DNA from: Pseudomonadaceae bacterium
GTDB taxonomy: Bacteria; Pseudomonadota; Gammaproteobacteria; Pseudomonadales; Azotimanducaceae
DNA length: 64,000 bases
Direction: 5' to 3'
Assembly: GCA_024743435.1 (NCBI GenBank)
Contig: JANSWO010000014.1
Location: 1-64,000, forward strand
Shown one piece after another: positions 1-64,000 of this stretch. Numbering within the stretch: the stretch's first letter is position 1; every line of letters begins with the position of its first letter. The notes beneath the pieces were generated by a model, which saw nothing but the letters and a program-made list of their open reading frames with translations, did no database searches and was not told the origin of the DNA. The position numbers and the translations under genes are program-made.

Positions 1-375
1 GAGTGAGAAACCGGAGCGTAGATCATGCTACTCGAGGATTTCGAACTCGAATCCGACAACGCGTGAGCGAGCGCAGCAGCAATCGAAACCAGCGCGAGGT
101 TTTCTGGCGTTTAGAGCGTAGCGAGCGAAGCTCACGCTAGGAGGATTCGAGTGAGAAACCGGAGCGTAGATCATGCTACTCGAGGATTTCGAACTCGAAT
201 CCGACAACGCGTGAGCGAGCGCAGCAGCAATCGAAACCAGCGCGAGGTTTTCTGGCGTTTAGAGCGTCGCGAGCGAAGCTCACGCTAGGAGGATTCGAGT
301 GAGAAACCGGAGCGTAGATCATGCTACTCGAGGATTTCGAACACGAATCCGACAACGCGTGAGCGAGCGCAGCAG
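1..375. repeat. 148-bp tandem repeat, about 2.5 copies
   Basis: Copies start at 1, 149 and 297, and the third is cut off at about 375. The copies are almost identical: one base change near 268 and one near 344. The unit length is not a multiple of three and each frame hits stops, so this is not a coding repeat. Just after the array, 380-391 (aacgccagaaaa) is the reverse complement of part of the unit (ttttctggcgtt), so the array ends in a small inverted fragment. The array may extend left of the window. Confidence 0.9.
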
Positions 376-395
376 CTATAAACGCCAGAAAAGGT

Positions 396-434
396 GAAGC
401 CCCCTGGGTGGTGTCCTACCTCCCAAGGGGCTTC
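396..434 (-). terminator. Hairpin downstream of the peptidoglycan-binding lipoprotein gene
   Basis: Imperfect inverted repeat gaagccccctggg / cccaaggggcttc with a 13-14 nt loop. It lies about 50 bp past the stop codon of the minus-strand lipoprotein gene. There is no long T tract on the minus strand, so this is a hairpin-type terminator candidate only. Confidence 0.45.
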
Positions 435-484
435 GGTTCCGCCTGACCGAAGCCAGGCGGGGGAGCAACTGATGGCTCGGTTGA

Positions 485-1630
485 TTAGAAGTCGATGTCG
501 AGCTTCTCGAGAACATCCATCGGCACGTAGTTGGCGCCCTGAGGAATTCCCAGGCTCTTGGCATACTGGTTAACCGCCGTAATCGTGGTGGGGCCAAGAC
601 GTCCATCAATGCCGCCAACGTTATAGCCTTTCGCATCAAGCGCTTTCTGAAGCTCGTAGACAACGCTATTGGTTGCATTCACTTCACACAGCACCTGCTG
701 CCATTCCAGGCGCGCATCGCTGACTTTTTCACGCTTGGTGACCGTGCGGAACTCTTCCGGAATCTCGATGCGACGAGACTTAGCAGGCTCAACCAATTTG
801 GTTACCTGAACGTCGTCATAGACAGCTGGAATCGTTACTTCACGTGTCGTCGCCGGCGTCGTTACAACGCGACGGGTCACGGTCTTGTACTCTGCGGGAA
901 TCTCGATCTCACGAGTCGTCGCAGGAGTATCAATCACCGTGCGGGTGACCGTTCGGTAGGTCGCAGGTACCTCAACCAGACACATCAGCTCGCCCGTACC
1001 GTTAACGCTCTGCGAAACAACGCTGCCGCCGAATGCTTCCGGTGCACCCTTCTTCCAAACCGTGTGCGCGGCTTTCTCAAGCACCTGCTCAGATTCGGTC
1101 TTGTACGTTGCCGGAACTTCGACAATCTTGGTGCTGGCTGCTCGCACAAGCACTCGCTCTTCTGCCGTGCCGTAAACTGCGGGAACTACTTCCAATCGGG
1201 TTGATGCTTCAGACACCAAAACTCGCTCGGTGACCGTTTCGTATCGAGCCGGAATGACTTCAAAACGCTCACTGGCCTGACGCACGAGTTGGCGCTCTTC
1301 TGATGTGCGGTACTGCTCTGGGAACAGAACGCGTGCGTAGCACTCGCCAGGTTGGGCGTTAGGCGGGAACAGCTCATCGTTAGCACTGTTCATACTGCCC
1401 GTTGAGCTACCGGCCCGTGCCAGTTCGGCTTCGAGCTGCGCGATGCGGCTTTCTCGGCTGTTGATGCGTGATTCAAGGCTGCTGATTTCAGCCTCCTGGG
1501 TATTGATCTGACGGTCGTAGTCCGCCGTGCTTGTGCTGGACGAGGCAGAGCCCGTCTCGGTCTGCGTTGCGCAGCCGGTTACTACAAACATGGACAGAAC
1601 AGCGCCCGTTACAACGCTCTTGTTAAGCAT
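485..1630 (-). CDS. Lipoprotein with eight VPAxYxTV repeats and a C-terminal peptidoglycan-binding domain
   Basis: Predicted 381-residue envelope lipoprotein. The start at 1630 is chosen because AGGAG sits just upstream and a lipoprotein signal follows (VVTGC, lipidated Cys20). A longer ORF to 1690 would bury that signal. Residues about 37-72 form a short charged coiled coil. The middle holds eight copies of a roughly 25-residue unit built on [VI]PAxYxTVTxxVL. Residues about 311-381 match a PG_binding_1 domain (ELQKALDAKGY, IDGRLGPTT), which binds peptidoglycan. The inferred role is a cell-wall-tethered structural lipoprotein of the outer membrane. No operon partner is visible. The function of the repeats is not known to me. 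Confidence 0.85.
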   Translation of the reverse strand: MLNKSVVTGAVLSMFVVTGCATQTETGSASSSTSTADYDRQINTQEAEISSLESRINSRESRIAQLEAELARAGSSTGSMNSANDELFPPNAQPGECYARVLFPEQYRTSEERQLVRQASERFEVIPARYETVTERVLVSEASTRLEVVPAVYGTAEERVLVRAASTKIVEVPATYKTESEQVLEKAAHTVWKKGAPEAFGGSVVSQSVNGTGELMCLVEVPATYRTVTRTVIDTPATTREIEIPAEYKTVTRRVVTTPATTREVTIPAVYDDVQVTKLVEPAKSRRIEIPEEFRTVTKREKVSDARLEWQQVLCEVNATNSVVYELQKALDAKGYNVGGIDGRLGPTTITAVNQYAKSLGIPQGANYVPMDVLEKLDIDF

Positions 1631-1933
1631 GGTCTTCTCCTGCTTGAAAAACATTTTTCTACTTGCTCCAAAGTCGTGCCGTTTCGGCAAGATCGGATGT
1701 CGGTTGGCCTACTGATGGCGACTGCTCGCCGACAACCGGGTCCTCCCCCGCCCTCCTCACATGCGAGGCTGGGCAACGCGGGCACTCTATCGAGGCGATA
1801 TGACGGAAGCGATACACCGCGCCCTGCTTATACCGGCTTTTTACAGTTGCTCAGTCCGTACTGTGGCTCCAAAGAATGGCAGCCGGCACAATGACCTCAT
1901 TGCACAAGGACTCGCTGCGAGGAACCAGGAAGA

Positions 1934-2455
1934 ATGACTATTCAGATGAATCACGCCCTGCCGGGAACCAGAAAAGTGGCGCGCACCTACGCATCGCGCT
2001 GTGCTGCCGCGATTGTCTTGATCGCTTGCGCCTCGGGCGCGATCGCGAACGACTACGTGGTTCAGATCGGTGCTTTCACCAAGGACGTTCGGGAGTACCT
2101 GGAGCCAGCCCGAAGCTACGGGCAGATCGTTCAACGGGCCACTGCTTCCGGCGCGACTTCGTATTCCGTCGGGCCTTTCGGCAGCGAAGCTGACGCGCGC
2201 ACCGCACTGGATCTGCTCCAGGAGCACTACCCGGATGCATTTGTCCGTAGACATAGCCGGGACTCACTCGTCGCGCAGAGCCCGGCAGCCGCGACCCCTG
2301 CGGTCATCGCTCGAACCGGCAATCTAAGCAATGAGCAGACGCTGGCCAACCTCACGGCGGAAGAGCGCGAACGCGTGGTATACCTTGATGGCATTCTGCA
2401 CGTGAAAGAAGGCAATGAATTCATACCGCTGTCGCAATACCAGCACCGTCGCTAA
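1934..2455 (+). CDS. Secreted SPOR-domain protein
   Basis: 173 residues with an N-terminal signal peptide (hydrophobic stretch about residues 22-38, ending AIAN). A SPOR-like region follows at about 40-105 (DYVVQIGAFTKD, SYSVGPFGSEADA). SPOR domains bind denuded glycan strands of septal peptidoglycan, so a periplasmic cell-wall role is inferred. The C-terminal 60 residues have no domain I recognise. The start has AGGAAG upstream; an alternative ATG at 1946 is possible. It is divergent from the peptidoglycan-binding lipoprotein, and the TIR protein follows 82 bp later on the same strand. Confidence 0.75.
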   Translation: MTIQMNHALPGTRKVARTYASRCAAAIVLIACASGAIANDYVVQIGAFTKDVREYLEPARSYGQIVQRATASGATSYSVGPFGSEADARTALDLLQEHYPDAFVRRHSRDSLVAQSPAAATPAVIARTGNLSNEQTLANLTAEERERVVYLDGILHVKEGNEFIPLSQYQHRR

Positions 2456-2537
2456 CTCAAACAATCGCTCGACACGCGTTTGCATCGGCTGGAAGCACCG
2501 ACGACACTAGCTTTGAGCCATCTGTCGGCCGGAGCTC

Positions 2538-4541
2538 GTGTCAGATATTTTCGTCAGCTATGCAAGAGAAGATCGCGATCGAATCGCGCCGCTCGTCGCT
2601 GAGCTGGAGTCGGCTGGCTTTTCTCTGTGGTGGGATAGGGACATCTCACCCGGTCACTCGTTCAGCGCACGCATCGAAGAAGAGCTGGATGCCGCCAGCG
2701 CAGTCATCGTTGCCTGGTCCGAGCATTCGGTAAGCTCGAACTGGGTTCAAGCGGAAGCCACCGAAGGCCTCGACCGAGGCGTGCTAGTGCCGGTGTTACT
2801 CGATGATTCGCGAGTGCCTCTGCCCTTTCGGCGCCTGCAGAGCGCAATGCTTCAGCACTATCCCAAACAGCCAGAAAGCGAACAGATTGAGCAACTCAAG
2901 TCCGCGTTAGGCACTTTGCTTGCAAAAACACCGAAGCCGCCTCCGGTGCTTTCATCCCCAGCAGGTGAGCGCCCTGCGACCAAACGCGCAATACTGTCCG
3001 CGGGCATATTCGCTGCGGTTTCCGTCGCGGCGGGGTCCTGGTTTTGGAGCCACGACCAGACAACCACAGCCCCATCAAGTCAATTGTTCTTCGAACCAGT
3101 GGCCGTGGAAGACAATGACGCATCACGCGTGCTCGGCAGCCTGGTGGAGGAAGTCGCCCTCGGCTTGCAAGGACTGCACGGCGTGTCCGTGATTTTACCT
3201 GACAAAGAAGCGCTACCAAGCGGTCTGAGCGTTCAGACATCCGCAAGTGGCGAATCGGTCAGCCTTCGTGTGATTGATACCGCTGCAAAAACTGAAGTTC
3301 TCAAACGCAGCTACGCCATCGACGATGGCTTCAACGAGGTCCAGAACAGGATTTCTGCGGATATCGCCGACCTGTTTGACTCACCTGCCCCGCGTCGCAG
3401 CTACGCGAACTCACGCGCATACCGTGACTATCTTGTCATCACCTCATTACTTCGGGAGGTACCCAGCGCTAGTGTGCTTGCGAAGGCAGAAGCGCAACTG
3501 TCCGAGCTCACCGACAAGCACCCGAAGTTTGCCAGAGCGTTCGCGCAACTGTGTTCTCTGAAGATAACTATGTACAAAGAGACGACGGACACCGAACACT
3601 TCGAAGCAGCGGAGAAAAATTGCCATCGAGCGTTGACTCTGGATGACCAGGATAACGAGGTACGCTTGTCGCTTGCTCGCCTTTACCTCGCAGCAGGTCG
3701 ACACGAACGGGCACTGGACGAAGTACGCCACGTTGGTCAAGAGCTGAGAAACTCATCCCGCATTCATCGACTTTTAGGTGAAGCACTCGAGGCACTGGGA
3801 AACGATGCAAGCGCTCTTGCGGCCTACCAGGCAGCATTTCGAATCGAACCAAACTATTGGCGCAACGCCAACAAACTTGGGGGCTACTATTTTGATCGAG
3901 CAGAATACAAAACAGCCGCCGACTACTACGGTATCGAGACCGACCTCGTTCGAAACAAGGCAAGGTCACTAAACAATCTAGCAGGCGCTCTATTTATGAG
4001 CGGGGACGAGTCGGCCGCTATCGCCGCCTGGCGATCATCAGCGGAGATCGAAATGACGATCAACACAGCCATGAATCTCGGCTCCGCCTTGTTTTACGCG
4101 GAAGACTTCCCAGGTAGTGCTGGCTACTATCGCGAAGCCCTATCGCTCGCGCCAGAGGACCATCGTATTTACGGCCATCTTGCAGATGCCCAACTAGCAA
4201 GCAACGATCCGCGCTACGGCGAAACCTATGAACTGGCCATAGAGAAGGCACTGGCCGTGCTGAAAATCACACCGGACAACGCGCGCCTAACAGCCGATCT
4301 CGCAAGCTACTATTCGGCAATTGGTGACGAAACTAAGGCCCTTCTCTACCTCGAGCAGATTGCGGACGATCGAAATGATATAGATGTTATCTATGACAAG
4401 TTAGTATCGAGGATCCGGCTACAAGACTTCGCAGCAGCCACCGAACTGCGCTCGCATCTTCTAGCCAGCCATTACCCAGAAGAGTTGCTCGACAGAGATG
4501 CCAATGTGAAGCCATTGGCACGCTACGCCGCACAACCATAG
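2538..4541 (+). CDS. TIR domain - transmembrane - TPR protein
   Basis: 667 residues with a GTG start. Residues 1-130 are a TIR domain: it opens DIFVSYARED, then WWDRDI, and a S-x-x-SSNWVQAE segment places Glu73 where the NADase glutamate lies in SARM1-type TIR domains. One membrane helix follows at 151-170. The remainder is a periplasmic-looking region with an FlgO/adenylate-cyclase-associated style segment and several TPR units (about 300-640). TIR domains either cleave NAD or mediate assembly; which one applies here cannot be told from sequence. The layout (cytosolic TIR, one TM, long TPR sensor) suggests signalling rather than a free defence effector. No recognised defence partner gene lies next to it. 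Confidence 0.8.
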   Translation: MSDIFVSYAREDRDRIAPLVAELESAGFSLWWDRDISPGHSFSARIEEELDAASAVIVAWSEHSVSSNWVQAEATEGLDRGVLVPVLLDDSRVPLPFRRLQSAMLQHYPKQPESEQIEQLKSALGTLLAKTPKPPPVLSSPAGERPATKRAILSAGIFAAVSVAAGSWFWSHDQTTTAPSSQLFFEPVAVEDNDASRVLGSLVEEVALGLQGLHGVSVILPDKEALPSGLSVQTSASGESVSLRVIDTAAKTEVLKRSYAIDDGFNEVQNRISADIADLFDSPAPRRSYANSRAYRDYLVITSLLREVPSASVLAKAEAQLSELTDKHPKFARAFAQLCSLKITMYKETTDTEHFEAAEKNCHRALTLDDQDNEVRLSLARLYLAAGRHERALDEVRHVGQELRNSSRIHRLLGEALEALGNDASALAAYQAAFRIEPNYWRNANKLGGYYFDRAEYKTAADYYGIETDLVRNKARSLNNLAGALFMSGDESAAIAAWRSSAEIEMTINTAMNLGSALFYAEDFPGSAGYYREALSLAPEDHRIYGHLADAQLASNDPRYGETYELAIEKALAVLKITPDNARLTADLASYYSAIGDETKALLYLEQIADDRNDIDVIYDKLVSRIRLQDFAAATELRSHLLASHYPEELLDRDANVKPLARYAAQP

Positions 4542-4639
4542 AACCTTGATCAGGTGGTTTCGATAAAACTCTTCATGCGTTAGGCTCGGAAAGACGCCCA
4601 GCAGTATCGGCGAGACCTGTCCCCAGCATCGAGGCTCGT

Positions 4640-5182
4640 ATGCATAAAAAACTGGCTCTATCAAACATCTCTTCGACAATTTTTATCTTCCTGACCGCAG
4701 CACTGACAACGGCTTGCACCGGCGCTGGCGATGATGGAAGCAAAATGACGACACACGTTGTCGACATCGAAATTGCAGCTAATGGTTGTCCCGAGAACCC
4801 AACACCACCTACGGTCAATCCTGGCGACACCGTTAGGATTCAGATAGCGGAGGATGATGCTGACGCTGATATAGTGAATAAGTGGGCGATCGCGTTCACA
4901 GAAGGTGGGTTAACCTGTGGTTGCGAAGTGAACAATCCGGAAAACGCTTTTGTCTGCCAGATACCGACCGCGGATGAAGGCCCTTCTCGATACTGCTATT
5001 CGATATTCACGAAGATGTCTAACACGAGTTATTGCGAGCTTGACCCGACCATATTCGTTAATCGGAATTTAGGCGGGGCACCAACTCGAGCCTGCGAGGA
5101 AAGCACGCCAATACTATCGAACCTTCCACCGGAAGTTATCTGCGACACCGGTAGTGTTGTAGATCCGGATACTTGGTTGTAA
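4640..5182 (+). CDS. Hypothetical cysteine-containing lipoprotein
   Basis: 180 residues. It begins with a positively charged, hydrophobic leader ending in TTAC, a lipobox-like site with Cys26. The mature part contains about nine further cysteines (for example CGCEV, CQI, YCYS, CEL) and acidic stretches, consistent with a disulfide-stabilised exported domain. I do not recognise the family. The region VNPGDTVRIQI resembles the first strand of cupredoxin-like folds, but the copper ligands are not evident. Its codons look more AT-rich than those of its neighbours. It follows the TIR-TPR gene by about 100 bp and may be co-transcribed with it. Confidence 0.6.
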   Translation: MHKKLALSNISSTIFIFLTAALTTACTGAGDDGSKMTTHVVDIEIAANGCPENPTPPTVNPGDTVRIQIAEDDADADIVNKWAIAFTEGGLTCGCEVNNPENAFVCQIPTADEGPSRYCYSIFTKMSNTSYCELDPTIFVNRNLGGAPTRACEESTPILSNLPPEVICDTGSVVDPDTWL

Positions 5183-5217
5183 TTCTAACCCTCGACCAGG
5201 CGCGCACATTCAAAACC

Positions 5218-5637
5218 ATGAAAACACCCTACGAAATCCTCGGCGAGTCCGGGGTCAAAGCCCTCGCCTCCGCCTTCTACGATGTCATGGACGAAATGAC
5301 AGAAGCGGAAGAGATTCGCGCCATGCACGCAGCTAACCTCGATGAGATCAAACGCAAGCTGGCGAATTACCTGATCGGTTGGATGGGCGGCCCGCCGGTC
5401 TATCAAGCGGTCACCGGTACGGTATGCCTCACAGACCCTCACGCGCCTTACCACATCGGTCCCCGGCAACGGGATCAATGGCTGGCCTGTATGGATGCAG
5501 CGCTCGAGCGTATCGACGCTTCAGACGAGCTGAAAACCATGCTCAAAACGCCGATGTTCCAAGTGGCCGAAGCCGTTCGCAATCAGAATGAGTCCGAACC
5601 AAAGCCTCTCGATCCGAATATGATCGCCATCGGCTAG
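5218..5637 (+). CDS. Group II truncated haemoglobin
   Basis: 139-residue 2-over-2 globin, probably binding oxygen or NO in the cytosol. Family signatures visible are Tyr21 (B10 position), GGPPVY, His75 as the probable proximal haem ligand (F8) in PHAPYHIG, and the conserved RDQWLACM with Trp88 (G8), typical of group II (trHbO). The ATG at 5218 is preferred over an upstream frame-open start because the globin begins here (MKTPYEILGE), although no strong Shine-Dalgarno is seen. The reading frame starts close to the end of the preceding lipoprotein gene. A convergent hairpin follows. Confidence 0.85.
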   Translation: MKTPYEILGESGVKALASAFYDVMDEMTEAEEIRAMHAANLDEIKRKLANYLIGWMGGPPVYQAVTGTVCLTDPHAPYHIGPRQRDQWLACMDAALERIDASDELKTMLKTPMFQVAEAVRNQNESEPKPLDPNMIAIG

Positions 5638-5642
5638 CGATT

Positions 5643-5681
5643 CGACATTGACCGCGCGGCTAACCCGCGCGATCAATATCG
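5643..5681. terminator. Bidirectional hairpin between convergent genes
   Basis: Two 17-nt arms (5643-5659 and 5665-5681) pair at 15 of 17 positions around the loop ctaac. It lies between the ends of the convergent globin and TonB-receptor genes, so it is a likely shared terminator. There is no strong T run. Confidence 0.55.
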
Positions 5682-5696
5682 GCTCGTTCCGCTCGT

Positions 5697-7805
5697 TCAG
5701 AACGCGACTCGAAGACCCGCGCTTATCGTACGTCCCGGATTAGGCGCAAAGTCCTTGATGAACGAAGAATGGTTACGCTGCTCCTCATCCGTAAGGTTGC
5801 TTGCCTCCAGGAACGCCTGTATCTGGGCACCATCAACGGCTATTCGATAGCCGACAAATAGCGACAGATCATCGTAGCTGTCGGTGGCAAGCTCAAACTC
5901 CGTTACATCGTTCTGCGCGCTCACGCGCAACCAGTCCACACTGACATCCAGGTTTCGCCAGTTTGCATCCAGGCCAAACCCGAAGCGACTTGGCGGCAGC
6001 CTGGCGATGTCATCGTCACCGCTACCATCGAGACTACCCTCCACCGCGTCCGCCATGAACCTCAGCGCCACCTGGCTCGAGTTGCCTTCATGCAGAATCG
6101 CCGTGGCATCAATATCCACGCCATAATAATCAGCATCGCTCTGTTCGAACTGGAATACGGGTAGATCATCCAGCTCATCGCCACGCGCTCGCGCGAAGAT
6201 ATAGTTGTCGAAGGATGTTACGTAACCCGTAACCTCAAATCGCAGAGGACCAGCGTTGCGGCGCAACGTTGCTGATAGGCGCCTGGAGCGCTCCGTATCC
6301 AGGTCATCGTCCCCCAGCTCGAAGCTCGATGTCGCGAGGTGTGGACCGTTCGAGTACAGTTCTTCGCCAACGGGTGCTCGTTGGGCGATGTCGAGATTCA
6401 ACCCCAACTGATAATCCTGAAGCGGTAACACGTACCCAATCGCCAACGCGCCAGCGGTGAATCGTCGAGACTCGCCATCGGATGGATCGAACGATACGCG
6501 CTCAATACGACCACCTATCTCCAGGTCGCCCTCGCCGAGTTCCCGCTCGCCGAGCCAGAACAACGCAACGGAGTCTGAATCTACTGGCGCGATAAACGCC
6601 TCTTCACCGACGGCAGAAAACTCTCTGACCTGGGCCTGGATGCCTAGTGCTCCGGAGAAAGCGAGTACCGGTTCATGAACCAGCTCGAGACGCAGTTCGC
6701 TCGCTTTGTTCTCAAACGTCGTGGCGATCTCACCGTTAGGCTCGATCTCCTGATGTTCATAATCGTTGTTGCCAAGGCGGATATTCAGCGATTCAAAGCC
6801 AGGCAACGGATCGATCACGCCGATCTCGAGATCGATACGGGTTTGCTCCAGCGTCAGAAGCGGCTGACCTTCTTCCTCTTCCTCTTCGGCTTCCTCTTCA
6901 CCCTCTTCGTGTTCGTGCTCATGGCCACCCGGCAAGCCGTAGTCGCTATCCAGGCGACTAACGGAGAGGCCAGCAAAGCCCCATTCACCGATCCAGGAAG
7001 CGCCAACAGCGCCGCCCTTCGTTTCGTATTGTGACCCCGGCAACCGCCCTCGCACTTCCTCTTCTTCTTCACCGGCCTCACCTTCGCCGCCTTCCTCCGC
7101 TTCAGCCGAGCGCAGCCGCCCGGACTCCGCGAATCCAGGAATATCGTATTCATCTGCATCGCGCATGAAGCCATCGACATGCCAGGCGATGTTCGCGAAC
7201 GCTCCATCCAGACGTAGCGCACCGTTCGTGGAATCGCCATTATCGGCGCCGCGGAGTTCCGCACGGCCACCAATGGCTGAATCGGGAATCTCATGGGGAA
7301 TGCGCCCGGTGTGCACATCAACCGCACCGCCGATAGCGCCTGAGCCGTACAAGAGGGTGGCGGGCCCCTTGAGGATTTCTACGCGCTCTGCAACAAACGG
7401 ATCGATCGTTACCGCGTGATCACCGCTGGTTACGGAGACGTCCATGGAATCGATACGATCTTCCATGACTCGTACTCGAGGGCCATCCAGACCGTGAATA
7501 ACCGGCCTGCCAACCGCTGGCCCAAAGCTCGCGGAGTGAATGCCTGGCAGGGTCGCCAGGGTTTCGCCGATCGACGCTGCGCGCTGTCGATCCAACTCTT
7601 CCCCGTCGAGTATCGAATAGGCACCGGCGAGACCCTCAGCAGAGAGCGGATGAGCCTGTACGAGCACCTCTTCGATGTCAGCATTGATAACGGCGGTCGC
7701 AGTCGGACCTTCCTTCGCATCTGCCGCATACAGTGAAATTGATTGGCAAATAGCCACGATTGACGCTGCTGCTAGCGGCAGCAGGCGCATGATTCTACGG
7801 CTCAT
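5697..7805 (-). CDS. TonB-dependent outer-membrane receptor, ZnuD-like
   Basis: 702-residue receptor, probably importing a metal (zinc favoured) across the outer membrane with TonB energy. The start at 7805 is chosen because GGGAGG precedes ATG and a signal peptide follows (SRRIMRLLPLAAA to AADA). The frame stays open upstream but overlaps the neighbouring gene. The plug domain is at about 40-165 (EEVLVQA box, PGIHSASFG, RVEILKGPATLLYGSGAIGG), followed by a beta barrel ending in aromatic Phe. Two extracellular loops are extraordinary: an acidic run near 235-250 and a GHEHEHEEGEEE-type His/Glu run near 294-314. His-rich loops are a feature of the ZnuD zinc receptor. The substrate is inference. 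The upstream small gene is a likely partner. Confidence 0.88.
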   Translation of the reverse strand: MSRRIMRLLPLAAASIVAICQSISLYAADAKEGPTATAVINADIEEVLVQAHPLSAEGLAGAYSILDGEELDRQRAASIGETLATLPGIHSASFGPAVGRPVIHGLDGPRVRVMEDRIDSMDVSVTSGDHAVTIDPFVAERVEILKGPATLLYGSGAIGGAVDVHTGRIPHEIPDSAIGGRAELRGADNGDSTNGALRLDGAFANIAWHVDGFMRDADEYDIPGFAESGRLRSAEAEEGGEGEAGEEEEEVRGRLPGSQYETKGGAVGASWIGEWGFAGLSVSRLDSDYGLPGGHEHEHEEGEEEAEEEEEEGQPLLTLEQTRIDLEIGVIDPLPGFESLNIRLGNNDYEHQEIEPNGEIATTFENKASELRLELVHEPVLAFSGALGIQAQVREFSAVGEEAFIAPVDSDSVALFWLGERELGEGDLEIGGRIERVSFDPSDGESRRFTAGALAIGYVLPLQDYQLGLNLDIAQRAPVGEELYSNGPHLATSSFELGDDDLDTERSRRLSATLRRNAGPLRFEVTGYVTSFDNYIFARARGDELDDLPVFQFEQSDADYYGVDIDATAILHEGNSSQVALRFMADAVEGSLDGSGDDDIARLPPSRFGFGLDANWRNLDVSVDWLRVSAQNDVTEFELATDSYDDLSLFVGYRIAVDGAQIQAFLEASNLTDEEQRNHSSFIKDFAPNPGRTISAGLRVAF

Positions 7806-7872
7806 GGAGCCTCCCATTTCTCGAATGATTTTTACCGCCCGCGAGAGCGCGAGCGACCACAAAGCGTTTCTG

Positions 7873-8259
7873 TTAAACGATCGTGGAGAGCGGAGGTGCT
7901 CTGGTTTGGTAGGCGAGAATGCTCTCAAGGAGCGTGGGGGCTTCGACGCTCGAGGCAACAGGGAGTGCAACAAGCAGGTCTTTGGGAACAGATATGCTAA
8001 GCGCGTGCAGGGGCGTCAGATCTGCTGCAAGGCAGAGTAGACACTCAATATCGCTGACTGTGTCGTGACCGTGACCATCACCGCCGACATTCCCAGAAGG
8101 ATTATCGGCACCGAGAACCAACAGATAGTCACTGGCCTGGGCTGCGTCTGACACCGGCGGATGGCCGTGGCTGACCCCTGCCGCCTGGGTAACAAGCAGC
8201 GCTACTGCAAGGACCAAAGGCCCGCACTGGTTCAGCAATTGTCGGGTGGGACGCCACAT
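7873..8259 (-). CDS. DUF2946-like small exported protein with His and CxxC motifs
   Basis: 128 residues. It has an N-terminal signal or membrane segment (about 13-28), HGH at 31-33, HGH at 63-65 and C73-L-L-C76. This pattern resembles DUF2946-type proteins that sit beside TonB receptors for metals. The His and Cys clusters suggest metal handling in the periplasm, which is inference. It lies upstream of the ZnuD-like receptor on the same strand with about 70 bp between them, so the two are probably co-transcribed. An AT-rich stretch with TATATT lies close before the start. Confidence 0.65.
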   Translation of the reverse strand: MWRPTRQLLNQCGPLVLAVALLVTQAAGVSHGHPPVSDAAQASDYLLVLGADNPSGNVGGDGHGHDTVSDIECLLCLAADLTPLHALSISVPKDLLVALPVASSVEAPTLLESILAYQTRAPPLSTIV

Positions 8260-8590
8260 GGCCGGGAATATAGCAAGCCCGTGCGAGACAGATAAGCAAT
8301 ATTATCTAATACAACGTTCGGAAAATCGGACCGTCGCCTGGCAGCGCCGCTCACGTAGCTACTCACGTGGCTTTTCGCGTCGCTACTCAGGAGGCAACCG
8401 TCACACACGACGGTCACACTGCAGCGTCATGCCCGGCGGACAAACGCAGGGAACTCTCTCGGAAGGTTGCAAAACGGCTCTGGCAGTACGTACATTTTGA
8501 AACGCGCTTCAATATCTTGCCAAAACTTCAGGCTGGATACACACTTAGTCGCGTGGAAAAAAGCTGCAAAGCCCGGGAGGCGAGTCGATC
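8260..8590. promoter_or_regulatory. Divergent promoter region with a short palindrome
   Basis: 331 bp between the metal-receptor operon (minus) and the Rieske gene (plus). It holds an AGATAA-gcaata-TTATCT palindrome at 8290-8307, about 30 bp before the minus-strand start, well placed for an operator. It does not match the classical Zur box well. On the right, GGGAGG precedes the Rieske start. The middle (8345-8420) has short repeated ctactcacg/ctactcagg words. I see no gene here. Confidence 0.4.
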
Positions 8591-9865
8591 ATGGATCAGC
8601 AACAAATTGCGACAATCCGAGCATTGATGGAGTTTGAGGCGTCCCGTAAAGCACCCCCAAAAGATTTTCCAACCCTGCCCGATTTGCCTGGTGGGCGCTA
8701 TACCGATCCGGCGTTCTACGAGCTTGAGCGACAACACATCTGGCGCAAGTCCTGGCTGCTGACCTCACATATCGATGAGGTGCCCGAACCGGGTTGCTTC
8801 AGGCTATGGGAAATGACGGGCCAACCCATCGTCATCGTTCACAACAGCGTGGGTGAGATACGCGCGTTCTACAACACTTGCAGCCACCGGGGCGCGCCGG
8901 TGGTCACCGATCAGTCCGGTCGCAAGTCCGCACTCACCTGCAAATATCACGGCTGGAGCTACAACTTAGACGGCGAGTTGAAATCCATTCGAGATCCGGA
9001 GGACTTTCGCGACCTCGACTTCAGCTGCCGGGGCCTTACGCCGGTACGCTGTGAGCGCTTTGGCAATCTGATCTTCGTTAACTTCGACGATAACGCGCCT
9101 TCTCTACTCGATTGGCTCGGCCCGATCGCTGACGAATGGCAGGAATTTCAGTTCGACAAACAGCGTCTCTCCGCCAGGCACCAGTTCAAGTTGAAGAGCA
9201 ACTGGAAAATCGCCATGGAGGCCAATACTGAGGTCTACCACGTAAAGAGCATTCATCCGAACACAGTCGCGCCGTCGTTGGATGATCGAAGAAACGTCAA
9301 TACGTTCTACCCAGGCGGTCATGGCCGAATGATCGCCCCACCTCCCAATCAGAAAGTTGCCGCCGCCCGCGAGCAACGAATTCCCGGTGCACCCGAGATC
9401 GATACTGTGAGTGAAATCGGCCGCACGTGCACACAAAGCTACGGCGTCTTCCCCAATTGGGTATCACCTCTGTCGCACATGATGGTTCCGCCGCTACTGT
9501 TTTGGCCAACGGGCATCGACACCTGCATTTTAGAAACCTGGACGCTGGCGCCTGATTGGGGTGACGGACCTGGGCCCGATTTGTGGACTCAAAATAATGG
9601 CGAAGAGCTGAGCCAGGTCCTGCAGGAAGACACGGTGTTTGGCGAGTGGATCCAGAAGTCCGTGGAGTCATGGGGATTCAAAGGCGTGCCGCTCTCCTAT
9701 CAGGAAGCGCGCATCTATCACTGGAACCAGCAGGCTGATCGAATGATTGGGATAGACAACATTCCAGAGCACCTGCGTGTGGCGCAAGTGATTGGTGAAG
9801 AGTGGATATATCCAAACGATCCCCGCATCAGCGAGATGGCCGAGGATCTGCCGGCGAGTGCGTAA
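8591..9865 (+). CDS. Rieske non-haem iron ring-hydroxylating oxygenase, large subunit
   Basis: 424 residues. The N-terminal Rieske [2Fe-2S] site is complete: C97-S-H99 and C117-K-Y-H120-GW. The catalytic domain shows the usual NWKIAMEANTEVYHVKSIHP stretch with iron-ligand candidates His217 and His222. Such enzymes use O2 and electrons from a reductase to hydroxylate or demethylate aromatic or other ring substrates. No ferredoxin or reductase gene lies beside it, so it must draw on partners encoded elsewhere. The substrate is unknown. The length is normal for a stand-alone alpha subunit. GGGAGG lies before the ATG. Confidence 0.9.
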   Translation: MDQQQIATIRALMEFEASRKAPPKDFPTLPDLPGGRYTDPAFYELERQHIWRKSWLLTSHIDEVPEPGCFRLWEMTGQPIVIVHNSVGEIRAFYNTCSHRGAPVVTDQSGRKSALTCKYHGWSYNLDGELKSIRDPEDFRDLDFSCRGLTPVRCERFGNLIFVNFDDNAPSLLDWLGPIADEWQEFQFDKQRLSARHQFKLKSNWKIAMEANTEVYHVKSIHPNTVAPSLDDRRNVNTFYPGGHGRMIAPPPNQKVAAAREQRIPGAPEIDTVSEIGRTCTQSYGVFPNWVSPLSHMMVPPLLFWPTGIDTCILETWTLAPDWGDGPGPDLWTQNNGEELSQVLQEDTVFGEWIQKSVESWGFKGVPLSYQEARIYHWNQQADRMIGIDNIPEHLRVAQVIGEEWIYPNDPRISEMAEDLPASA

Positions 9866-9950
9866 CCAGGAAGCAGGAAGCAGACGCGCGCAATGGTTGG
9901 CGCCACAGCCGATCCCATCGTTCCCGCTGGCAATCGGCCCAGCCAAACAA

Positions 9951-11063
9951 TCACCTGACGTTATCCGGTTGAGATGCATGGTGGGAGGCTTCGCTACTCT
10001 GCGTGCCTTGACCATGAACTTCATAGCCCCGCAGCCGCAAAGCCGAAACAAGGCCATCTTCACCAACGATCTCTGCTATGGGTAACACCGCCAACGAGAC
10101 GGAATGCGAACCTAGCAATGCTTCTGCAGATTCCAGCCAGCTCAGTCGTGAAGCCCGCCTCGCATCCGCAGCACCCGCACCGTCGAGCGGCGTCGTCCGG
10201 CAACTGGCTGCAACGGCTCCCGTGTCAAACTCCAACAATCCGGATGCATCTCCGTCCGCCCACGCAATTGCTCGATCACGCGCAGCGCTCACATCTCGAT
10301 CAAGCGCACCCAAAATCGTTTGCAAACAGGCGATCGAATCCTGATCCGTAATCGATTCGAAGTAGTTCAAACCGTCATCGATTTCTACTGCAACATCTGC
10401 CGTCAGCAACTCAACGTCGTGCCGCTTCGCGAGCCGTTTGAGCGCCTTCAACAGGTCATCATCAGACTCAAGACCTATCGACGCGAGCGCATCTTCAAGT
10501 AAGGCCTCACCGGCAAATAGCGGCTTCAGACGCTCATAACGTCGAGCCTTGAGACCGAAACGCTCTATCACGGCATGCCATTGCGCCAGAGTATCCGCGG
10601 GTAGCACATCCTCTAAGGAATCGCCCTTCGGCAGCTTCTTGGCAGCGTTGAAACGGCGCAGCATGCCAAGCGCGCGCAGAGGATTACTGGTGCTCATAGA
10701 TAGATTAGGCGGCAGCAACAATCCGCCAGCCCCATCCAGCAAGTGCGTTACGCTCGCATCGTCCCATTCCAGGCTACGCGGCAACGGGTTAACCGTGCCG
10801 AATAGCCATAGCGTGTTCTGCGCAGACGTCACTCGCCAAAGCGGCGGACCCGGCCGCCGTCCTGTGACAACAACTTCTTCAACGATGAGTGCGCCAGCGT
10901 CATCAATCGATATTGTGCTCGACGCGGCAGCAACACCCGGGCCCGCATAGACCCAGGCAGCGACCAACAAAGCAGCGATTCGTCGAGCTAGAGCAACGCG
11001 TCGATCAGCTTGATGATACGTTCGGGGTGCTGCATGGGGATAAAATGCGTGCTGTCTGGCCAA
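9951..11063 (-). CDS. TraB/GumN-family protein, exported
   Basis: 370 residues as listed. The family signature is visible: PPLWRV....NTLWLFGTVNPLP at the N-terminal side, then helical repeats and the C-terminal ALRLRGYEV region. TraB/GumN proteins resemble EreA/ChaN/Tiki-type hydrolase folds, and their role here is unknown. A hydrophobic leader (ARRIAALLVAAWVYAGPGVAAAS) precedes the domain, so the protein is probably periplasmic. The true start is unclear: the longest frame begins at a TTG inside the upstream hydrolase gene (76-bp overlap), and no good ATG lies before the leader. It is the last gene of the minus-strand catabolic operon. Confidence 0.7.
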   Translation of the reverse strand: MARQHAFYPHAAPRTYHQADRRVALARRIAALLVAAWVYAGPGVAAASSTISIDDAGALIVEEVVVTGRRPGPPLWRVTSAQNTLWLFGTVNPLPRSLEWDDASVTHLLDGAGGLLLPPNLSMSTSNPLRALGMLRRFNAAKKLPKGDSLEDVLPADTLAQWHAVIERFGLKARRYERLKPLFAGEALLEDALASIGLESDDDLLKALKRLAKRHDVELLTADVAVEIDDGLNYFESITDQDSIACLQTILGALDRDVSAARDRAIAWADGDASGLLEFDTGAVAASCRTTPLDGAGAADARRASRLSWLESAEALLGSHSVSLAVLPIAEIVGEDGLVSALRLRGYEVHGQGTQSSEASHHASQPDNVR

Positions 11064-11872
11064 TAGATGTCTCGCCCTTTCGAAAACCGATCAGCCAGTG
11101 CTGGCCACGTCGGTGAGTACGCAAAGTTTGTGACATCGCGTTCGGGCGGAGGTTCCTCAGCGCGAACGACGGTAACGGGCGCATCGATTTGCGCCACTGC
11201 TTCGTGGATCGCACCGTTGCTTCGTGCCGAAACGTAAACCGCGGCTTCGACTTCTGGCCGACAGCACAGCTCGAACGACGCATCGTCAAGACACGTTAGG
11301 CCATAACGGCAATAGTCATCAAGAATCTCCGGCGCAAATCTGCCAAACGAGCCTTTACCCACCAGCCGATCTCGCATTTCTTCTGGCGAGGCAAATCGAT
11401 TGCGCCGTCGCGCGGCCGGATGCCCGCTGGCGAACTGGTCGGGATAGGAACTCGCGCCAGCGTAGTCGTCAGGCGAGGCGATCGTAGGATCGAGCAGCAG
11501 CAATGAATTGAACACGCCTCGCCTTGCAGCGGCGTGTGTCAGTGAATGGCCACCCATTGAGTGGCCAATGCCTATTGCTGAATCGAGTTCCAGCGCATCG
11601 ATGAACTCAATCAGATCATTGCCAAAAGTCTGCCAGTGATCCACGGCCAGCGAGCTACTGCGCCCGTGACCGCGTTGATCGACGCAGATGCTGTGGCTAT
11701 TGGGAAACGCGCTCGCGATGCGGTCCCACAGCCTCCCGTGAAAACCGGTTGCGTGCACAAACAACAGGCTCGGAGCAGCGTCACTGCGCTGTCCACGTTC
11801 CGCATAAGCAATATCAATATCACCCAGGCTGATCTTGCCCAGCCTGGGCTCGATATTGGCCAGCACACTCAT
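10988..11872 (-). CDS. Alpha/beta hydrolase
   Basis: 294 residues with the alpha/beta-hydrolase fold: oxyanion region HATGFHG, strand VDQRGHG, nucleophile elbow GHSMGG (Ser105) and a C-terminal acid/His pair (DSTHFIPM). It is cytosolic with no signal peptide. Its start overlaps the stop of the upstream crotonase by 4 bp (ATGA type), so the two are translationally coupled. In this operon it may cleave an ester, lactone or carbon-carbon bond in a degradation intermediate, or act as a thioesterase. The exact substrate cannot be read from the sequence. Confidence 0.85.
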   Translation of the reverse strand: MSVLANIEPRLGKISLGDIDIAYAERGQRSDAAPSLLFVHATGFHGRLWDRIASAFPNSHSICVDQRGHGRSSSLAVDHWQTFGNDLIEFIDALELDSAIGIGHSMGGHSLTHAAARRGVFNSLLLLDPTIASPDDYAGASSYPDQFASGHPAARRRNRFASPEEMRDRLVGKGSFGRFAPEILDDYCRYGLTCLDDASFELCCRPEVEAAVYVSARSNGAIHEAVAQIDAPVTVVRAEEPPPERDVTNFAYSPTWPALADRFSKGRDIYWPDSTHFIPMQHPERIIKLIDALL

Positions 11873-12660
11873 TCGCCGATGAAGTTACCGGGTCGCCGTT
11901 CGGCAACCGACTTAACGCCCTCGCGATGATCCTGGGTTTGCTGCAATCGCCACTGATCGGCGCCTTCCTGGTCGGTTGCCTTCTGCACCTCATCGGCCAG
12001 TCCTTCTCGCAACCGGGCCCGAATGGTGATCAGCGAAAGCGGCGCGTTCTCCGCCATTTCACCCGCAAATCCGATGGCCGCAGTGCGTAGCTCATCCGCC
12101 TCAACCAGACGATCGAGCAAACCCAACTCGCGCGCCTGTTCACCGTTGACGCGCTTGCCGGTTAGAAAGATCTCGCCAGCAACCTGGGGTCCCACCAGGC
12201 GGGGCAATGTATGAGTCAAACCAAAGCCCGGCGAGAAACCGAGTTTCACGAAGTTGGCTGTCATTCGGGTTCCGGGACACCCCACTCTGAAATCCGCCAT
12301 CATGGCAAGACCGAAACCGCCGCCGACCGCGGCTCCCTGTACTGCTGCAACAACGGGCTTCTTGCAGCGAAACAGTCGAACGGCCTCCGCGTACAGTGGG
12401 TTCGCCGTGCCCTCCTCGCGGTTTGCGCGAGTTGCATCATCCTCAGGGGCCCCGAAATTCGCGCCGGCGCAAAAGTGTTTGCCATCGGCAGCAAGAACAA
12501 TGGCGCGACAGTCGGCGTCGTCATCGAGTGCTTCGAACGCGTCAGCGATATTCTGAATAAGCGTGACGTCGAAGAAGTTATTCGGTGGCCGTTGAATCTC
12601 GACCAGGGCTACAAAGCCACCCGCGTCGCTCACCGCCACATCACCAAATCGTTTGTTCAT
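11869..12660 (-). CDS. Enoyl-CoA hydratase/isomerase (crotonase)
   Basis: 263-residue crotonase-fold enzyme acting on an acyl-CoA intermediate. Visible are the CoA-binding/oxyanion segments HFCAGANF and the VQGAAVGGGFGLAMMADFR helix start, and the C-terminal ERRPGNFIG typical of the family. At the first catalytic position of hydratases (Glu144 of rat) the sequence reads NFVKLGFSPGFG, without Glu, so isomerase, hydrolase or other crotonase chemistry is as likely as hydration. It sits between an acyl-CoA dehydrogenase gene and a hydrolase gene on the same strand, overlapping the latter by 4 bp. Confidence 0.88.
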   Translation of the reverse strand: MNKRFGDVAVSDAGGFVALVEIQRPPNNFFDVTLIQNIADAFEALDDDADCRAIVLAADGKHFCAGANFGAPEDDATRANREEGTANPLYAEAVRLFRCKKPVVAAVQGAAVGGGFGLAMMADFRVGCPGTRMTANFVKLGFSPGFGLTHTLPRLVGPQVAGEIFLTGKRVNGEQARELGLLDRLVEADELRTAAIGFAGEMAENAPLSLITIRARLREGLADEVQKATDQEGADQWRLQQTQDHREGVKSVAERRPGNFIGE

Positions 12661-12697
12661 ATTGCTATTCCGTTACTCACAAGGGTTCTGTTAAATG

Positions 12698-13972
12698 TCA
12701 GTTGGTCGGGTTGCGCGGGACATCTCGGAACGGTCCGCCATCCACACGCGCCTCTTTCGGCATGCCAAGTACTCGCTCCGCAATGATGTTGCGCTGAATC
12801 TCATCGGTACCACCGGCAATCGATACTGCTGGAGTAGACAACAGAATCTCCGCGATAATGCCATCCTCTACACTCTGCGGACCCGCGAACAACGCATCGC
12901 TACCGGCAATCAGCGTGTGCACCCGGCTCGCCTGACGTGCCACGTGACTGGCCGCCAGCTTCCCGAGCGAGCCTTCCGGCCCCTGCGCCTTACCCAGTCG
13001 TTGCGCGGCACGTGCTCGCCGCGCTGTCCACTCGGCAGAAGCTGACATTGTCAGCAACCTGGCCAGCTCCTGGCGTACCGCCGGTTCTTCAATACGACCC
13101 GATTCGATCGCGCGAGGAGCGGCCAGGTCCACTCTGCCCGCACGTTGTGGATACCAGGAGTACGGCTCCATGACCGTGGCCAGTTCATCGCGTTCCTCAT
13201 CAAAGATGCGACCACTCTTTTCAACCTGCAAGCCGATATCCGCGTAGCCTGAACGAACCCCGTCAGCACGCCGGCGCTCGTGTGACAGCGTCGTCATCGC
13301 AACCTTCCATCCGTCACCGACCGCGCCGACGAGATGCTCAGAACGCACCAGCGCATTGGTCAGGAAGACTTGATTAAACGAGGCATGCCCATTCATCTGC
13401 TTCAACGGTTGCACGTCGATGCCATTTTGTTTCATGTCGATGATGAAGTACGACAGGCCTTTGTGCTTAGGCACTTCCCAATCAGTTCTCGCCACCAGCA
13501 AGCCCCAATGTGCATGTTGAGCAGAGGTCGTCCAGACCTTCTGACCATTCACCGACCAGTGATCGCCATCCCTTTCTGCTCTGGTTGTCGAACCCGCAAG
13601 ATCAGAACCGCTACCCGGCTCACTGAACAACTGACACCAGGTATCCTCGCCCGTCAGTATCCGGCGCAGAAACTGCTGCTTCTGCTCCTCACTCCCGTGT
13701 TCGAGCAAGGTGGCGGCAGCGAGCAAGCGAATGCCGGCGCGTGCCACACCAACCACGCCTCGGCGCGCAAATTCCTGTTCGACCGTGCGCACTTCTGCAG
13801 CACCGAAATCACGGCCGTACCACTGAGCCGGCCACTCCGGCATACCCCAGCCGGAATCCACCAGTTTATTGCGCCACTCGACCAGCCCCAACTCAGGATC
13901 CCAATTGCCATCGAGCCAGGCGCCCGCTTGTGCAGCGATATCAGACAAAGATGCTGAGGATTCTTGGGTCAC
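12698..13972 (-). CDS. Acyl-CoA dehydrogenase, large (FadE26/ChsE4-like) subunit
   Basis: 424 residues with a GTG start. It has the FAD/acyl-CoA dehydrogenase segments CQLFSEPGSGSDLAG and KVWTTSAQHA and the C-terminal IAGGTDEIQRNIIAERVLG. The position of the usual catalytic Glu (YEGT in medium-chain enzymes) is Gly here. In actinobacterial steroid side-chain enzymes such subunits pair with a second, FAD-poor subunit and carry the base elsewhere. The gene 3 bp upstream encodes just such a partner, so an alpha2-beta2 heterotetramer acting on a bulky CoA ester is inferred. Confidence 0.88.
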   Translation of the reverse strand: MTQESSASLSDIAAQAGAWLDGNWDPELGLVEWRNKLVDSGWGMPEWPAQWYGRDFGAAEVRTVEQEFARRGVVGVARAGIRLLAAATLLEHGSEEQKQQFLRRILTGEDTWCQLFSEPGSGSDLAGSTTRAERDGDHWSVNGQKVWTTSAQHAHWGLLVARTDWEVPKHKGLSYFIIDMKQNGIDVQPLKQMNGHASFNQVFLTNALVRSEHLVGAVGDGWKVAMTTLSHERRRADGVRSGYADIGLQVEKSGRIFDEERDELATVMEPYSWYPQRAGRVDLAAPRAIESGRIEEPAVRQELARLLTMSASAEWTARRARAAQRLGKAQGPEGSLGKLAASHVARQASRVHTLIAGSDALFAGPQSVEDGIIAEILLSTPAVSIAGGTDEIQRNIIAERVLGMPKEARVDGGPFRDVPRNPTN

Positions 13973-13975
13973 GCC

Positions 13976-15136
13976 CTACTCCGCTTGGCCGGCGCGACGC
14001 GCCGATACTTCCGCGGGCAGGTTCAAGATCATTCGTTCTCGATGCCAACTTGCATCACCCAACAACACCTCACTTGATTTAGCGCGCTTGAACCACAAAT
14101 GCACGTCCGCATCCCAGGTAAATCCAATGCCACCGTGCAACTGCACCGCCTCAGTGGCGGCCAACATATAAGCATCGCTGGCTGCGGCTTTGGCCAGCGA
14201 TGCGTAGTAATTGAGATCGGGATCGTCTGCAGCGCAGGCTTCCGCCGCGAAGTAAGCAGCCGATTTAGCCAACTCAACACTGAGAAGCAGCTCGCTCATT
14301 CGATGTTTGATGGCCTGAAATGAGGCAATGGTGCGGCCAAATTGCATGCGTAACTTGGTGTACTCCAGCGTGTCTTCGAACAATCGAGACGCACCACCAA
14401 CCATCTCACTCGAGAGTGCAATCAGCGCTTGATTAAGGGCGCGCCGCAATCCTGAGGCGGCCTCTCCCGGCTCCCCCAAAACGCGAGCCTGAACATCTCG
14501 AAACTCAATGGCCGCCAGTTTGCGTGTGGGATCCAATGGTTGCTGCACCGAAACCGTGACGCCGGTTGCCCCGGGGTCAACCTCAACGAGCGTTATCCCG
14601 GCATCGCCAGTAGATCCGGCAAGCCGAGCAACAACGACGATCACATCTGCGTTCGCGCCATCGATCACGGCGTGCTTGCGACCAGACAGCCGGGCATCCT
14701 GATCGACTGTGAGCGTGCAAGTGATCCCGCTGAGTGATGGCTCGGCATTCGGCTCACTCAGCGCCAGTGCCGCCGTTCGATCACCGCGGGCTAGTGCTGG
14801 CAAAAGCCGCTCGCAATCTGCGCTGCTTGCTACCTTGTGTATGCATCTGGCAGCCAGAACCGATGACGCAAACAGCGGTGAGGCGGCGAGGCTTCGGCCA
14901 CATTCCTCGGCAACAATCGCTTCCTCGACAGCGCCAAATGCACCGCCACCGAATTGCTCAGGTAGAGCGACCCCGGCAAGACCAAGCTCGCTGGACATTC
15001 GACGCCAAACAGCAGGCTCATACCCGAGTTCATCGTCCATTAGCTTGCGAGTAGCAGAGGTGGGGCATTGCCTCTCAAAGAAGCGGCGCACCATCATCCG
15101 AAACTGCTCTTGCTCGTCGCTGAAGTGAAATTGCAT
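13976..15136 (-). CDS. Acyl-CoA dehydrogenase, small partner subunit
   Basis: 386 residues with a weakly conserved middle domain (ALALSEPNAEPSL in place of the strong TEPxAGSD motif) and a well-kept C-terminal helical domain (LRMQFGRTIASFQAIKHRM, QLHGGIGFTWDADVHLWFKRAK). This pattern matches the partner subunits (FadE27/ChsE5 type) of heteromeric acyl-CoA dehydrogenases. It is the first gene of the minus-strand operon, and its stop is 3 bp before the next start. Together with the following subunit it would oxidise a CoA-thioester to the 2-enoyl-CoA handled by the downstream crotonase. Confidence 0.85.
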   Translation of the reverse strand: MQFHFSDEQEQFRMMVRRFFERQCPTSATRKLMDDELGYEPAVWRRMSSELGLAGVALPEQFGGGAFGAVEEAIVAEECGRSLAASPLFASSVLAARCIHKVASSADCERLLPALARGDRTAALALSEPNAEPSLSGITCTLTVDQDARLSGRKHAVIDGANADVIVVVARLAGSTGDAGITLVEVDPGATGVTVSVQQPLDPTRKLAAIEFRDVQARVLGEPGEAASGLRRALNQALIALSSEMVGGASRLFEDTLEYTKLRMQFGRTIASFQAIKHRMSELLLSVELAKSAAYFAAEACAADDPDLNYYASLAKAAASDAYMLAATEAVQLHGGIGFTWDADVHLWFKRAKSSEVLLGDASWHRERMILNLPAEVSARRAGQAE

Positions 15137-15206
15137 ACAACCCCCGCGCGAACTCTACCGCAGTTGGCGAGTGGCGGGCAGTATCGAGGCGCCGTGGTTG
15201 GCAGAG

Positions 15207-16991
15207 CTATGGAGCGAACTGGATCTGCGGTGCAACCGGAGCACCCGGGTTCAAATCCTGAAAAGCACCTGCATTCAGTCTCGAACCGGCCGTCCAACGG
15301 TTGCCGTTGAGGTCCTGCCGGATATCAAGGCCGTACAAATCCTCAAACAACTGGTAGTCCGGATGCTCAGACGGAACAATCGCATCAAGAGCCGACGCCG
15401 ACACGAGCGTGTAGTCCCGCGCTGACGAGTTGGAGAACTCAATCGCCACGTTGGTTGCATTGTCCGCGGCAGAGTAGGTATCAAAAGCATCGAGCGGCAA
15501 CTGGATGTTACCGCCGGAGGTTCGATAGTCACGGTTGTACTGGTAGGTAATGTTCAGCGGCTCTCTGGAGAACGACTCCCAGTTGTGCGGAGTGTCTTCT
15601 CGACCGTCCACGCAGTTGTAGAAAATATTGCCGTGAAAGTCGACTTGCTGATCGCTACCGTTCGGATTCTGAGGGTTCGTTATCGCGGTCGCTTGCAGCC
15701 CACAATCAGCGGTGTTCTGAGCCCAGGTAAAGCCGATCGGGCAGGTTTGACCCGCGCTGCCGCCACTGTAGCAACGTTGAGTGAAGTCCAGCACGGAGCT
15801 TCGTACATCGTAGAAGAGGTTGCCAACGATTCTTGGGTACGCATCGTCAGTTGTCGCTTTCGCTCCAACGGCCACTGATACGTTGTGCACTTCGTTGTTG
15901 ACGAACCAGGTGTAGCGGCCGCCCACATCACCTTCACTGTCCTGCTCTGGAATCAAGGCGGTCCCGTTGGCGCCTTTCACCGAATTGAAGAAGTCATGAA
16001 TGTTGTTCTCGGAAAGAACGACGTGATAACAGCCCTTGTCATCAAAAGCGTTTTCATAGTTTTCAAACATCTCGGTCCGGCCGATGTAAATGTAGTGCGG
16101 CCGCGATGCGTAGTTGTAGTCAAACCAATTCGAGTTTCCACATTGAATGGAATCACCCTGATTGTGATAGATCCGACTATCAAGAATCCATACGTACCGC
16201 GTATAGCGCTGCATCTGGAAACCGTGCATATCCGTGCTGGTATTAAAATCGTCCTGCCACCGACCAAGGCCGAACACGTCTACATCGTGGAACACGACGA
16301 ATTGCAGGGTGTGCTCCGCGTTGCCGCCGAGTGAGAAACAGCGCCTTGAGTTTGGAGACTGCTGACCATCACTTCCGGAGCATTGAATACCGCGAAACGT
16401 AATGAACTCAATCGGCGCTGTGGCCTGTGACCAGGTGGCGCGGAAATCATCCGTCGGTGAGCGGAAATGCACATTTTCCCAAAACACGTGTGACATACCG
16501 CCGGTGGTAAAGAATCTCTGCATGCGGAACTCGGGCGCGGTATCGCCAACGCCGATAATCCAGATCTGAGCGCTCGCCGTGCCACGCATATCCACGTTCT
16601 GCACGTCACTACCATCGTGATAGGTAGCGCCATCACCGACAATGAAGAGCTGATCACCCGCGCTTAGGTTCCAGGTTCCGCCACTGTTGGTACCCAGGCC
16701 GGGAATTGAGCAACGAGGCTCGTCGGGCGCGCCTCGGCCGCCATTTGCGGCATTGCTGCAATTGCCGGCAGAGGAATCTATGTAGTACTGACTCACGGCG
16801 TCCGTCCAAACCGGAGTCGCCGTCTCAATCGGATCGTAGGGGAAGCCATCTCGCTGCACAGAGGCCGATGGCAGATCCGGAATAATCGCGGTGGGAACAG
16901 GGCCAACCGGTTGCGGAATACCAACCGGCATTTCCAGCGCATTGATGTTCATTGCTGCGCCGAAAAGGACAATCGGGAGCGCTGACCTCAT
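15207..16991 (-). CDS. Secreted right-handed beta-helix protein
   Basis: About 594 residues from the ATG at 16991, which directly precedes a leader (MRSALPIVLFGAAMNINALE). An ATG at 17075 gives an N-terminal extension of 28 residues; neither start has a clear ribosome site. The body is a series of short beta-rich turns (HVFWENVHFRS, VWILDSRIYHNQGDSI, RIVGNLFYDVRSS, HGNIFYNCVDG) typical of parallel beta-helix polysaccharide lyases or adhesins. It has several Cys. The end (WTAGSRLNAGAFQDLNPG) is typical for exported beta-helix proteins. The catalytic residues and substrate are not clear; a role on an extracellular polysaccharide is inference. Confidence 0.75.
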   Translation of the reverse strand: MRSALPIVLFGAAMNINALEMPVGIPQPVGPVPTAIIPDLPSASVQRDGFPYDPIETATPVWTDAVSQYYIDSSAGNCSNAANGGRGAPDEPRCSIPGLGTNSGGTWNLSAGDQLFIVGDGATYHDGSDVQNVDMRGTASAQIWIIGVGDTAPEFRMQRFFTTGGMSHVFWENVHFRSPTDDFRATWSQATAPIEFITFRGIQCSGSDGQQSPNSRRCFSLGGNAEHTLQFVVFHDVDVFGLGRWQDDFNTSTDMHGFQMQRYTRYVWILDSRIYHNQGDSIQCGNSNWFDYNYASRPHYIYIGRTEMFENYENAFDDKGCYHVVLSENNIHDFFNSVKGANGTALIPEQDSEGDVGGRYTWFVNNEVHNVSVAVGAKATTDDAYPRIVGNLFYDVRSSVLDFTQRCYSGGSAGQTCPIGFTWAQNTADCGLQATAITNPQNPNGSDQQVDFHGNIFYNCVDGREDTPHNWESFSREPLNITYQYNRDYRTSGGNIQLPLDAFDTYSAADNATNVAIEFSNSSARDYTLVSASALDAIVPSEHPDYQLFEDLYGLDIRQDLNGNRWTAGSRLNAGAFQDLNPGAPVAPQIQFAP

Positions 16992-17532
16992 CACGGCGTC
17001 AACGTTGCGCGAAGCTTGAGCAAACACCGATACAATCGGTCTAAAGCCGGCGAAAAAGTCGCATCCAGATTGCATATCAAACTCTTTTGATCTTGTGCTG
17101 CTGCAAACTCACTGGCAGCCATCGATGGCATGCCAGCAACACAGTACCTTGCGTAACGGCTGCCATAACTGGCGACGTTACTGTGGGCAGGAATGGAAGA
17201 ATCCGTCTCCCTGGGCCAACGAGCCAGGCCGTCGACGCCATGTACTAACAAAGCGGAACACGCATTCTACTCAGGTGCGAATCACGTTGCACGGTTTGCT
17301 TGGGCATGATTCAAGGTGCTGGACAGCGCAAATTCGATCGGTAACTCCTGAATGGATTTCTAAAGAGAAGCTCTAGAGTATTGATTTAGATAGTTAAACG
17401 GCTGAATACAGCCGGCTCCGGCATTACCCTCCCGAATGCACGCGGATCAACAGGGTTGCAAACATCGTCACTCGCTTATCGTTTGAGGCAGAATGCAGCA
17501 GTAGAAAGCATTCATGCAACGGGGAGAGAACG
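16992..17532. promoter_or_regulatory. Divergent intergenic region with overlapping palindromes
   Basis: About 540 bp (fewer if the longer beta-helix start is used). At 17118-17135 two perfect palindromes overlap: GCCATCGATGGC and TGGCATGCCA. A CGGCTG-aata-CAGCCG inverted repeat lies at about 17399-17414. GGGGAGAG before 17533 is the ribosome site of the crotonase gene. An AT-rich word at 17362-17397 recurs near 60802. No gene is supported here. Confidence 0.4.
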
Positions 17533-18369
17533 ATGGGATATCAACACATTCGCTACGAGGTCAGTGACCCGGTCGCAACGATCACACTTGATCGGCCAGA
17601 GGCATTGAACGCCTTTACAACGCGCATGCTCGCCGAAGTCCGGCACGCGCTCGCCAGTGCAGAGGCCGACGAAGCGGTCGTCGGGATCGTCATCACCGGT
17701 GCTGGACGCGGCTTCTGCCCAGGCATGGACATGAACGCGCTCGATTCAATGGGGAGCGGCGATGGCGGCGCTGCAGAAGATCTATCTGAATTCGATACTG
17801 ACTTGGGTGATAAGGCTATGGGGCCGGATTTCGAGGTTGGTTTTGGCTACCTCATGACCATCCGCAAGCCCATCATCAGCGCAATCAACGGCGCATGCGC
17901 GGGTCTGGGCCTCGCATTTGCCCTGATGACCGACCTGCGTTTCGTGGAGCGGCAGGCAAAATTCAGCACCGCATTCAGTCAGCGAGGACTCGTTGCGGAA
18001 TACGGTACGAGCTGGATGCTGCCGAGGCTTGCAGGCTCTGGCGCTGCGCTCGATTTACTGTGGAGCGCTCGCAAGTTCGATGGCGAGGAAGCACATCGGC
18101 TTGGTCTGGCCACTCATCTTGTTGAAACTGGCGAGTCGGCTTCAGCCGCACAGGAGTATGTCCGTCAAATCGCCGCCAACTCGTCGCCGAAATCGTTGCA
18201 GGTGATGAAGGCCCAGGTCTATCGCCACCTCAACATGACTCTCGGGCCCGCACTCGAAGAAACGAACCGGTGGATGGGCGAAAGCTTGAAGCGCGAGGAC
18301 TTTGTCGAAGGCGTGCGCTCATACATCGAGAAACGCCCACCCGGCTTCAAGCGCATTAGCGGGGAGTAG
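17533..18369 (+). CDS. Enoyl-CoA hydratase/isomerase family protein
   Basis: 278-residue crotonase. The conserved segments are ATITLDRPEALNAFT, GRGFCPGMDM and INGACAGLGLAFALMTDLRF, followed by the catalytic-region stretch FSQRGLVAEYGTSWMLPRL, which retains a Glu in the region used by hydratases. The C-terminal EKRPPGFK is typical of the family. Members hydrate enoyl-CoA esters or isomerise double bonds during beta-oxidation. It is a stand-alone gene with its own GGGGAGAG ribosome site. A repeat-rich region and a shared terminator with the glutamine synthetase gene follow. Confidence 0.88.
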   Translation: MGYQHIRYEVSDPVATITLDRPEALNAFTTRMLAEVRHALASAEADEAVVGIVITGAGRGFCPGMDMNALDSMGSGDGGAAEDLSEFDTDLGDKAMGPDFEVGFGYLMTIRKPIISAINGACAGLGLAFALMTDLRFVERQAKFSTAFSQRGLVAEYGTSWMLPRLAGSGAALDLLWSARKFDGEEAHRLGLATHLVETGESASAAQEYVRQIAANSSPKSLQVMKAQVYRHLNMTLGPALEETNRWMGESLKREDFVEGVRSYIEKRPPGFKRISGE

Positions 18370-18440
18370 ATAGGGGCTGGTGTTGACCTACCCCTCGGTC
18401 GTGGCTATTTAGGCTGAAGGCCGAGGGGAGCTATCGACCC

Positions 18441-18775
18441 CATCGGTCTTTGCGAGTGAGGCCACAGGCCGAAAGAAGTAATCTCGTGACGCCAGGAGAT
18501 CGCCGCGTCGACGCTGCGCGTCGTCTCGCGATGACTGAATACTGTTTATTAACTGCGCTGAATCAGACGCGCAGGCCGACAGCAGCTACCTCCCCCTTCG
18601 GTCATTGCGAGCGAGGCCACAGGCCGAGAGAAGCAATCTCCCCCAACGGCCATTGCGTGCGAGGCCACAGGCCGAGAGAAGCAATCTCCCCCAACGGTCA
18701 TTGCGAGCGAGGCCACAGGCCGAAAGAAGCAATCTCGTGAAGTCAGGAGATCGCCGCGTCGTCTCGCGGTGACTG
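18441..18775. repeat. Dispersed CATTGCGAG...AAGCAATCTC repeats, including three 48-bp tandem units
   Basis: Tandem units have CATTGCG at 18603, 18651 and 18699, giving a 48-bp period. Each holds gaggccacaggccgagagaag and ends in caatctc. A diverged copy with a different right half lies at 18441-18535. The right flank of the last unit (ggagatcgccgcgtcgtctcgcggtgactg) gives partial dyad symmetry, as in REP-like hairpins. A relative of the same family lies at 59835-59909. It is non-coding; long frames here are products of the repeat. Confidence 0.8.
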
Positions 18776-18802
18776 CGTTTCGTAGCGGCGCTGCGTAAAA
18801 GG

Positions 18803-18827
18803 AAAAAGGCGGCCTAGGCCGCCTTTT
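18803..18827. terminator. Bidirectional Rho-independent terminator
   Basis: Strong hairpin aaaaggcggcc-ta-ggccgcctttt, with A and T tracts on both sides. It lies between the convergent crotonase (plus) and glutamine synthetase (minus) genes and can stop transcription from either direction. Confidence 0.8.
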
Positions 18828-18866
18828 CTTGAAGGATGAGTGTAGGTCGGGTTGTGCTGGACAGTG

Positions 18867-19048
18867 CTTTCGACAGATTTTCGTGCTCGCTTCGCGATGG
18901 CGAAAATCGTCTGCCGCTCATCCCAAGTTTTGGAATGCATCGATCTTTCGGACCGATTGCTGCGCAATCAGCCCGAAAGATCGAGGTAGCTTTCGACAGA
19001 TTTTCCTGCTCGCTTCGCGATGGCGAAAATCGTCTGCCGCTCATCCCA
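18867..19048. repeat. Duplicated about 60-bp hairpin element flanking a long stem-loop
   Basis: Two near-identical copies (18867-18926 and about 18990-19048) of a unit running from gctttcgacagattttc to gtctgccgctcatccca. Each contains its own inverted arms GATTTTCG/CGAAAATC. Between them, 18941-18983 forms a hairpin with an 11-bp outer stem (cgatctttcgg/ccgaaagatcg) and an inner gattgc/gcaatc stem. The whole lies downstream of the glutamine synthetase stop codon. No coding function is supported. Confidence 0.75.
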
Positions 19049-19108
19049 TGGTTTGAGTCTGGGAGCTTTTTCCTCGCTCGCGCGGCGAGCGAGGCCAAAG
19101 CCCCTTTA

Positions 19109-20125
19109 CTAAAACCCTGCTTCTTTGGTGGTTTTAACAATCGCCGCCGCGACTTTGTACGGATCCGCGTTTGAAGAAGGCCGTCGATCTTCAAGCCGAC
19201 CTTTCCAACCGTCTTCAACGGTACCAACTGGAATACGAATAGACGCACCGCGGTCAGAAACGCCGTAGCTGAACTGATCGATCGACTGAGTCTCATGCTC
19301 ACCGGTGAGCCGTTGCTCATTGTGCGCACCGTAGACGCTGATGTGGCGCTGAATGTTCTTTCCGAACTCTTCACAGATTTTTGTGAAGATCTCTTCTTTT
19401 CCTTCTTCGCGCATCGCACCGTTCGAGAAGTTTGCGTGCATACCGGAGCCGTTCCAGTCAGTGTGGCCGAGGGGTTTCGGATGCCACTCAATAGCCAGCC
19501 CGTACTTCTCTGCAGTACGTTCGAGAAGATAGCGAGAAACCCAGATCTCATCACCAGCGAGCTTCGCACCCTTGGCGAAGATCTGATATTCCCACTGACC
19601 AGCCGCCACTTCGCCGTTGATGCCTTCAACGTTCAAGCCCGCCTCAAGACACAGATCGAGATGCTCTTCGATGATCTCACGGCCGTACGCGTTCATCGCA
19701 CCGACTGAGCAGTAGTAAGGCCCCTGGGGACGAGGGAAGCCGCCATGCGGGAAGCCAGGAGGCAGATTCGTCGCTGGATCCCACAAGAAGTACTCCTGCT
19801 CGAAGCCAAACCAGAAATCTTCGTCGCTGTCGCCTTCATCGATGGTTGCTCGGCCATTCGATTCGTGCGCCGTACCATCGGCATTGAGAACTTCTGTCAT
19901 AACCAGATAGGCATTCGCGCGATCCGGATCAGGGCAGATGAAAACCGGCTTGAGCAGGCAATCAGAGGCGTTACCTTCGGCCTGCTCCGTGGAGCTACCG
20001 TCGAAAGACCACATTGGGCACTCTTCCAACGTGCCGCCGAAATCTGATTCAACCCGCGTTTTGCTACGCAGGCTTTGGGTGGGTTTGTAGCCGTCGAGCC
20101 AGATGTATTCCAACTTGGATTTCAT
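19109..20125 (-). CDS. Glutamine synthetase, type II (eukaryote-like, short form)
   Basis: 338 residues, ATP-dependent synthesis of glutamine from glutamate and ammonia. The length and motifs fit type II enzymes rather than the roughly 470-residue type I: YIWLDGYKPTQSLRSKTR near the start, then PMWSFDGSSTEQA, WFGFEQEYFL, GINGEVAAGQWEYQIF (active-site Glu residues), HPKPLGHTDWNGSGMHANFS and the GRLEDRRPSSNADPY end. GGAGGAG lies upstream of the ATG. There is no adenylylation loop, as is normal for this type. It is a single gene with its own terminator. Type II enzymes are uncommon in gammaproteobacteria, so acquisition by transfer is possible. Confidence 0.93.
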   Translation of the reverse strand: MKSKLEYIWLDGYKPTQSLRSKTRVESDFGGTLEECPMWSFDGSSTEQAEGNASDCLLKPVFICPDPDRANAYLVMTEVLNADGTAHESNGRATIDEGDSDEDFWFGFEQEYFLWDPATNLPPGFPHGGFPRPQGPYYCSVGAMNAYGREIIEEHLDLCLEAGLNVEGINGEVAAGQWEYQIFAKGAKLAGDEIWVSRYLLERTAEKYGLAIEWHPKPLGHTDWNGSGMHANFSNGAMREEGKEEIFTKICEEFGKNIQRHISVYGAHNEQRLTGEHETQSIDQFSYGVSDRGASIRIPVGTVEDGWKGRLEDRRPSSNADPYKVAAAIVKTTKEAGF

Positions 20126-20746
20126 GGTGTGCAGTGCTCCTCCGAGGTGCAGGTCGTCATTGTTGTTTCGTACCGGCGTGCAGGTGATGCCAGATAGGCG
20201 CGCCTGTCCGTTCGATACGATCTTGAGAGTGAGCTAGTCTGCAATATCCGTTCCGCTTTGCCCATCGGAATCAAAAAAGGTTATGCGAACAGGCCTTAGA
20301 ACAGGCCGCAGCAGCCACGGTATAAACACTCGCAACGAGAGTGTTGTCACCAGGTGCGGCACCCGAATGAAGGCGGCATGCTACACAGGGGCGCAAACGA
20401 TACCCCGGGCGCAAGCAACAGCCCTGCTAGATCAATAATTTTCAAGAACTTAGAGAACACTTTGAATCTCCAAGAGCGCAGCAAAAACGGCTTATAGATA
20501 GCATCGCGACTCGCTGAGGCGGATACTCCAGCCGGAGTACCCGCTCAAAAAGGGTTCGAATCCAACGGGGCGTAGCTTGTGCGCTAGCGGTGCTTTGGCG
20601 CGTGGTTGGGTGCGCCTTTGCACGCTCATCAAACGCACGGAGCACCGATATAGTGCGGGGCACTTCTGATACTTCTTGTTCGGCACCATATTGGTGCTCC
20701 ATGGCAGCCCGCGCACCATTACCAGTCTTGGCCTACCAGTCTTGCC
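20126..20746. other. 621-bp intergenic region upstream of the glutamine synthetase gene
   Basis: Probably contains the glutamine synthetase promoter (minus strand). Visible structure: a perfect hairpin aacactc-gcaacga-gagtgtt at 20325-20345, a direct repeat aacaggcc just before it, and a 14-bp tandem repeat at its right end. A T-loop-like word (gggttcgaatcc, near 20550) has no tRNA around it. I find no supported gene. Confidence 0.5.
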
Positions 20747-20761
20747 TTACCAGTCTTGCCT
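20720..20761. repeat. 14-bp tandem repeat across the kinase stop codon
   Basis: Three consecutive units of taccagtcttgcc(t) start at 20720, 20734 and 20748 (the first reads ttggcc). The last two units contain the C-terminal RQDW codons and the stop of the minus-strand kinase gene. The duplication has therefore copied the gene end into the 3' flank. Confidence 0.85.
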
Positions 20762-21721
20762 TAAAAGCCGAATCAATTCGGCACAGCTACCAATGCGCTC
20801 ATCCGGATTCTTTTGAATACAACGCATCGCAATCTCATCGAGCAGTGGCGGTACCGGTATTCGCGTTCGCTTCGACGGTGGCACAGGGGTTTCCTCCACC
20901 ACCTTCTCCATCACCTCTCGGACAGTGTCAGCTTCCGCTGGCAACGTGCCACTCAACATCTCATAGAAAATCACGCCCAGAGAAAAGATGTCGGTTCGAT
21001 AATTGATATCGGGGTCCCGCCCAATCTGCTCAGGCGACATGTACGACACCGTCCCCTGCAGCGCGCCCTGCCCCGTTATGCCTGTTTCCGCTCGGCCGGA
21101 AAGTCCCAGCGGGTCGGTGTGCGGCGCCAGCGGATCCGAGGCCGAGCCATCCGAATGCCAGACTTTGGCCAACCCCCAATCGAGCAGGAGTACTTCACCA
21201 AACGGGCCAACCAGAATGTTCTCTGGCTTGATATCACGATGCACCACGCGATGTGAATGCGCGTATTCGAGAGCATTGGCGACCTGGACAACGACATCCA
21301 CCAGCTGGCTGAGGTCATAGCGCTCCCGATAATCCAGCACCTCCCGCAGCGTGTACCCGTGTACAAGCTTCATGGTGAAGTAAAGATTGCCTCGGTTATC
21401 GCGCCCAAGTTCATACGTCGGTACCGTTGCCGGATGCTGCAGCATCGCGGATACCCGGGCTTCTCGTAGCAAGCGTTGCTGCTCGACCGGATCGTTCGCG
21501 AACTCCGAACGCAGGCTCTTGTAGCAAACCGTTCTTCCAAGATGCATGTCCTTGCAGCTCTGAATTATCGATTTGCCGCCGCGAGCAATCGTCTTGAAAT
21601 ACGCATAGCGGGTGTTCGGGTTAAGCGTTTCGGGCAATGCCTTGTCGGTATCTTCAAGATAGATAACAGCGTAATCATCGCTCGGCGGTTCAGGAAACGT
21701 AGTCACCGCGGGCTCCTTCAC
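20747..21721 (-). CDS. Hanks-type serine/threonine protein kinase
   Basis: 324 residues, a stand-alone kinase domain without a membrane or sensor segment. Catalytic elements are Lys68 (VCYKSL), Glu87 in helix C, H161-R-D163-IKPEN, D181-W-G (Trp instead of Phe in the DFG motif), SPEQ for APE, and the C-terminal Arg in NPDERIGS. The glycine loop is divergent (IARGGKSIIQS). All catalytic residues are present, so it is probably active. The target is unknown. It is transcribed away from the acyl-CoA ligase gene. A tandem repeat crosses its 3' end. Confidence 0.88.
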   Translation of the reverse strand: MKEPAVTTFPEPPSDDYAVIYLEDTDKALPETLNPNTRYAYFKTIARGGKSIIQSCKDMHLGRTVCYKSLRSEFANDPVEQQRLLREARVSAMLQHPATVPTYELGRDNRGNLYFTMKLVHGYTLREVLDYRERYDLSQLVDVVVQVANALEYAHSHRVVHRDIKPENILVGPFGEVLLLDWGLAKVWHSDGSASDPLAPHTDPLGLSGRAETGITGQGALQGTVSYMSPEQIGRDPDINYRTDIFSLGVIFYEMLSGTLPAEADTVREVMEKVVEETPVPPSKRTRIPVPPLLDEIAMRCIQKNPDERIGSCAELIRLLRQDW

Positions 21722-21824
21722 TAAGGGTGACGAATCGACGCTCGCTATAAGCCTCAGCTCGCGCCTTCAATGCCAGCCATAAGCTGATATGTTGCTTCCT
21801 GACCGACAGGGGAGAAGCTACGCC

Positions 21825-23366
21825 ATGACACACCAAGCCGCTACCGTCATCGATTGGATATGTTGGAACGCTGGCAACACGCCCGATGCGACAGCAACGG
21901 TGGAACTACCCAGCGGGCGAAGCCAAAGCTACGCACAAATGCATGATCGGGTCGGTCGGATCGCTAGCTGGCTGCTCGAACTGGGGGTCAAACCCGGCGA
22001 CCGCGTGGGAGTACTTGCGCTCAACTCTGTAGACACGCTCGATATCGTCTTTGCGACCTGGCGCATCGGCGCGGTACACCTGGCGCTCAACTTTCGCCTG
22101 ACTGCGCCAGAGCTCGACTTCATCATTGGCAACGCCGAGCCCGACGTCATCATCTTCGATCGAGAACTTACGGCGACTGTCGAGTCGATAACTGCGCCCG
22201 TCGCGCACTGGATCGAAACCGACGGCCAGGGCGGCGAAAGCGACTTCGAAGCTCGCACGGCAGCCGCGACACCAAAGCACACCGGCACCGATAAGAATCT
22301 CGATGAACTGTGCATGCTCATGTATTCGTCGGGCACCACAGGACAGCCCAAAGGCGTCCAGATCACCCATGGCAACCTGTTGTTCAGCAATCTAAACGCA
22401 CTGTCTGGGGCCGCGCTTGGATCCGACAGCGTCAACCTGACCGTAATGCCGCTGTTCCACATCGGCGGTCTAAACGTCTTTGCGGCGCCAACCCTCTACG
22501 CCGGCGGCAAAGTGGTCGTCATGCGCGCATTCGATCCAGGTGCGACTCTCGATGCGTTCAGTGATCCTGGTCTTGGCATCACGCACTTTCTGGGAGTTCC
22601 TGCGATCTTCAACGCGTTGCGCGACCATCCCAAGAACCCGGATGCAGACCTGTCTCGAGTAAAAACGGTGATCGCAGGCGCAGAGGCTGTGCCTGAAGCT
22701 CTCGTGACCTGGTGGCACCAACGGGGACTCTCTATACAGGAGGGCTACGGGATGACCGAAAACGTCGCGAGCGCCGTAATCCTGCCAAAAGCCGATGTGC
22801 CGGCTCGTGTTGGTAGCGCCGGTAAACCGCTTCGTCATATCGAATTCAAAGTCATGCGCGAGCTCGACAACGGCGGCTGGGAACAGTGCGCCGACGGCGA
22901 TGCGGGCGAGCTATGGTGCCGCGGGCCAGTGGTCACACCGGGCTACTGGCGCCGTGCCGACGCTGACGAGGATACGTTTGTCGATGGCTGGCTACGCACC
23001 GGCGACATCGGCATACGCGACACCGAGGGCTTCTACAGCATCGAAGATCGCGTAAAGGACATGTACATATCCGGCGGCGAAAACGTTTATCCGGCGGAGA
23101 TCGAGAACATTCTGTACGAGCTAACGCAGATACGAGAAGTCGCGGTCATTGGCGTACCGGATGAACGCTGGGGCGAAACCGGTTGCGCGATCGTCGCACT
23201 ACAGGAAGGGGCAGACTTGAGCGCTGAGGAGCTTCGGGCCCACTGCCAGGGGAAGCTCGCGCGCTATAAGCTGCCGAACCATGTTCAATTCACCGACGCG
23301 CTGCCCAGGAACGCCACCGGTAAGGTCCTGAAATATCAACTGCGGCAGCAATGGGCTGCGGCTTGA
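21825..23366 (+). CDS. Acyl-CoA synthetase (AMP-binding family)
   Basis: 513 residues from the ATG at 21825, chosen because GGGGAGAAG precedes it; the frame is open 12 codons further up. It activates a carboxylic acid to its CoA ester through an acyl-adenylate. Motifs: YSSGTTGQPKG (AMP/P-loop), YGMTE, the WLRTGDIG aspartate, VKDMYISGGENVYPAEIE hinge and the catalytic Lys in PRNATGKVLK. It fits the long/medium-chain FadD group, but the acid is not determined. It is followed by an acyl-CoA dehydrogenase gene, consistent with activation then oxidation. Confidence 0.9.
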   Translation: MTHQAATVIDWICWNAGNTPDATATVELPSGRSQSYAQMHDRVGRIASWLLELGVKPGDRVGVLALNSVDTLDIVFATWRIGAVHLALNFRLTAPELDFIIGNAEPDVIIFDRELTATVESITAPVAHWIETDGQGGESDFEARTAAATPKHTGTDKNLDELCMLMYSSGTTGQPKGVQITHGNLLFSNLNALSGAALGSDSVNLTVMPLFHIGGLNVFAAPTLYAGGKVVVMRAFDPGATLDAFSDPGLGITHFLGVPAIFNALRDHPKNPDADLSRVKTVIAGAEAVPEALVTWWHQRGLSIQEGYGMTENVASAVILPKADVPARVGSAGKPLRHIEFKVMRELDNGGWEQCADGDAGELWCRGPVVTPGYWRRADADEDTFVDGWLRTGDIGIRDTEGFYSIEDRVKDMYISGGENVYPAEIENILYELTQIREVAVIGVPDERWGETGCAIVALQEGADLSAEELRAHCQGKLARYKLPNHVQFTDALPRNATGKVLKYQLRQQWAAA

Positions 23367-23516
23367 CGCTGGCCAGCAGAGTGGAAAACAGCGCGGCAGT
23401 TGAGGCTTGTAGCCACTTGAACCAAACTGCCTACATCCACGGCCTGGCCTAAGCCGCCGGGCGGTAGAGTCTGAAATCAATTCAGCACCACACCGTAACC
23501 TCTGGGGAGAGACCAA

Positions 23517-24764
23517 ATGTCCGATCTTGACGCCGACCTGTTTAACCTGGCGATGTCGAAGGAAGCCGAACCGCTCATGGACGCAGTGAAAAAGCACATT
23601 GCCGACAACGTTGAGCCGATAACCGAGGAGTTTTATGCCCTCAATGCCGAGAAAGAGGATCGCTGGTCCTGGCATCCACGCCAGCTCGAACTGCTGGAGG
23701 GGGCAAAAGATAAAGCCAAGCAATCCGGCCTATGGAACTTCTTTCTGCCTGAGTCCGAAATTGGCCAGGGACTGACCAACCTCGACTACGCCTACATCGC
23801 GGTCGAGTTGGGCAAGTGGGGTCTGGCGTCAGAGACGCTGAACTGTAGCGCACCCGACACCGGCAACATGGAAGTACTCGAGCGAGTCGGCACACCGGAA
23901 CAGAAAAAACAGTGGCTGGAGCCGCTGCTAAACGGTGACATTCGCTCCGCTTATGCGATGACCGAACCGGGTCTGCCCTCTTCCGACGCAAAGAACATCC
24001 GCACCAGCGCGGTGCTCGAGGGCGATGAGTGGGTGATCAATGGAGAAAAGTTCTACATCTCCGGTGCTGGCGATCCGCGCTGCAAGATCATGATCACCAT
24101 GGTCATGACCAGCCCAGATGCAGCGCCTCACAAGCGCCAATCCCAGATTCTCGTGCCGGTCGATACCCCTGGGGTGGAGATTCTCGAGGGCATGCAGGTG
24201 TTCGGTCAGGATCACGCACCGCGCGGTCATATGCACATCAAGTTCAACAATGTGCGTGTGCCGAAAGACAACCTGCTACTAGGCGAAGGACGAGGCTTTG
24301 AGATTTCTCAGGTTCGGCTTGGTCCGGGCCGAATTCACCACTGCATGCGTTCCATCGGCAAGGCTGAAAAAGCACTTGAGCTGATGGTGAAGCGTGGTGC
24401 GACACGAGAAGCGTTCGGCAAGCCGTTGATCAAACTTGGCAAGAACCTCGAAGTTGTCTCCCGCGCTCGCATCGAGATTACCGCCATGCGCCTAGCCGTG
24501 CTGCAGGCGGCCAAGGCCATGGATGTGCTGGGCAACAAAGAGGCTCGCGTGTACGTCAGTGCGGTTAAGGCGATGGTTCCAGAGAAAGTGTGCGAGATTA
24601 TTGACGCGGCTATCCAGATTCATGGTGCAACCGGCGTATCCCAATGGACGCCGCTGGCCGAACTGTACGCCGACATGCGTCATCTGCGTTTTGCGGATGG
24701 TCCGGATGAGGTCCATCACATGGTGGTAGGCCGAGCCGAAGTGCAAAAGCACAACCTCTGGTAG
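23517..24764 (+). CDS. Acyl-CoA dehydrogenase, ACAD10/11-like
   Basis: 415 residues. Motifs: YAMTEPGLPSSDAKNI, INGEKFYISGAGDPRCKI, LGPGRIHHCMRSIGKAEKAL, REAFGKPL, QIHGATGVSQWTPLA and the ending RFADGPDEVHHMVVGR. The Asp in DGPDEV stands where most dehydrogenases have the catalytic Glu, a trait of the ACAD10/11 group. Members oxidise long or branched acyl-CoA and pass electrons to ETF. The upstream sequence TGGGGAGAG is a good ribosome site. It follows the acyl-CoA synthetase gene by 150 bp on the same strand and is probably the next step. Confidence 0.9.
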   Translation: MSDLDADLFNLAMSKEAEPLMDAVKKHIADNVEPITEEFYALNAEKEDRWSWHPRQLELLEGAKDKAKQSGLWNFFLPESEIGQGLTNLDYAYIAVELGKWGLASETLNCSAPDTGNMEVLERVGTPEQKKQWLEPLLNGDIRSAYAMTEPGLPSSDAKNIRTSAVLEGDEWVINGEKFYISGAGDPRCKIMITMVMTSPDAAPHKRQSQILVPVDTPGVEILEGMQVFGQDHAPRGHMHIKFNNVRVPKDNLLLGEGRGFEISQVRLGPGRIHHCMRSIGKAEKALELMVKRGATREAFGKPLIKLGKNLEVVSRARIEITAMRLAVLQAAKAMDVLGNKEARVYVSAVKAMVPEKVCEIIDAAIQIHGATGVSQWTPLAELYADMRHLRFADGPDEVHHMVVGRAEVQKHNLW

Positions 24765-24834
24765 CAGCGGCGAAGCTAGCGAAAAACGCGATGCCAACGT
24801 TGCAGCGAATCAATGCAGCCCAGGATGCGTTGCA

Positions 24835-25740
24835 TTGATTCGTCGCGCCGCAATAGCACTGCTGGTGGCGGCAACCTGTGCGACGCTCATCGTTAGCTGT
24901 GTGCTGCCCGGCGAGATTCGCGAGCACCGTTCGTACATTGAGTCCGAGGTGCACGCGCATCCCGATATTGAGGCTCACACGCTCAAGGTAGATGATTTCA
25001 CGCTGCACTATCGCGCCGTTGGCAATGCCCAGTCTGCGGTTGCGCTATGGATCCACGGCACCCCCGGAAGCTGGTCTGATATTGGCCGGCTCATGCGCAA
25101 CGAGCCATTCCTGGAATCCGTAAAGCTGGTTTCTCTCGACCGTCCCGGCTGGGGTGACTCCCAGTATCCGGACAGGCGCGCCGTCCCAACATTTGCGGAA
25201 CACAGTCGCCTGATCGGGCCACTGCTTAAGAAATTGCGCAACGAACACCCGAGCTTACCGATCATCGTCATCGGCCACTCATGGGGCGCCCCGCTGTTGC
25301 CGACCCTCGCGCTGGATCATCCCCAGAACATCGATGGCCTGATCGCTCTGGCGGGCCCTTTTGATGCCTCAATCACATCGCCTCGCTGGTACAACCGCGC
25401 CGCGTCTTTGCCAGGCATCAGAACACTGATCGGACGAGACCTGCGCACATCCAACCAGGAGATGTATGCGCTACCCGGGGAATTGAGTCGTGAAGCCGCA
25501 CGCTGGTCAGAGCTCAGCAAACCCCTGTGGTTGCTCCACGGTGAAGCAGATTCCCTCGTTTCCGTGGCTCACGCACGTTTTGCCCAGGCCGCCTTTGGCG
25601 AGATGCTCGAGCACGTTGTTGTTCTTTCTGACGAAGGCCACCTGCTCCAGATTCGCCGCACACCGCTGATTGCTGGCTGCGTGCAGGCCATGGCCGACAG
25701 ACAGCCAGACAAGTGCGCTCCGGAGCCTTTGCTGCGCTAG
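24835..25740 (+). CDS. Alpha/beta hydrolase, predicted lipoprotein
   Basis: 301 residues with a TTG start. The N-terminus is a lipoprotein-like leader ending IVSC (Cys22), so it is probably membrane-anchored in the periplasm. The fold follows: LWIHGTPGSW oxyanion segment, LDRPGWGDS, nucleophile GHSWGA (Ser149), acidic residue in HGEADSLV and His in DEGHLLQ. The substrate is unknown. It overlaps the end of the convergent beta-lactamase-fold gene by 4 bp. It may be co-transcribed with the preceding dehydrogenase gene (70 bp gap). Confidence 0.78.
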   Translation: MIRRAAIALLVAATCATLIVSCVLPGEIREHRSYIESEVHAHPDIEAHTLKVDDFTLHYRAVGNAQSAVALWIHGTPGSWSDIGRLMRNEPFLESVKLVSLDRPGWGDSQYPDRRAVPTFAEHSRLIGPLLKKLRNEHPSLPIIVIGHSWGAPLLPTLALDHPQNIDGLIALAGPFDASITSPRWYNRAASLPGIRTLIGRDLRTSNQEMYALPGELSREAARWSELSKPLWLLHGEADSLVSVAHARFAQAAFGEMLEHVVVLSDEGHLLQIRRTPLIAGCVQAMADRQPDKCAPEPLLR

Positions 25741-26921
25741 CGAGCGAAGTAACGGCTTAGTGCGTCAAACGCGACAAGCTTCAGGCTGTCATCCTCGGGC
25801 GTATCTGCGTGCTCCCATGCGCTATGCATCGCGACAACGAGCTTGTTGTCCGGATCGATGTAGATACCCTGGCCGAAGATGCCCGCTGCACGGTATCGGC
25901 CATCACCCAGCAACCACCAGAAGTAACCGTAGCCATCATAGCCTTTGGAGGGCTCTATCGAGCGCTGCATCCAACCCTCGGGAAGCACGCGAGTGCCGTC
26001 AGCGAGCACGCCGTCCGCCAGCGCAAACATACCCAGCCGAGCGTAGTCCCCTAGCGTCGCGCTGATACAACAACCGCCAAACTCACCGCCATCGACTTCC
26101 GTGAGGTTCCAGTACGCGTGCGAGCGCATACCGAACGGCCCCCAGATTTTTGACGACAGGTAGGAGGAAAGATTGTTACCGATCGCAGACCGCAGGAGCG
26201 TACCCGCCAGATTCGTCTCCGCCGTGTTGTAGTTGAATCGCTCACCGGGTTTGGCCACCGACGGTTTGGCGGCGAGGAAGTCGTACAGTTCGAGCGTCGC
26301 ATAAGGTGCCGATGCGACGTCTGAAGCGGGATCAGCATAGTCCTCATTCCATTGCACGCCCGACGACATCTGCAGCAGGTTGCGCACGGTTACATCGTCA
26401 TAACCGCTGCCTTGCAAGCGTGGAAGGTAGTCCGTCACGAGGTCTGCATCGCTTCGTATGTAGCCATCTTCAATGGCCGCGCCGATCAACATCGATACCA
26501 CGCTCTTCGTGACCGAGAAGGATATCCAGCGCGTGTCTTTCGTGTTGCCGTAGAGATAACGCTCGAGTAGAACCTTGCCGTCTTGAACGACCATGAGGCC
26601 AGCGACGTTAGCTTCTTTCAGATATTCATCAAGGCTTAACGTTCCATTGCTCGTGGCTATCGTTAGATCACTTACGTCGGCCAGTGTGCGTTCGAGCTCG
26701 AGCACATCAGTGCCCGGCGCAATAAGCCTCGTGGGCGCAAGCTCCCGCTGCGAGCGAAACGCTTCAATCTTTTCCTGACCTTGGAGAAATAGAATCGAAG
26801 TGTCCGCAGCTGGTTGCTCTTTCACATCTGCAAACGCGGTTGTCACCGGGAAAGAAAGACCCAGCACAAACCCTAGCGACATTGCCAACTGACTAAGGCG
26901 CTTGCGAGTAGTTTCTATCAT
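25737..26921 (-). CDS. Serine hydrolase, beta-lactamase class C / penicillin-binding fold
   Basis: 394 residues from the ATG at 26921, with GGAG before it. An N-terminal signal peptide (LAMSLGFVLGLSFPVTTAFA) shows export. The SxxK motif is in SFSVTKSV (Ser136, Lys139), a Tyr-containing FNYNTAETN motif acts as the second element, and the C-terminal region has the FGQGIYIDPDNKLVVAM strand. Such proteins are esterases, peptidases or beta-lactamases; nothing here proves antibiotic hydrolysis. It lies at the end of a minus-strand run with a VOC protein and two oxidoreductases. Confidence 0.85.
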   Translation of the reverse strand: MIETTRKRLSQLAMSLGFVLGLSFPVTTAFADVKEQPAADTSILFLQGQEKIEAFRSQRELAPTRLIAPGTDVLELERTLADVSDLTIATSNGTLSLDEYLKEANVAGLMVVQDGKVLLERYLYGNTKDTRWISFSVTKSVVSMLIGAAIEDGYIRSDADLVTDYLPRLQGSGYDDVTVRNLLQMSSGVQWNEDYADPASDVASAPYATLELYDFLAAKPSVAKPGERFNYNTAETNLAGTLLRSAIGNNLSSYLSSKIWGPFGMRSHAYWNLTEVDGGEFGGCCISATLGDYARLGMFALADGVLADGTRVLPEGWMQRSIEPSKGYDGYGYFWWLLGDGRYRAAGIFGQGIYIDPDNKLVVAMHSAWEHADTPEDDSLKLVAFDALSRYFAR

Positions 26922-26942
26922 CAAAATTCTCCAGATGTTTTC

Positions 26943-27395
26943 TCAAACGCGCTCACCCGATTGGGTTTGCACGAGTTCAATGACATTGCCTTCAGGATCT
27001 TCAAAGAAACACAACTGCACGGGCTGATCCGAACCAAACAGGCTGCGATCTGAGCGAAGCCGCGCCCCGGCCTGTTCCGCTCTTTCCAGCGTCTCGTTCA
27101 GATCACTGCAGTAAAACGTCAAGTAGGCGAAACCTGTGCGAGCGGTCAGATAGGCGGGTGTACTGTCTTGTTCCGGCGTCTGAGTAGGACGCATGAGTTT
27201 TATACGCTCGCCAACGGGAGTCACGAGCCAGATACAGAGGTAGCCGTCATCGGCCATAGCGAGTGGAGCACTAAGCGCTGCCGGGATATCCGCTCGCCTC
27301 TCCTCAGTACAGCCGAGCGCCTGTGTGTAGAAGCTCAGCATCCGATCGACATCTACAACCGCCAAACCCACTTCCACGGGGGTCGTCTGTTTCAT
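26943..27395 (-). CDS. VOC (glyoxalase/bleomycin-resistance fold) protein
   Basis: 150 residues, two beta-alpha-beta-beta-beta modules: VGLAVVDVDRMLSFYTQALGC at the start and FAYLTFYCSDLNETLERA, then FFEDPEGNVIELVQ at the end. The late Glu is the usual metal ligand of the second module. VOC proteins include isomerases, lyases and dioxygenases, and the reaction here is unknown. It is 21 bp from the beta-lactamase-fold gene and 12 bp from the oxidoreductase gene, so all are in one transcript. Confidence 0.82.
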   Translation of the reverse strand: MKQTTPVEVGLAVVDVDRMLSFYTQALGCTEERRADIPAALSAPLAMADDGYLCIWLVTPVGERIKLMRPTQTPEQDSTPAYLTARTGFAYLTFYCSDLNETLERAEQAGARLRSDRSLFGSDQPVQLCFFEDPEGNVIELVQTQSGERV

Positions 27396-27407
27396 TGTCG
27401 CGCCTTA

Positions 27408-28409
27408 TTACAGTTTCAATAGTTGCTTGCCGAAGTTCTCTCCGGAAAACAGCCGCAACAGCGTTTTAGGAATGTTATCGAAACCTTGCTGAATATCTTC
27501 CCGGTAGACGATATCGCCCGAATCGATCCAGGCGCGAAGGCGCGCGCGGGCAACCTCGTATTCAGCCTCGTAACCGCGCAGGAGAAACCCTTCCATACGT
27601 GCCTGCCGAAACACGATGTTGAAGTAATTGGCAGGACCGTCCGGAAGCGTTGCCTGCTCGTAGCGCGCAATGCCCCCGCAAACCACGACGCGAGCATGAT
27701 TGGCGATGCGCGCGAGAACGTCGTTCAGCGCCGGGCCGCCCACGTTGTCAAAGTACACGTTGATACCGTCACGACAGAGCTCTTTGAGGCGTGGTTTGAT
27801 CGGTTCATTCTTGTAATCGATGGCTGCGTCATAGCCCACCTCGTCAACGAGCCATGCGCATTTCGCCTCGCCTCCCGCAATGCCGATCGTCCGGCAGCCC
27901 ATGAGCTTCGCGATCTGCCCGACCATGGAGCCGACTGCCCCTGCTGCACCTGATACGACTACGGTATCGCCAGGCTCCGGTACGCCAACTTTCAGCAGTC
28001 CGAAGTACGCGGTCAGACCCGTCGTGCCAAGCGGCCCTAACCAGGCTGTCGCCGGAACGTCATCCGGCAGCAGCTGTAACGAGCCTGCGTCGACCGTTGC
28101 GACTTCCTGCCAACCCATCCGACCGAGCACGTGCGTACCCACTGGAACACGCTCGCTCTTTGATTCGATAACACGGCCGATACCCGAGCCCGGCATCACA
28201 TCACCAATGTTATTGCCAGCGGCATAGCCGGAGACATTCTCGAGCTGACCTTTCTGCGCCGGATCGAACCCGAGCGTATCTACCCGCACTCGCACCTGGC
28301 CAGAGGCAAGTGGAACCAGCTCAACTTCCACTTCACGAAAGTCATCAAGCTGAATTGGCCGGCCGCGCGGGTTGCCGTTAATCAGCCATTGTCGATTGCG
28401 CGTGCTCAC
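27408..28409 (-). CDS. NADP-dependent medium-chain oxidoreductase (quinone-oxidoreductase/PTGR type), copy 1
   Basis: 333 residues with a GTG start and AGGAG upstream. It belongs to the zinc-independent MDR group: RPIQLDDFR at the N-terminus, VVSGAAGAVGSMVGQIAKLMGC (Rossmann nucleotide-binding), YFDNVGGPALNDVL and the ending FSGENFGKQLLKL. These enzymes reduce alkenal/alkenone double bonds or quinones with NADPH. It is 33 bp from a second, similar gene, which suggests a tandem duplication followed by divergence. Confidence 0.88.
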   Translation of the reverse strand: MSTRNRQWLINGNPRGRPIQLDDFREVEVELVPLASGQVRVRVDTLGFDPAQKGQLENVSGYAAGNNIGDVMPGSGIGRVIESKSERVPVGTHVLGRMGWQEVATVDAGSLQLLPDDVPATAWLGPLGTTGLTAYFGLLKVGVPEPGDTVVVSGAAGAVGSMVGQIAKLMGCRTIGIAGGEAKCAWLVDEVGYDAAIDYKNEPIKPRLKELCRDGINVYFDNVGGPALNDVLARIANHARVVVCGGIARYEQATLPDGPANYFNIVFRQARMEGFLLRGYEAEYEVARARLRAWIDSGDIVYREDIQQGFDNIPKTLLRLFSGENFGKQLLKL

Positions 28410-28442
28410 TCTCGTTCTCCTATCCTCGCCGAGGCCAACTGC

Positions 28443-29450
28443 TCAAACCTTGATCTGGACCAGCATTTTCCCGGTGTTTTCGCCAGCAAGCACGCCGCGG
28501 AACGCGGCTATACAATTGTCGAAACCAACGACAATCGTTTCTTCATTGACAATCTCACCCCGTGCCAGCATGCCCGCCAGATCCGCAACGATGGCCGGTG
28601 CATTGCTGCGAAACTGGCCAGCGTTGAAGCCGAACAACGTAACGTTGCGCTCGATCGTGGTAAACAGATTTGCCGGTCCGCGGCGGTAGTTGTCTGAATC
28701 GTACAATTCAATCGCCCCACAAAGCGCTATTCGCCCCATGGGCGCCATCGCTTCGATTGCCGCCTCAAGCTGGCCGCCACCAACGTTGTCAAACATCATG
28801 TTGAGCCCATCCGGCGCGTATTCAGCGAGCTTTTCAGACAGATCATCGCTTCGGTAGTTAATGAAAGAATCAGCACCTAAAGCGTCTGTCACCCAGGCAC
28901 CCTTAGCATCGCTACCCGCGCTTGCAAGCACCGTGGCGCCGCGGCGCTTGGCTAGCTGTACAACCAGCGATCCAACCGCGCCCGCCGCGCCATTGACATA
29001 AATCGTCTCACCAGCCTGGGGTTTGAGGAGATGGTAAGTACCACCGTATGCGGTGAGACCGGTCAGCCCCAGAACGCCGAGAAACGACTGCAAAGGCGCA
29101 AGGTTTGCATCAACTGGGATCAATTCTGAGGCGTGCGCTACAAAGCGATCGCGAAAGCCCAGCATGCTCTGAACGGCCGCTCCAACCGGAAGGTTCTTGG
29201 CTCGGGATTCAACAACAATCCCCACTGCGCCTCCGTGCAAGGTTTCACCTACCTGCAAGGGTGCATGCGCTCCCGACTGCTCCGTCAGGTAGAGCCGCAT
29301 GTACGGGTCTACCGACATCCAGTGGTTTTCAACCAGCACCTCGCCTTCTGCAATAGCTGGCAGCGAGCGTTCAACAAAAGCGAAGTCGTCGTCCTTGAGC
29401 GCACCCTCAGGACGTCGCTGCATGGTGACTTCTGTGGCAATACCGCTCAT
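28443..29450 (-). CDS. NADP-dependent medium-chain oxidoreductase, copy 2
   Basis: 335 residues, same family as the neighbour: RRPEGALKDDDFAF, SVDPYMRLYL, GETIYVNGAAGAVGSLVVQLAKRRGA, MMFDNVGGGQLEAAI and LAGENTGKMLVQIKV at the end. GGAG precedes the ATG. The likely reaction is reduction of an activated double bond (enone reductase) with NADPH. It heads the minus-strand run that continues through copy 1, the VOC protein and the beta-lactamase-fold protein. It is probably part of a ring- or side-chain-degradation set. Confidence 0.88.
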   Translation of the reverse strand: MSGIATEVTMQRRPEGALKDDDFAFVERSLPAIAEGEVLVENHWMSVDPYMRLYLTEQSGAHAPLQVGETLHGGAVGIVVESRAKNLPVGAAVQSMLGFRDRFVAHASELIPVDANLAPLQSFLGVLGLTGLTAYGGTYHLLKPQAGETIYVNGAAGAVGSLVVQLAKRRGATVLASAGSDAKGAWVTDALGADSFINYRSDDLSEKLAEYAPDGLNMMFDNVGGGQLEAAIEAMAPMGRIALCGAIELYDSDNYRRGPANLFTTIERNVTLFGFNAGQFRSNAPAIVADLAGMLARGEIVNEETIVVGFDNCIAAFRGVLAGENTGKMLVQIKV

Positions 29451-29564
29451 GAGTGGGCTCCTGACTTTCGTTGCTATGCCGTCCGATCACGTTGCGCGCG
29501 GAGGCGATTTGGAACAGGTTACAAGATTTGCCAGAGCGACTTCACCCGACGTTTCTTTGATCTT

Positions 29565-30953
29565 CTACCAGCGCGCAATATCACTGCCGGGATGGGAGGA
29601 CGGACGCTCCCAGCGCGACGGCGTGAGTTCGAAACTCGCGGCGTGCGGCATCCCCTCTAGCTTGCCGTGAGCACACGGAAATTCGGTCAGATATTCAAGA
29701 AGTGATGGCCCCGTGCCTGCAAAGCCCCGATCAATCCGACCGATCGAGCGCAACCATTGAGCAACACCGAGCAGCGACACCTCAACTTGCCAGCTACCCC
29801 CTTCCTCGACCTGCCGAAGCAACGCAGCCTGAGCACCGAAGGCCATCAGAAAGCCGGAAGCAAAGTCCAGAATCTGAACCGGCAGCGCCTTGGGCCCTTC
29901 AGAACCTGCTGCAGCCGCTTCCGCGAGGTTAAATCCTGTCGCTGTCTGCACGAGTGAGTCGAAGCCGCGCCGGTTCGCCCAGGGTCCATTCCAGCCGTAT
30001 GCGCTGAGCGACACACTGATCATTCCCGGGTAACGCTCGGCCAGCTCCTGCGCACCGAAGCCGAGCGACTCGATACCGCCGGGCCGATAGCCGTGAACCA
30101 TCACGCGGGCATCATTCGCCAGCAGAGCATTGAGCGTATCCCTGCCACTGCCCTGCTTCAGATCAATGTGCACCGACCGCTTACCCCGGCTGGTATCGAC
30201 GATATGGGGGATATTAGGCAGGTTGGGGCTGTTCACCAGCAGGACATCTGCGCCATAGGCGGCGAGCGTTCTGCCGCAGATAGGGCCTGCGAGAATTCGC
30301 GTGAGTTCGACAACCCGCACGCCCTCTAAAGGCCGCCGAACATCCCCAGTGCGAGGCAGCGGCTTCGGAGCAGCGCGGCCTATCTTGGTTAGCCGCACAG
30401 GCGGTTGCCCGGCCATCGCGACTGCCTGCGGATGAACATCCCATTGTTCAAAGGATCTCGCGGCAGAAACGACGAGGGAACGCCGTGCAGCTTCGGTTTC
30501 AAACGCCTGCGCATCCCAGCCAAGCAACGCCTCAGCCACGGCTTCTTTAGGCTCCGAGTTGCCCTGGCGAAGGCCAAGCAACGCCAGAGCCCCATCGCGA
30601 TGATGGGAGAAGTTCGCATGAATTCGAACATGACCATCGCGGGTCTTGTAGAGCCCTGAATACTTCTCCCATGAGCCAGGTGTTTCACCATCGTATCGAT
30701 ACAGGGCGGTGCACTCTCGCTCCGCAGCGTGCATGTCGACACAAACCTGCTGCGCCTTGCCCGTGCGCAAACGAAAGGTCTGAGCGCCTGCCAGCGCAGC
30801 AACCGCAATGCTGCTTTGCGCCGCGACTCCGACACTGAAGGAAGACGGCAGGCACTGATCCGCGGCGGGCAACTCCAGATGTTCTAAAGCGCCTGCGTCC
30901 AGCCCAGCCAAAGCCCAGAGATCTGCTGCTACGTCGGTCGCATCTCGCGTCAT
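29565..30953 (-). CDS. CaiB/BaiF family III CoA-transferase
   Basis: 462 residues from the ATG at 30953, chosen over a longer frame because GTGAGG lies just upstream and the domain begins soon after. The typical segment GVRVVELTRILAGPICGRTLAAYGADVLLV is present, as are RGKRSVHIDLK, VMVHGYRPGGIESLG and ISVSLSAYGWNGPWANRRGFDSLVQ. The conserved VQILDFASGFL carries the catalytic-type Asp region. The unusual first 220 residues look like a second, degraded copy of the fold. It would transfer CoA between acids. It is divergent from the neighbouring acyl-CoA dehydrogenase gene (83 bp between starts). Confidence 0.82.
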   Translation of the reverse strand: MTRDATDVAADLWALAGLDAGALEHLELPAADQCLPSSFSVGVAAQSSIAVAALAGAQTFRLRTGKAQQVCVDMHAAERECTALYRYDGETPGSWEKYSGLYKTRDGHVRIHANFSHHRDGALALLGLRQGNSEPKEAVAEALLGWDAQAFETEAARRSLVVSAARSFEQWDVHPQAVAMAGQPPVRLTKIGRAAPKPLPRTGDVRRPLEGVRVVELTRILAGPICGRTLAAYGADVLLVNSPNLPNIPHIVDTSRGKRSVHIDLKQGSGRDTLNALLANDARVMVHGYRPGGIESLGFGAQELAERYPGMISVSLSAYGWNGPWANRRGFDSLVQTATGFNLAEAAAAGSEGPKALPVQILDFASGFLMAFGAQAALLRQVEEGGSWQVEVSLLGVAQWLRSIGRIDRGFAGTGPSLLEYLTEFPCAHGKLEGMPHAASFELTPSRWERPSSHPGSDIARW

Positions 30954-31036
30954 GACTACAATCCTCACTTGACGGCCCACGGCATGTGGCACTGAACCCC
31001 ACAAACCGCAATCATAGCGGCAACCCATGCGGAGCT

Positions 31037-32230
31037 ATGACCTTGGTGAGCGAACTCGACAACTTCCGCCGCGAAACGCGCGCCTGGCTTGAAGACAATT
31101 GCCCAGCGGGGGCCCGTGGGCCGGGACCTATCCCAATCGGCAGCACCAAGGTTGCCCTGAGCGACGATAGCCGTATCTGGCTCGAGCGCATGATCGCCAA
31201 AGGCTGGACAGTGCCAACCTGGCCGAAGCAGTACGGGGGCGCTGAACTCAGCAAAGCCGAGTATGGCGTTCTCATCGAAGAACTCAGCCGCATCAACGCC
31301 CGCTCGCCATTGACGGGACGAGGCGTCAATTACATCGGTCCGACCATACTCGAGCTCGGAACAGACGAGCAGAAATCACGCTGGCTGCCAATGTGCGCGC
31401 GCGGCGAAGGCGCCTGGGCTATGGGATATTCCGAACCCGGTGCGGGTTCCGATCTGGCTAGCCTGGCCACCAAAGCGGTGCTCGATGGAGACCGCTACCT
31501 CGTCAACGGCAGCAAAATCTGGACGAGCGATGCCACCGAATGTGACTACATTTTTGCACTCGTTCGCACAGCCCCGGAAAAACCTAAACACGAGGGGATC
31601 AGCCTGGTGTTGATCGACATGGATCAACCGGGCGTCAGCGTCTCGCCAATTCGACTGCTCTCCGGCAAATCGCCTTTCTGCGAAACGCATTTCGACAACG
31701 CGGTGGTTCCGGCTGACGATGTGATTGGCGGCGTCGACAATGGCTGGACGGTCGGTAAGCGACTTCTGCAATTCGAGCGCTCCACTCACGCCGGCATCAA
31801 CACCTCGGGTTCCCAGGGTGGGCGCGAAGTATCGAGTCCGGTGCGAGGTATTCTCGAACGCTATGTCGGCATCGACAACGGCAGGCTAGCGGATACCGGC
31901 CTGCGTAAGCGCTACCTCGAGCACAGCATCAATGTCGATGCTCAAAGGCTCACCCAGCGAAGAGCGATCGAAGAAAGTCAGGCTCGTGCGCCCGGGTTTA
32001 CCTCCTCCGCTGTCAAGCTGACGAATGCGCTCAATCTTCAGGAGGCGGACGAATTGATGATGGCCGCCATGGGCACGACCGGCATGACTTTGACTGACGA
32101 CAGTGAGGATCAGCATCGCATCGCGGCCATGACGCGCTGGCTTTATCAGAAATCATTGACCATCGCTGGCGGAACCAAAGAGATTCAGCTCAACATCATC
32201 GCCAAACGCGTGCTGGGACTACCAGACTGA
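31037..32230 (+). CDS. Acyl-CoA dehydrogenase, large-subunit type lacking the usual Glu
   Basis: 397 residues from the ATG at 31037 (GGAG just before; the frame is open 17 codons further up). Motifs: WAMGYSEPGAGSDLASL, NGSKIWTSDATECDYIF, NGWTVGKRLLQFER and the ending IAGGTKEIQLNIIAKRVLGLPD. As in the gene at 12698, the usual catalytic Glu position near the C-terminus is Gly, pointing to the FadE-type subunits of heteromeric dehydrogenases. No partner gene is adjacent. It could work with a partner elsewhere or alone through a base at another position. Confidence 0.87.
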   Translation: MTLVSELDNFRRETRAWLEDNCPAGARGPGPIPIGSTKVALSDDSRIWLERMIAKGWTVPTWPKQYGGAELSKAEYGVLIEELSRINARSPLTGRGVNYIGPTILELGTDEQKSRWLPMCARGEGAWAMGYSEPGAGSDLASLATKAVLDGDRYLVNGSKIWTSDATECDYIFALVRTAPEKPKHEGISLVLIDMDQPGVSVSPIRLLSGKSPFCETHFDNAVVPADDVIGGVDNGWTVGKRLLQFERSTHAGINTSGSQGGREVSSPVRGILERYVGIDNGRLADTGLRKRYLEHSINVDAQRLTQRRAIEESQARAPGFTSSAVKLTNALNLQEADELMMAAMGTTGMTLTDDSEDQHRIAAMTRWLYQKSLTIAGGTKEIQLNIIAKRVLGLPD

Positions 32231-32237
32231 GGCCCGT

Positions 32238-34016
32238 CTATGCGCCGTTCTGGCGGCCACCGCGAGTCAGGCGCCCGGGTCTCGCGCCGGTGTCAGCGCC
32301 ATTATCGCGGGTGAGCTCACCGCCGATCACGGTAGCCACATAACCGTCCGCAGACTGCATAAGGCGCGAGCCGCCAGCCGGCAGATCGCCGCGCATCGTC
32401 AACTCTCCGAGCTGCAAATTGGCCATATCAATCACATTGATGTCAGCGCGCATGCCCGGGCGCAGCAAGCCACGATCATTAAAACCAAAGAGTTCTGCGT
32501 TGCGCTGGGTTTGGCGGTGAATCAGGTACTGCAGCGGCAGTGTTGCGCCGCGCGTACGATCCCGTCCCCAATAGGTCAGCTGATAGGTAGGGTTCACCGC
32601 GTCGAATATCAGGCTGACGTGGGCACCGGCATCCGATAATCCGGTGACGGTTGCCGGATGCAGCTGCATCTCGCGCACGGCATCCAGTGTATAGCGGCTG
32701 TAATTTGTGAAAAACAGGATGACGAAACGATCGCCCTTCTCTGCCACGAGGTAATCGTAAAGAAACGCCATATGATCCGCTTCACCCGCAGCCGACGCCA
32801 TGGCCGAAAGACTCTCGTTTGCCTCCGGCTCATAGCTGGAGCGCCCGCTTATGGGGAACACGTTGTCGAAGTTCGGCTCGATATTCGCGATGCCGAATTC
32901 CATCGAACCAGGATGTGGATGATCAACATTAGCCTCGCTCAGAATCCGTGCGCGGACCTGCGGGTCACGCAGAGCGCGGAGTTTGTCTGCAAGCGGCAAG
33001 TCTTTCACTTTCAAGTACGAGGGCTTCAGCTGAAACGGATGGTATGTGGCAAGGCTCATAACCAGGCCAGTTGGACGACTACCAACCTGGGGGAAAATCT
33101 GCGCGCCATCATCGTTGGCAGCAACAACTTGATCGAGTGCTTCACGCCACTTGTCCGCCCAGTCATCCACCTGGAAAAGCGTGAAGGTCAGCGGCCGACC
33201 GCTACTGATCGACAGACGCTTCATCAATTCAATCTCAGACTCAAGAGAGGAGTGCTCGACCGCGAGCTCATTGCCCGCCCCCAGCGTGCTGGACGGGATC
33301 ATCTGAAACACGCCGCTGCCGGCCCGGTGCATCGCACGCGCAAGGATCATCACCTCCGCATCGTTCGCAAATGTGCCCGGTACTGGATCACCATGGATCG
33401 ATCGATGACCGAGTATCCGTGACGTGGAAAAGCCGACAGCGCCAGCCTTCAAACCCTCTTCGACAATGGCTGACATCTGCGCGAGGTCTGCCTCGGTTGC
33501 AGCCTCGTTGGCGATTCCACGTTGACCCATCACAAAGCTGCGAACGGCGCCGTGAGCAATAAGCGAGCTGATATTCAGTGAGTACTCGCGGCTAGCGAGA
33601 AAGTCCAGGTACTCCGGATAGCTGCTCCAGGCTCCCCAGGGCATACCTTCATAGAGCGCGGTCCCAGGGATGTCCTCAACCCCTTCCATGAGTTCAATGA
33701 GCCCCGTTTCCCCGCCTGGCGCGACAGGGGCAAAGCCAACCCCGCAGTTGCCCATGACAATCGTGCCAACACCATGGCTCGCCGATGGATCAAGCTCTGA
33801 ATCCCACGTCACCTGACCATCGTAGTGCGTGTGAATATCCACCCAGGCAGGGGTTGCGATGGCGCCGTCAGCCTCTATGACACTGGCAGCCTTGCGGCCG
33901 TTTAGCTGACCTATTTCGGCAATGAGGCCATCCTCGATCGCAATATCAGCGGTCATGACCTCGCCATCGGCCGTACCGTCGTAAACTTGCGCACCCTTGA
34001 TTAGCAGATCAGCCAT
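32238..34016 (-). CDS. Amidohydrolase, N-acyl-D-amino-acid deacylase-like
   Basis: 592 residues from the ATG at 34016 (AAGGA upstream; the longer frame is less likely). Metal-dependent hydrolase of the D-aminoacylase group: PAWVDIHTHYDGQ (His62, His64, Asp66), MGNCGVGFAPV, SLIAHGAVR, GAVGFSTSR and the distal GLSDAGAHVSLI and RPGMRADINVID. Relatives cleave N-acyl-D-amino acids or dihydro-ring amides. The substrate here is not determined. It converges with the acyl-CoA dehydrogenase gene (7 bp apart) and is 75 bp downstream of a hydrolase gene on the same strand. Confidence 0.88.
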   Translation of the reverse strand: MADLLIKGAQVYDGTADGEVMTADIAIEDGLIAEIGQLNGRKAASVIEADGAIATPAWVDIHTHYDGQVTWDSELDPSASHGVGTIVMGNCGVGFAPVAPGGETGLIELMEGVEDIPGTALYEGMPWGAWSSYPEYLDFLASREYSLNISSLIAHGAVRSFVMGQRGIANEAATEADLAQMSAIVEEGLKAGAVGFSTSRILGHRSIHGDPVPGTFANDAEVMILARAMHRAGSGVFQMIPSSTLGAGNELAVEHSSLESEIELMKRLSISSGRPLTFTLFQVDDWADKWREALDQVVAANDDGAQIFPQVGSRPTGLVMSLATYHPFQLKPSYLKVKDLPLADKLRALRDPQVRARILSEANVDHPHPGSMEFGIANIEPNFDNVFPISGRSSYEPEANESLSAMASAAGEADHMAFLYDYLVAEKGDRFVILFFTNYSRYTLDAVREMQLHPATVTGLSDAGAHVSLIFDAVNPTYQLTYWGRDRTRGATLPLQYLIHRQTQRNAELFGFNDRGLLRPGMRADINVIDMANLQLGELTMRGDLPAGGSRLMQSADGYVATVIGGELTRDNGADTGARPGRLTRGGRQNGA

Positions 34017-34090
34017 GGCTATGTCCTTGATTCTGTCTATGACGCAGGTTGTTCGTCGGCCTGCACACATCACTTTTCAATTGCAAACGA

Positions 34091-34861
34091 TTAGGCCGAG
34101 CGAGGCAAGTCCGCGAGAAAACCCAGCACCGCGCGGTTGAACGTCTCCGGTTGATCGATGTTCGATGCGTGCCCCGCGTTGTCGATGATCACTTTGCGCG
34201 AAAGTGGAATCTTCGCTGCCATGTAGTCTGTTGCGGCGAGGAATGGCTCATCGTCAGCGCCAACAACCACCAGGGCAGGCACTTTGATGTCGGGTAGCGA
34301 TTGGATAACGCGATCGTTGTGCTGAGTCAGCATATTGCGGGCCGCGCGAACAACGCCGGCCAGGTCCTTGTGCACTGCCGCCGCCCGCTCCGCCGACCCT
34401 GCCGACAGCGCGACTTCCCCTAACTTCTCGATGTTGTCGCCTGATGTATTGGCCGTCACATTCCAGGCCGTACGCGCAGCATCCTTCTTAAAACCCGGTC
34501 CGGTATCGATGATTAACAGAGAATCCACACGCTCCGGATAGTCCGCATAAAACGCGAGCGACATATAACCGCCGAGAGACAGACCGCCGACGATTGCAGA
34601 CTGCGCGCCGACAGCATCAAGAAGCGCGGCGATGTCGGCCGTTGTATGGGCTTCGCTGTACGCCGAATCGTCGGCGGGTGAATCCGACTGACCATGCCCC
34701 CTCATGTCCCAGACGACCACCTGATAGTGCTCGCCCAACGCTGACAGTTGAGGTTTCCACATGGCCGATGTAGCGGAGAAGCCATGGGTGAGAATGAGTG
34801 TCGGGCCCTCCCCGTGCACCTCGTAGTAGATGTTGACGCCGTTGCGATCAAGCAAAGCCAT
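34091..34861 (-). CDS. Alpha/beta hydrolase (lactonase/esterase type)
   Basis: 256 residues from the ATG at 34861; a TTG five codons upstream is the alternative. Motifs: ILTHGFSATSAMW, VVWDMRGHGQSDSP, GGLSLGGYMS (Ser95), VVGADDEPF (acid) and DNAGHASN (His). The set resembles 3-oxoadipate enol-lactonase or haloperoxidase-like hydrolases, but these assignments are not separable by eye. It is cytosolic. It probably shares a transcript with the downstream amidohydrolase. Confidence 0.85.
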   Translation of the reverse strand: MALLDRNGVNIYYEVHGEGPTLILTHGFSATSAMWKPQLSALGEHYQVVVWDMRGHGQSDSPADDSAYSEAHTTADIAALLDAVGAQSAIVGGLSLGGYMSLAFYADYPERVDSLLIIDTGPGFKKDAARTAWNVTANTSGDNIEKLGEVALSAGSAERAAAVHKDLAGVVRAARNMLTQHNDRVIQSLPDIKVPALVVVGADDEPFLAATDYMAAKIPLSRKVIIDNAGHASNIDQPETFNRAVLGFLADLPRSA

Positions 34862-34999
34862 AGTAGAGTCACCCAAGTTTCAGCTCGCTCACAGTGTAGC
34901 GCCGATCTAACCCTGAGGTTACTGCCGATCAGTTTGACAGCGTCCATCGCGGCACAGGACGATAACCACTTTCATCTGAGATTGGTTTGGGGTGCAACC

Positions 35000-35377
35000 A
35001 TGGATAATGAACAATTGTGCGAGGCGTTCTTTACGGGCACAGCAAACGCGGACGCCAATCTATTACGCAACGTATGCAGCTCTGCGTTCACTGGCAGCCA
35101 GAATGATGGTCCCGCAATGCCGCTGGAGGCGCTGATCAAGTTCTCAGCCATCACCGCTGGCGCCGTGAACAACTTTCACTACGAAAACGTTCTTCGCGGT
35201 ATCACGCCAGACGGTTTTGTCGAAGAGCACGACGTCTGCTGCGATCTGCCCGATGGCAGTGAATTTCGAATGCGGCTGTGCTGCGTGGGCAGTGTCAGCG
35301 AGGGTGAAATCACATCCGTGCGCGAGTACTTCGACAGCCGGGGCGCATCCGGCTTGCTGAAAGCGCTAGCCGGTTAG
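35000..35377 (+). CDS. SnoaL/NTF2-like small protein
   Basis: 125 residues from the ATG at 35000. The sequence MDNEQLCEAFFTGTANADANLLRNV, then DGSEFRMRLCCVGSVSEGEITSVREYFDS, fits the cone-shaped alpha+beta fold of NTF2/SnoaL-like proteins, which often act as isomerases or cyclases on ring compounds. A longer open frame reaching back to 34748 runs over the neighbouring hydrolase gene and is not believed. Its end overlaps the convergent gene by 12 bp. The function is unassigned. Confidence 0.7.
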   Translation: MDNEQLCEAFFTGTANADANLLRNVCSSAFTGSQNDGPAMPLEALIKFSAITAGAVNNFHYENVLRGITPDGFVEEHDVCCDLPDGSEFRMRLCCVGSVSEGEITSVREYFDSRGASGLLKALAG

Positions 35378-35791
35378 CGCTTGAGCGTCGACTCGCTCAA
35401 AACGAACAAACTTGCGCGGCGGAAAGCCGGTCAGAATCTTGAACACGATGGGTGCGGGTCGAGCGGCTTGCAAACGGTCGATCTCCGCCGGATCAGAAAC
35501 CCCTACAGCTCGATAAGCAGCCACCTCGTCGCCAATGGCAATGCTGACTTCAGGATTTTCCAATACCTTGCGATACCAGGCGCGTGGCCAATGATTGACC
35601 GCCGCGTAAAGCTGTCCGTCGCTTTCGATACGCGTGAGCACCCGATTCAGGGCCGCATCGCCAGTTGCCGCATTGCTCACGACCATCGTCTCTTCACTCT
35701 GGGGTTGAAAAACCCCAATCAGCGTCTCAAAAGCAATAACGATGCCGACATATACGACAAGCGCCAGCGCCAGCCTCTTTATCCAAACCAC
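35366..35791 (-). CDS. Nitroreductase/quinone-reductase family protein (deazaflavin- or flavin-binding fold)
   Basis: About 141 residues from the GTG at 35791 (a TTG seven codons earlier is also open). A hydrophobic N-terminal helix (LALALVVYVGIVIAFETLIGVF) anchors it. The rest matches the small split-barrel nitroreductase/quinone-reductase domain family (PF04075-like): NHWPRAWYRKVLENPEVSIAIGDEVAAYRAVGVSDP. In actinobacteria such folds use F420; in other phyla the cofactor is uncertain. It is divergent from the following Baeyer-Villiger monooxygenase gene, about 100 bp apart. Confidence 0.65.
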   Translation of the reverse strand: MVWIKRLALALVVYVGIVIAFETLIGVFQPQSEETMVVSNAATGDAALNRVLTRIESDGQLYAAVNHWPRAWYRKVLENPEVSIAIGDEVAAYRAVGVSDPAEIDRLQAARPAPIVFKILTGFPPRKFVRFERVDAQALTG

Positions 35792-35892
35792 CTCACACCC
35801 CCGGTTCGACAATCTTCAAATGAGCTGCAAGCGCAGCCGACGGACGCTAGGATACTGCCCAGCAGCCACATAGATCTTCGGAGTTCTCGCCA

Positions 35893-37704
35893 ATGACACA
35901 ACAAGCCCCGACAACAACTCTCGACAAAGATGCCTTGCGCAAGAAATATGCACAAGAGCGCGACAAGAGGCTGCGCGAAGATGGCAACGATCAGTACATC
36001 AACGTTGCCGAGCATTTCCCCGAGTATCTCGAAGACCCCTATACCGAGTTCACGGAGCGGGCTCCGGTCACGGATCACGTTACCGTTGCGTTTATCGGCG
36101 GTGGTTTCTCTGGCCTGGTGACTGGCGCCAGGCTGGCTGAGGCAGGTATCAGTGACGTTCGCCTCATTGAGAAAGGCGGTGATTTTGGTGGCACCTGGTA
36201 CTGGAACCGCTACCCCGGCGCGCAATGCGATACCGCATCCTTCGTCTATCTGCCGCTGCTGGAAGAGACCGGCCACATGCCGTCCGAGAAGTACGTTCAC
36301 GCGCCCGAAATACTTGAGCAATGTCAGCGCATCGGCAAGCAGTTCAATCTCTATGACAACGCGCTATTTCACACGGAGGTAACCGGCCTCACTTGGCAGG
36401 AACAGGACAGTCGCTGGCTCATCGAGACCAATCGGGGTGACCGTTTCACCGCTCAATACGTCGGCACCGCACCGGGGCCATTGCACGTTCCGAAACTACC
36501 GGGCATCGACGGCATTGAGCGCTTCCAGGGACACAGCTTCCACACGAGCCGTTGGGACTATGACTACACCGGAGGCGATCCTCGCGGCAAACCGTTGGAC
36601 AAACTCGCCGACAAACGTGTCGCCATCATTGGCACGGGCGCCACATCAGTGCAGTGCATTCCGCATCTGGCGAGGGCCTGCAAGACGCTCTACGTGTGTC
36701 AGCGCACCCCCTCCTCGGTCGACGTTCGGGACAACCACCCAATCGATCCGGACTGGTTCAAGGAGATCGCAACGCCAGGCTGGCAGAAACGCTGGCTTGA
36801 AAACTTCACGGCGAATCAGACCGGACAAGCCGCCGACGAAGATCTGGTTCAGGATGGCTGGACGGATTTGTCCAAGCGCGTACGGGCAAAGATCATGGAG
36901 CTCGCGCCCGAAGACATGACGGTCGAAAACATGATGGCCGCCTACGAAGATTCGGATTTCGAGAAGATGAACGAAATTCGGGCGCGAACCAACGCCGTTG
37001 TCCAGGACCCACAAACCGCCGACGACCTCAAAGCCTGGTATCAGCAGCTCTGCAAGCGGCCCTGCTTTCATGATGACTATCTGAACGCATACAACGAGCC
37101 GGGTTGTCATTTGATCGACACCGACGGCAAAGGCGTCGAGCGTATTACCGAGAAGGGCGTCGTGGTTGGTGGTAAAGAATACGAGGTGGATTGCATCATC
37201 TACGCGTCGGGCTTCGAAGTTGGCACCCCATTCGAGCGGCGCGCAGGCTACGACACCGTTGGCAGAGATGGCGTCAAGCTCTCGGACTACTGGGCCGATG
37301 GCATGCGCACGAAGCATGGCACTCATGTGCACGGCTTCCCGAATCTATTCATCGTGCAGGCGACTCAAGGCGCGAACCTCATTTCGAACTACCCACACAA
37401 CCTGACCGAAGCTGGCACAACCATCGCGCTGATGGTGAAACACGCCCGGGACAACGGTTTCCAAGAGATCGAAGTCTCGCGCGAGGCAGAGGATGCGTGG
37501 CTTGAACTACTGTCCCAGGCGCCGCCGATGATGATTGGCTCAACGCTGTGTACACCGGGCTACTACAACAATGAAGGCAAAGGCTGGGGAGACAGTGGCG
37601 TGCCCGTGGCCGCGGGAGGCTACCCGGCAGGCGCGATGGCTTACTTTCAGTACCTGGACGAGTGGCGACGATCCGGCAAGTTCGACGGGGTCGAGTTTCG
37701 CTAG
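35893..37704 (+). CDS. Baeyer-Villiger flavin monooxygenase, copy 1
   Basis: 603 residues. NADPH- and FAD-dependent insertion of oxygen next to a ketone (ester or lactone formation) is the predicted reaction. FAD motif VAFIGGGFSG (69-74), NADPH motif IGTGATS, and the family fingerprint FQGHSFHTSRWDYDYTGG. The first 60 residues form the long N-terminal arm seen in cyclopentadecanone-type monooxygenases. WYWNRYPGAQCD and CKRPCFHDDYL are also conserved. A paralogue lies at 46162-48018. It probably opens rings or cleaves side chains in a catabolic path with the nearby hydrolases. Confidence 0.9.
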   Translation: MTQQAPTTTLDKDALRKKYAQERDKRLREDGNDQYINVAEHFPEYLEDPYTEFTERAPVTDHVTVAFIGGGFSGLVTGARLAEAGISDVRLIEKGGDFGGTWYWNRYPGAQCDTASFVYLPLLEETGHMPSEKYVHAPEILEQCQRIGKQFNLYDNALFHTEVTGLTWQEQDSRWLIETNRGDRFTAQYVGTAPGPLHVPKLPGIDGIERFQGHSFHTSRWDYDYTGGDPRGKPLDKLADKRVAIIGTGATSVQCIPHLARACKTLYVCQRTPSSVDVRDNHPIDPDWFKEIATPGWQKRWLENFTANQTGQAADEDLVQDGWTDLSKRVRAKIMELAPEDMTVENMMAAYEDSDFEKMNEIRARTNAVVQDPQTADDLKAWYQQLCKRPCFHDDYLNAYNEPGCHLIDTDGKGVERITEKGVVVGGKEYEVDCIIYASGFEVGTPFERRAGYDTVGRDGVKLSDYWADGMRTKHGTHVHGFPNLFIVQATQGANLISNYPHNLTEAGTTIALMVKHARDNGFQEIEVSREAEDAWLELLSQAPPMMIGSTLCTPGYYNNEGKGWGDSGVPVAAGGYPAGAMAYFQYLDEWRRSGKFDGVEFR

Positions 37705-37707
37705 CTG

Positions 37708-37742
37708 CGAGCGCGGCGCAGCCTAACGCTGCGTCGCACTCG
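37708..37742 (+). terminator. Hairpin terminator after the Baeyer-Villiger monooxygenase gene
   Basis: Arms cgagcgcggcgcagc and gctgcgtcgcactcg pair at 13 of 15 positions around the loop ctaac, followed by gtttta. It overlaps the last codons of the convergent aceE gene, which supplies the right arm. Confidence 0.6.
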
Positions 37743-40410
37743 TTTTATCGACATCCACATCGAGCGATGCCGCCTGCTGGGCGAATACTCGCTCATCAAT
37801 CCTGCCGCTGCGATGCAGGAGCGACAGCGCGGCCTGCACAATATAGGCCTGACTCACCTCGAAAAAGTCGCGCAGATCCTCGCGCGACTCACTCAACCCG
37901 TATCCGTCTGTACCCAGAACGTCGTAGTCAGCCGGCATCCAGCGCGCGATGCCATTTGCCACGCTTTTCATATAATCGGTAACGGCAACAAACACCCCAT
38001 CTTCATCCGCAAACAGGCGTTCCACATAGGATAGTCGCCGGGACGATTGCGGATGCAATCGGTTCCAACGCGCGCAGCTCTGCGCTTCGCGCTCCAACTC
38101 GGTAAAGCTGGTGACACTCCACACGTTCACCGCATAGCCGAGCTCCCGTAACTCCTGCGCTGCGCGAAGCCCCTGCTGCATGAGTGAACCACTGGCCAGA
38201 AGATTGATGGTGTGGTCACTCGGGCCTGTTGTTTTCGAATCGCGCTGAAAACAATAGGCGCCGTTGATGATGCCCTCCTCTACGGCCGCGTCATCCGGCA
38301 TGGCTGGCATCTGCTGGTTTTCGTTATACACGGTGACATAGTAGAAAACGTCTTCCTGCTCGGTGTACATCCGGCGGATCCCATCTCGAACGATGGTTGC
38401 CAGTTCAAACGCGAAAGCCGGGTCATAGCTCACCAGATTCGGAACAGTGCTCGCCATGACATGGGAATGCCCATCCTGGTGCTGCAACCCCTCCCCGTTC
38501 AGCGTGGTTCGGCCAGCGGTGCCGCCAAAAAGGAAACCGCGACACATCATGTCACCACAGCCCCAGATCATGTCTCCAACGCGCTGAAACCCGAAGATCG
38601 AGTAAAAAATATAGAACGGAATCATCGGCAGGCCGTGCACGGCGTACGCGCTACCGGCGGCCATGAAGGACGCCATCGCACCAACTTCGCAAATGCCTTC
38701 CTGCAGAATCTGACCGTCTTTAGCTTCGCGATAGGAGGCAAGACTCTCCGCATCAACCGGCGTGTATTTTTGCCCTTCCGGCGAGTAGATACCCGCAGCC
38801 GAAAAGAGGCCATCCATGCCAAACGTGCGCGCCTCATCGGGAACAATAGGCACGACGTAGCGCCCCAACACAGGATCCTTCAGCAGCTTGCTGAGCATGC
38901 GCACAAGCGACATCGTCGTTGATGCCTGCCTATCGCCGCTGCCGGACAGCTGCTCTGCGAATAGCTCACGCGCCGGCGCAGGCAGAGACGGACAATCAAC
39001 ACTTCGCCTGGGGAGATAACCACCAAGCGAGTCACGGCGAGCGCGCAGGTAGCGCATCTCATCACTGTCGTGCGCCGGTTTGTAAAACGTCGCGGCCGCA
39101 GCCGCTTCGGCGCTAACCGGAATGCCGTAGTCCCTGGCGAGTTGCACGCGCTCATCGGGGGCAAGATTCTTCTTCTGATGCGCCGTGTTGCGCCCCTGCG
39201 CGCTATCACCCAAGCCTTCACCCTTCACCGTTTTCACGAGAATGACGGTGGGTTTGCCATCGGCGCCAAGCGCCCGATCAAATGCGGCGAAGATCTTTTT
39301 TGAATCCTGACCGCCGCGCTTGATCATTTTGAGCTCGTCATCGCTGAGCGAGTTCATCATTCGTTCGAGTTCCGGATTGCCTTCAACCCAGTGCTCACGC
39401 TGACGATCACCAGGCATGATCGAATAGCGTTGATAGTCGCCGTCGAGACACTCATCCATCCGCTTACGCAGCACCCCATTGTCGTCCTGGGCCAGCAGCA
39501 CGTCCCAGCCAGAGCCCCAAATCACCTTGAGTACATTCCAATCAGCGCCGCGGAAGGAACGCTCTAGTTCCTGGATGATCTTGCCGTTACCGCGAACCGG
39601 GCCATCCAGTCGCTGAAGATTGCAGTTGACCACCATCACGATGTTGTCGAGCTTCTCGCGAGACGCCATGTTGATGGTCCCAAGAACCTCCGGTTCGTCA
39701 GCCTCACCGTCGCCTATGAAGCACCAGACTTTGCCGCCGAGTGCCGGTTTCAAGCCTCTGTTCTCCAGGTACTTGGCAAACCGCGCTTGATAAATCGCCG
39801 CTGGCGTTGACAAACCCATCGATGCATTCGGCATTTGCCAGAAGTCTGGCATCGACCTGGGATGAGGATATGAACTCAATCCTCCGTCATCGGCCAGCTC
39901 TCGCCGATAACCCTTGAGTTGCTCTTCGCTCAGCCTGCCTTCAAGAAACGCGCGTGCGTAGACGCCCGGCGCCGCGTGCGGCTGGGGCATCACGAGATCA
40001 CCGCCATAGCGCTCCGAGCGCGCTCGGAAGAAGTGGTTGAACCCGACCTCCAGCATGGTCGCTGCCGAAGCATAGGTGGCGATATGGCCACCCACGCCGG
40101 AACCGTTGTCCTGCGCTTGCAGCACCATTGCCATGGCGTTCCAACGATGGATATTCTCGATGCGTTTTTCGAGCTCCAGATCACCTGGGTAGCCTGGCTG
40201 CAGGGAAACCGGAATCGTGTTGACATACGGCGTGTTCAGCGTCGCTTCGGTAAGCAGAACATTCTTGCTAATTGCATGATTCTGCAGCGCCCGCAGTATC
40301 TCGCGCACGCCATCGTCGCCATACAGCCTGCGAATATCGTCAATGGACTCAAGCCATTCCTGCTTGTCTTGACTGAGCTCATCAGCCGCCGGACCTGCCA
40401 CGTTTGCCAC
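37723..40410 (-). CDS. aceE: Pyruvate dehydrogenase E1 component, homodimeric type
   Basis: 895 residues, thiamine-diphosphate-dependent decarboxylation of pyruvate and acetyl transfer to lipoyl-E2. Motifs: the TPP-binding GDGEADEPE...NCNLQRLDGPV, the N-terminal HPHPRSMPDFWQMPNASMG, GGHIATYASAA, the E1 core GFLFGGTAGRTTLNGEGLQHQDGHSH and VYNENQQMP. The length fits AceE. A GTG start is used. No aceF or lpd gene follows, so the operon is broken or this is a second copy. It has its own upstream region (40411-40605), divergent from the selenoprotein gene. Confidence 0.93.
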   Translation of the reverse strand: MANVAGPAADELSQDKQEWLESIDDIRRLYGDDGVREILRALQNHAISKNVLLTEATLNTPYVNTIPVSLQPGYPGDLELEKRIENIHRWNAMAMVLQAQDNGSGVGGHIATYASAATMLEVGFNHFFRARSERYGGDLVMPQPHAAPGVYARAFLEGRLSEEQLKGYRRELADDGGLSSYPHPRSMPDFWQMPNASMGLSTPAAIYQARFAKYLENRGLKPALGGKVWCFIGDGEADEPEVLGTINMASREKLDNIVMVVNCNLQRLDGPVRGNGKIIQELERSFRGADWNVLKVIWGSGWDVLLAQDDNGVLRKRMDECLDGDYQRYSIMPGDRQREHWVEGNPELERMMNSLSDDELKMIKRGGQDSKKIFAAFDRALGADGKPTVILVKTVKGEGLGDSAQGRNTAHQKKNLAPDERVQLARDYGIPVSAEAAAAATFYKPAHDSDEMRYLRARRDSLGGYLPRRSVDCPSLPAPARELFAEQLSGSGDRQASTTMSLVRMLSKLLKDPVLGRYVVPIVPDEARTFGMDGLFSAAGIYSPEGQKYTPVDAESLASYREAKDGQILQEGICEVGAMASFMAAGSAYAVHGLPMIPFYIFYSIFGFQRVGDMIWGCGDMMCRGFLFGGTAGRTTLNGEGLQHQDGHSHVMASTVPNLVSYDPAFAFELATIVRDGIRRMYTEQEDVFYYVTVYNENQQMPAMPDDAAVEEGIINGAYCFQRDSKTTGPSDHTINLLASGSLMQQGLRAAQELRELGYAVNVWSVTSFTELEREAQSCARWNRLHPQSSRRLSYVERLFADEDGVFVAVTDYMKSVANGIARWMPADYDVLGTDGYGLSESREDLRDFFEVSQAYIVQAALSLLHRSGRIDERVFAQQAASLDVDVDKTSATQR

Positions 40411-40605
40411 TCCACAGTTACCGAACCGACTCTCGGGCCCTTACGAAGCCCAAGGTTCAAATGGCGATTCTAGCCCAGTACGGCGATAAGAATTTCACCG
40501 CATAGAGGCGACGAGCGGGACTGAGGCGTGAAATCACTGCGCTGTCTACTCGCGCACAATTTCACTAGGATAGAGCCGCAGTTCACACCCTGAAAGGAGG
40601 GGAAG

Positions 40606-41742
40606 ATGGCTCAAAATTTCATGGCGTATCCGGATCTACGGCATCCGTTTGCTGAAACGCCCATTCACGCCGATGGCAGCACGAGCGTCCTGTACCAGGG
40701 CAACACCATCGTGCTGGAAGAAACCGGCCCCGGAGATGGGCTGTTGATCCGGCCGGAAGACCTGCCACGCATCAATGGCTTTGAACTGAAGCCCGAGGGC
40801 GCCTGTTACGCCGATATGTGCATACCATTGGGCGACGACGTACTCATCGAGAAGGAAGGTGGGAACTGGTTCGACCTCGCCGCATTTGCTGACCTTCTGG
40901 GGCAGCCCTATGTGGTCGATACTGATCTCAACGTCTGGAGCTTCGCCGAAATTCCGGCCAAGCGCGACAGCATGATGGTCGATGCCATGGCGCCTGACTT
41001 CGAGGTGGAAGATCGTTCGGGCAAAGTGATCCGAATGGCGGATTTCAAAGGCAAGAAAGCGCTCATTGTTACCTGGTCCTCGTGGTGAGGATGCTTTATG
41101 GACGTGCCCGTGTGGCAACGTTTGTATGAAGAGATCAATGATCCGGACTTCGCCCTCATCTGTGTGGCAGAAGACACCGGCGGCGAAGCGGTAGCAGGGC
41201 CGATCTTTGATGCGGCAAACCCGACGTATGTGCAGGTGATCGATACCGACCACATCATCAGTAGTGCATTCAATTTCGTCAACGTACCGTCGGCTGCGTG
41301 GATCGATGAAGACGGTCGCATTGTTCGCATTGACGAGGGCACCTACTCCAAGCTGCATGAGTTTGGTGAAGGCGATGAGGCCATCTCATTCGGCACCGAT
41401 GTCTATTCACCGGCAGTGAAGGACTGGGTCGCCAAGGGCGCAGACAGCGAACATGTGAAGACGGCGTCTGACGTTACGGCAGATATTCGCCAACACACGG
41501 CTGACCAACAGAAGGCTGATGCAGCATTCCGTCTCGGTAACTTCTTTCGCGCACACGGCAAGAGCGACGAGGCAGAGCGCTACTGGCAATTGGCCCAGCA
41601 GCTCAACCCTGACAGCGTGAACTTTATTCGGCAGAATTTGACGCTGTCCGAGGAAGGCTCCGCTGGCGAAACCTTCCGCACCATGATGGCGAAGTATGTC
41701 AGTGAGGGCCGCGACTACTATCGGCCGCTCGACATCGACTAG
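40606..41742 (+). CDS. Probable selenoprotein: redoxin (thioredoxin-fold) with U-G-C active site and C-terminal TPR
   Basis: I read one 378-residue protein through an in-frame TGA at 41086-41088 (Sec161). The first part ends KKALIVTWSSW, the strand and Trp before the thioredoxin active site. After the TGA comes GCFMDVPVWQRLYEEI, then FNFVNVPSAAWIDEDGRIV with the cis-proline motif (Pro228). Thus one thioredoxin fold is split exactly at the catalytic cysteine position. Residues 1-120 are an unassigned N-terminal domain. Residues 305-337 are a TPR (AAFRLGNFFRAHGKSDEAERYW). AAGGAGG precedes the ATG at 40606. Alternatives: two coupled genes (GAGG precedes ATG 41098) or a nonsense mutation. A thiol/peroxide redox role is inferred. 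Confidence 0.8.
41097..41126 (+). promoter_or_regulatory. Candidate bacterial SECIS hairpin
   Basis: Starts 8 nt after the TGA codon. The 12-bp stem pairs 41097-41108 with 41114-41126, with one bulged A at 41118 and three G-U pairs. The loop is CGTGT (41109-41113), and 20 nt separate the TGA from the loop. As I recall the published bacterial consensus, the loop lies 16-37 nt after TGA and one of its first two bases is G; both hold here. It lies within the coding sequence, as bacterial SECIS elements do. Confidence 0.7.
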
Positions 41743-41763
41743 CAGAGCAGGCGCCCCCCGTCG

Positions 41764-41812
41764 CGCCGCGAGCAGAATTGTCGCGGCGCGAGCAGAATTG
41801 CCGCGCCGCGGG
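41764..41812. repeat. Short GC-rich direct repeat
   Basis: Two copies of a roughly 20-nt unit cgcgagcagaattg(t/c)cgcg, each with complementary ends, lie in the 100-bp gap between the selenoprotein and Coq4-like genes. Possible hairpins form, but no T run follows. Confidence 0.6.
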
Positions 41813-41844
41813 CGGCGAGGGGCAGACAAACGGAGTACCTGGGA

Positions 41845-42567
41845 TTGGCAAAGACAGAGACAAACAAGCCGGCACTCCACCCGGAGTTCGTCGGCAATAT
41901 GGTTCGTACATTCAACGATCCCGACGACCATGGCGTTCACCTGCTATTCAATGAGTGGTGGGCCCACGCGCCAACCCAGACAATCTCGGACTATGTTGAT
42001 GCCCTGAAGGCAATGGAAGGCGCCGAGGCATTCCTGGCATCGGGCTACTTCGCAGACCAGCTCAGCATGGAAGAACTCGCGAGCTATCCAGCCGGCTCGC
42101 TGGGCTCGGGCTATCACGACTTCCTGAAAGGCAACGGGCTCGAGGTTAACCTCGCGACCAACTACAGCCAGCTGCATACCTTCATGGCTCAGTCCGGGCA
42201 ACTGGACCGCATGCCAAAAGAGATAAAGTACGCGATCATTCGCGGCTTTCAGATCCACGATATCCTGCACATCATCACCGGCTACACGCCAAGTGGTCTC
42301 GATGAGCTGTCCTTGCAAGCATTCTGTCTGGCGCAACTGCAGTTCCCATACTTCGGCATGTGGATGGCGACAAGCACATCCAGAATGACCTTCCTCGAGC
42401 CAAACTCAATCGTCCCTGTCATGGACGCGTTAAGCGGCGGCTGGCAGTTCGGTCGCGACGTTCAAAATTTGCAGTTTGAACGCTGGGAGAAGAGATTTGA
42501 GGAGCCGCTGGCCGATATCCGTCGCGAAGTCGGTATTGAGCCAGAGGGTCTGAGAGCCGCTGCCTAG
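41845..42567 (+). CDS. Coq4-like protein (ubiquinone-related)
   Basis: 240 residues with a TTG start (GGAG ten bases before). The Coq4 signature is complete: HD-x2-H-x11-E at His138, Asp139, His142 and Glu154 (RGFQIHDILHIITGYTPSGLDE). In eukaryotes Coq4 acts in the ubiquinone-synthesis complex. Bacterial homologues are found in quinone or other lipid contexts. C-terminal residues 190-230 have a basic/hydrophobic segment suited to membrane contact. It follows the selenoprotein gene and precedes cysteine synthase on the same strand with short gaps, so a common transcript is possible. Confidence 0.82.
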   Translation: MAKTETNKPALHPEFVGNMVRTFNDPDDHGVHLLFNEWWAHAPTQTISDYVDALKAMEGAEAFLASGYFADQLSMEELASYPAGSLGSGYHDFLKGNGLEVNLATNYSQLHTFMAQSGQLDRMPKEIKYAIIRGFQIHDILHIITGYTPSGLDELSLQAFCLAQLQFPYFGMWMATSTSRMTFLEPNSIVPVMDALSGGWQFGRDVQNLQFERWEKRFEEPLADIRREVGIEPEGLRAAA

Positions 42568-42594
42568 ATCGCATCCAATCACTAAAGAGCAACC

Positions 42595-43548
42595 ATGAAA
42601 TACGACAACATCCTGCAAACCATCGGCAACACGCCGATCGTAAAACTGAATCGTCTCGCACCGGCAGGCATCGACATGTATGCCAAGGTCGAATCATTCA
42701 ACCCGCTCGCGTCAGTCAAAGATCGTCTTGCTTACGCGGTGATCAAAGATGCTCGAGACTCAGGCAAGCTAAAACCAGGGCAAACCGTTATCGAAGCGAC
42801 CTCGGGCAATACCGGTATTGCTCTCGCGATGGTCTGCGCCGTACTCGGGCATCCGTTCGTCGCAACCATGGCGGAATCTTTCTCCGTTGAGCGCAGAAAG
42901 GTGATGCGTGCGCTGGGAGCAAAAGTCATTCTGACACCGGCAGCCGAACGAGGCTCGGGCATGGTCAGGAAAGCAAGAGAGCTTGCCCAGGCGCATGGCT
43001 GGTTTCTCACCGAGCAATTCGACAACCCCGCGAACCCTGCCTATCACCGCAATACAACCGGCCCCGAAATTCTCAGCGATTTCGCCGGCGAACGCCTCGA
43101 CTACTGGGTGACTGGCTGGGGGACAGGCGGTACGCTGACAGGCGCCGGTGAAGTTCTAAAGACTGCGCGGCCCGATATTCAGATCATTGCTGCAGAGCCC
43201 GAGAATGCGGCTCTTCTGTCAGGCGCTGAGTGGTCACCACACAAGGTTCAAGGCTGGACGCCAGATTTCGTGCCCAGCATCTTGAACGCGAGCGTCGCCG
43301 ACCAGATCGTGACAGTCAGCGACGATGACAGCATCAACAATGCGCTGAGGCTTGCCCAACAAGAAGGCATGTTTGTGGGTATCTCTGCCGGAGCGACGCT
43401 AACCGCTGCCCTTAAGGTTGCGGAATCAGCCCCGGAAGGCAGCGTGATGCTTGTCATGCTGCCAGATACCGGCGAGCGTTATCTCTCAACGCCGCTATTC
43501 GAGAACATCAACGAGGGCACAGACGAGGAATGGCTCGCCAGCCAATAG
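42595..43548 (+). CDS. cysK: Cysteine synthase (O-acetylserine sulfhydrylase)
   Basis: 317 residues. PLP-dependent formation of cysteine from O-acetylserine and sulfide. The Schiff-base Lys is in NPLASVKDR (Lys42), the phosphate-binding TSGNTG at 69-74, GWGTGGTLTGAGE, and FVGISAGAT near the C-terminus. The length is normal. It could also be CysM (both are close); the substrate loop does not decide it. It starts 28 bp after the Coq4-like gene. Cysteine supply beside a selenoprotein/redox gene may be coincidence. Confidence 0.88.
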   Translation: MKYDNILQTIGNTPIVKLNRLAPAGIDMYAKVESFNPLASVKDRLAYAVIKDARDSGKLKPGQTVIEATSGNTGIALAMVCAVLGHPFVATMAESFSVERRKVMRALGAKVILTPAAERGSGMVRKARELAQAHGWFLTEQFDNPANPAYHRNTTGPEILSDFAGERLDYWVTGWGTGGTLTGAGEVLKTARPDIQIIAAEPENAALLSGAEWSPHKVQGWTPDFVPSILNASVADQIVTVSDDDSINNALRLAQQEGMFVGISAGATLTAALKVAESAPEGSVMLVMLPDTGERYLSTPLFENINEGTDEEWLASQ

Positions 43549-43624
43549 CGCCCCAGCCCAGCCGCTCCGGTTGACGCAGCCAGCAAGCTTCGGCGCGCTG
43601 GCCGGAGGTGGCATCGACTGCTTC

Positions 43625-43646
43625 GCCAGCAACCTCGGTTGCTGGC
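43625..43646. terminator. Perfect hairpin between convergent genes
   Basis: gccagcaacc-tc-ggttgctggc, 10 bp without mismatch, between the ends of cysK (plus) and the serine hydrolase (minus). The T run is weak (ctctatta). Confidence 0.6.
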
Positions 43647-43650
43647 TCTA

Positions 43651-44886
43651 TTAGCGCCAAACCCCGGATGCGTTACTCACATAACCGATGCTTCGGTAAG
43701 CGGCATCTACAAGTGCCTGACCGCGTTCATTGAGCAGGATTCCGGGACCCATCTTATTCATCGCGTAGCCAAAGCTCATCCGCGCGACAGGATCAGCGAA
43801 GCCGATGCTGCCACCAGCGCCGACATGCCCGAAGGCCGAGCTGCTCAGCAGTGCGCTGCTTTTGTCCGCTCCAGCACCGCGTCGGTTATCGATCGATTTC
43901 ATAAACCCCAGTGAAAAGCGCGTTGGTATCCGCAGTGTCGCGTCATCGTGTGTTGCTACCGAAACCTCACCCATAGCGGCCAACGTATCTGCATCAACAA
44001 ATCGTCGGCCATTGAGTTCGCCACCACAGGCGAACGGCGCGTAGATCCGGGCAAGACCACGCCCATTCGATACCCCACCACCGCCGCCAATCTCCGCCGC
44101 CCGACACGCTCGACTGTTCGGTTTGAAGCCACCTTGATTGAAATAGGCAAGCGAAGGGATGGACTTGGGTTCTTTCATCAGTGAACTGAGGAACGCGGTA
44201 AGCGGCGCGCCGCGAACCGGCTTTGCCGGAATGACTGGCGCCAGCTTGCCTTCTTCGTCTTCCGGCAGGCCTATCCAGAACTCAGCGTCCGTCGGCTCTG
44301 CAATCATCTCTCGGAAGTACGCACCCAGCGACTGACCCGACACCCGACGCACCAATTCGCCCACGGTCCAGCCAAAATTGGCCATGTGATAACCATTGCG
44401 CGTTCCCGGCTCCCAGAATGGCTCCTCGCGTTCTAACCGCTCAACCATGGTTGCCCAGTTACAACAGTCACCATCCGCAAGCTTCTCCCTGAACGCCGGC
44501 ACCCCTACGGAGTGATCCAACATCATTCGCACTGTTGCCGACTCTTTACCGTTGGTTGCAAACTCCGGCCAGTAGCGCTGCACGAGGGAGTCGAGGTCTA
44601 ACTCGCCAGCCGCAACCAGCGTATGTGCCGCGAGCGCGACAGCGCCTTTAGTGCTCGAGAAAACGACACACATCGTGTCTTCGTTCCAGGGCGAGTTGTC
44701 TTTCGGGTTTGCCACCCCGCCCCACAGATCAACAACGGTTTCGCCATTCAGGGTCACGCACACGGACGCGCCTACCTCGCCAAACGCCACGAAGTTCTCG
44801 ACAAACGCTTCGGCTAGCGCTTCAAACTGCGGGCTATAGCGGCCACGCAGCGTTCCGTCTTCGCTCCTATGATCAAGTTCAAGCAT
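43651..44886 (-). CDS. Serine hydrolase, beta-lactamase fold (EstB-like family VIII esterase)
   Basis: 411 residues without a clear signal peptide. SxxK is in VFSSTKGAV (Ser77, Lys80), and a Tyr motif follows in NGYHMANFGWTVGELV. The late SAFGHVGAGGSIGFADP provides the third element (GHVGAGG for the KTG box), a pattern common in family VIII carboxylesterases rather than true beta-lactamases. The cytosolic location also favours an esterase. It is paralogous in fold to the enzyme at 25737 but distant from it. It is followed upstream by a CPBP protease gene on the same strand. Confidence 0.85.
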   Translation of the reverse strand: MLELDHRSEDGTLRGRYSPQFEALAEAFVENFVAFGEVGASVCVTLNGETVVDLWGGVANPKDNSPWNEDTMCVVFSSTKGAVALAAHTLVAAGELDLDSLVQRYWPEFATNGKESATVRMMLDHSVGVPAFREKLADGDCCNWATMVERLEREEPFWEPGTRNGYHMANFGWTVGELVRRVSGQSLGAYFREMIAEPTDAEFWIGLPEDEEGKLAPVIPAKPVRGAPLTAFLSSLMKEPKSIPSLAYFNQGGFKPNSRACRAAEIGGGGGVSNGRGLARIYAPFACGGELNGRRFVDADTLAAMGEVSVATHDDATLRIPTRFSLGFMKSIDNRRGAGADKSSALLSSSAFGHVGAGGSIGFADPVARMSFGYAMNKMGPGILLNERGQALVDAAYRSIGYVSNASGVWR

Positions 44887-44944
44887 CAGTTAAGAACTTC
44901 CTTCTTGGCAGCCTTTACTCTAGCACTCGGCGTAGCCGGATCGC

Positions 44945-45520
44945 TCATCGAGGTATCACCCCAGGCAGTCTTGGCGTATTCAAAGTGGTGGCCAGCCAGT
45001 GCATCAGCACCAGCACCAGAAAATCGCCGTTCTGATGAAAATGGCGGCTAAGCGCCAGGCCCCCGAGCGCAGCAAGAACGCACCACTGCCAACGCCAGCG
45101 CAGTGTGAAGTAGTGCATTAACCCGAACGCAGAGTTGACCAATACAACAGCGCTCCACTTTGCGACGCCCTGTGCGGCAAGCAGTTCAGGGATAGCGAGG
45201 CGAAAAACCCACTCTTCCCAAATAGAGAGCAAGCCGAGATAACCGATCCAGGCGAGGGTTGCCGCATCCCATCGGCCAAGAGACCATCGGGAATGGGCGA
45301 ATAAAACCGCCACCGCGACCGTGAATAGCAAAAGGTACTGATGGCTCACCCGAGGGAATATCTCGTTGGCCGAGAGCGAAACGCTCGTTTCTAAAACAGC
45401 AACGGCGCAACACAGCGCCAGCACGATCCCTGGCAAGCCATGCCTCACAAAGACCTGCCGAAAGCGAGTCAATCGCTGACCCGTGAAATCCGGATCGCGC
45501 TGCAGCCGGCGGCGGCTCAC
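44945..45520 (-). CDS. CPBP-family intramembrane metalloprotease
   Basis: 191 residues with a GTG start and about five membrane segments (30-50, 65-80, 88-103, 118-135, 150-180). CPBP motifs are visible: E102-E103-WVFR107 and FGLMH136, then a further His near 173 (VLMHW), which together form the active site of CAAX-like/bacteriocin-processing proteases. Members process prenylated or small peptides or act in bacteriocin immunity. The substrate is unknown. It is 47 bp from the neighbouring small membrane protein gene. Confidence 0.75.
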   Translation of the reverse strand: MSRRRLQRDPDFTGQRLTRFRQVFVRHGLPGIVLALCCAVAVLETSVSLSANEIFPRVSHQYLLLFTVAVAVLFAHSRWSLGRWDAATLAWIGYLGLLSIWEEWVFRLAIPELLAAQGVAKWSAVVLVNSAFGLMHYFTLRWRWQWCVLAALGGLALSRHFHQNGDFLVLVLMHWLATTLNTPRLPGVIPR

Positions 45521-45567
45521 CGTCTTCTCAGGCGCATATCAAACGTGATGTTCAGCGCTTTGATTAC

Positions 45568-46035
45568 CTATGCCGTAACCAGGCGGAAAATCGAGGCCCC
45601 AGCAGCTGCCTCCTCGGGAGCGGGAAACGAGGCGATGATTTCTGGATAGTCCGCTTCATACTTTTCAACATAGGCTCGCCAGATGGTGTCAAAGCCAGCC
45701 TGCACGCGCTCGGCTGACACCGGGTATGTCGCATCGCCAATTCGAACCTCAACCGGGCCGCCCTCCCCAAGCATCGTCACCCAGCCACTATCGTTGTTAC
45801 CTACCACAAACAAGTCACCGTCCTGCTCCACCACCCAGATGATGACAACTCTGGGAACTGTGCCCGGCACTTTGAGCCGGATCTCATCCACTTCGGCAGT
45901 ATCAGGCCATTGTGCTGGTGCCTCGCTCGCTTGCCCGCCAATGAAAAAGCCCGGAATCGGTCCGAGTGGCGCAACAAAGGCCAGTACGACAGCGACAATA
46001 ACCAAGCCTGTTACGATGCCTTTCACGATTTTCAT
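45568..46035 (-). CDS. Hypothetical membrane-anchored small protein
   Basis: 155 residues from the ATG at 46035 (GGAG eight bases before). One N-terminal membrane helix (GIVTGLVIVAVVLAFVAPLG). The rest, PGTVPRVVIIWVVEQDGDLFVVGNNDSGWVT, resembles the strand pattern of split-barrel flavin-fold proteins, and the sequence VRIGDATYPVSAERV follows. I do not recognise a named family. It may be a relative of the nitroreductase-like protein at 35366, which has the same TM-plus-barrel layout. Its 3' neighbour is the CPBP protease gene; the Baeyer-Villiger monooxygenase gene is divergent. Confidence 0.6.
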   Translation of the reverse strand: MKIVKGIVTGLVIVAVVLAFVAPLGPIPGFFIGGQASEAPAQWPDTAEVDEIRLKVPGTVPRVVIIWVVEQDGDLFVVGNNDSGWVTMLGEGGPVEVRIGDATYPVSAERVQAGFDTIWRAYVEKYEADYPEIIASFPAPEEAAAGASIFRLVTA

Positions 46036-46161
46036 AGATCGCACTCCAAGTGATTCACAGTAGTCAGTAGTTCGACAGCCCAAACCATACCCTAGTGCAA
46101 CCGTTCTTCGTCACGCTTACATGCGCTAGGATCAGAGCATCAGCTAGTAGAGCAGCACACA

Positions 46162-48018
46162 ATGAGCACAACCAGTAACACTTTGTCTGCCGAAACCCTC
46201 GGCTTCGACCCCGAAGAGCTTTCGAAGCGCTATCGAGATGAGCGCGACCGACGGATTCGTCCGGACGCCGAAGAACAGTTTGTGCAGGTATCCAACGATT
46301 CGCCCTTCGCGAACAAATACCTGGAGGAAGATCCGTACAGCGAACCGCTCCAGCGAGAGCCGATAAACGACGAACGCGACGTGATTGTGATTGGCGGTGG
46401 CTGGGTCGGCATGATGACGGCAGCGAGGCTGACCGAGGCTGGCGTAAAGAATGTAAGAATCATCGAAAGTGGCGCCGACTTCGGCGGCACCTGGTACTGG
46501 AACCGCTACCCCGGAGCACAGTGTGACATCGAGTCCTACAGCTACCTTCCGCTGCTGGAAGAAACCGGCTACATACCAAAGCTGCGCTATTCCTACGCAC
46601 CCGAGATCTTTGAGCACGCGCAACGAATTGGTGAGCACTTCGGCTTGTACGAGGACGCTGTCTTCCAGACCTGGGTAACCGGGCTACGCTGGGATGAAAG
46701 CGCATCGCGTTGGATCGTCTCGACAAACCATGGCGATGAGATGCGAGCCCACTATGTGTGTCTGGGTACTGGGCCGGCGAACCGACCGAGGCTGCCAGGA
46801 ATACCGGGGGTGGACTCTTTCCAGGGCCACACCTTCCATACCAGTCGGTGGGACTACGAGTACACCGGGGGAAGCCACAACACAACGCTCGACAAACTCG
46901 CCGACAAGAGAGTCGCGATAATCGGCACCGGTGCTACCGCCGTTCAATGTGTACCAGCACTCGGAGAGAGCGCACAGCAGCTCTACGTGGTGCAACGTAC
47001 CCCCTCCTCCGTCGATGCGCGTAACAACTCAGAAACCGATCCGCAGTGGGCAGAGAGTCTCGAGCCCGGTTGGCAGGCAGACCGACAGAAGCGATTTGGC
47101 GAAGCTTTTCTCGGCGGCCCGGTCCCTCCCGAATTTGAAGACGAAGGCTGGGTTCGAATGATCCGAAACCTGCATAGCCTTGCAAGCAAAGCGCGCGACC
47201 AAGCGGTCGATCAGGTAGGCAACCTCGCGCAGTTGGCGGACTTTGCAACCATGGAGCAAATCCGCACGATCGTCGATGAGAAGGTTAAAGATCCGGACGT
47301 TGCCAGCAAGTTGAAGGCTTACTACAACCAGTTCTGTAAGCGCCCTACTTTCAACGACGACTATCTGCCCACGTTTAACCGGCACAACGTGGAACTGATC
47401 GATGTGAGCGACTCTCAAGGCGTTGATCGCATCACCGAGAAAGGCTTTGTCGCTAACGGCAAAGAGTACGAAGTTGACTGCATCATCTACGCCAGCGGCT
47501 TTGAGATCACGAGCAGCTACGAGCGGCGCATCGGCATTCCCATCCACGGCATTAACGGCGAATCGATTTATGAGCATTGGCAGGATGGCATGCGTTCTAT
47601 GCACGGCTTGATGGTCAACGGTTTCCCGAACCTGTTTTTGTGTGGAGGCCTGTTCGTCTTTCAGCTCGGGGCAAACTACTGCTACGGCGTCGACGTGCAA
47701 GCAGAGCACGTCGCGTACACCGTCAGCGAATTGGAGAAGCGCAAAGTAGCGGCCGCGAATGTATCGACAGAAGCGGAGCAACAGTGGATCGACGACCAGC
47801 TTGATGACAACGGCGCGCAAACACAGTTTGTTCTGGGTGGCTCGCCTGAAACCTGCACTCCCGGTTATTACAATCAGGAGGGTACAGCGACGCGCTATCG
47901 AAACGTCCGCTTGGAGTCGTACAGCAAAGGCATCGGCGCGTATCGGAAGGTCTTGCGTCACTGGAGAGAGTCGGATGCGCTGGAAGGCTTAACCTTAACC
48001 ACCGAACGGGACGTCTAG
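46162..48018 (+). CDS. Baeyer-Villiger flavin monooxygenase, copy 2
   Basis: 618 residues, paralogue of the enzyme at 35893 with the same N-terminal arm (LSKRYRDERDRRIRPDAEEQ). Motifs: VIGGGWVG (FAD), FQGHTFHTSRWDYEYTGG (family fingerprint), IIGTGATAVQ (NADPH) and CKRPTFNDDYL. It probably converts a cyclic or branched ketone to a lactone or ester using NADPH and O2. The MFS transporter and a glutathione transferase follow on the same strand, so uptake of the substrate or export of products may be linked. The two copies probably have different substrates. Confidence 0.9.
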   Translation: MSTTSNTLSAETLGFDPEELSKRYRDERDRRIRPDAEEQFVQVSNDSPFANKYLEEDPYSEPLQREPINDERDVIVIGGGWVGMMTAARLTEAGVKNVRIIESGADFGGTWYWNRYPGAQCDIESYSYLPLLEETGYIPKLRYSYAPEIFEHAQRIGEHFGLYEDAVFQTWVTGLRWDESASRWIVSTNHGDEMRAHYVCLGTGPANRPRLPGIPGVDSFQGHTFHTSRWDYEYTGGSHNTTLDKLADKRVAIIGTGATAVQCVPALGESAQQLYVVQRTPSSVDARNNSETDPQWAESLEPGWQADRQKRFGEAFLGGPVPPEFEDEGWVRMIRNLHSLASKARDQAVDQVGNLAQLADFATMEQIRTIVDEKVKDPDVASKLKAYYNQFCKRPTFNDDYLPTFNRHNVELIDVSDSQGVDRITEKGFVANGKEYEVDCIIYASGFEITSSYERRIGIPIHGINGESIYEHWQDGMRSMHGLMVNGFPNLFLCGGLFVFQLGANYCYGVDVQAEHVAYTVSELEKRKVAAANVSTEAEQQWIDDQLDDNGAQTQFVLGGSPETCTPGYYNQEGTATRYRNVRLESYSKGIGAYRKVLRHWRESDALEGLTLTTERDV

Positions 48019-48156
48019 CTTTTCTGGATAGCATCTCGCCGCTCGTGAGAACGCGATGGCACAGCCGCCTCGTTCAAGCCGATTGCGTAGGCCTTGCGCG
48101 CAACGTTCTCGCTGTTGCATTGACGCGCGCGCAGGCACCACACTGGCTTCATCTCC

Positions 48157-49488
48157 GTGACCCGTGAGAGTTCTATCAGCCAAGCCGCACCCTACCCGAA
48201 TCGCAAGTACGCCTGGTTCGTCGTATTTGTCCTGATCATCTGCTCACTGATCGCGTTCATCGATCGACAGATTGTTGCCATTGTCGTCGAGCCAATGAAG
48301 GCAGACCTGGGCGTGGGTGATGTGGAGATTGGCTGGCTCTACGGTGTCTTCGCGCTTTTCTACGCGATAGCCGCCCTACCAATTGCCGCGCTCGCGGATA
48401 CGAAGAGTCGAAAGCACATCATCGCAATCGGCATTTTTCTTTGGTCGTTGATGACCATCGCCTGCGGTCTGACGCGTAGCTACTGGGCTATCTTCCTTGC
48501 TCGGGTTGGTGTTGGCGTTGGCGAGGCCACTCTTACACCCTCCACCACATCGCTCATCGGTGATTACTTCCCTCGCGAGGACATCCCACTTGCGTTAAGC
48601 ATTTTTCAGGTCGGCCCGATCATCGGTACTGGCATCGCCTTCGTGATCGGCGGCCTCGTGCTGCAACTGGTGCAAGGCGCGGAGCCGGTTGTCTGGCCGC
48701 TCGTTGGTGCCCTAGAACCCTGGCAACTCACGTTCATCTATGTCGGCTTTCCGGGCGTGCTGTTGGCGGGCTTCTTTCTTCTTATCAGAGAGCCGAATCG
48801 TCGGCCGGTCAATAAACCCTCGCAAGCCAGTGAGTGGCGGCAGCTGCTGGACTTCTATCGCCTGAATCGCGCGACAATCCTCTTTCACCACGTGGGCTTT
48901 GTCTGCCTCGTGTTGACCGGCTACGCATTCGTTTTCTGGAGCGTCACCTTCTTTATTCGAGTGCATGGCGTACCCGCTGCAGAAGCGTCTCAAACCTTTG
49001 GTTGGATCTTCATTGTCTTCGGGCCGCTCGGTCCTCTACTCGTTGCCTACCTGGCTCGAGTGCTCACGGCGCGAGGGCGCCACGATGCCAATATCACCGC
49101 CGGCATGATTGGCGGCATGCTCACGGTCCCGTTCGTACTGCTCATTCAGATCGCGCCATCACCCTTCTGGGCATTCGTTTGCTACGCACCCGCGCTGTTG
49201 GCGGTGAATGCTCCGTTCGGTATCGCAGCCGGAGCACTGCCGGTTATAACTCCACCTAACCTTCGCGCTCGGGTGGCATCGGTTTACATGTTGGCCGGGG
49301 CCATTGGCATGATGTTTGGTCCACCACTCGCCGGTGCGTTTAACGAGTACATCTTCCCGGGTGACGAGGGGGTTCGCTACTCGATGATCACCATGACCAG
49401 CTTCTTCGGCATTGTCGGGGTTACCTTGCTGTGGTTTGGTCGCAAGCACTACGCGCACTCGTTGGAGCGAATCATCAGCGAAGACTGA
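48157..49488 (+). CDS. MFS transporter (spinster-like)
   Basis: 443 residues with a GTG start and twelve hydrophobic segments. N-terminal signature VLIICSLIAFIDRQIVAIVVEPMKADL and GWLYGVFALFYAIAALPIAALADTKSRK are typical of MFS proteins; the loop TRSYWAIFLARVGVGVGEATLTPST matches the spinster/ACS-like group. The likely substrate is a carboxylate or lipid-like compound, but the sequence does not decide it. It is 139 bp downstream of a Baeyer-Villiger monooxygenase and ahead of a glutathione transferase. Confidence 0.85.
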   Translation: MTRESSISQAAPYPNRKYAWFVVFVLIICSLIAFIDRQIVAIVVEPMKADLGVGDVEIGWLYGVFALFYAIAALPIAALADTKSRKHIIAIGIFLWSLMTIACGLTRSYWAIFLARVGVGVGEATLTPSTTSLIGDYFPREDIPLALSIFQVGPIIGTGIAFVIGGLVLQLVQGAEPVVWPLVGALEPWQLTFIYVGFPGVLLAGFFLLIREPNRRPVNKPSQASEWRQLLDFYRLNRATILFHHVGFVCLVLTGYAFVFWSVTFFIRVHGVPAAEASQTFGWIFIVFGPLGPLLVAYLARVLTARGRHDANITAGMIGGMLTVPFVLLIQIAPSPFWAFVCYAPALLAVNAPFGIAAGALPVITPPNLRARVASVYMLAGAIGMMFGPPLAGAFNEYIFPGDEGVRYSMITMTSFFGIVGVTLLWFGRKHYAHSLERIISED

Positions 49489-49563
49489 CACATGGCTCAA
49501 AGCCGAAAGTGCGCTCGCTATCGCTACCTCCATTAGCAACAGCCCCGGCCAACAGGAGCAATC

Positions 49564-50277
49564 ATGCAACCCATAACGCTATACACCGGACCAACACCGA
49601 ACGGCCGCAAGGTATCCATCGCGCTCGAAGAGATGGAATTGCCGTATGAGGCTCGCTACGTCGACATCCTCGACGGGGACCAATTGAAGCCAGAGTTTCT
49701 TGCGCTGAACCCCAACAACAAATTCCCCGTCATCATCGATCCCGATGGCCCGGAGGGAAGGTCGTTCACCTTGTGGGAGTCCGGAGCGATTCTTTGGTAT
49801 CTCGCTGAGAAAACCGGCAGGTTCCTGCCAACCAGCGGCGAGGCACGCCACCGTGTGAATCAGTGGCTGATGTTTCAGATGTCGGGTGTTGGACCCATGT
49901 TCGGCCAATTCGCCCACTTCAACTTCTACGCGAAAGAAAAGCACCCCTACTCTATCGAGCGCTACGGCAATGAGATTCAGCGGCAACTGCGGGTAATGGA
50001 TGGCCACCTGGCTTCTTCAACCTGGTTTGCCGGCGACGACTACACCATCGCTGACATCAGCATCCTACCCTGGGTAGAAGGAGCTGCCGCCTCGGTCCCG
50101 GACCTTGCGGCTCTTCAGCGCTGGGTAAGCGCCATGACCGATCGGGATGCGGTTCAGCGGGGGTTGGATGTCGCCCGCGAGAAAGTGCGTGCAGAGATCG
50201 TTGAAGGAGGGCTGAAAGGACTAAACGATGAGCATCGCTCAGCGCTGTTTGGCGACGCTCAATATCGGCCACGCTAA
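49564..50277 (+). CDS. Glutathione S-transferase, Ure2p/YfcG-like
   Basis: 237 residues, thioredoxin-fold N-terminal domain (MQPITLYTGPTPNGRKVSIALEEMELPYEARYVDI) and all-helical C-terminal domain (FQMSGVGPMFGQFAHF, WFAGDDYTIADISILPWV). The ESGAILWYL glutathione site is conserved. YfcG-like enzymes have disulfide-bond reductase activity with glutathione; others conjugate electrophiles. AGGAG is present before the ATG. It follows the MFS gene and precedes a desaturase cluster by 126 bp. Confidence 0.9.
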   Translation: MQPITLYTGPTPNGRKVSIALEEMELPYEARYVDILDGDQLKPEFLALNPNNKFPVIIDPDGPEGRSFTLWESGAILWYLAEKTGRFLPTSGEARHRVNQWLMFQMSGVGPMFGQFAHFNFYAKEKHPYSIERYGNEIQRQLRVMDGHLASSTWFAGDDYTIADISILPWVEGAAASVPDLAALQRWVSAMTDRDAVQRGLDVAREKVRAEIVEGGLKGLNDEHRSALFGDAQYRPR

Positions 50278-50404
50278 CGATCCAACGCCCACTTCAGTAT
50301 TCAATTCAACACTCAATCCAATGCGATGTTGACAGCGTCTACATGTTTGCTGAGAATGGCCGCCTGATGTCGTCGGCTACATTTCATCCGCTCGGGAGAT
50401 ACGC

Positions 50405-50605
50405 ATGCTGCTGATCCGATTCCTACTAACGCCAATCGCCTTCGCACTTGGCTTTCTAACACCGCTGATCGCCCAGTCGATGGCTGCGCTCGGCTGGGCG
50501 ATAGACGGTGTACCGAACCTTGTTGTCGGGCTGGTGATAGCACTAACTCTGGGCATCACCGCCCAGATTCGAGGAGGCTGGCTATGGCACTCATCGAAAG
50601 CATGA
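50405..50605 (+). CDS. Small two-helix membrane protein
   Basis: 66 residues: two hydrophobic stretches (LLIRFLLTPIAFALGFLTPLIAQ and VPNLVVGLVIALTLGITAQI) with a short Trp-rich end. GGGAG lies before the ATG. It overlaps the start of the downstream desaturase gene by 22 bp, indicating coupled translation. I do not recognise it. The arrangement suggests a partner of the desaturase, perhaps an assembly or lipid-channelling subunit, but that is a guess. Confidence 0.6.
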   Translation: MLLIRFLLTPIAFALGFLTPLIAQSMAALGWAIDGVPNLVVGLVIALTLGITAQIRGGWLWHSSKA

Positions 50606-51450
50606 GCAACATTGAGCAGATGAGCGATGCGGAACTCGATGTACTCGAACGACAGATTGCGGCGCCGTACATGCGCATGTTCCCACTCGTCGTTCTGATC
50701 TGGGGTTTCACTAACGCGATCGTCTGGCTCGCTCTATGGCCACTCGTGTTCATGGACATCCTGCCGCTGTGGGCAGCGTTCCCCATCGCTACTTTGAACG
50801 TCGCCCTCGCCTATCTGCCGTCACACGATGCGCAGCACAACATCGTAGCTCGCAAAGGCCATCCGCTCCGCTGGCTGAATGAGCTACTCGGCTACGTATC
50901 TCTCATTCCACTCGCACAACACTTCGAAGTGATGCGGCAGACACACCTCGAACATCACCGCCATGCCAACGATCCGCAGCTCGATCCGGACTATGACGTG
51001 CACGCCGACTCAGCGTGGGCATTCATGAAGCAGGCTATCGGTGCGCCGCTCGGGAACCGCTACCTTGAGACCCTTGAGAGAATCGGACGCACGGACCTAA
51101 TCGTGCAGGCAGTTATCGTGAACGTCGCCTACGTCCTGATCCTGTTCAGCCTTGCTTGGACGGGGCATGCACTCGAAGCTGCGCTGCTGTGGTGGTTGCC
51201 AAAACACATAGCCCTTGTTTGGCTACGCTATTATCTTTCCTGGATGCCGCACCATCCCGGACACGAACAAGGCAGGCACCGGGACACACGCGCATTCAAA
51301 TGCGCAATGGGAAATATCTGGTCTGGCGGCATGCAGTACCACATCGTCCATCACCTGTTTCCAACGATTCCGCTGACGCAGACGCCCGCGGCCTACCGAG
51401 CCCTGCGACCCGTGCTTGAACGCAAAGGTTGTGACCTGGGCGAGATGTAA
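50584..51450 (+). CDS. Membrane fatty acid desaturase / hydroxylase family
   Basis: 288 residues with hydrophobic stretches near 33-56 and 60-80 and more towards the C-terminus. The histidine boxes are complete: HDAQHN (81-86), THLEHHRH (about 120-127) and QYHIVHHLFPTIP near the C-terminus. The first box is HxxxH as in acyl-lipid desaturases. A diiron centre introduces a double bond or hydroxyl into a membrane lipid with O2. The electron donor is not encoded here. It overlaps the small membrane protein gene and is followed 3 bp later by a TetR regulator. Confidence 0.85.
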   Translation: MALIESMSNIEQMSDAELDVLERQIAAPYMRMFPLVVLIWGFTNAIVWLALWPLVFMDILPLWAAFPIATLNVALAYLPSHDAQHNIVARKGHPLRWLNELLGYVSLIPLAQHFEVMRQTHLEHHRHANDPQLDPDYDVHADSAWAFMKQAIGAPLGNRYLETLERIGRTDLIVQAVIVNVAYVLILFSLAWTGHALEAALLWWLPKHIALVWLRYYLSWMPHHPGHEQGRHRDTRAFKCAMGNIWSGGMQYHIVHHLFPTIPLTQTPAAYRALRPVLERKGCDLGEM

Positions 51451-51453
51451 GCC

Positions 51454-52080
51454 ATGCCCAGCAACGCGGCGACAAAACCTGACGCCTACCATCACGGCTC
51501 ACTTCGGCAAGCTCTGCTGAGCCGCGCGGCGGAAGTCATCGGTGAGTTCGGGATCGAATCTCTAACCCTGCGCGGTCTGGCACGGGACCTGGGCGTATCC
51601 CACGCAGCACCAAATCGCCACTTTCGCTCCCGGGAGGACCTGCTGACTGCACTAGCCACACTGGCGTGGACACAGGCAACCGATGCGACGCTTGCACGTG
51701 CACTCGCCGCCGAAGGCGATCCCTGGATTCAGCTGAACGCAATGGGCAGAGGTTACCTCAGCTGGGCGCTATCCAATCCGGCGTTATTCGCGGTGGTCAC
51801 ACACCCGGATATCAACCGATACGCTGACGAGGAGCTGCGCAACTCTATTGCCACCTTCCAAAAGACCATTGCGGATGCAGTTGATCAGACCCAGGCTGAC
51901 GGCCGACACCCAGCGGTTGATCCGACGGTTTTGAAGCTTTACACCAACGCGGTGCCATTCGGCGCTGCCATGCTACTGACCGACCCTGTTCTGTCCGCCG
52001 ACATGACGATTGCTGACCAGGAGCAATTTGTCGCCGACATTCTTGAGCTGGTTGTACCGATTAAAGACAGGAACGCGTAG
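51454..52080 (+). CDS. TetR/AcrR-family transcriptional regulator
   Basis: 208 residues. HTH at about 30-60 (LTLRGLARDLGVSHAAPNRHFRSREDLLTALA), C-terminal ligand domain of the WHG type (FAVVTHPDINRYADEE). The start is 3 bp after the stop of the desaturase gene, so it is translated from the same message. This suggests it regulates its own operon (small protein, desaturase, regulator), possibly responding to a fatty acid or CoA ester. No palindromic operator is obvious in the 126 bp before the operon. Confidence 0.87.
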   Translation: MPSNAATKPDAYHHGSLRQALLSRAAEVIGEFGIESLTLRGLARDLGVSHAAPNRHFRSREDLLTALATLAWTQATDATLARALAAEGDPWIQLNAMGRGYLSWALSNPALFAVVTHPDINRYADEELRNSIATFQKTIADAVDQTQADGRHPAVDPTVLKLYTNAVPFGAAMLLTDPVLSADMTIADQEQFVADILELVVPIKDRNA

Positions 52081-52243
52081 TTCGCCCCACGCACGCTGGG
52101 AGGTGCTTCGAGCGGTTTGCCTGTTGGCTGCTCACTCTTCGTGTAACCCAACGAGCTAACGCCATCAATCTCTTGCGCCGCAGGCAACTGCATACCGGCA
52201 GCGTCGATGCCGATGTCGCCTGCGCCGCCTTCAGCAACCCCGT

Positions 52244-52852
52244 CTACAGATTGATCGCTTTGTCGAATGCAGGGCGCGCTGCCACGCGCGCGACATAGCC
52301 CGCGAGATTGCTCATCTCATCGGTGACGCAGCCCATACGATTGGCCATGAAGCAGGCATGTCCGAGCATGATGTCAGCCGCTGAAAAGTCACCAATGAGA
52401 TAGTCCTTCCCCGCAAGCGCCTCATCGACCGGCGCCAATGCCTTGGTGAGCAGGCGCTTTGCCTGACCCAGGGCCGTCTCATCCCTGCGCTCCGGTGGCA
52501 GCAATATAGTCTGCACAACAATCGTGTTGATCGGTGGCATCACCATGCCTTCGCAATAGTGAAACCACTGCAGGTAAGCCGGGTACTCTGGCGCGTCTAC
52601 CGCGGGTTTCAAACCGCCATTCTTGTGCCTTTCGAGCACGTATTCGACGATCGCACCGGATTCAAAGATGCTGATGTCACCATCGTCGAGAACCGGCACG
52701 CGTCCTAGTGGGTGACGAGCGCGATGCTCATCGGACTTCAAATCCTTCGGGTGGAATTCCATGTGATTGAGCTCATAGGGCAGTCCGAGCTCCTCGAGCA
52801 ACCAGACGATACGACCGGCTCGAGAGTTGGAAGCAAAGTGAAGTGTCAACAT
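52244..52852 (-). CDS. Glutathione S-transferase
   Basis: 202 residues. N-terminal thioredoxin fold (MLTLHFASNSRAGRIVWLLEELGLPYELNHMEF), glutathione-site motif ESGAIVEYV, and C-terminal helix motif IGDFSAADIMLG. The first-position residue (Ser9 region) could be the thiol-activating Ser. A zeta/beta-like class is likely; the substrate is unknown. It is convergent with the TetR gene and 30 bp downstream of the nitronate monooxygenase gene, which it may share a transcript with. Confidence 0.88.
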   Translation of the reverse strand: MLTLHFASNSRAGRIVWLLEELGLPYELNHMEFHPKDLKSDEHRARHPLGRVPVLDDGDISIFESGAIVEYVLERHKNGGLKPAVDAPEYPAYLQWFHYCEGMVMPPINTIVVQTILLPPERRDETALGQAKRLLTKALAPVDEALAGKDYLIGDFSAADIMLGHACFMANRMGCVTDEMSNLAGYVARVAARPAFDKAINL

Positions 52853-52881
52853 CGACCTATATCCTTCAAATGTGTAGTGAG

Positions 52882-53856
52882 TTACGCGGCGAAGCCAGCA
52901 AGACGCTCTGAGATGATCTGATCCGCTTCAGCCATGATGCGATTGATCAGTTCTGCGACTGTAGGCACATCGTAGATCAAGCCCGCTACCATGCCGCAGG
53001 ACCAGGCGCCCGCATCCATATCGCCGTCCTGCATCACCTTCGGATACACCCCGGCCACCTCACCAATGATGTCCTCAAACTTGAGGTCAGCACCCAGTTC
53101 ACGCTCTTTTTCGAGTAGACGGCCGACCGCCGGATTGTTGAGCACTCGCTCGGTGTTTCGCAGCGGACGCATCACCAAACGCGTATCCAACTCGCTCGCT
53201 GCGACCAGCGCTTGTTTAACGTTGTCATGCACCGGCGCTTCTTTCGTGGCGATGAAGCGTGTGCCCATATTGATGCCATCGGCGCCCATTGCGAGCGACG
53301 CTACCAGCGAGCGTGCGTCCGCTTGTCCGCCCGATGCGACAAACGGAATATCCAGGGCATCTGCTGCGCGCGGCAGCAGCACGAAGTTCGTGACGTCGTC
53401 TTCGCCCGGGTGTCCTCCACACTCAAAGCCGTCAACCGATACGGCGTCACAGCCAATATCCTGTGCTTTCATCGAGTGCCGGACAGAGGTGCACTTGTGA
53501 ATGACCTTGATGTCGGCTTCTTTGAGCTGCGGCAGCCATTTCGCCGGGTTGTTACCCGCGGTTTCGACCACTTTGACACCGCTGTCCACGATGGCCTGCA
53601 CAAGCCCTGGGTAGTCCGGCGGCGTTACCGATGGCAGGAATGTCAGGTTCACCCCAAACGGCTTGTCCGTCATCGCCTGGCAGCGCGCAATTTCGGCTGA
53701 CAGCTTTTCAGGCGTGCCCTGGGTGAGGCCGGTAATGATGCCGAGGCCGCCAGCGTTCGAGACAGCCGCCGCCATCTCAGCCAGGCCTACAAAGTGCATC
53801 CCGCCCTGGATAATTGGATGCTCGATTCCCAGGAGTTCAGTGATTCTGGTTTTCAT
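52882..53856 (-). CDS. Nitronate monooxygenase (2-nitropropane dioxygenase type)
   Basis: 324 residues from the ATG at 53856 (GAGG upstream). TIM-barrel FMN enzyme. Segments: HPIIQGGMHFVGLAEMAAAVSNAGGLGIIT, KPFGVNLTFLP, VSVDGFECGGHPGE (with the GGHPG FMN-phosphate and catalytic His region), ASGGQADARSLVASLAMGADGINMGTRF. It oxidises nitroalkanes to carbonyl compounds; some close homologues act as enoyl reductases in lipid synthesis. It is the first gene of the two-gene minus-strand run with the GST. Confidence 0.9.
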   Translation of the reverse strand: MKTRITELLGIEHPIIQGGMHFVGLAEMAAAVSNAGGLGIITGLTQGTPEKLSAEIARCQAMTDKPFGVNLTFLPSVTPPDYPGLVQAIVDSGVKVVETAGNNPAKWLPQLKEADIKVIHKCTSVRHSMKAQDIGCDAVSVDGFECGGHPGEDDVTNFVLLPRAADALDIPFVASGGQADARSLVASLAMGADGINMGTRFIATKEAPVHDNVKQALVAASELDTRLVMRPLRNTERVLNNPAVGRLLEKERELGADLKFEDIIGEVAGVYPKVMQDGDMDAGAWSCGMVAGLIYDVPTVAELINRIMAEADQIISERLAGFAA

Positions 53857-53961
53857 TAGATTCTGGTGCCTCAACGTCGATGTAGTAAAACTTGAATTAC
53901 CCTATGTTAAGTCGATTGTCCTGCCTAGCGACAACTCGGCGCGGCTGATCGCGCCAGGCTC

Positions 53962-55422
53962 TCACGCACGCGATGCTCGCTCCGCTCGCAACTCATCGAG
54001 CCGAAGCACGGTCTCTTCATGGGTTTCACGGGTCATCTTGCACTTGAGATTGAAAATCACGTTAAACACGGCGAAGGCGGCAACAATCGGGCCGTAAAAC
54101 AAACCCAGCCACATGAGCGTCTCTGGCGGAATATCAGACGCGCTTTGAATGTGCGCACCTCGAGGCCAATTGATCAGGTCGAGCCCGATACCGGCCAGTA
54201 GAGAGCCAGCGCCACTGGTTGCCTTGGTAGCAAAAGAGGCTGCTGCAAAGAAGATACCTTCCTGGCGCTTTCCGGTTGTCACCTCGTGTGCGTCCGCGAT
54301 GTCCGCCAGCATCGAGTTGAAGCTAACCAGGGAGTTTCCAGAGAACACGCCCTGAATGAACTTGACCGCAACCAGCGTTGGCACAAGAAGATCGCTGCCG
54401 TTTTCAGGGAACCAGTCCAGCATTCGAAGCACAATCGGTATGACTTGCAGAACAGACCAACCCAGAGCGCCAATGATCACCCCGGTGCGTTTATTGATGT
54501 AACGGTGAGTGAACGGCGAGACAATCGAACCGACGATGATGCCTACGGGATAGACAAGCAGCACAAACAGCTTGCCTTGGGAATCCAGCTCCCAGAAGTA
54601 TTCGAAGATGTAGAGGTTCAGCGCGCCATCCACGCCGACCATGACGAATATCACCATCGCTCCGGCAAACAACCACGCGAAATACGGATTCCTTATCGCC
54701 AGCCACGTATCCGTGAGCATGCGCGACACGACCCCTAGCATCGACAGTTTGACATGCTCGCCGGTTGCCTGCGGTAAATGCGGAATACGGTGTTGAGTGC
54801 CCTTAGCAGACCAGAATATCGACACCACCATCAGAACCGATAGCGACAGCGCAAATGGCTCGTAGGCAGCAACGTTGAACTGGCCATTGGGGAACTCGGA
54901 CGTATCGCGAAAAAACCAGGCGAAGCCGAGGCCGTAACAGAGAAAGAAGCCCACAAAGCTCATGACGTACCGGAACGACACAATTTGCGAGCGCTCCTGG
55001 TAGTCCTCCGACAGCTCAGCCCCGAGCGCGATATGCGGTACGTGGTAGAGCGTCATGGAACCGCGTGTCGCGATGATGGTGACGGTCAACCACAGGAACA
55101 GCGCAAACTCAGACAAGCCCTCTGGCGGCGAAAACAACAGGTAGAAGCTGATCGCGAGCGGTATGGCCGATGCGTACATGAAAGGGTGGCGTCGACCAAG
55201 GCGGCCGCGCCAGTTGTCCGATATCGAGCCAGCCAACGGGTCGGTCACCGCATCGAAAACGAGCGCAACGGCAACCGCTAACCCAGCAAGCGTCCCTGGC
55301 AGCCCCAGCACCTGGTTGTAATAGAACAGCACGAAGGTGCCGAGCGCTGCGTTTTTGAGGCCTTCCGCGAGCTGGCCGAAGCCGTAGGCGAATTTGGTAT
55401 TGAATGTCAGTGATGGGGACAT
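53962..55422 (-). CDS. MFS transporter of the GPH (glycoside-cation symporter) family
   Basis: 486 residues, about twelve membrane helices. MelB-like motifs: FAYGFGQLAEGLKNAALGTFVLFYYNQVLGL at the start, VFDAVTDPLAGSISD (signature DPxxG), RGRLGRRHPFMYASAIP and HEVTTGKRQEGIFFAA in the second half. The GPH family usually moves sugars or glycosides with sodium or protons. In bacteria with lipid catabolism, relatives of unknown substrate are common. The ATG is weakly preceded by GAGCC. It is 105 bp past the nitronate monooxygenase start and 88 bp from the next hydrolase gene. Confidence 0.85.
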   Translation of the reverse strand: MSPSLTFNTKFAYGFGQLAEGLKNAALGTFVLFYYNQVLGLPGTLAGLAVAVALVFDAVTDPLAGSISDNWRGRLGRRHPFMYASAIPLAISFYLLFSPPEGLSEFALFLWLTVTIIATRGSMTLYHVPHIALGAELSEDYQERSQIVSFRYVMSFVGFFLCYGLGFAWFFRDTSEFPNGQFNVAAYEPFALSLSVLMVVSIFWSAKGTQHRIPHLPQATGEHVKLSMLGVVSRMLTDTWLAIRNPYFAWLFAGAMVIFVMVGVDGALNLYIFEYFWELDSQGKLFVLLVYPVGIIVGSIVSPFTHRYINKRTGVIIGALGWSVLQVIPIVLRMLDWFPENGSDLLVPTLVAVKFIQGVFSGNSLVSFNSMLADIADAHEVTTGKRQEGIFFAAASFATKATSGAGSLLAGIGLDLINWPRGAHIQSASDIPPETLMWLGLFYGPIVAAFAVFNVIFNLKCKMTRETHEETVLRLDELRAERASRA

Positions 55423-55509
55423 AGAGGCTCACTAGGATTTGCATCGAAGAGCTTACACGCGAACTGCTCGCGAGCTATCGTAGAAATCGATCTACTCAAA
55501 TAATCGCGC

Positions 55510-56694
55510 CTAGGGATCAGCCACAAACTCACCGATTACGCCGCTGGCTTCGGCCAGGTGCTCCTTGCCACCTTTCCCTGAGTAGTAGTGAGTTGCGCCT
55601 TGGACCACGTGCAGTCGTTTCCGATCGTGAGTGACCGCCTCGAACAAACGATTTGTATGACTGGGCGTGCACGCATCATCCGCAGAGTTGCCAACAACAA
55701 GCACCGGCACGCTGATTTTGCTGCCCGAGGCTATGGCATCACAGCGTGCGTCGTCATAGCTCCATTGGCTCAGCCAGCTTCGAAGCGTGCAAAACCGTGC
55801 GAGCCCAACGGGGCCATCGTTAACGATTTTCGGATCGCCTAGATAACAAACACCCGGTTCACGGTCGCTGGGTTCGATGCTTGGATCGAGCCACCTGGGA
55901 TCCGCCATGGTGCCGTGTACCGTGAAGGCAAATTCGCTGAAGGGGCTGTCGGATGCTCGAATATCAGCGAGCTTCTCTTTGACCCAGGCAGTGATTCGAC
56001 GATTGCGTGCGATCTGCGCCTGGGAGAACGTGGCTAGAAAATCCTTCGAGTACGGTGGCTGATTCGGGTTACTCGCATCGTATAGATTCAGATCGCGGTC
56101 ACGTTGCTCCGGGCGCGCCTCATCTGTGATCGACGGGTCAATCCACTCAGTAAAAATTCGGTGCCGGCTGACGTGCGCCGCGAGCATCATAATCGAGTTT
56201 GCCGGCGGCAAACGCTCCGGTGCTACCGTGTAGGCATCTCCAGCAGCCGTATCAGAGATGCCCTGCCCCGCTTCTGCCAGTGCTTGATACCACATCATGA
56301 GTGAGCCACCACCGGACCAACCCGCAAGGACGATATTCGAGTAACCCAGGCGATCGCGGGCGTCACATATCGCTTCACCGAGATCGCATGCCACTTTCTC
56401 CATGATCAGTGCGTAGTCTGCACCCCGATATCTGGAGTTAGCCCAGAGCACATGGTGCCCTTGCTTCGCGAGTTCTCTCACCATCGGCAGATACATACCC
56501 CCACCCACGGGATGCATAAACACGATGAGCGTATCGGAGGGCTGGTTGACCGGACGAAGGAGATGACAGTCCAGTCCTACCACCGCGCCGCCACCGCCAT
56601 ACACATCGCTATACGTGGCGTTCTCCCGAAAACCCACCGCGTAAGCGATACGTTCGCAACCTTTCGGAGTTCCTGGGTTGATGGATGTCGACAT
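55510..56694 (-). CDS. Alpha/beta hydrolase (large esterase/lipase type)
   Basis: 394 residues from the ATG at 56694 (GGAG before it). The open frame continues upstream through the repeat region but that part has no domain and is not believed. Motifs: IVFMHPVGGGMYLPMVREL, VLAGWSGGGSLMMWYQ (nucleophile Ser in GWSGG), VVGNSADDACTPSH (acid) and GATHYYSG (His). The interior RPEQRDRDLNLYD and related insertions are unusual. It is cytosolic. Its 5' end directly abuts the REPIN-like element at 56713, so its promoter is either within or beyond that element. Confidence 0.82.
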   Translation of the reverse strand: MSTSINPGTPKGCERIAYAVGFRENATYSDVYGGGGAVVGLDCHLLRPVNQPSDTLIVFMHPVGGGMYLPMVRELAKQGHHVLWANSRYRGADYALIMEKVACDLGEAICDARDRLGYSNIVLAGWSGGGSLMMWYQALAEAGQGISDTAAGDAYTVAPERLPPANSIMMLAAHVSRHRIFTEWIDPSITDEARPEQRDRDLNLYDASNPNQPPYSKDFLATFSQAQIARNRRITAWVKEKLADIRASDSPFSEFAFTVHGTMADPRWLDPSIEPSDREPGVCYLGDPKIVNDGPVGLARFCTLRSWLSQWSYDDARCDAIASGSKISVPVLVVGNSADDACTPSHTNRLFEAVTHDRKRLHVVQGATHYYSGKGGKEHLAEASGVIGEFVADP

Positions 56695-56712
56695 GCGCTC
56701 TCCGTTAACGTC

Positions 56713-56862
56713 GGGGACAGGACCAAGTGCCAGGTCCAATCGTACTTCAATCAGTTGTGTCGCCGGCTGACGTCTTGGAACGAAATCGTTTGGACCTGGC
56801 ACTTGGTCCTGTCCCCAATGTTCGGTCCTGTCCCCAGACTGGCCCCTGGTCTTGTCCCCTGG
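56713..56862. repeat. REPIN-like inverted repeat (56713-56816) plus a half-element
   Basis: Left arm 56713-56737 is ggggacaggaccaagtgcc plus aggtcc; right arm 56792-56816 is its reverse complement. The spacer is about 54 bp. A degenerate right-arm-type half-element (ggtcctgtcccc, then tggtcttgtcccc) follows at 56823-56862. The pair of REP-like palindromes in opposite orientation matches the REPIN pattern associated with RAYT (Y1) transposases. No transposase gene is present in the window. The rest of the 56695-57007 gap (56863-56993) holds nothing I recognise. Confidence 0.8.
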
Positions 56863-56993
56863 CGCTGGTGGACAGCCTACCCTCTTCAACTGTCGAACCG
56901 AAGATAGATGCGGCTTACAGTCGCACAGACACGCTCGGTGAAACCCCTTATAGAACTGCACGCCCCTCCTTCTATTCTCTGGCTTTTCACCTA

Positions 56994-57087
56994 GGGGACG
57001 GGACCAAGTGCCAGGTCCAATCGATCTTGATTCTCGGACGCAGACCAGTGCCAGAACGAATGGGGCCCGGCACTTGGCCCCGTCCCC
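56994..57087. repeat. REPIN-like inverted repeat overlapping the start of an acyl-CoA dehydrogenase gene
   Basis: Left arm 56994-57019 begins ggggacgggaccaagtgcc and right arm ends at 57087 with ggcacttggccccgtcccc. The spacer (about 45 bp) is different from the first copy. The left arm lies before and the right arm inside the open reading frame at 57008, so the first codons of that gene are made of repeat sequence. Confidence 0.8.
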
Positions 57088-58279
57088 GCACTCAGATGAG
57101 GAACACTTCCGAGAAGAAGTGCGGGCGTTCCTGGCCGAAAACCTCGACGACGAGTTGCGCCGTGCCGCTCGACTCACAACGGGTGTGCACTCTCACATCG
57201 ACGCCTCACAACGCTGGTACAAGATTCTGGCGGACAAAGGCTGGATCGCCCCGACGTGGCCCAAAGAATTCGGAGGTACCGGCTGGAGCGCTTCGCAGTG
57301 CCACCTGTTCAACCTGGAATGCACCCGAGCCGGCGCACCACTCCTTTGCCAGATTGGTATCCGTCACCTAGGTCCGGTGCTGATGGCGCACGGCACACAG
57401 GCTCAGAAAGATTGCTACCTACCCGCCATTCTTTCCGGCGAACACATCTGGTGCCAGGGTTACTCCGAACCCCCTGCCGGCTCCGATCTCGCAGCCCTGA
57501 AGCTCAAGGCCGAACGAGGCGGTGACGAGTATGTATTGAATGGCACGAAGCTATGGACGACCGGCGCGCACTTCAGCACGCACATGTTTTGTCTCGCTCG
57601 CTCCGCAACCGGCGCCCGCAAACAGGAAGGCATCACCTATCTACTCATCGACATGACAACACCTGGAATCACCATAGAGCCGATCATCAGCATCTCCGGT
57701 GAGCACGAGCTGAATCAGGTCTTCTTCGACAACGTCCGCGTTCCCGTTGCTAACCGAGTTGGGCCTGAGGGTGAGGGTTGGCGTGTGGCTAAAGATCAGA
57801 TGCAGTTTGCCCGCTCGAACAACATCAACACCGCCTGGGTTCGCGAGACGCTAACCCGGCTCAGTAGATTCTGTGCCACCGAGAGCACCGGCTACGGCGA
57901 CATACTCGCTGATGATCCAGCTTTTGCTCGCCGACTGGCGCAAGCGGACATCCTGCTGCAGAGCATTGAAATGATGGAGCTGCGAGTGCTCGCAGCCAAT
58001 GAGGCAGGACACAATCCGGGCGCACTCTCTTCCATGCTCAAAACGCGAGGATCCGAAGTGAAACAGCGCGTGTCGGAACTCGCAGCAGACGCGGTTGCGT
58101 ACTATGGGCTGCCCCTTCAGCACACTGCACTGAACCCTTTCGCGCCGTGCTCAATCATCGGCTCCGAGGTCGCGGCAACTGCGCTACCCACGTACTTGAA
58201 CGAGCGAGCGGCCACGATCTACTCCGGTGCGAGTGAGATCCAGCGCGACGTGCTGGCGAAACGAGTGCTTGGGCTGTAA
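57008..58279 (+). CDS. Acyl-CoA dehydrogenase with repeat-derived 5' end
   Basis: 423 residues as an open frame from a GTG inside the REPIN-like arm. The first 28 residues (MPGPIDLDSRTQTSARTNGA and on) are translated repeat; the family part begins at about residue 30 with HSDEEHFREEVRAFLAEN. Motifs: CQGYSEPPAGSDLAAL, NGTKLWTTGAHFS, GEGWRVAKDQMQFAR, and TIYSGASEIQRDVLAKRVLGL, in which the usual Glu is Ser (large heteromeric type). No ATG lies upstream in frame near the true N-terminus; GTG at about 57119 (REEVRAF) is an alternative start, losing part of helix A. The gene could be impaired or expressed from the GTG. Confidence 0.8.
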   Translation: MPGPIDLDSRTQTSARTNGARHLAPSPHSDEEHFREEVRAFLAENLDDELRRAARLTTGVHSHIDASQRWYKILADKGWIAPTWPKEFGGTGWSASQCHLFNLECTRAGAPLLCQIGIRHLGPVLMAHGTQAQKDCYLPAILSGEHIWCQGYSEPPAGSDLAALKLKAERGGDEYVLNGTKLWTTGAHFSTHMFCLARSATGARKQEGITYLLIDMTTPGITIEPIISISGEHELNQVFFDNVRVPVANRVGPEGEGWRVAKDQMQFARSNNINTAWVRETLTRLSRFCATESTGYGDILADDPAFARRLAQADILLQSIEMMELRVLAANEAGHNPGALSSMLKTRGSEVKQRVSELAADAVAYYGLPLQHTALNPFAPCSIIGSEVAATALPTYLNERAATIYSGASEIQRDVLAKRVLGL

Positions 58280-58288
58280 CGAGAGGAT

Positions 58289-58514
58289 GGGGACAGGTCC
58301 AGGGACAGGTCCAGGTGCCAGGTCCAGGTGCCAGGTCCAGGTGCCAGGTCCAGGTGCCAGGTCCAAGGGACAGGTCCAGGTGCCAGGTCCAAGGGACAGG
58401 TCCACGTGCCAGGCCCGATTAGTTCTCTTGCATACTTGATACCAGGTCCAGGTGCCAGGTCCAGGGGACAGGTCCAAGGGACAGGTCCAATTAGTTTTCT
58501 TGCGTACTTGATCC
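58289..58514. repeat. 12-bp tandem array built from REPIN-arm words (caggtccaggtgc)
   Basis: From 58289 (ggggacaggtcc) the words aggtccaggtgcc and aggtccaaggga are repeated many times. Two longer related blocks, ending in attagttctcttgcatacttgat and attagttttcttgcgtacttgat, lie at about 58420 and 58490. The words are fragments of the REPIN arm (gacaggacc, tgccaggtcc), so the array probably grew from one such element by slippage. It spans most of the 354-bp gap between the acyl-CoA dehydrogenase and oxidoreductase genes. Confidence 0.85.
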
Positions 58515-58633
58515 TAGAGTCGATTTCGATTGGTCCTGCCCTCAAGCAAAGTTCCATGACTCAAACTGAGTGACGGCTGCGCAAGGCGCGGATAGCCTTG
58601 TCCACTCACTTCCAAAATCGAAAGGAGTTGGTC

Positions 58634-59620
58634 ATGCGTAAATGGATCGTGGAGTCCTTTGGCGACCCGACGAAAAACTGGCGGCTCGAATCCAATGCGC
58701 ATGATATCGAAGCAGGGCCTGGCCAGGTGCTGGTAGCCGTAGAAGCCGCAGGCTTGGGTTTGCCGGACGTACTCATGGCACACGACAACTACCCACTCAC
58801 CCCACCGCTGCCGTTTACTCCTTCCCAGGAAGCCGCCGGTGAGATCGTCGCCGTTGGTGAAGGCGTCGACTCGGGTCTAATAGGTACCCGGGTGCTCGGC
58901 TCAACCGAGTTTCAGGCTCAGAAAGGTGGCTTGGCTGATCTCTCCGCTATGCGAGCCAATGCGGTATTTCCGATTCCTGAAGGGATGAGCGGTGTTGAGG
59001 CCGCTGGCTTCTACATCCCATATCAAACAGCGTGGGTGGGGCTCGTCCGACGTGCAGCAATCACGAGCGAGGACACCGTTTTGGTACTCGGCGCATCTGG
59101 CAGCTCGGGTGCCGCAGCCGTACAGCTGGCAAAAGCGAAAGGTGCAAAGGTAATCGCCGTTGCGGGCGGACCGCAAAAAGCAGCGTTCTGTAAGCGCATC
59201 GGAGCTGACGCAGTTATCGACCGAAAAACTCAAGACATCACGGCAGCAACGCGCGAACTCACAGATGGCCGCGGCGCGACGGTGGTGTTCGATCCGGTTG
59301 GGGGCAAGCCAGCGCGAGCGGCATTCAAAGCGACGGCGTTCGAGGGGCGCTTCGTGGTAATCGGCTACGCGAGCGGCGAATGGGCACGCATCTCGCTACC
59401 CGAAACCCTGATGACTAACATCTCGCTAGTAGGCGCTATGCCCGTTGGCTTCACCCGCGATCAGTTCCGAGCCGCCCACGACGATTTGATAGGCCATTGG
59501 AGCCAGGGACAACTCGATTTGAGCAATACCCAGGTGTTTGAGTTCAACGATGCGCGCGCGGCGATTGAGTGCATCGCGACCGGCGGTGTCGAGGGTAAAG
59601 TGGTGGTGCGGGTTCGTTGA
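58634..59620 (+). CDS. NADPH:quinone-oxidoreductase-like zinc-independent MDR
   Basis: 328 residues from the ATG at 58634 (AAAGGAG just before; the frame is open 12 codons earlier). Motifs: GPGQVLVAVEAAGLGLPDVLMAHDNYP, LPFTPSQEAAGEIVAVGEGVD, TVLVLGASGSSGAAAVQLAKAKGA (nucleotide binding) and VFDPVGGKPARAA. These enzymes reduce quinones or enones with NADPH. The gene is bracketed by the tandem array and a REPIN-like element that starts 9 bp after its stop, which may act as its transcription terminator. Confidence 0.9.
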   Translation: MRKWIVESFGDPTKNWRLESNAHDIEAGPGQVLVAVEAAGLGLPDVLMAHDNYPLTPPLPFTPSQEAAGEIVAVGEGVDSGLIGTRVLGSTEFQAQKGGLADLSAMRANAVFPIPEGMSGVEAAGFYIPYQTAWVGLVRRAAITSEDTVLVLGASGSSGAAAVQLAKAKGAKVIAVAGGPQKAAFCKRIGADAVIDRKTQDITAATRELTDGRGATVVFDPVGGKPARAAFKATAFEGRFVVIGYASGEWARISLPETLMTNISLVGAMPVGFTRDQFRAAHDDLIGHWSQGQLDLSNTQVFEFNDARAAIECIATGGVEGKVVVRVR

Positions 59621-59628
59621 CTAGTGCT

Positions 59629-59721
59629 GGGGACAGGACCAAGTGCCAGGTCCAATCTGACTGGCGCTGCTCTGCCCCCTAGAACAAAAATCGATTGGGC
59701 CTGGCACTTGGTCCTGTCCCC
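59629..59721. repeat. REPIN-like inverted repeat after the oxidoreductase gene
   Basis: Left arm begins ggggacaggaccaagtgcc (59629) and continues aggtccaatc; right arm gattgggcctggcacttggt to 59721 is its near-complete complement. Arms are about 29 bp, spacer about 35 bp. It is the best-preserved copy of the family in the window. It starts 9 bp past the preceding stop codon and could form a strong hairpin in the mRNA. Confidence 0.88.
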
Positions 59722-59834
59722 TGGTTGATAGGCTTTGCGAGATCGCTTGTCGCGTAGCGGCGAGCATCCGGCAGGGTATGGGTGTCAGCCCATGCGCGAG
59801 AGGAGCCGAAGGCGACGCGGCGACACATTACTTC

Positions 59835-59909
59835 GTCATTGCGAGGAGCCGCAGGCGACGCGGCAATCTCAGGACCCTTGGGAGATTGCTTCACTGCGTT
59901 CGCAATGAC
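59835..59909. repeat. Dispersed CATTGCGAG palindrome (second copy type)
   Basis: gtcattgcga at 59835-59844 pairs with tcgcaatgac at 59900-59909, with inner caatctc/gagattg arms. Family relative of the repeats at 18441-18775. A partial duplicate of its left half (gaggagccgaaggcgacgcggc) lies at about 59799. A small perfect hairpin (gctcgc-aa-gcgagc, inside cggcag/ctgccg) follows at 59944-59970. No gene is supported in 59722-60039. Confidence 0.75.
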
Positions 59910-59991
59910 AACTGTGAAAATGCCATACGAGACGATGCGCTCTCGGCAGCTCGCAAGCGAGCGCCTGCCGCTTCTCGGATGGGGAGGTATT

Positions 59992-60038
59992 ATTCGATTT
60001 TTTCTCAGCTTGCGTAGCAAGCAGAGAAAAAATCGAAT
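59992..60038 (-). terminator. Very long hairpin just downstream of tRNA-Pro
   Basis: 15-bp perfect arms attcgattttttctc / gagaaaaaatcgaat (59992-60006, 60024-60038) continue through an A.A mismatch into a further gcttgc/gcaagc stem with the loop gta. It starts 1 bp after the CCA end of the tRNA. The T-rich segment is inside the stem. A probable processing or termination signal for the tRNA. Confidence 0.7.
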
Positions 60039-60039
60039 C

Positions 60040-60116
60040 TGGTCGGGACGGCAGGATTTGAACCTGCGACCACCACACCCCCAGTGTGGTGCGCTACCAG
60101 GCTGCGCTACGCCCCG
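60040..60116 (-). tRNA. tRNA-Pro (anticodon GGG)
   Basis: 77 nt. On the minus strand it begins CGGGGCGTAGCGCAGCCTGG, folds with the anticodon loop CTGGGGG (anticodon GGG, plus-strand 60080-60082) and T-arm GCAGGTTCAAATCCTGC, and has the 3' CCA encoded. D-arm GCGCAGCCTGGTAGCGC is standard for proline. It reads proline codons CCC/CCU. Confidence 0.95.
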
Positions 60117-60172
60117 AGGTGCGCAATCATACCGGACGTCCTGAAAACCGCCTACAACTAAGCACTAAATCC

Positions 60173-60814
60173 ATGCCGAACGATGCAAACTCAACCGACG
60201 CCGCACAACCAGACTACGACGACCTGCCGTGGGCGCCTGCAGCCGGGCGAAACGCGGCTCCGATCTCAGCGGTGCTCAAACAATGGCTTCCGAGAACCGG
60301 ACGCGTGCTGGAGCTGGCGAGCGGCACGGGGCAACACGTTTGCCGTTTTGCACGCGAGCATCCAGGCCTGCACTGGCAACCAACGGATCCGGCCGTGGAG
60401 CAATGCGCCAGTATCAATAATCGAATTCAGCGCGCGGAGCTCTCAAACGTCGGTGAAGCACTCGCTATGCCCGCAGAGGCGGAATGGCCGAACGGGACAT
60501 GGGACGTCGTACTGGCGATCAACCTGGTTCACATTGCCGCCTGGACAGTTACCGAGACAATTCTGCAGTCAGCCGGAGCATTGCTCGCAACGAGTGGCAT
60601 GGCGCTGTTCTATGGCCCGTACCATCGCAATGGCAAAGCGACCTCGCCTGGCAATGCATCGTTCGATGCGAGCTTGCGCGCGCAGAGTCCGGTGAGCGGA
60701 ATACGTGCTCTGGAATCGCTAATAGCTGAGGGTGAGAAGTACGGCCTAATCGCCGAGGACGTTCTTGATATGCCAGCGAACAATCTGTTTATTCGCCTTA
60801 AAAAGAGAAGCTAA
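60173..60814 (+). CDS. DUF938 SAM-dependent methyltransferase-like protein
   Basis: 213 residues from the ATG at 60173 (MPNDANST); the open frame to 60086 would run into the tRNA. Motifs: WAPAAGRNAAPISAVL, then the SAM-binding VLELASGTGQHVCRFA, and LHWQPTD. DUF938 members are Rossmann methyltransferases without a known substrate. It is divergent from the tRNA and convergent with the MerR-like gene (22 bp between). Confidence 0.85.
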   Translation: MPNDANSTDAAQPDYDDLPWAPAAGRNAAPISAVLKQWLPRTGRVLELASGTGQHVCRFAREHPGLHWQPTDPAVEQCASINNRIQRAELSNVGEALAMPAEAEWPNGTWDVVLAINLVHIAAWTVTETILQSAGALLATSGMALFYGPYHRNGKATSPGNASFDASLRAQSPVSGIRALESLIAEGEKYGLIAEDVLDMPANNLFIRLKKRS

Positions 60815-60836
60815 TCGATTGATTTAGCTTAGTTAA

Positions 60837-61193
60837 TTAGGCCTTCAAAACTCGAAGAACATCTTCCAGTTCAGAGATCATCTGCTTAACCAGTAGCTTG
60901 TACTGGGTGACGTCTTCCTTGGCATCATCGCTGGTGAGCCGCTGACGGGCACCACCGATCGTAAAGCCGTGCTCATAGAGCAAGCCTCGAATCTGGCGAA
61001 TGAGGATAACGTCCTGGCGCTGATAGTAGCGGCGATTACCGCGACGCTTAACGGGTTTCAGCTGCGGGAACTCCTGTTCCCAATAGCGAAGCACGTGCGG
61101 CTTCACCTCACACAGCGTACTGACCTCTCCGATGGTGAAATAGCGTTTGCCCGGTATGGGCGGCAGCTCATCGTTCTGACTCGGTTCCAGCAT
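60837..61193 (-). CDS. MerR-family transcriptional regulator next to ihfA
   Basis: 118 residues from the ATG at 61193. HTH at about 17-40 ([26 protein letters not shown]), then the MerR wing [38 protein letters not shown] and a short coiled end. It has no cysteines for metal. In many gammaproteobacteria such a gene sits directly after pheT and ihfA, as here. Its ATG lies inside the end of ihfA (26-bp overlap), so translation is coupled. Confidence 0.9.
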
Positions 61194-61476
61194 ATGCCTC
61201 GACTCGTGCTTTGAGCTTCTGGCCGGGTCGGAAAGTGACCACGCGTCGTGCGGTGATCGGAATTTCCTCTCCAGTTTTTGGGTTTCGGCCAGGACGTTCG
61301 CTCTTGTCACGCAGATCGAAATTGCCAAAGCCCGAAAGCTTGACCTGTTCGTTGCGCTCCAAGGCACCGCGAATCTCCTCAAAGAAGAGCTCCACTATTT
61401 CCTTGGCTTCACGCTTGTTCAAACCGAGGACGTCGAACAAATGTTCTGCCATCGCCGCTTTGGTCAGCGCGCCCAT
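61168..61476 (-). CDS. ihfA: Integration host factor, alpha subunit
   Basis: 102 residues from the ATG at 61476 (GGAG five bases before; a GTG two codons upstream is also open). DNA-bending heterodimer subunit of the HU/IHF family: [36 protein letters not shown], then [50 protein letters not shown], with the conserved Pro in GRNPKTGE for minor-groove insertion. The position after pheT is conserved in gammaproteobacteria. Confidence 0.95.
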
Positions 61477-61586
61477 GCTCACTCCCTGTTTTTATTATCG
61501 AAGCGGACTACCGACAGCCACAACACACGACCCCGGCGTCTTGCCGGGCCGACTCACATACGACACCACGTGTGCCTGTGAGATGG

Positions 61587-63968
61587 TTATCGCTGACGTG
61601 CCCCAACGCCTGTAATCAGCGCTTGAAGGGCCGCTTCGCTCAAGTGTCCTATATCCCCGTCGGTAAGCGTCGCTGATGCGTCCTGGAACGTCAAGCCTAT
61701 CGTGAGGCTTTTATCATTAGAATCAATGCCTTCGCCCTCGTATACATCAAAGAGGTTGAAGTCAACCAGACGTTCTCCGCAAGCAACTCTCACGCAGAGC
61801 TCAATGTCCGCCGCGAGCACGCTTTTGTCAACCAGGACGGCGAAATCTCTACGCACGCTTGGGAAGCGCGACACGCCTTTATGCACCGGCTGAACCAGGG
61901 TGAGAAGCGCGTTCGCGTCGAGTTCGAACACATACACCCCCGCCACCTCAAGACGCGCTTCGACCTCAGGATGCAGACGGCCGAGACGCCCTATCCGCTC
62001 GCCCGAAATATGCAACGAAGCTGCCTGACCAGCGTGCAAAACGGGATCATCCGTCAGCGCCGAGAACGAAAATTCCGCACCGATAGCGCCGCACAACTGC
62101 TCAACCACGCCCTTGATGTCGAAGAAGTCGACACCCGCATCTGAATCGTGCCAGCTGCTGGGCTCCCGCAAGCCCCACAGCAAGCCGCCGATTCGATCTA
62201 GCTGATCAAGGTCACCCTCCGATGTGATGAAACAACGCCCCAACTCAAACAGCGCGACGCGGCTTTGCTGTCGCTTCGTATTCGCGATGGCGGCTGAAAC
62301 GAGGCCGGGCAGTAGCGTCATCCGCATTGCGGATTGCTCGACCGACATCGGGTTCTCAAGCGTCATCGGTTGTGTGCCAGGCGCGAGAAGATCGTGCAAT
62401 CCCGGATCCACGAAGCTGTAGGTAACGGCCTCCTGCAGACCAAGGTCCACGAGCTGCTGCTTCAACTCACGCTCACCGCGCTGCGCTCTCGGAACGGAGC
62501 GAAGCGGCAATCCAGATTCCGGCAATGCTTCTTCGATTCGGTTGTATCCGTAGATTCGGCAAACCTCTTCGACCAGATCAATCTCCAGTTCGATATCAAA
62601 CCGATGGCTCGGCACTTGTATGCGCCAAACTACGTCGGTATCACCCGGGCTTCTCTCCGACACGGGCAAATCAAGCCGCGCTAATTGACGGTCAATCTCA
62701 CTGGCAGGCAACGCAACCCCCAGCAGCTCATCGAGGCGCGACTGACGCAACATCACTTCGCGCGCGCCCGGAAGATGCTCTTTGCTGACGGTCTCAATCA
62801 CTGGACCAGCTTCGCCACCAACCGCGTCGATCAGAAGCGCGGTCGCACGCTCGATCGCCTGGAAGCCAAGTTCGAAATCGACACCACGCTCATAGCGATG
62901 ACCAGCGTCGGTATTCAGCGCGTAGCGCCGAGGCGTTCCGGCAATGGCGATGGGCGCGAAGTACGCAACTTCCAGGAAGACATCTTTTGTCGCGTCGTTG
63001 ATCCCGCTGTGCTCGCCGCCCATCACACCGGCGAGCGCTACAGGTCCACGGCCATCGGTAATCAGCAGAACGGAGTCGTCCACTTCAATCTCGCGACCAT
63101 CGAGCAAAGTCAGCTTTTCAGCTGGTTTTCCCCAACGCACGACAATCTCATCGTTCAGCAAACCCAGATCAAAAGCATGCATCGGTTGGCCGAGTTCGAG
63201 TAGCACGTAGTTTGTGATATCGACGACCGCATCAATGCTGCGTATGCCACAACGGCGAAGTTTTTCTACGAGCCACGCCGGGCTCGGCTTGCTGACATCA
63301 ACCCCACGAATCACGCGCCCCAGATATCTCGGACATCCATCTGGAGCTTCCAGGCGAACCGGAAAGGTAGCGTCAACTGTTGCAGCCACTGAATCGATTT
63401 TTGGAATCGTTACCGGCGCGTCTGTTAGAACACCAACTTCACGTGCAACACCCCGCAAACTCAAACAATCGCCACGGTTCGGCGTCAGATCGAGCTCTAT
63501 CGTCAGGTCATCGAGATGCAAAGCTTCTCTTACGTTCTGGCCAGCGGGCAGAGCAGGATCCAACTCCGCGATTCCATCATGATCATCACCAATGCCGAGC
63601 TCCTTGTAGGAACACAGCATCCCGAAGCTCTCCTGCCCTCGCAGTTTCGCTTTCTTAATCTTGAAGTCGCCACCCAGAACGGCGCCGATTTTCGCGAAAG
63701 CAACGGTAAGCCCCGCGCGGACATTGGGCGCGCCACAGATCACCTGCAGCGTTTCGCTACCATCTGATACTTCGCATACGGAGAGCTTGTCCGCATCCGG
63801 ATGCTTGCTGACCGATTCGACTTTGCCGACAACAACTCCAGAAAAGTCATCCGCCACAAGCTCGTAACCATCTACTTCCAGGCCCGCCATTGTGAGATCG
63901 GCCATCAGCTGCTCAGACGACAAATCGGGGTTCACCCACTCGCGCAGCCACTGTTCAGAGAATTTCAT
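61587..63968 (-). CDS. pheT: Phenylalanine-tRNA ligase, beta subunit
   Basis: 793 residues, complete. The tRNA-binding OB domain lies near the start (VVVGKVESVSKHPDADKLSVCEVSDG), followed by B3/B4 (LDLTPNRGDCLSLRGVAREVG; YLGRVIRGV), the B5 domain (WRIQVPSHRFDIELEIDLVEEVCRIYGYN), the catalytic-like core (LQEAVTYSFVDPGL, MRMTLLPGLV) and the C-terminal anticodon-binding FDX domain (SRFPSVRRDFAVLVDKSV). The ATG begins 32 bp from the window edge. pheS should lie just beyond it. ihfA follows after 110 bp. Confidence 0.97.
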   Translation of the reverse strand: MKFSEQWLREWVNPDLSSEQLMADLTMAGLEVDGYELVADDFSGVVVGKVESVSKHPDADKLSVCEVSDGSETLQVICGAPNVRAGLTVAFAKIGAVLGGDFKIKKAKLRGQESFGMLCSYKELGIGDDHDGIAELDPALPAGQNVREALHLDDLTIELDLTPNRGDCLSLRGVAREVGVLTDAPVTIPKIDSVAATVDATFPVRLEAPDGCPRYLGRVIRGVDVSKPSPAWLVEKLRRCGIRSIDAVVDITNYVLLELGQPMHAFDLGLLNDEIVVRWGKPAEKLTLLDGREIEVDDSVLLITDGRGPVALAGVMGGEHSGINDATKDVFLEVAYFAPIAIAGTPRRYALNTDAGHRYERGVDFELGFQAIERATALLIDAVGGEAGPVIETVSKEHLPGAREVMLRQSRLDELLGVALPASEIDRQLARLDLPVSERSPGDTDVVWRIQVPSHRFDIELEIDLVEEVCRIYGYNRIEEALPESGLPLRSVPRAQRGERELKQQLVDLGLQEAVTYSFVDPGLHDLLAPGTQPMTLENPMSVEQSAMRMTLLPGLVSAAIANTKRQQSRVALFELGRCFITSEGDLDQLDRIGGLLWGLREPSSWHDSDAGVDFFDIKGVVEQLCGAIGAEFSFSALTDDPVLHAGQAASLHISGERIGRLGRLHPEVEARLEVAGVYVFELDANALLTLVQPVHKGVSRFPSVRRDFAVLVDKSVLAADIELCVRVACGERLVDFNLFDVYEGEGIDSNDKSLTIGLTFQDASATLTDGDIGHLSEAALQALITGVGARQR

Positions 63969-64000
63969 AGCATCATTTCCGGCAGTCGTTCCATTAGGTC

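Follow-up and report, generated by a model that had tools for sequence, protein, structure and literature searches.

Within the 64,000-nt stretch of DNA analysed here (the window), positions 40606 to 41742 constitute one reading frame interrupted by a single internal stop, the TGA at 41086-41088, which falls at codon 161 in the context WSSW-U-GCF (Table 1). This bears out the earlier note, which had read one frame through WSSW-TGA-GCF. Orthologues align with the gene over its full length at 64-75% identity and share the TGA with it. Standard gene-calling software would probably split the gene in two.

Table 1. Features of the TGA-containing redoxin gene in the window.
Feature	Window position	Strand	Basis
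Ribosome-binding site AAAGGAGG	40593..40600	+	5 nt upstream of the ATG; direct reading of the sequence
Whole gene, 378 codons with TGA read as Sec	40606..41742	+	ATG 40606, TAG stop 41740-41742; full-length orthologues
N-terminal domain (residues 24-114), predicted to be mainly strands plus two helices	40675..40947	+	AlphaFold2
Conserved CX4C pair Cys67/Cys72 in KPEGACYADMCIP	40804..40821	+	28 aligned proteins; pattern count in 79
ResA/TlpA-type redoxin (thioredoxin fold), residues 126-245	40981..41340	+	Pfam over gathering; Foldseek top match ResA
TGA codon 161, predicted selenocysteine, matched to the first catalytic Cys of ResA	41086..41088	+	ResA 1st9 alignment; 79-gene codon count
Cys163, presumed resolving Cys of the UGC motif	41092..41094	+	28 aligned proteins; ResA alignment
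Putative SECIS-type hairpin	41103..41120	+	Sequence comparison; consensus limits from PMC13188914
Pro228 of VNVPSAAW, presumed cis-Pro	41287..41289	+	Invariant in 28 aligned proteins
TPR-like helical pair, residues 304-336	41515..41613	+	TPR_2 below gathering; helices in model

The segments on either side of the TGA belong to one redoxin fold, as had been proposed: the Pfam models Redoxin (PF08534, 35.6 bits against a gathering threshold of 26.6) and AhpC-TSA (PF00578, 35.0 against 26) both run across the TGA, VNVPSAAW lies where it had been placed, and the top Foldseek match of this part is ResA (E 6.1e-9), the thiol-disulfide oxidoreductase of Bacillus subtilis (PDB 1st9). In the alignment with ResA, Sec161 falls on the first active-site Cys, whereas Cys163, invariant in the 28 aligned proteins, reaches the second across a one-residue gap; ResA itself carries a CxxC motif without Sec, and only the redoxin part is represented in its solved domain, which is about 140 residues long. 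AlphaFold2, run on 28 sequences, returned a model with pLDDT 83.7 and pTM 0.84. The C-terminal TPR of the earlier note survives in part: the C-terminus is helical in the model, but the TPR matches remain below threshold (TPR_2, PF07719, 21.4 bits against a gathering value of 27; PF00515, 20.6 against 27.8). ResA is extracytoplasmic and membrane-anchored; the window protein is probably cytosolic, since no signal peptide or anchor was seen by eye.

Ahead of the redoxin lies a distinct N-terminal domain, for which AlphaFold2 gave a pLDDT of 87.7 when residues 21-120 were modelled alone. Its CX4C pair is invariant in the 28 aligned rows, all of them TGA forms, and the pattern CX4CxP recurs in 78 of the 79 family proteins defined below, in Sec and Cys forms alike, the sole exception (L062) being a matched stretch without its N-terminus. 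The domain by itself matches the NCBIfam model NF041054 in all 29 sequences scanned. Pfam holds no family for the window's version and gave one weak match among the 29 members (SH3_4, E 0.035); a profile search of PDB sequences returned nothing at E 1, and Foldseek found no convincing match (best E 0.32). A likeness to the N-terminal domain of copper amine oxidase was considered, and no search supported it. Searching 97 genomes with the domain listed 55 matches in 36 of them, of which 53 coincide, in a comparison by eye, with genes of the UGC family; the remaining two, G058:C313 and G024:C93, are at the ends of contigs. Apart from these contig-end matches, the domain was not seen away from UGC-family genes in the 97 genomes.

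The earlier note had regarded the combination of domains as unfamiliar. This is not supported, as the architecture is covered by NF041054 (WAxxUGC_long), to which the window protein is homologous in its N-terminal domain, its UGC-bearing redoxin and its C-terminal part, and the same genome encodes a second member over the cut-off. The match extends over residues 48-365 and profile positions 8-340 of 354 (E 2.5e-70), at 237.5 bits (225 in the genome search), below the curated cut-off of 300. Other scores below it, from the window's clade and two related clades, are 234.3 (L009), 268.9 (L017) and 259.0 bits (L055). The motif W-A-x-x-U-G-C in the model's name is absent from the window protein, which has W-S-S-W-U-G-C; the motif is not strict, as a protein with WSSYUGC (L033) scores 449.6 bits, over the cut-off. 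The second UGC selenoprotein gene of the genome (L080, G000:C17:59934-61019) has WAPYUGC and scores 471.6 bits (465.4 in the genome search). Besides this difference of WSSW against WAPY before the Sec, the window protein is about 40 residues longer at its N-terminus and falls in a separate clade of a quick tree. There it groups in a clade of 23 members, all Sec forms (support 99). The sister of this clade is a WASWUGC clade of six, the next branch comprises 16 proteins, mostly acidimicrobial, and the genome's second copy belongs to a clade of 24 that stands apart. The Sec and Cys labels require three changes on this tree, which omits L016, L032 and L062; alignment A2 omits L016 and L032, and alignment A3 omits L036.

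Proteins of this kind have been recorded before. In their 2008 paper on Global Ocean Sampling data, Zhang and Gladyshev tabulate 46 under Prx-like (UGC-containing) (PMC2398784), a 2022 review lists a UGC-containing Prx-like protein (PMC9312934), and a 2026 review lists a UGC-containing TlpA disulfide reductase family protein (PMC13188914). As far as these table rows go, which give counts in 2008 and one accession in each review, the two accessions being MDE0950781.1 and MBL6689828.1, the proteins resemble that of the window in that an AhpC-TSA/TlpA-type domain carries Sec within a UGC motif (PMC2398784; PMC9312934; PMC13188914). Our literature search found no paper under the name WAxxUGC. Judged by the profile scores and the tree, the window protein is thus a member of a divergent clade that lies below the curated NF041054 cut-off and within an already catalogued kind. 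Given the expected split by gene callers and the score below the nearest curated model, mis-annotation may affect this clade, which numbers at least 23 such genes; revising the NF041054 model, or adding another for the WSSWUGC clades, would be useful.

The occupancy of the Sec position across the family bears on how the TGA is read. Among 79 family genes, the window's included, the codon is TGA in 75 and TGC in four, with no TAA, TAG or other codon; because these genes were selected as long-family matches, the count describes that family and not redoxins at large, and ordinary ResA-like matches without the TGA are also present among the matches listed. The 79 comprise the 60 loci of a first set (TGA in 57, TGC in three, again counting the window's), less one duplicate (L046, of L011), plus 20 further family places; three more TGA places (G008:C131, G037:C22 and G043:C22) lie outside them. 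The homologue alignment that the earlier note had suggested as a check finds a TGA or a Cys codon at position 161 in all 79 genes and, in the close genes compared, constraint on both sides; the ResA alignment together with the 75 TGA and four TGC codons confirms its placement of the TGA at the active-site Cys of a redoxin.

The constraint can be followed in 23 close genes (the window clade's 24 without L016). Pairwise differences at codon positions 1, 2 and 3 amount to 0.222, 0.123 and 0.528 in the 40 codons before the TGA and to 0.184, 0.129 and 0.551 in codons 13-60 past it, and drop to 0.125, 0.074 and 0.315 in codons 1-12 past it, the site of the putative hairpin. With third- and second-position divergence alike on both sides, these figures indicate that protein constraint carries on beyond the TGA. 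The orthologue L016 (CAJJAX010000024.1) has a fault in its frame past the Sec site; it is either misassembled there or a decayed copy of the gene.

Immediately past the TGA, the RNA can form a SECIS-type hairpin, with an apical stem UGCC/GGCA (41105-41108 paired with 41114-41117) closed by the loop CGUGU (41109-41113), 20 nt from the TGA. It lies within the limits that a passage of the 2026 review gives for bSECIS elements, namely an upper stem of 4-16 bp, a G in the first two loop positions, a loop 16-37 nt from the TGA and an MFE of at most -7.5 kcal/mol (PMC13188914): the window's version has four apical pairs, extendable to six with a bulge, and its 51-nt stretch has an MFE of -13.4 kcal/mol. 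Other clades have variant stems, CCUGCC/GGCAGG and CUUGCC/GGCAAG among others. A stem-and-loop test, whose pass rule was fixed after the sequences had been inspected, accepted all 75 Sec forms and none of the four Cys forms. It also accepted 51% of 37,500 randomised synonymous sequences, since most of the stem is already dictated by the encoded protein motif. Hence, the hairpin test alone is weakly specific and backs a Sec reading without proving it.

Other measures of the hairpin are comparably mixed. Among the window clade's genes, codons +6 and +8 are GTG in 24 of 24 and codon +7 is CCC in all 23 that have Pro there (the 24th has Ser); as equally extreme freezing occurs outside the core stem (GAA at +14 in 23 of 23, AGC at +58 in 21 of 22), codon freezing alone is no proof of a hairpin. 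In 26 distinct rows of 27 chosen from 60, the six-pair structure is 88.5% paired, which none of 500 shuffles equalled, and its covariation value was reached by five of 500. Pairs changed on both sides number two and further pair types four, figures that 115 and 415 of the 500 shuffles, respectively, matched or exceeded on the same 26 rows. Sliding the partner by +1 outscores the true register on covariation (0.242 vs 0.112), in part owing to a clade whose pairing is in a different register, and RNAalifold retains the four apical pairs only, none of them changed on both sides.

The genome of the window (4.15 Mb, 98.45% complete) has the machinery that a Sec reading calls for. All four genes that the earlier note had named for a search are present over cut-off (selA 523.8, selB 362.9, selD 259.8 and selC, the tRNA-Sec, 77 bits), and they lie together on one contig between 119,048 and 129,330, in about 10.3 kb. 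The selD match occupies the C-terminal portion of a longer frame of 728 codons (L085, 11357-13543, minus strand), the N-terminal half of which has, by eye, an FAD/NADH-dehydrogenase-type look. Among the matches listed, the TGA form occurs in 34 of 97 genomes, of which 30 have selA over the cut-off, two have a partial match and two have none (G047, 73% complete, and G040, 93% complete); selA is over the cut-off in 26, and partial in one, of the 63 genomes without a TGA form among those matches. Two genomes with Cys forms only have no selA; in G004, a third genome with a Cys form, selA is present, as is another gene in the TGA form. The gene is rare across the class, being found at E 1e-30 in one of 274 genomes drawn, the window's own. 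Among plasmid sequences, 37 records matched, all of them over less than 80% of the query; the best 20 of these 37 carry the annotation redoxin, TlpA or ResA in 19 cases and no annotation in one.

Could the TGA instead be a true stop, with a second protein starting at the ATG at 41098 or at the conserved GTG codons to make a coupled two-subunit redoxin? A GAGGA does stand ahead of this ATG, formed by the TGA-GGA-TGC codons, contrary to the earlier note's statement that only the first half has a ribosome site, and GTG is fixed at codons +6 and +8 in the window's clade. Yet the ATG, at codon +4, is found in only two of 24 close orthologues, and codon +6 is CTG or TTG in other clades; TTG is able to start translation, and CTG rarely does so. 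The four Cys forms, moreover, are unbroken single proteins, the split point would fall inside the active site, and nothing would keep a true stop from being TAA or TAG, yet it is TGA in 75 of 75. We consider this arrangement very improbable.

Two further readings, a Cys or Trp codon recently changed to a stop (in a pseudogene or by sequencing error) and a TGA reassigned genome-wide or read through unspecifically, strike us as scarcely credible. The former might be entertained for a single assembly in which the TGA is one base from TGC, TGT and TGG, but the same TGA stands in 75 of the 79 family genes, from many genera and, by the names of the sequence records, two phyla, and purifying selection acts on either side of it. 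As to the latter, an in-frame TGA inside a conserved gene is what reassignment would produce, but TGA terminates other genes of the window (an Rce1-like gene, identified by Pfam, and two genes named by eye, each with a further complete gene after it in the same frame), the residue with which it exchanges is Cys and not Trp, and the genome possesses a dedicated Sec system.

We therefore favour, at a probability of about 0.93, the reading in which 40606-41742 specifies a single selenoprotein of 378 residues, belonging to the UGC (ResA/TlpA-like) family of thiol oxidoreductases; that the TGA at codon 161 is decoded as Sec seems, from the comparisons made here, almost certain. The earlier note had called it a probable new selenoprotein: the Sec/Cys column, the constraint, the hairpin and the presence of selA, selB, selC and selD uphold the selenoprotein, whereas its novelty lapses with the tabulation of the UGC kind since 2008. 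In the selenoprotein reading, the hairpin would recruit SelB with Sec-tRNA, and the ribosome would then insert Sec161 rather than terminate. From what is known of the family, the UGC motif would provide a selenol and a thiol as a redox pair that closes to a selenenylsulfide and reduces a disulfide or a peroxide. More speculatively, the N-terminal CX4C pair might pass electrons to this selenenylsulfide or resolve it, and the C-terminal helices might bind a partner. A self-contained selenium relay, in which the CX4C acts as an obligatory dithiol (or metal site) to reduce or resolve the selenenylsulfide with no need of a separate thioredoxin, is a tentative extension that we rate as rather unlikely; a CX4C in a domain without a fold match offers, in any event, a testable idea on how UGC selenoenzymes are reduced.

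The genomic context gives little indication of a partner. Directly downstream in the window lies a Coq4-like gene (41845-42567); neither it nor the window's cysteine-synthase-like gene has a match at 16 other orthologue loci (tblastn, E 1e-8, in flanks of about 2 to 10 kb). When long frames were clustered, no neighbour family occurred in more than eight of 47 loci, the gene itself and antisense frames excepted; recurring neighbours look by eye like members of large superfamilies (short-chain dehydrogenases, flavin monooxygenases and ABC transporters), and others stem from four near-identical actinobacterial loci. A coupling to Coq4, or any operon-based function, was dropped, as the neighbours are not conserved across loci.

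The window has 12 pairs of frames of at least 100 codons each that are joined by a TGA, the gene at 40606-41742 among them. Two others, at 27408-29486 and 25737-27404 (both on the minus strand), each consist of two complete-looking neighbouring genes in one frame with the TGA between them; with complete-looking genes on either side, these TGAs seem to be ordinary stops, and the two pairs are useful false-positive examples for scans of TGA read-through.
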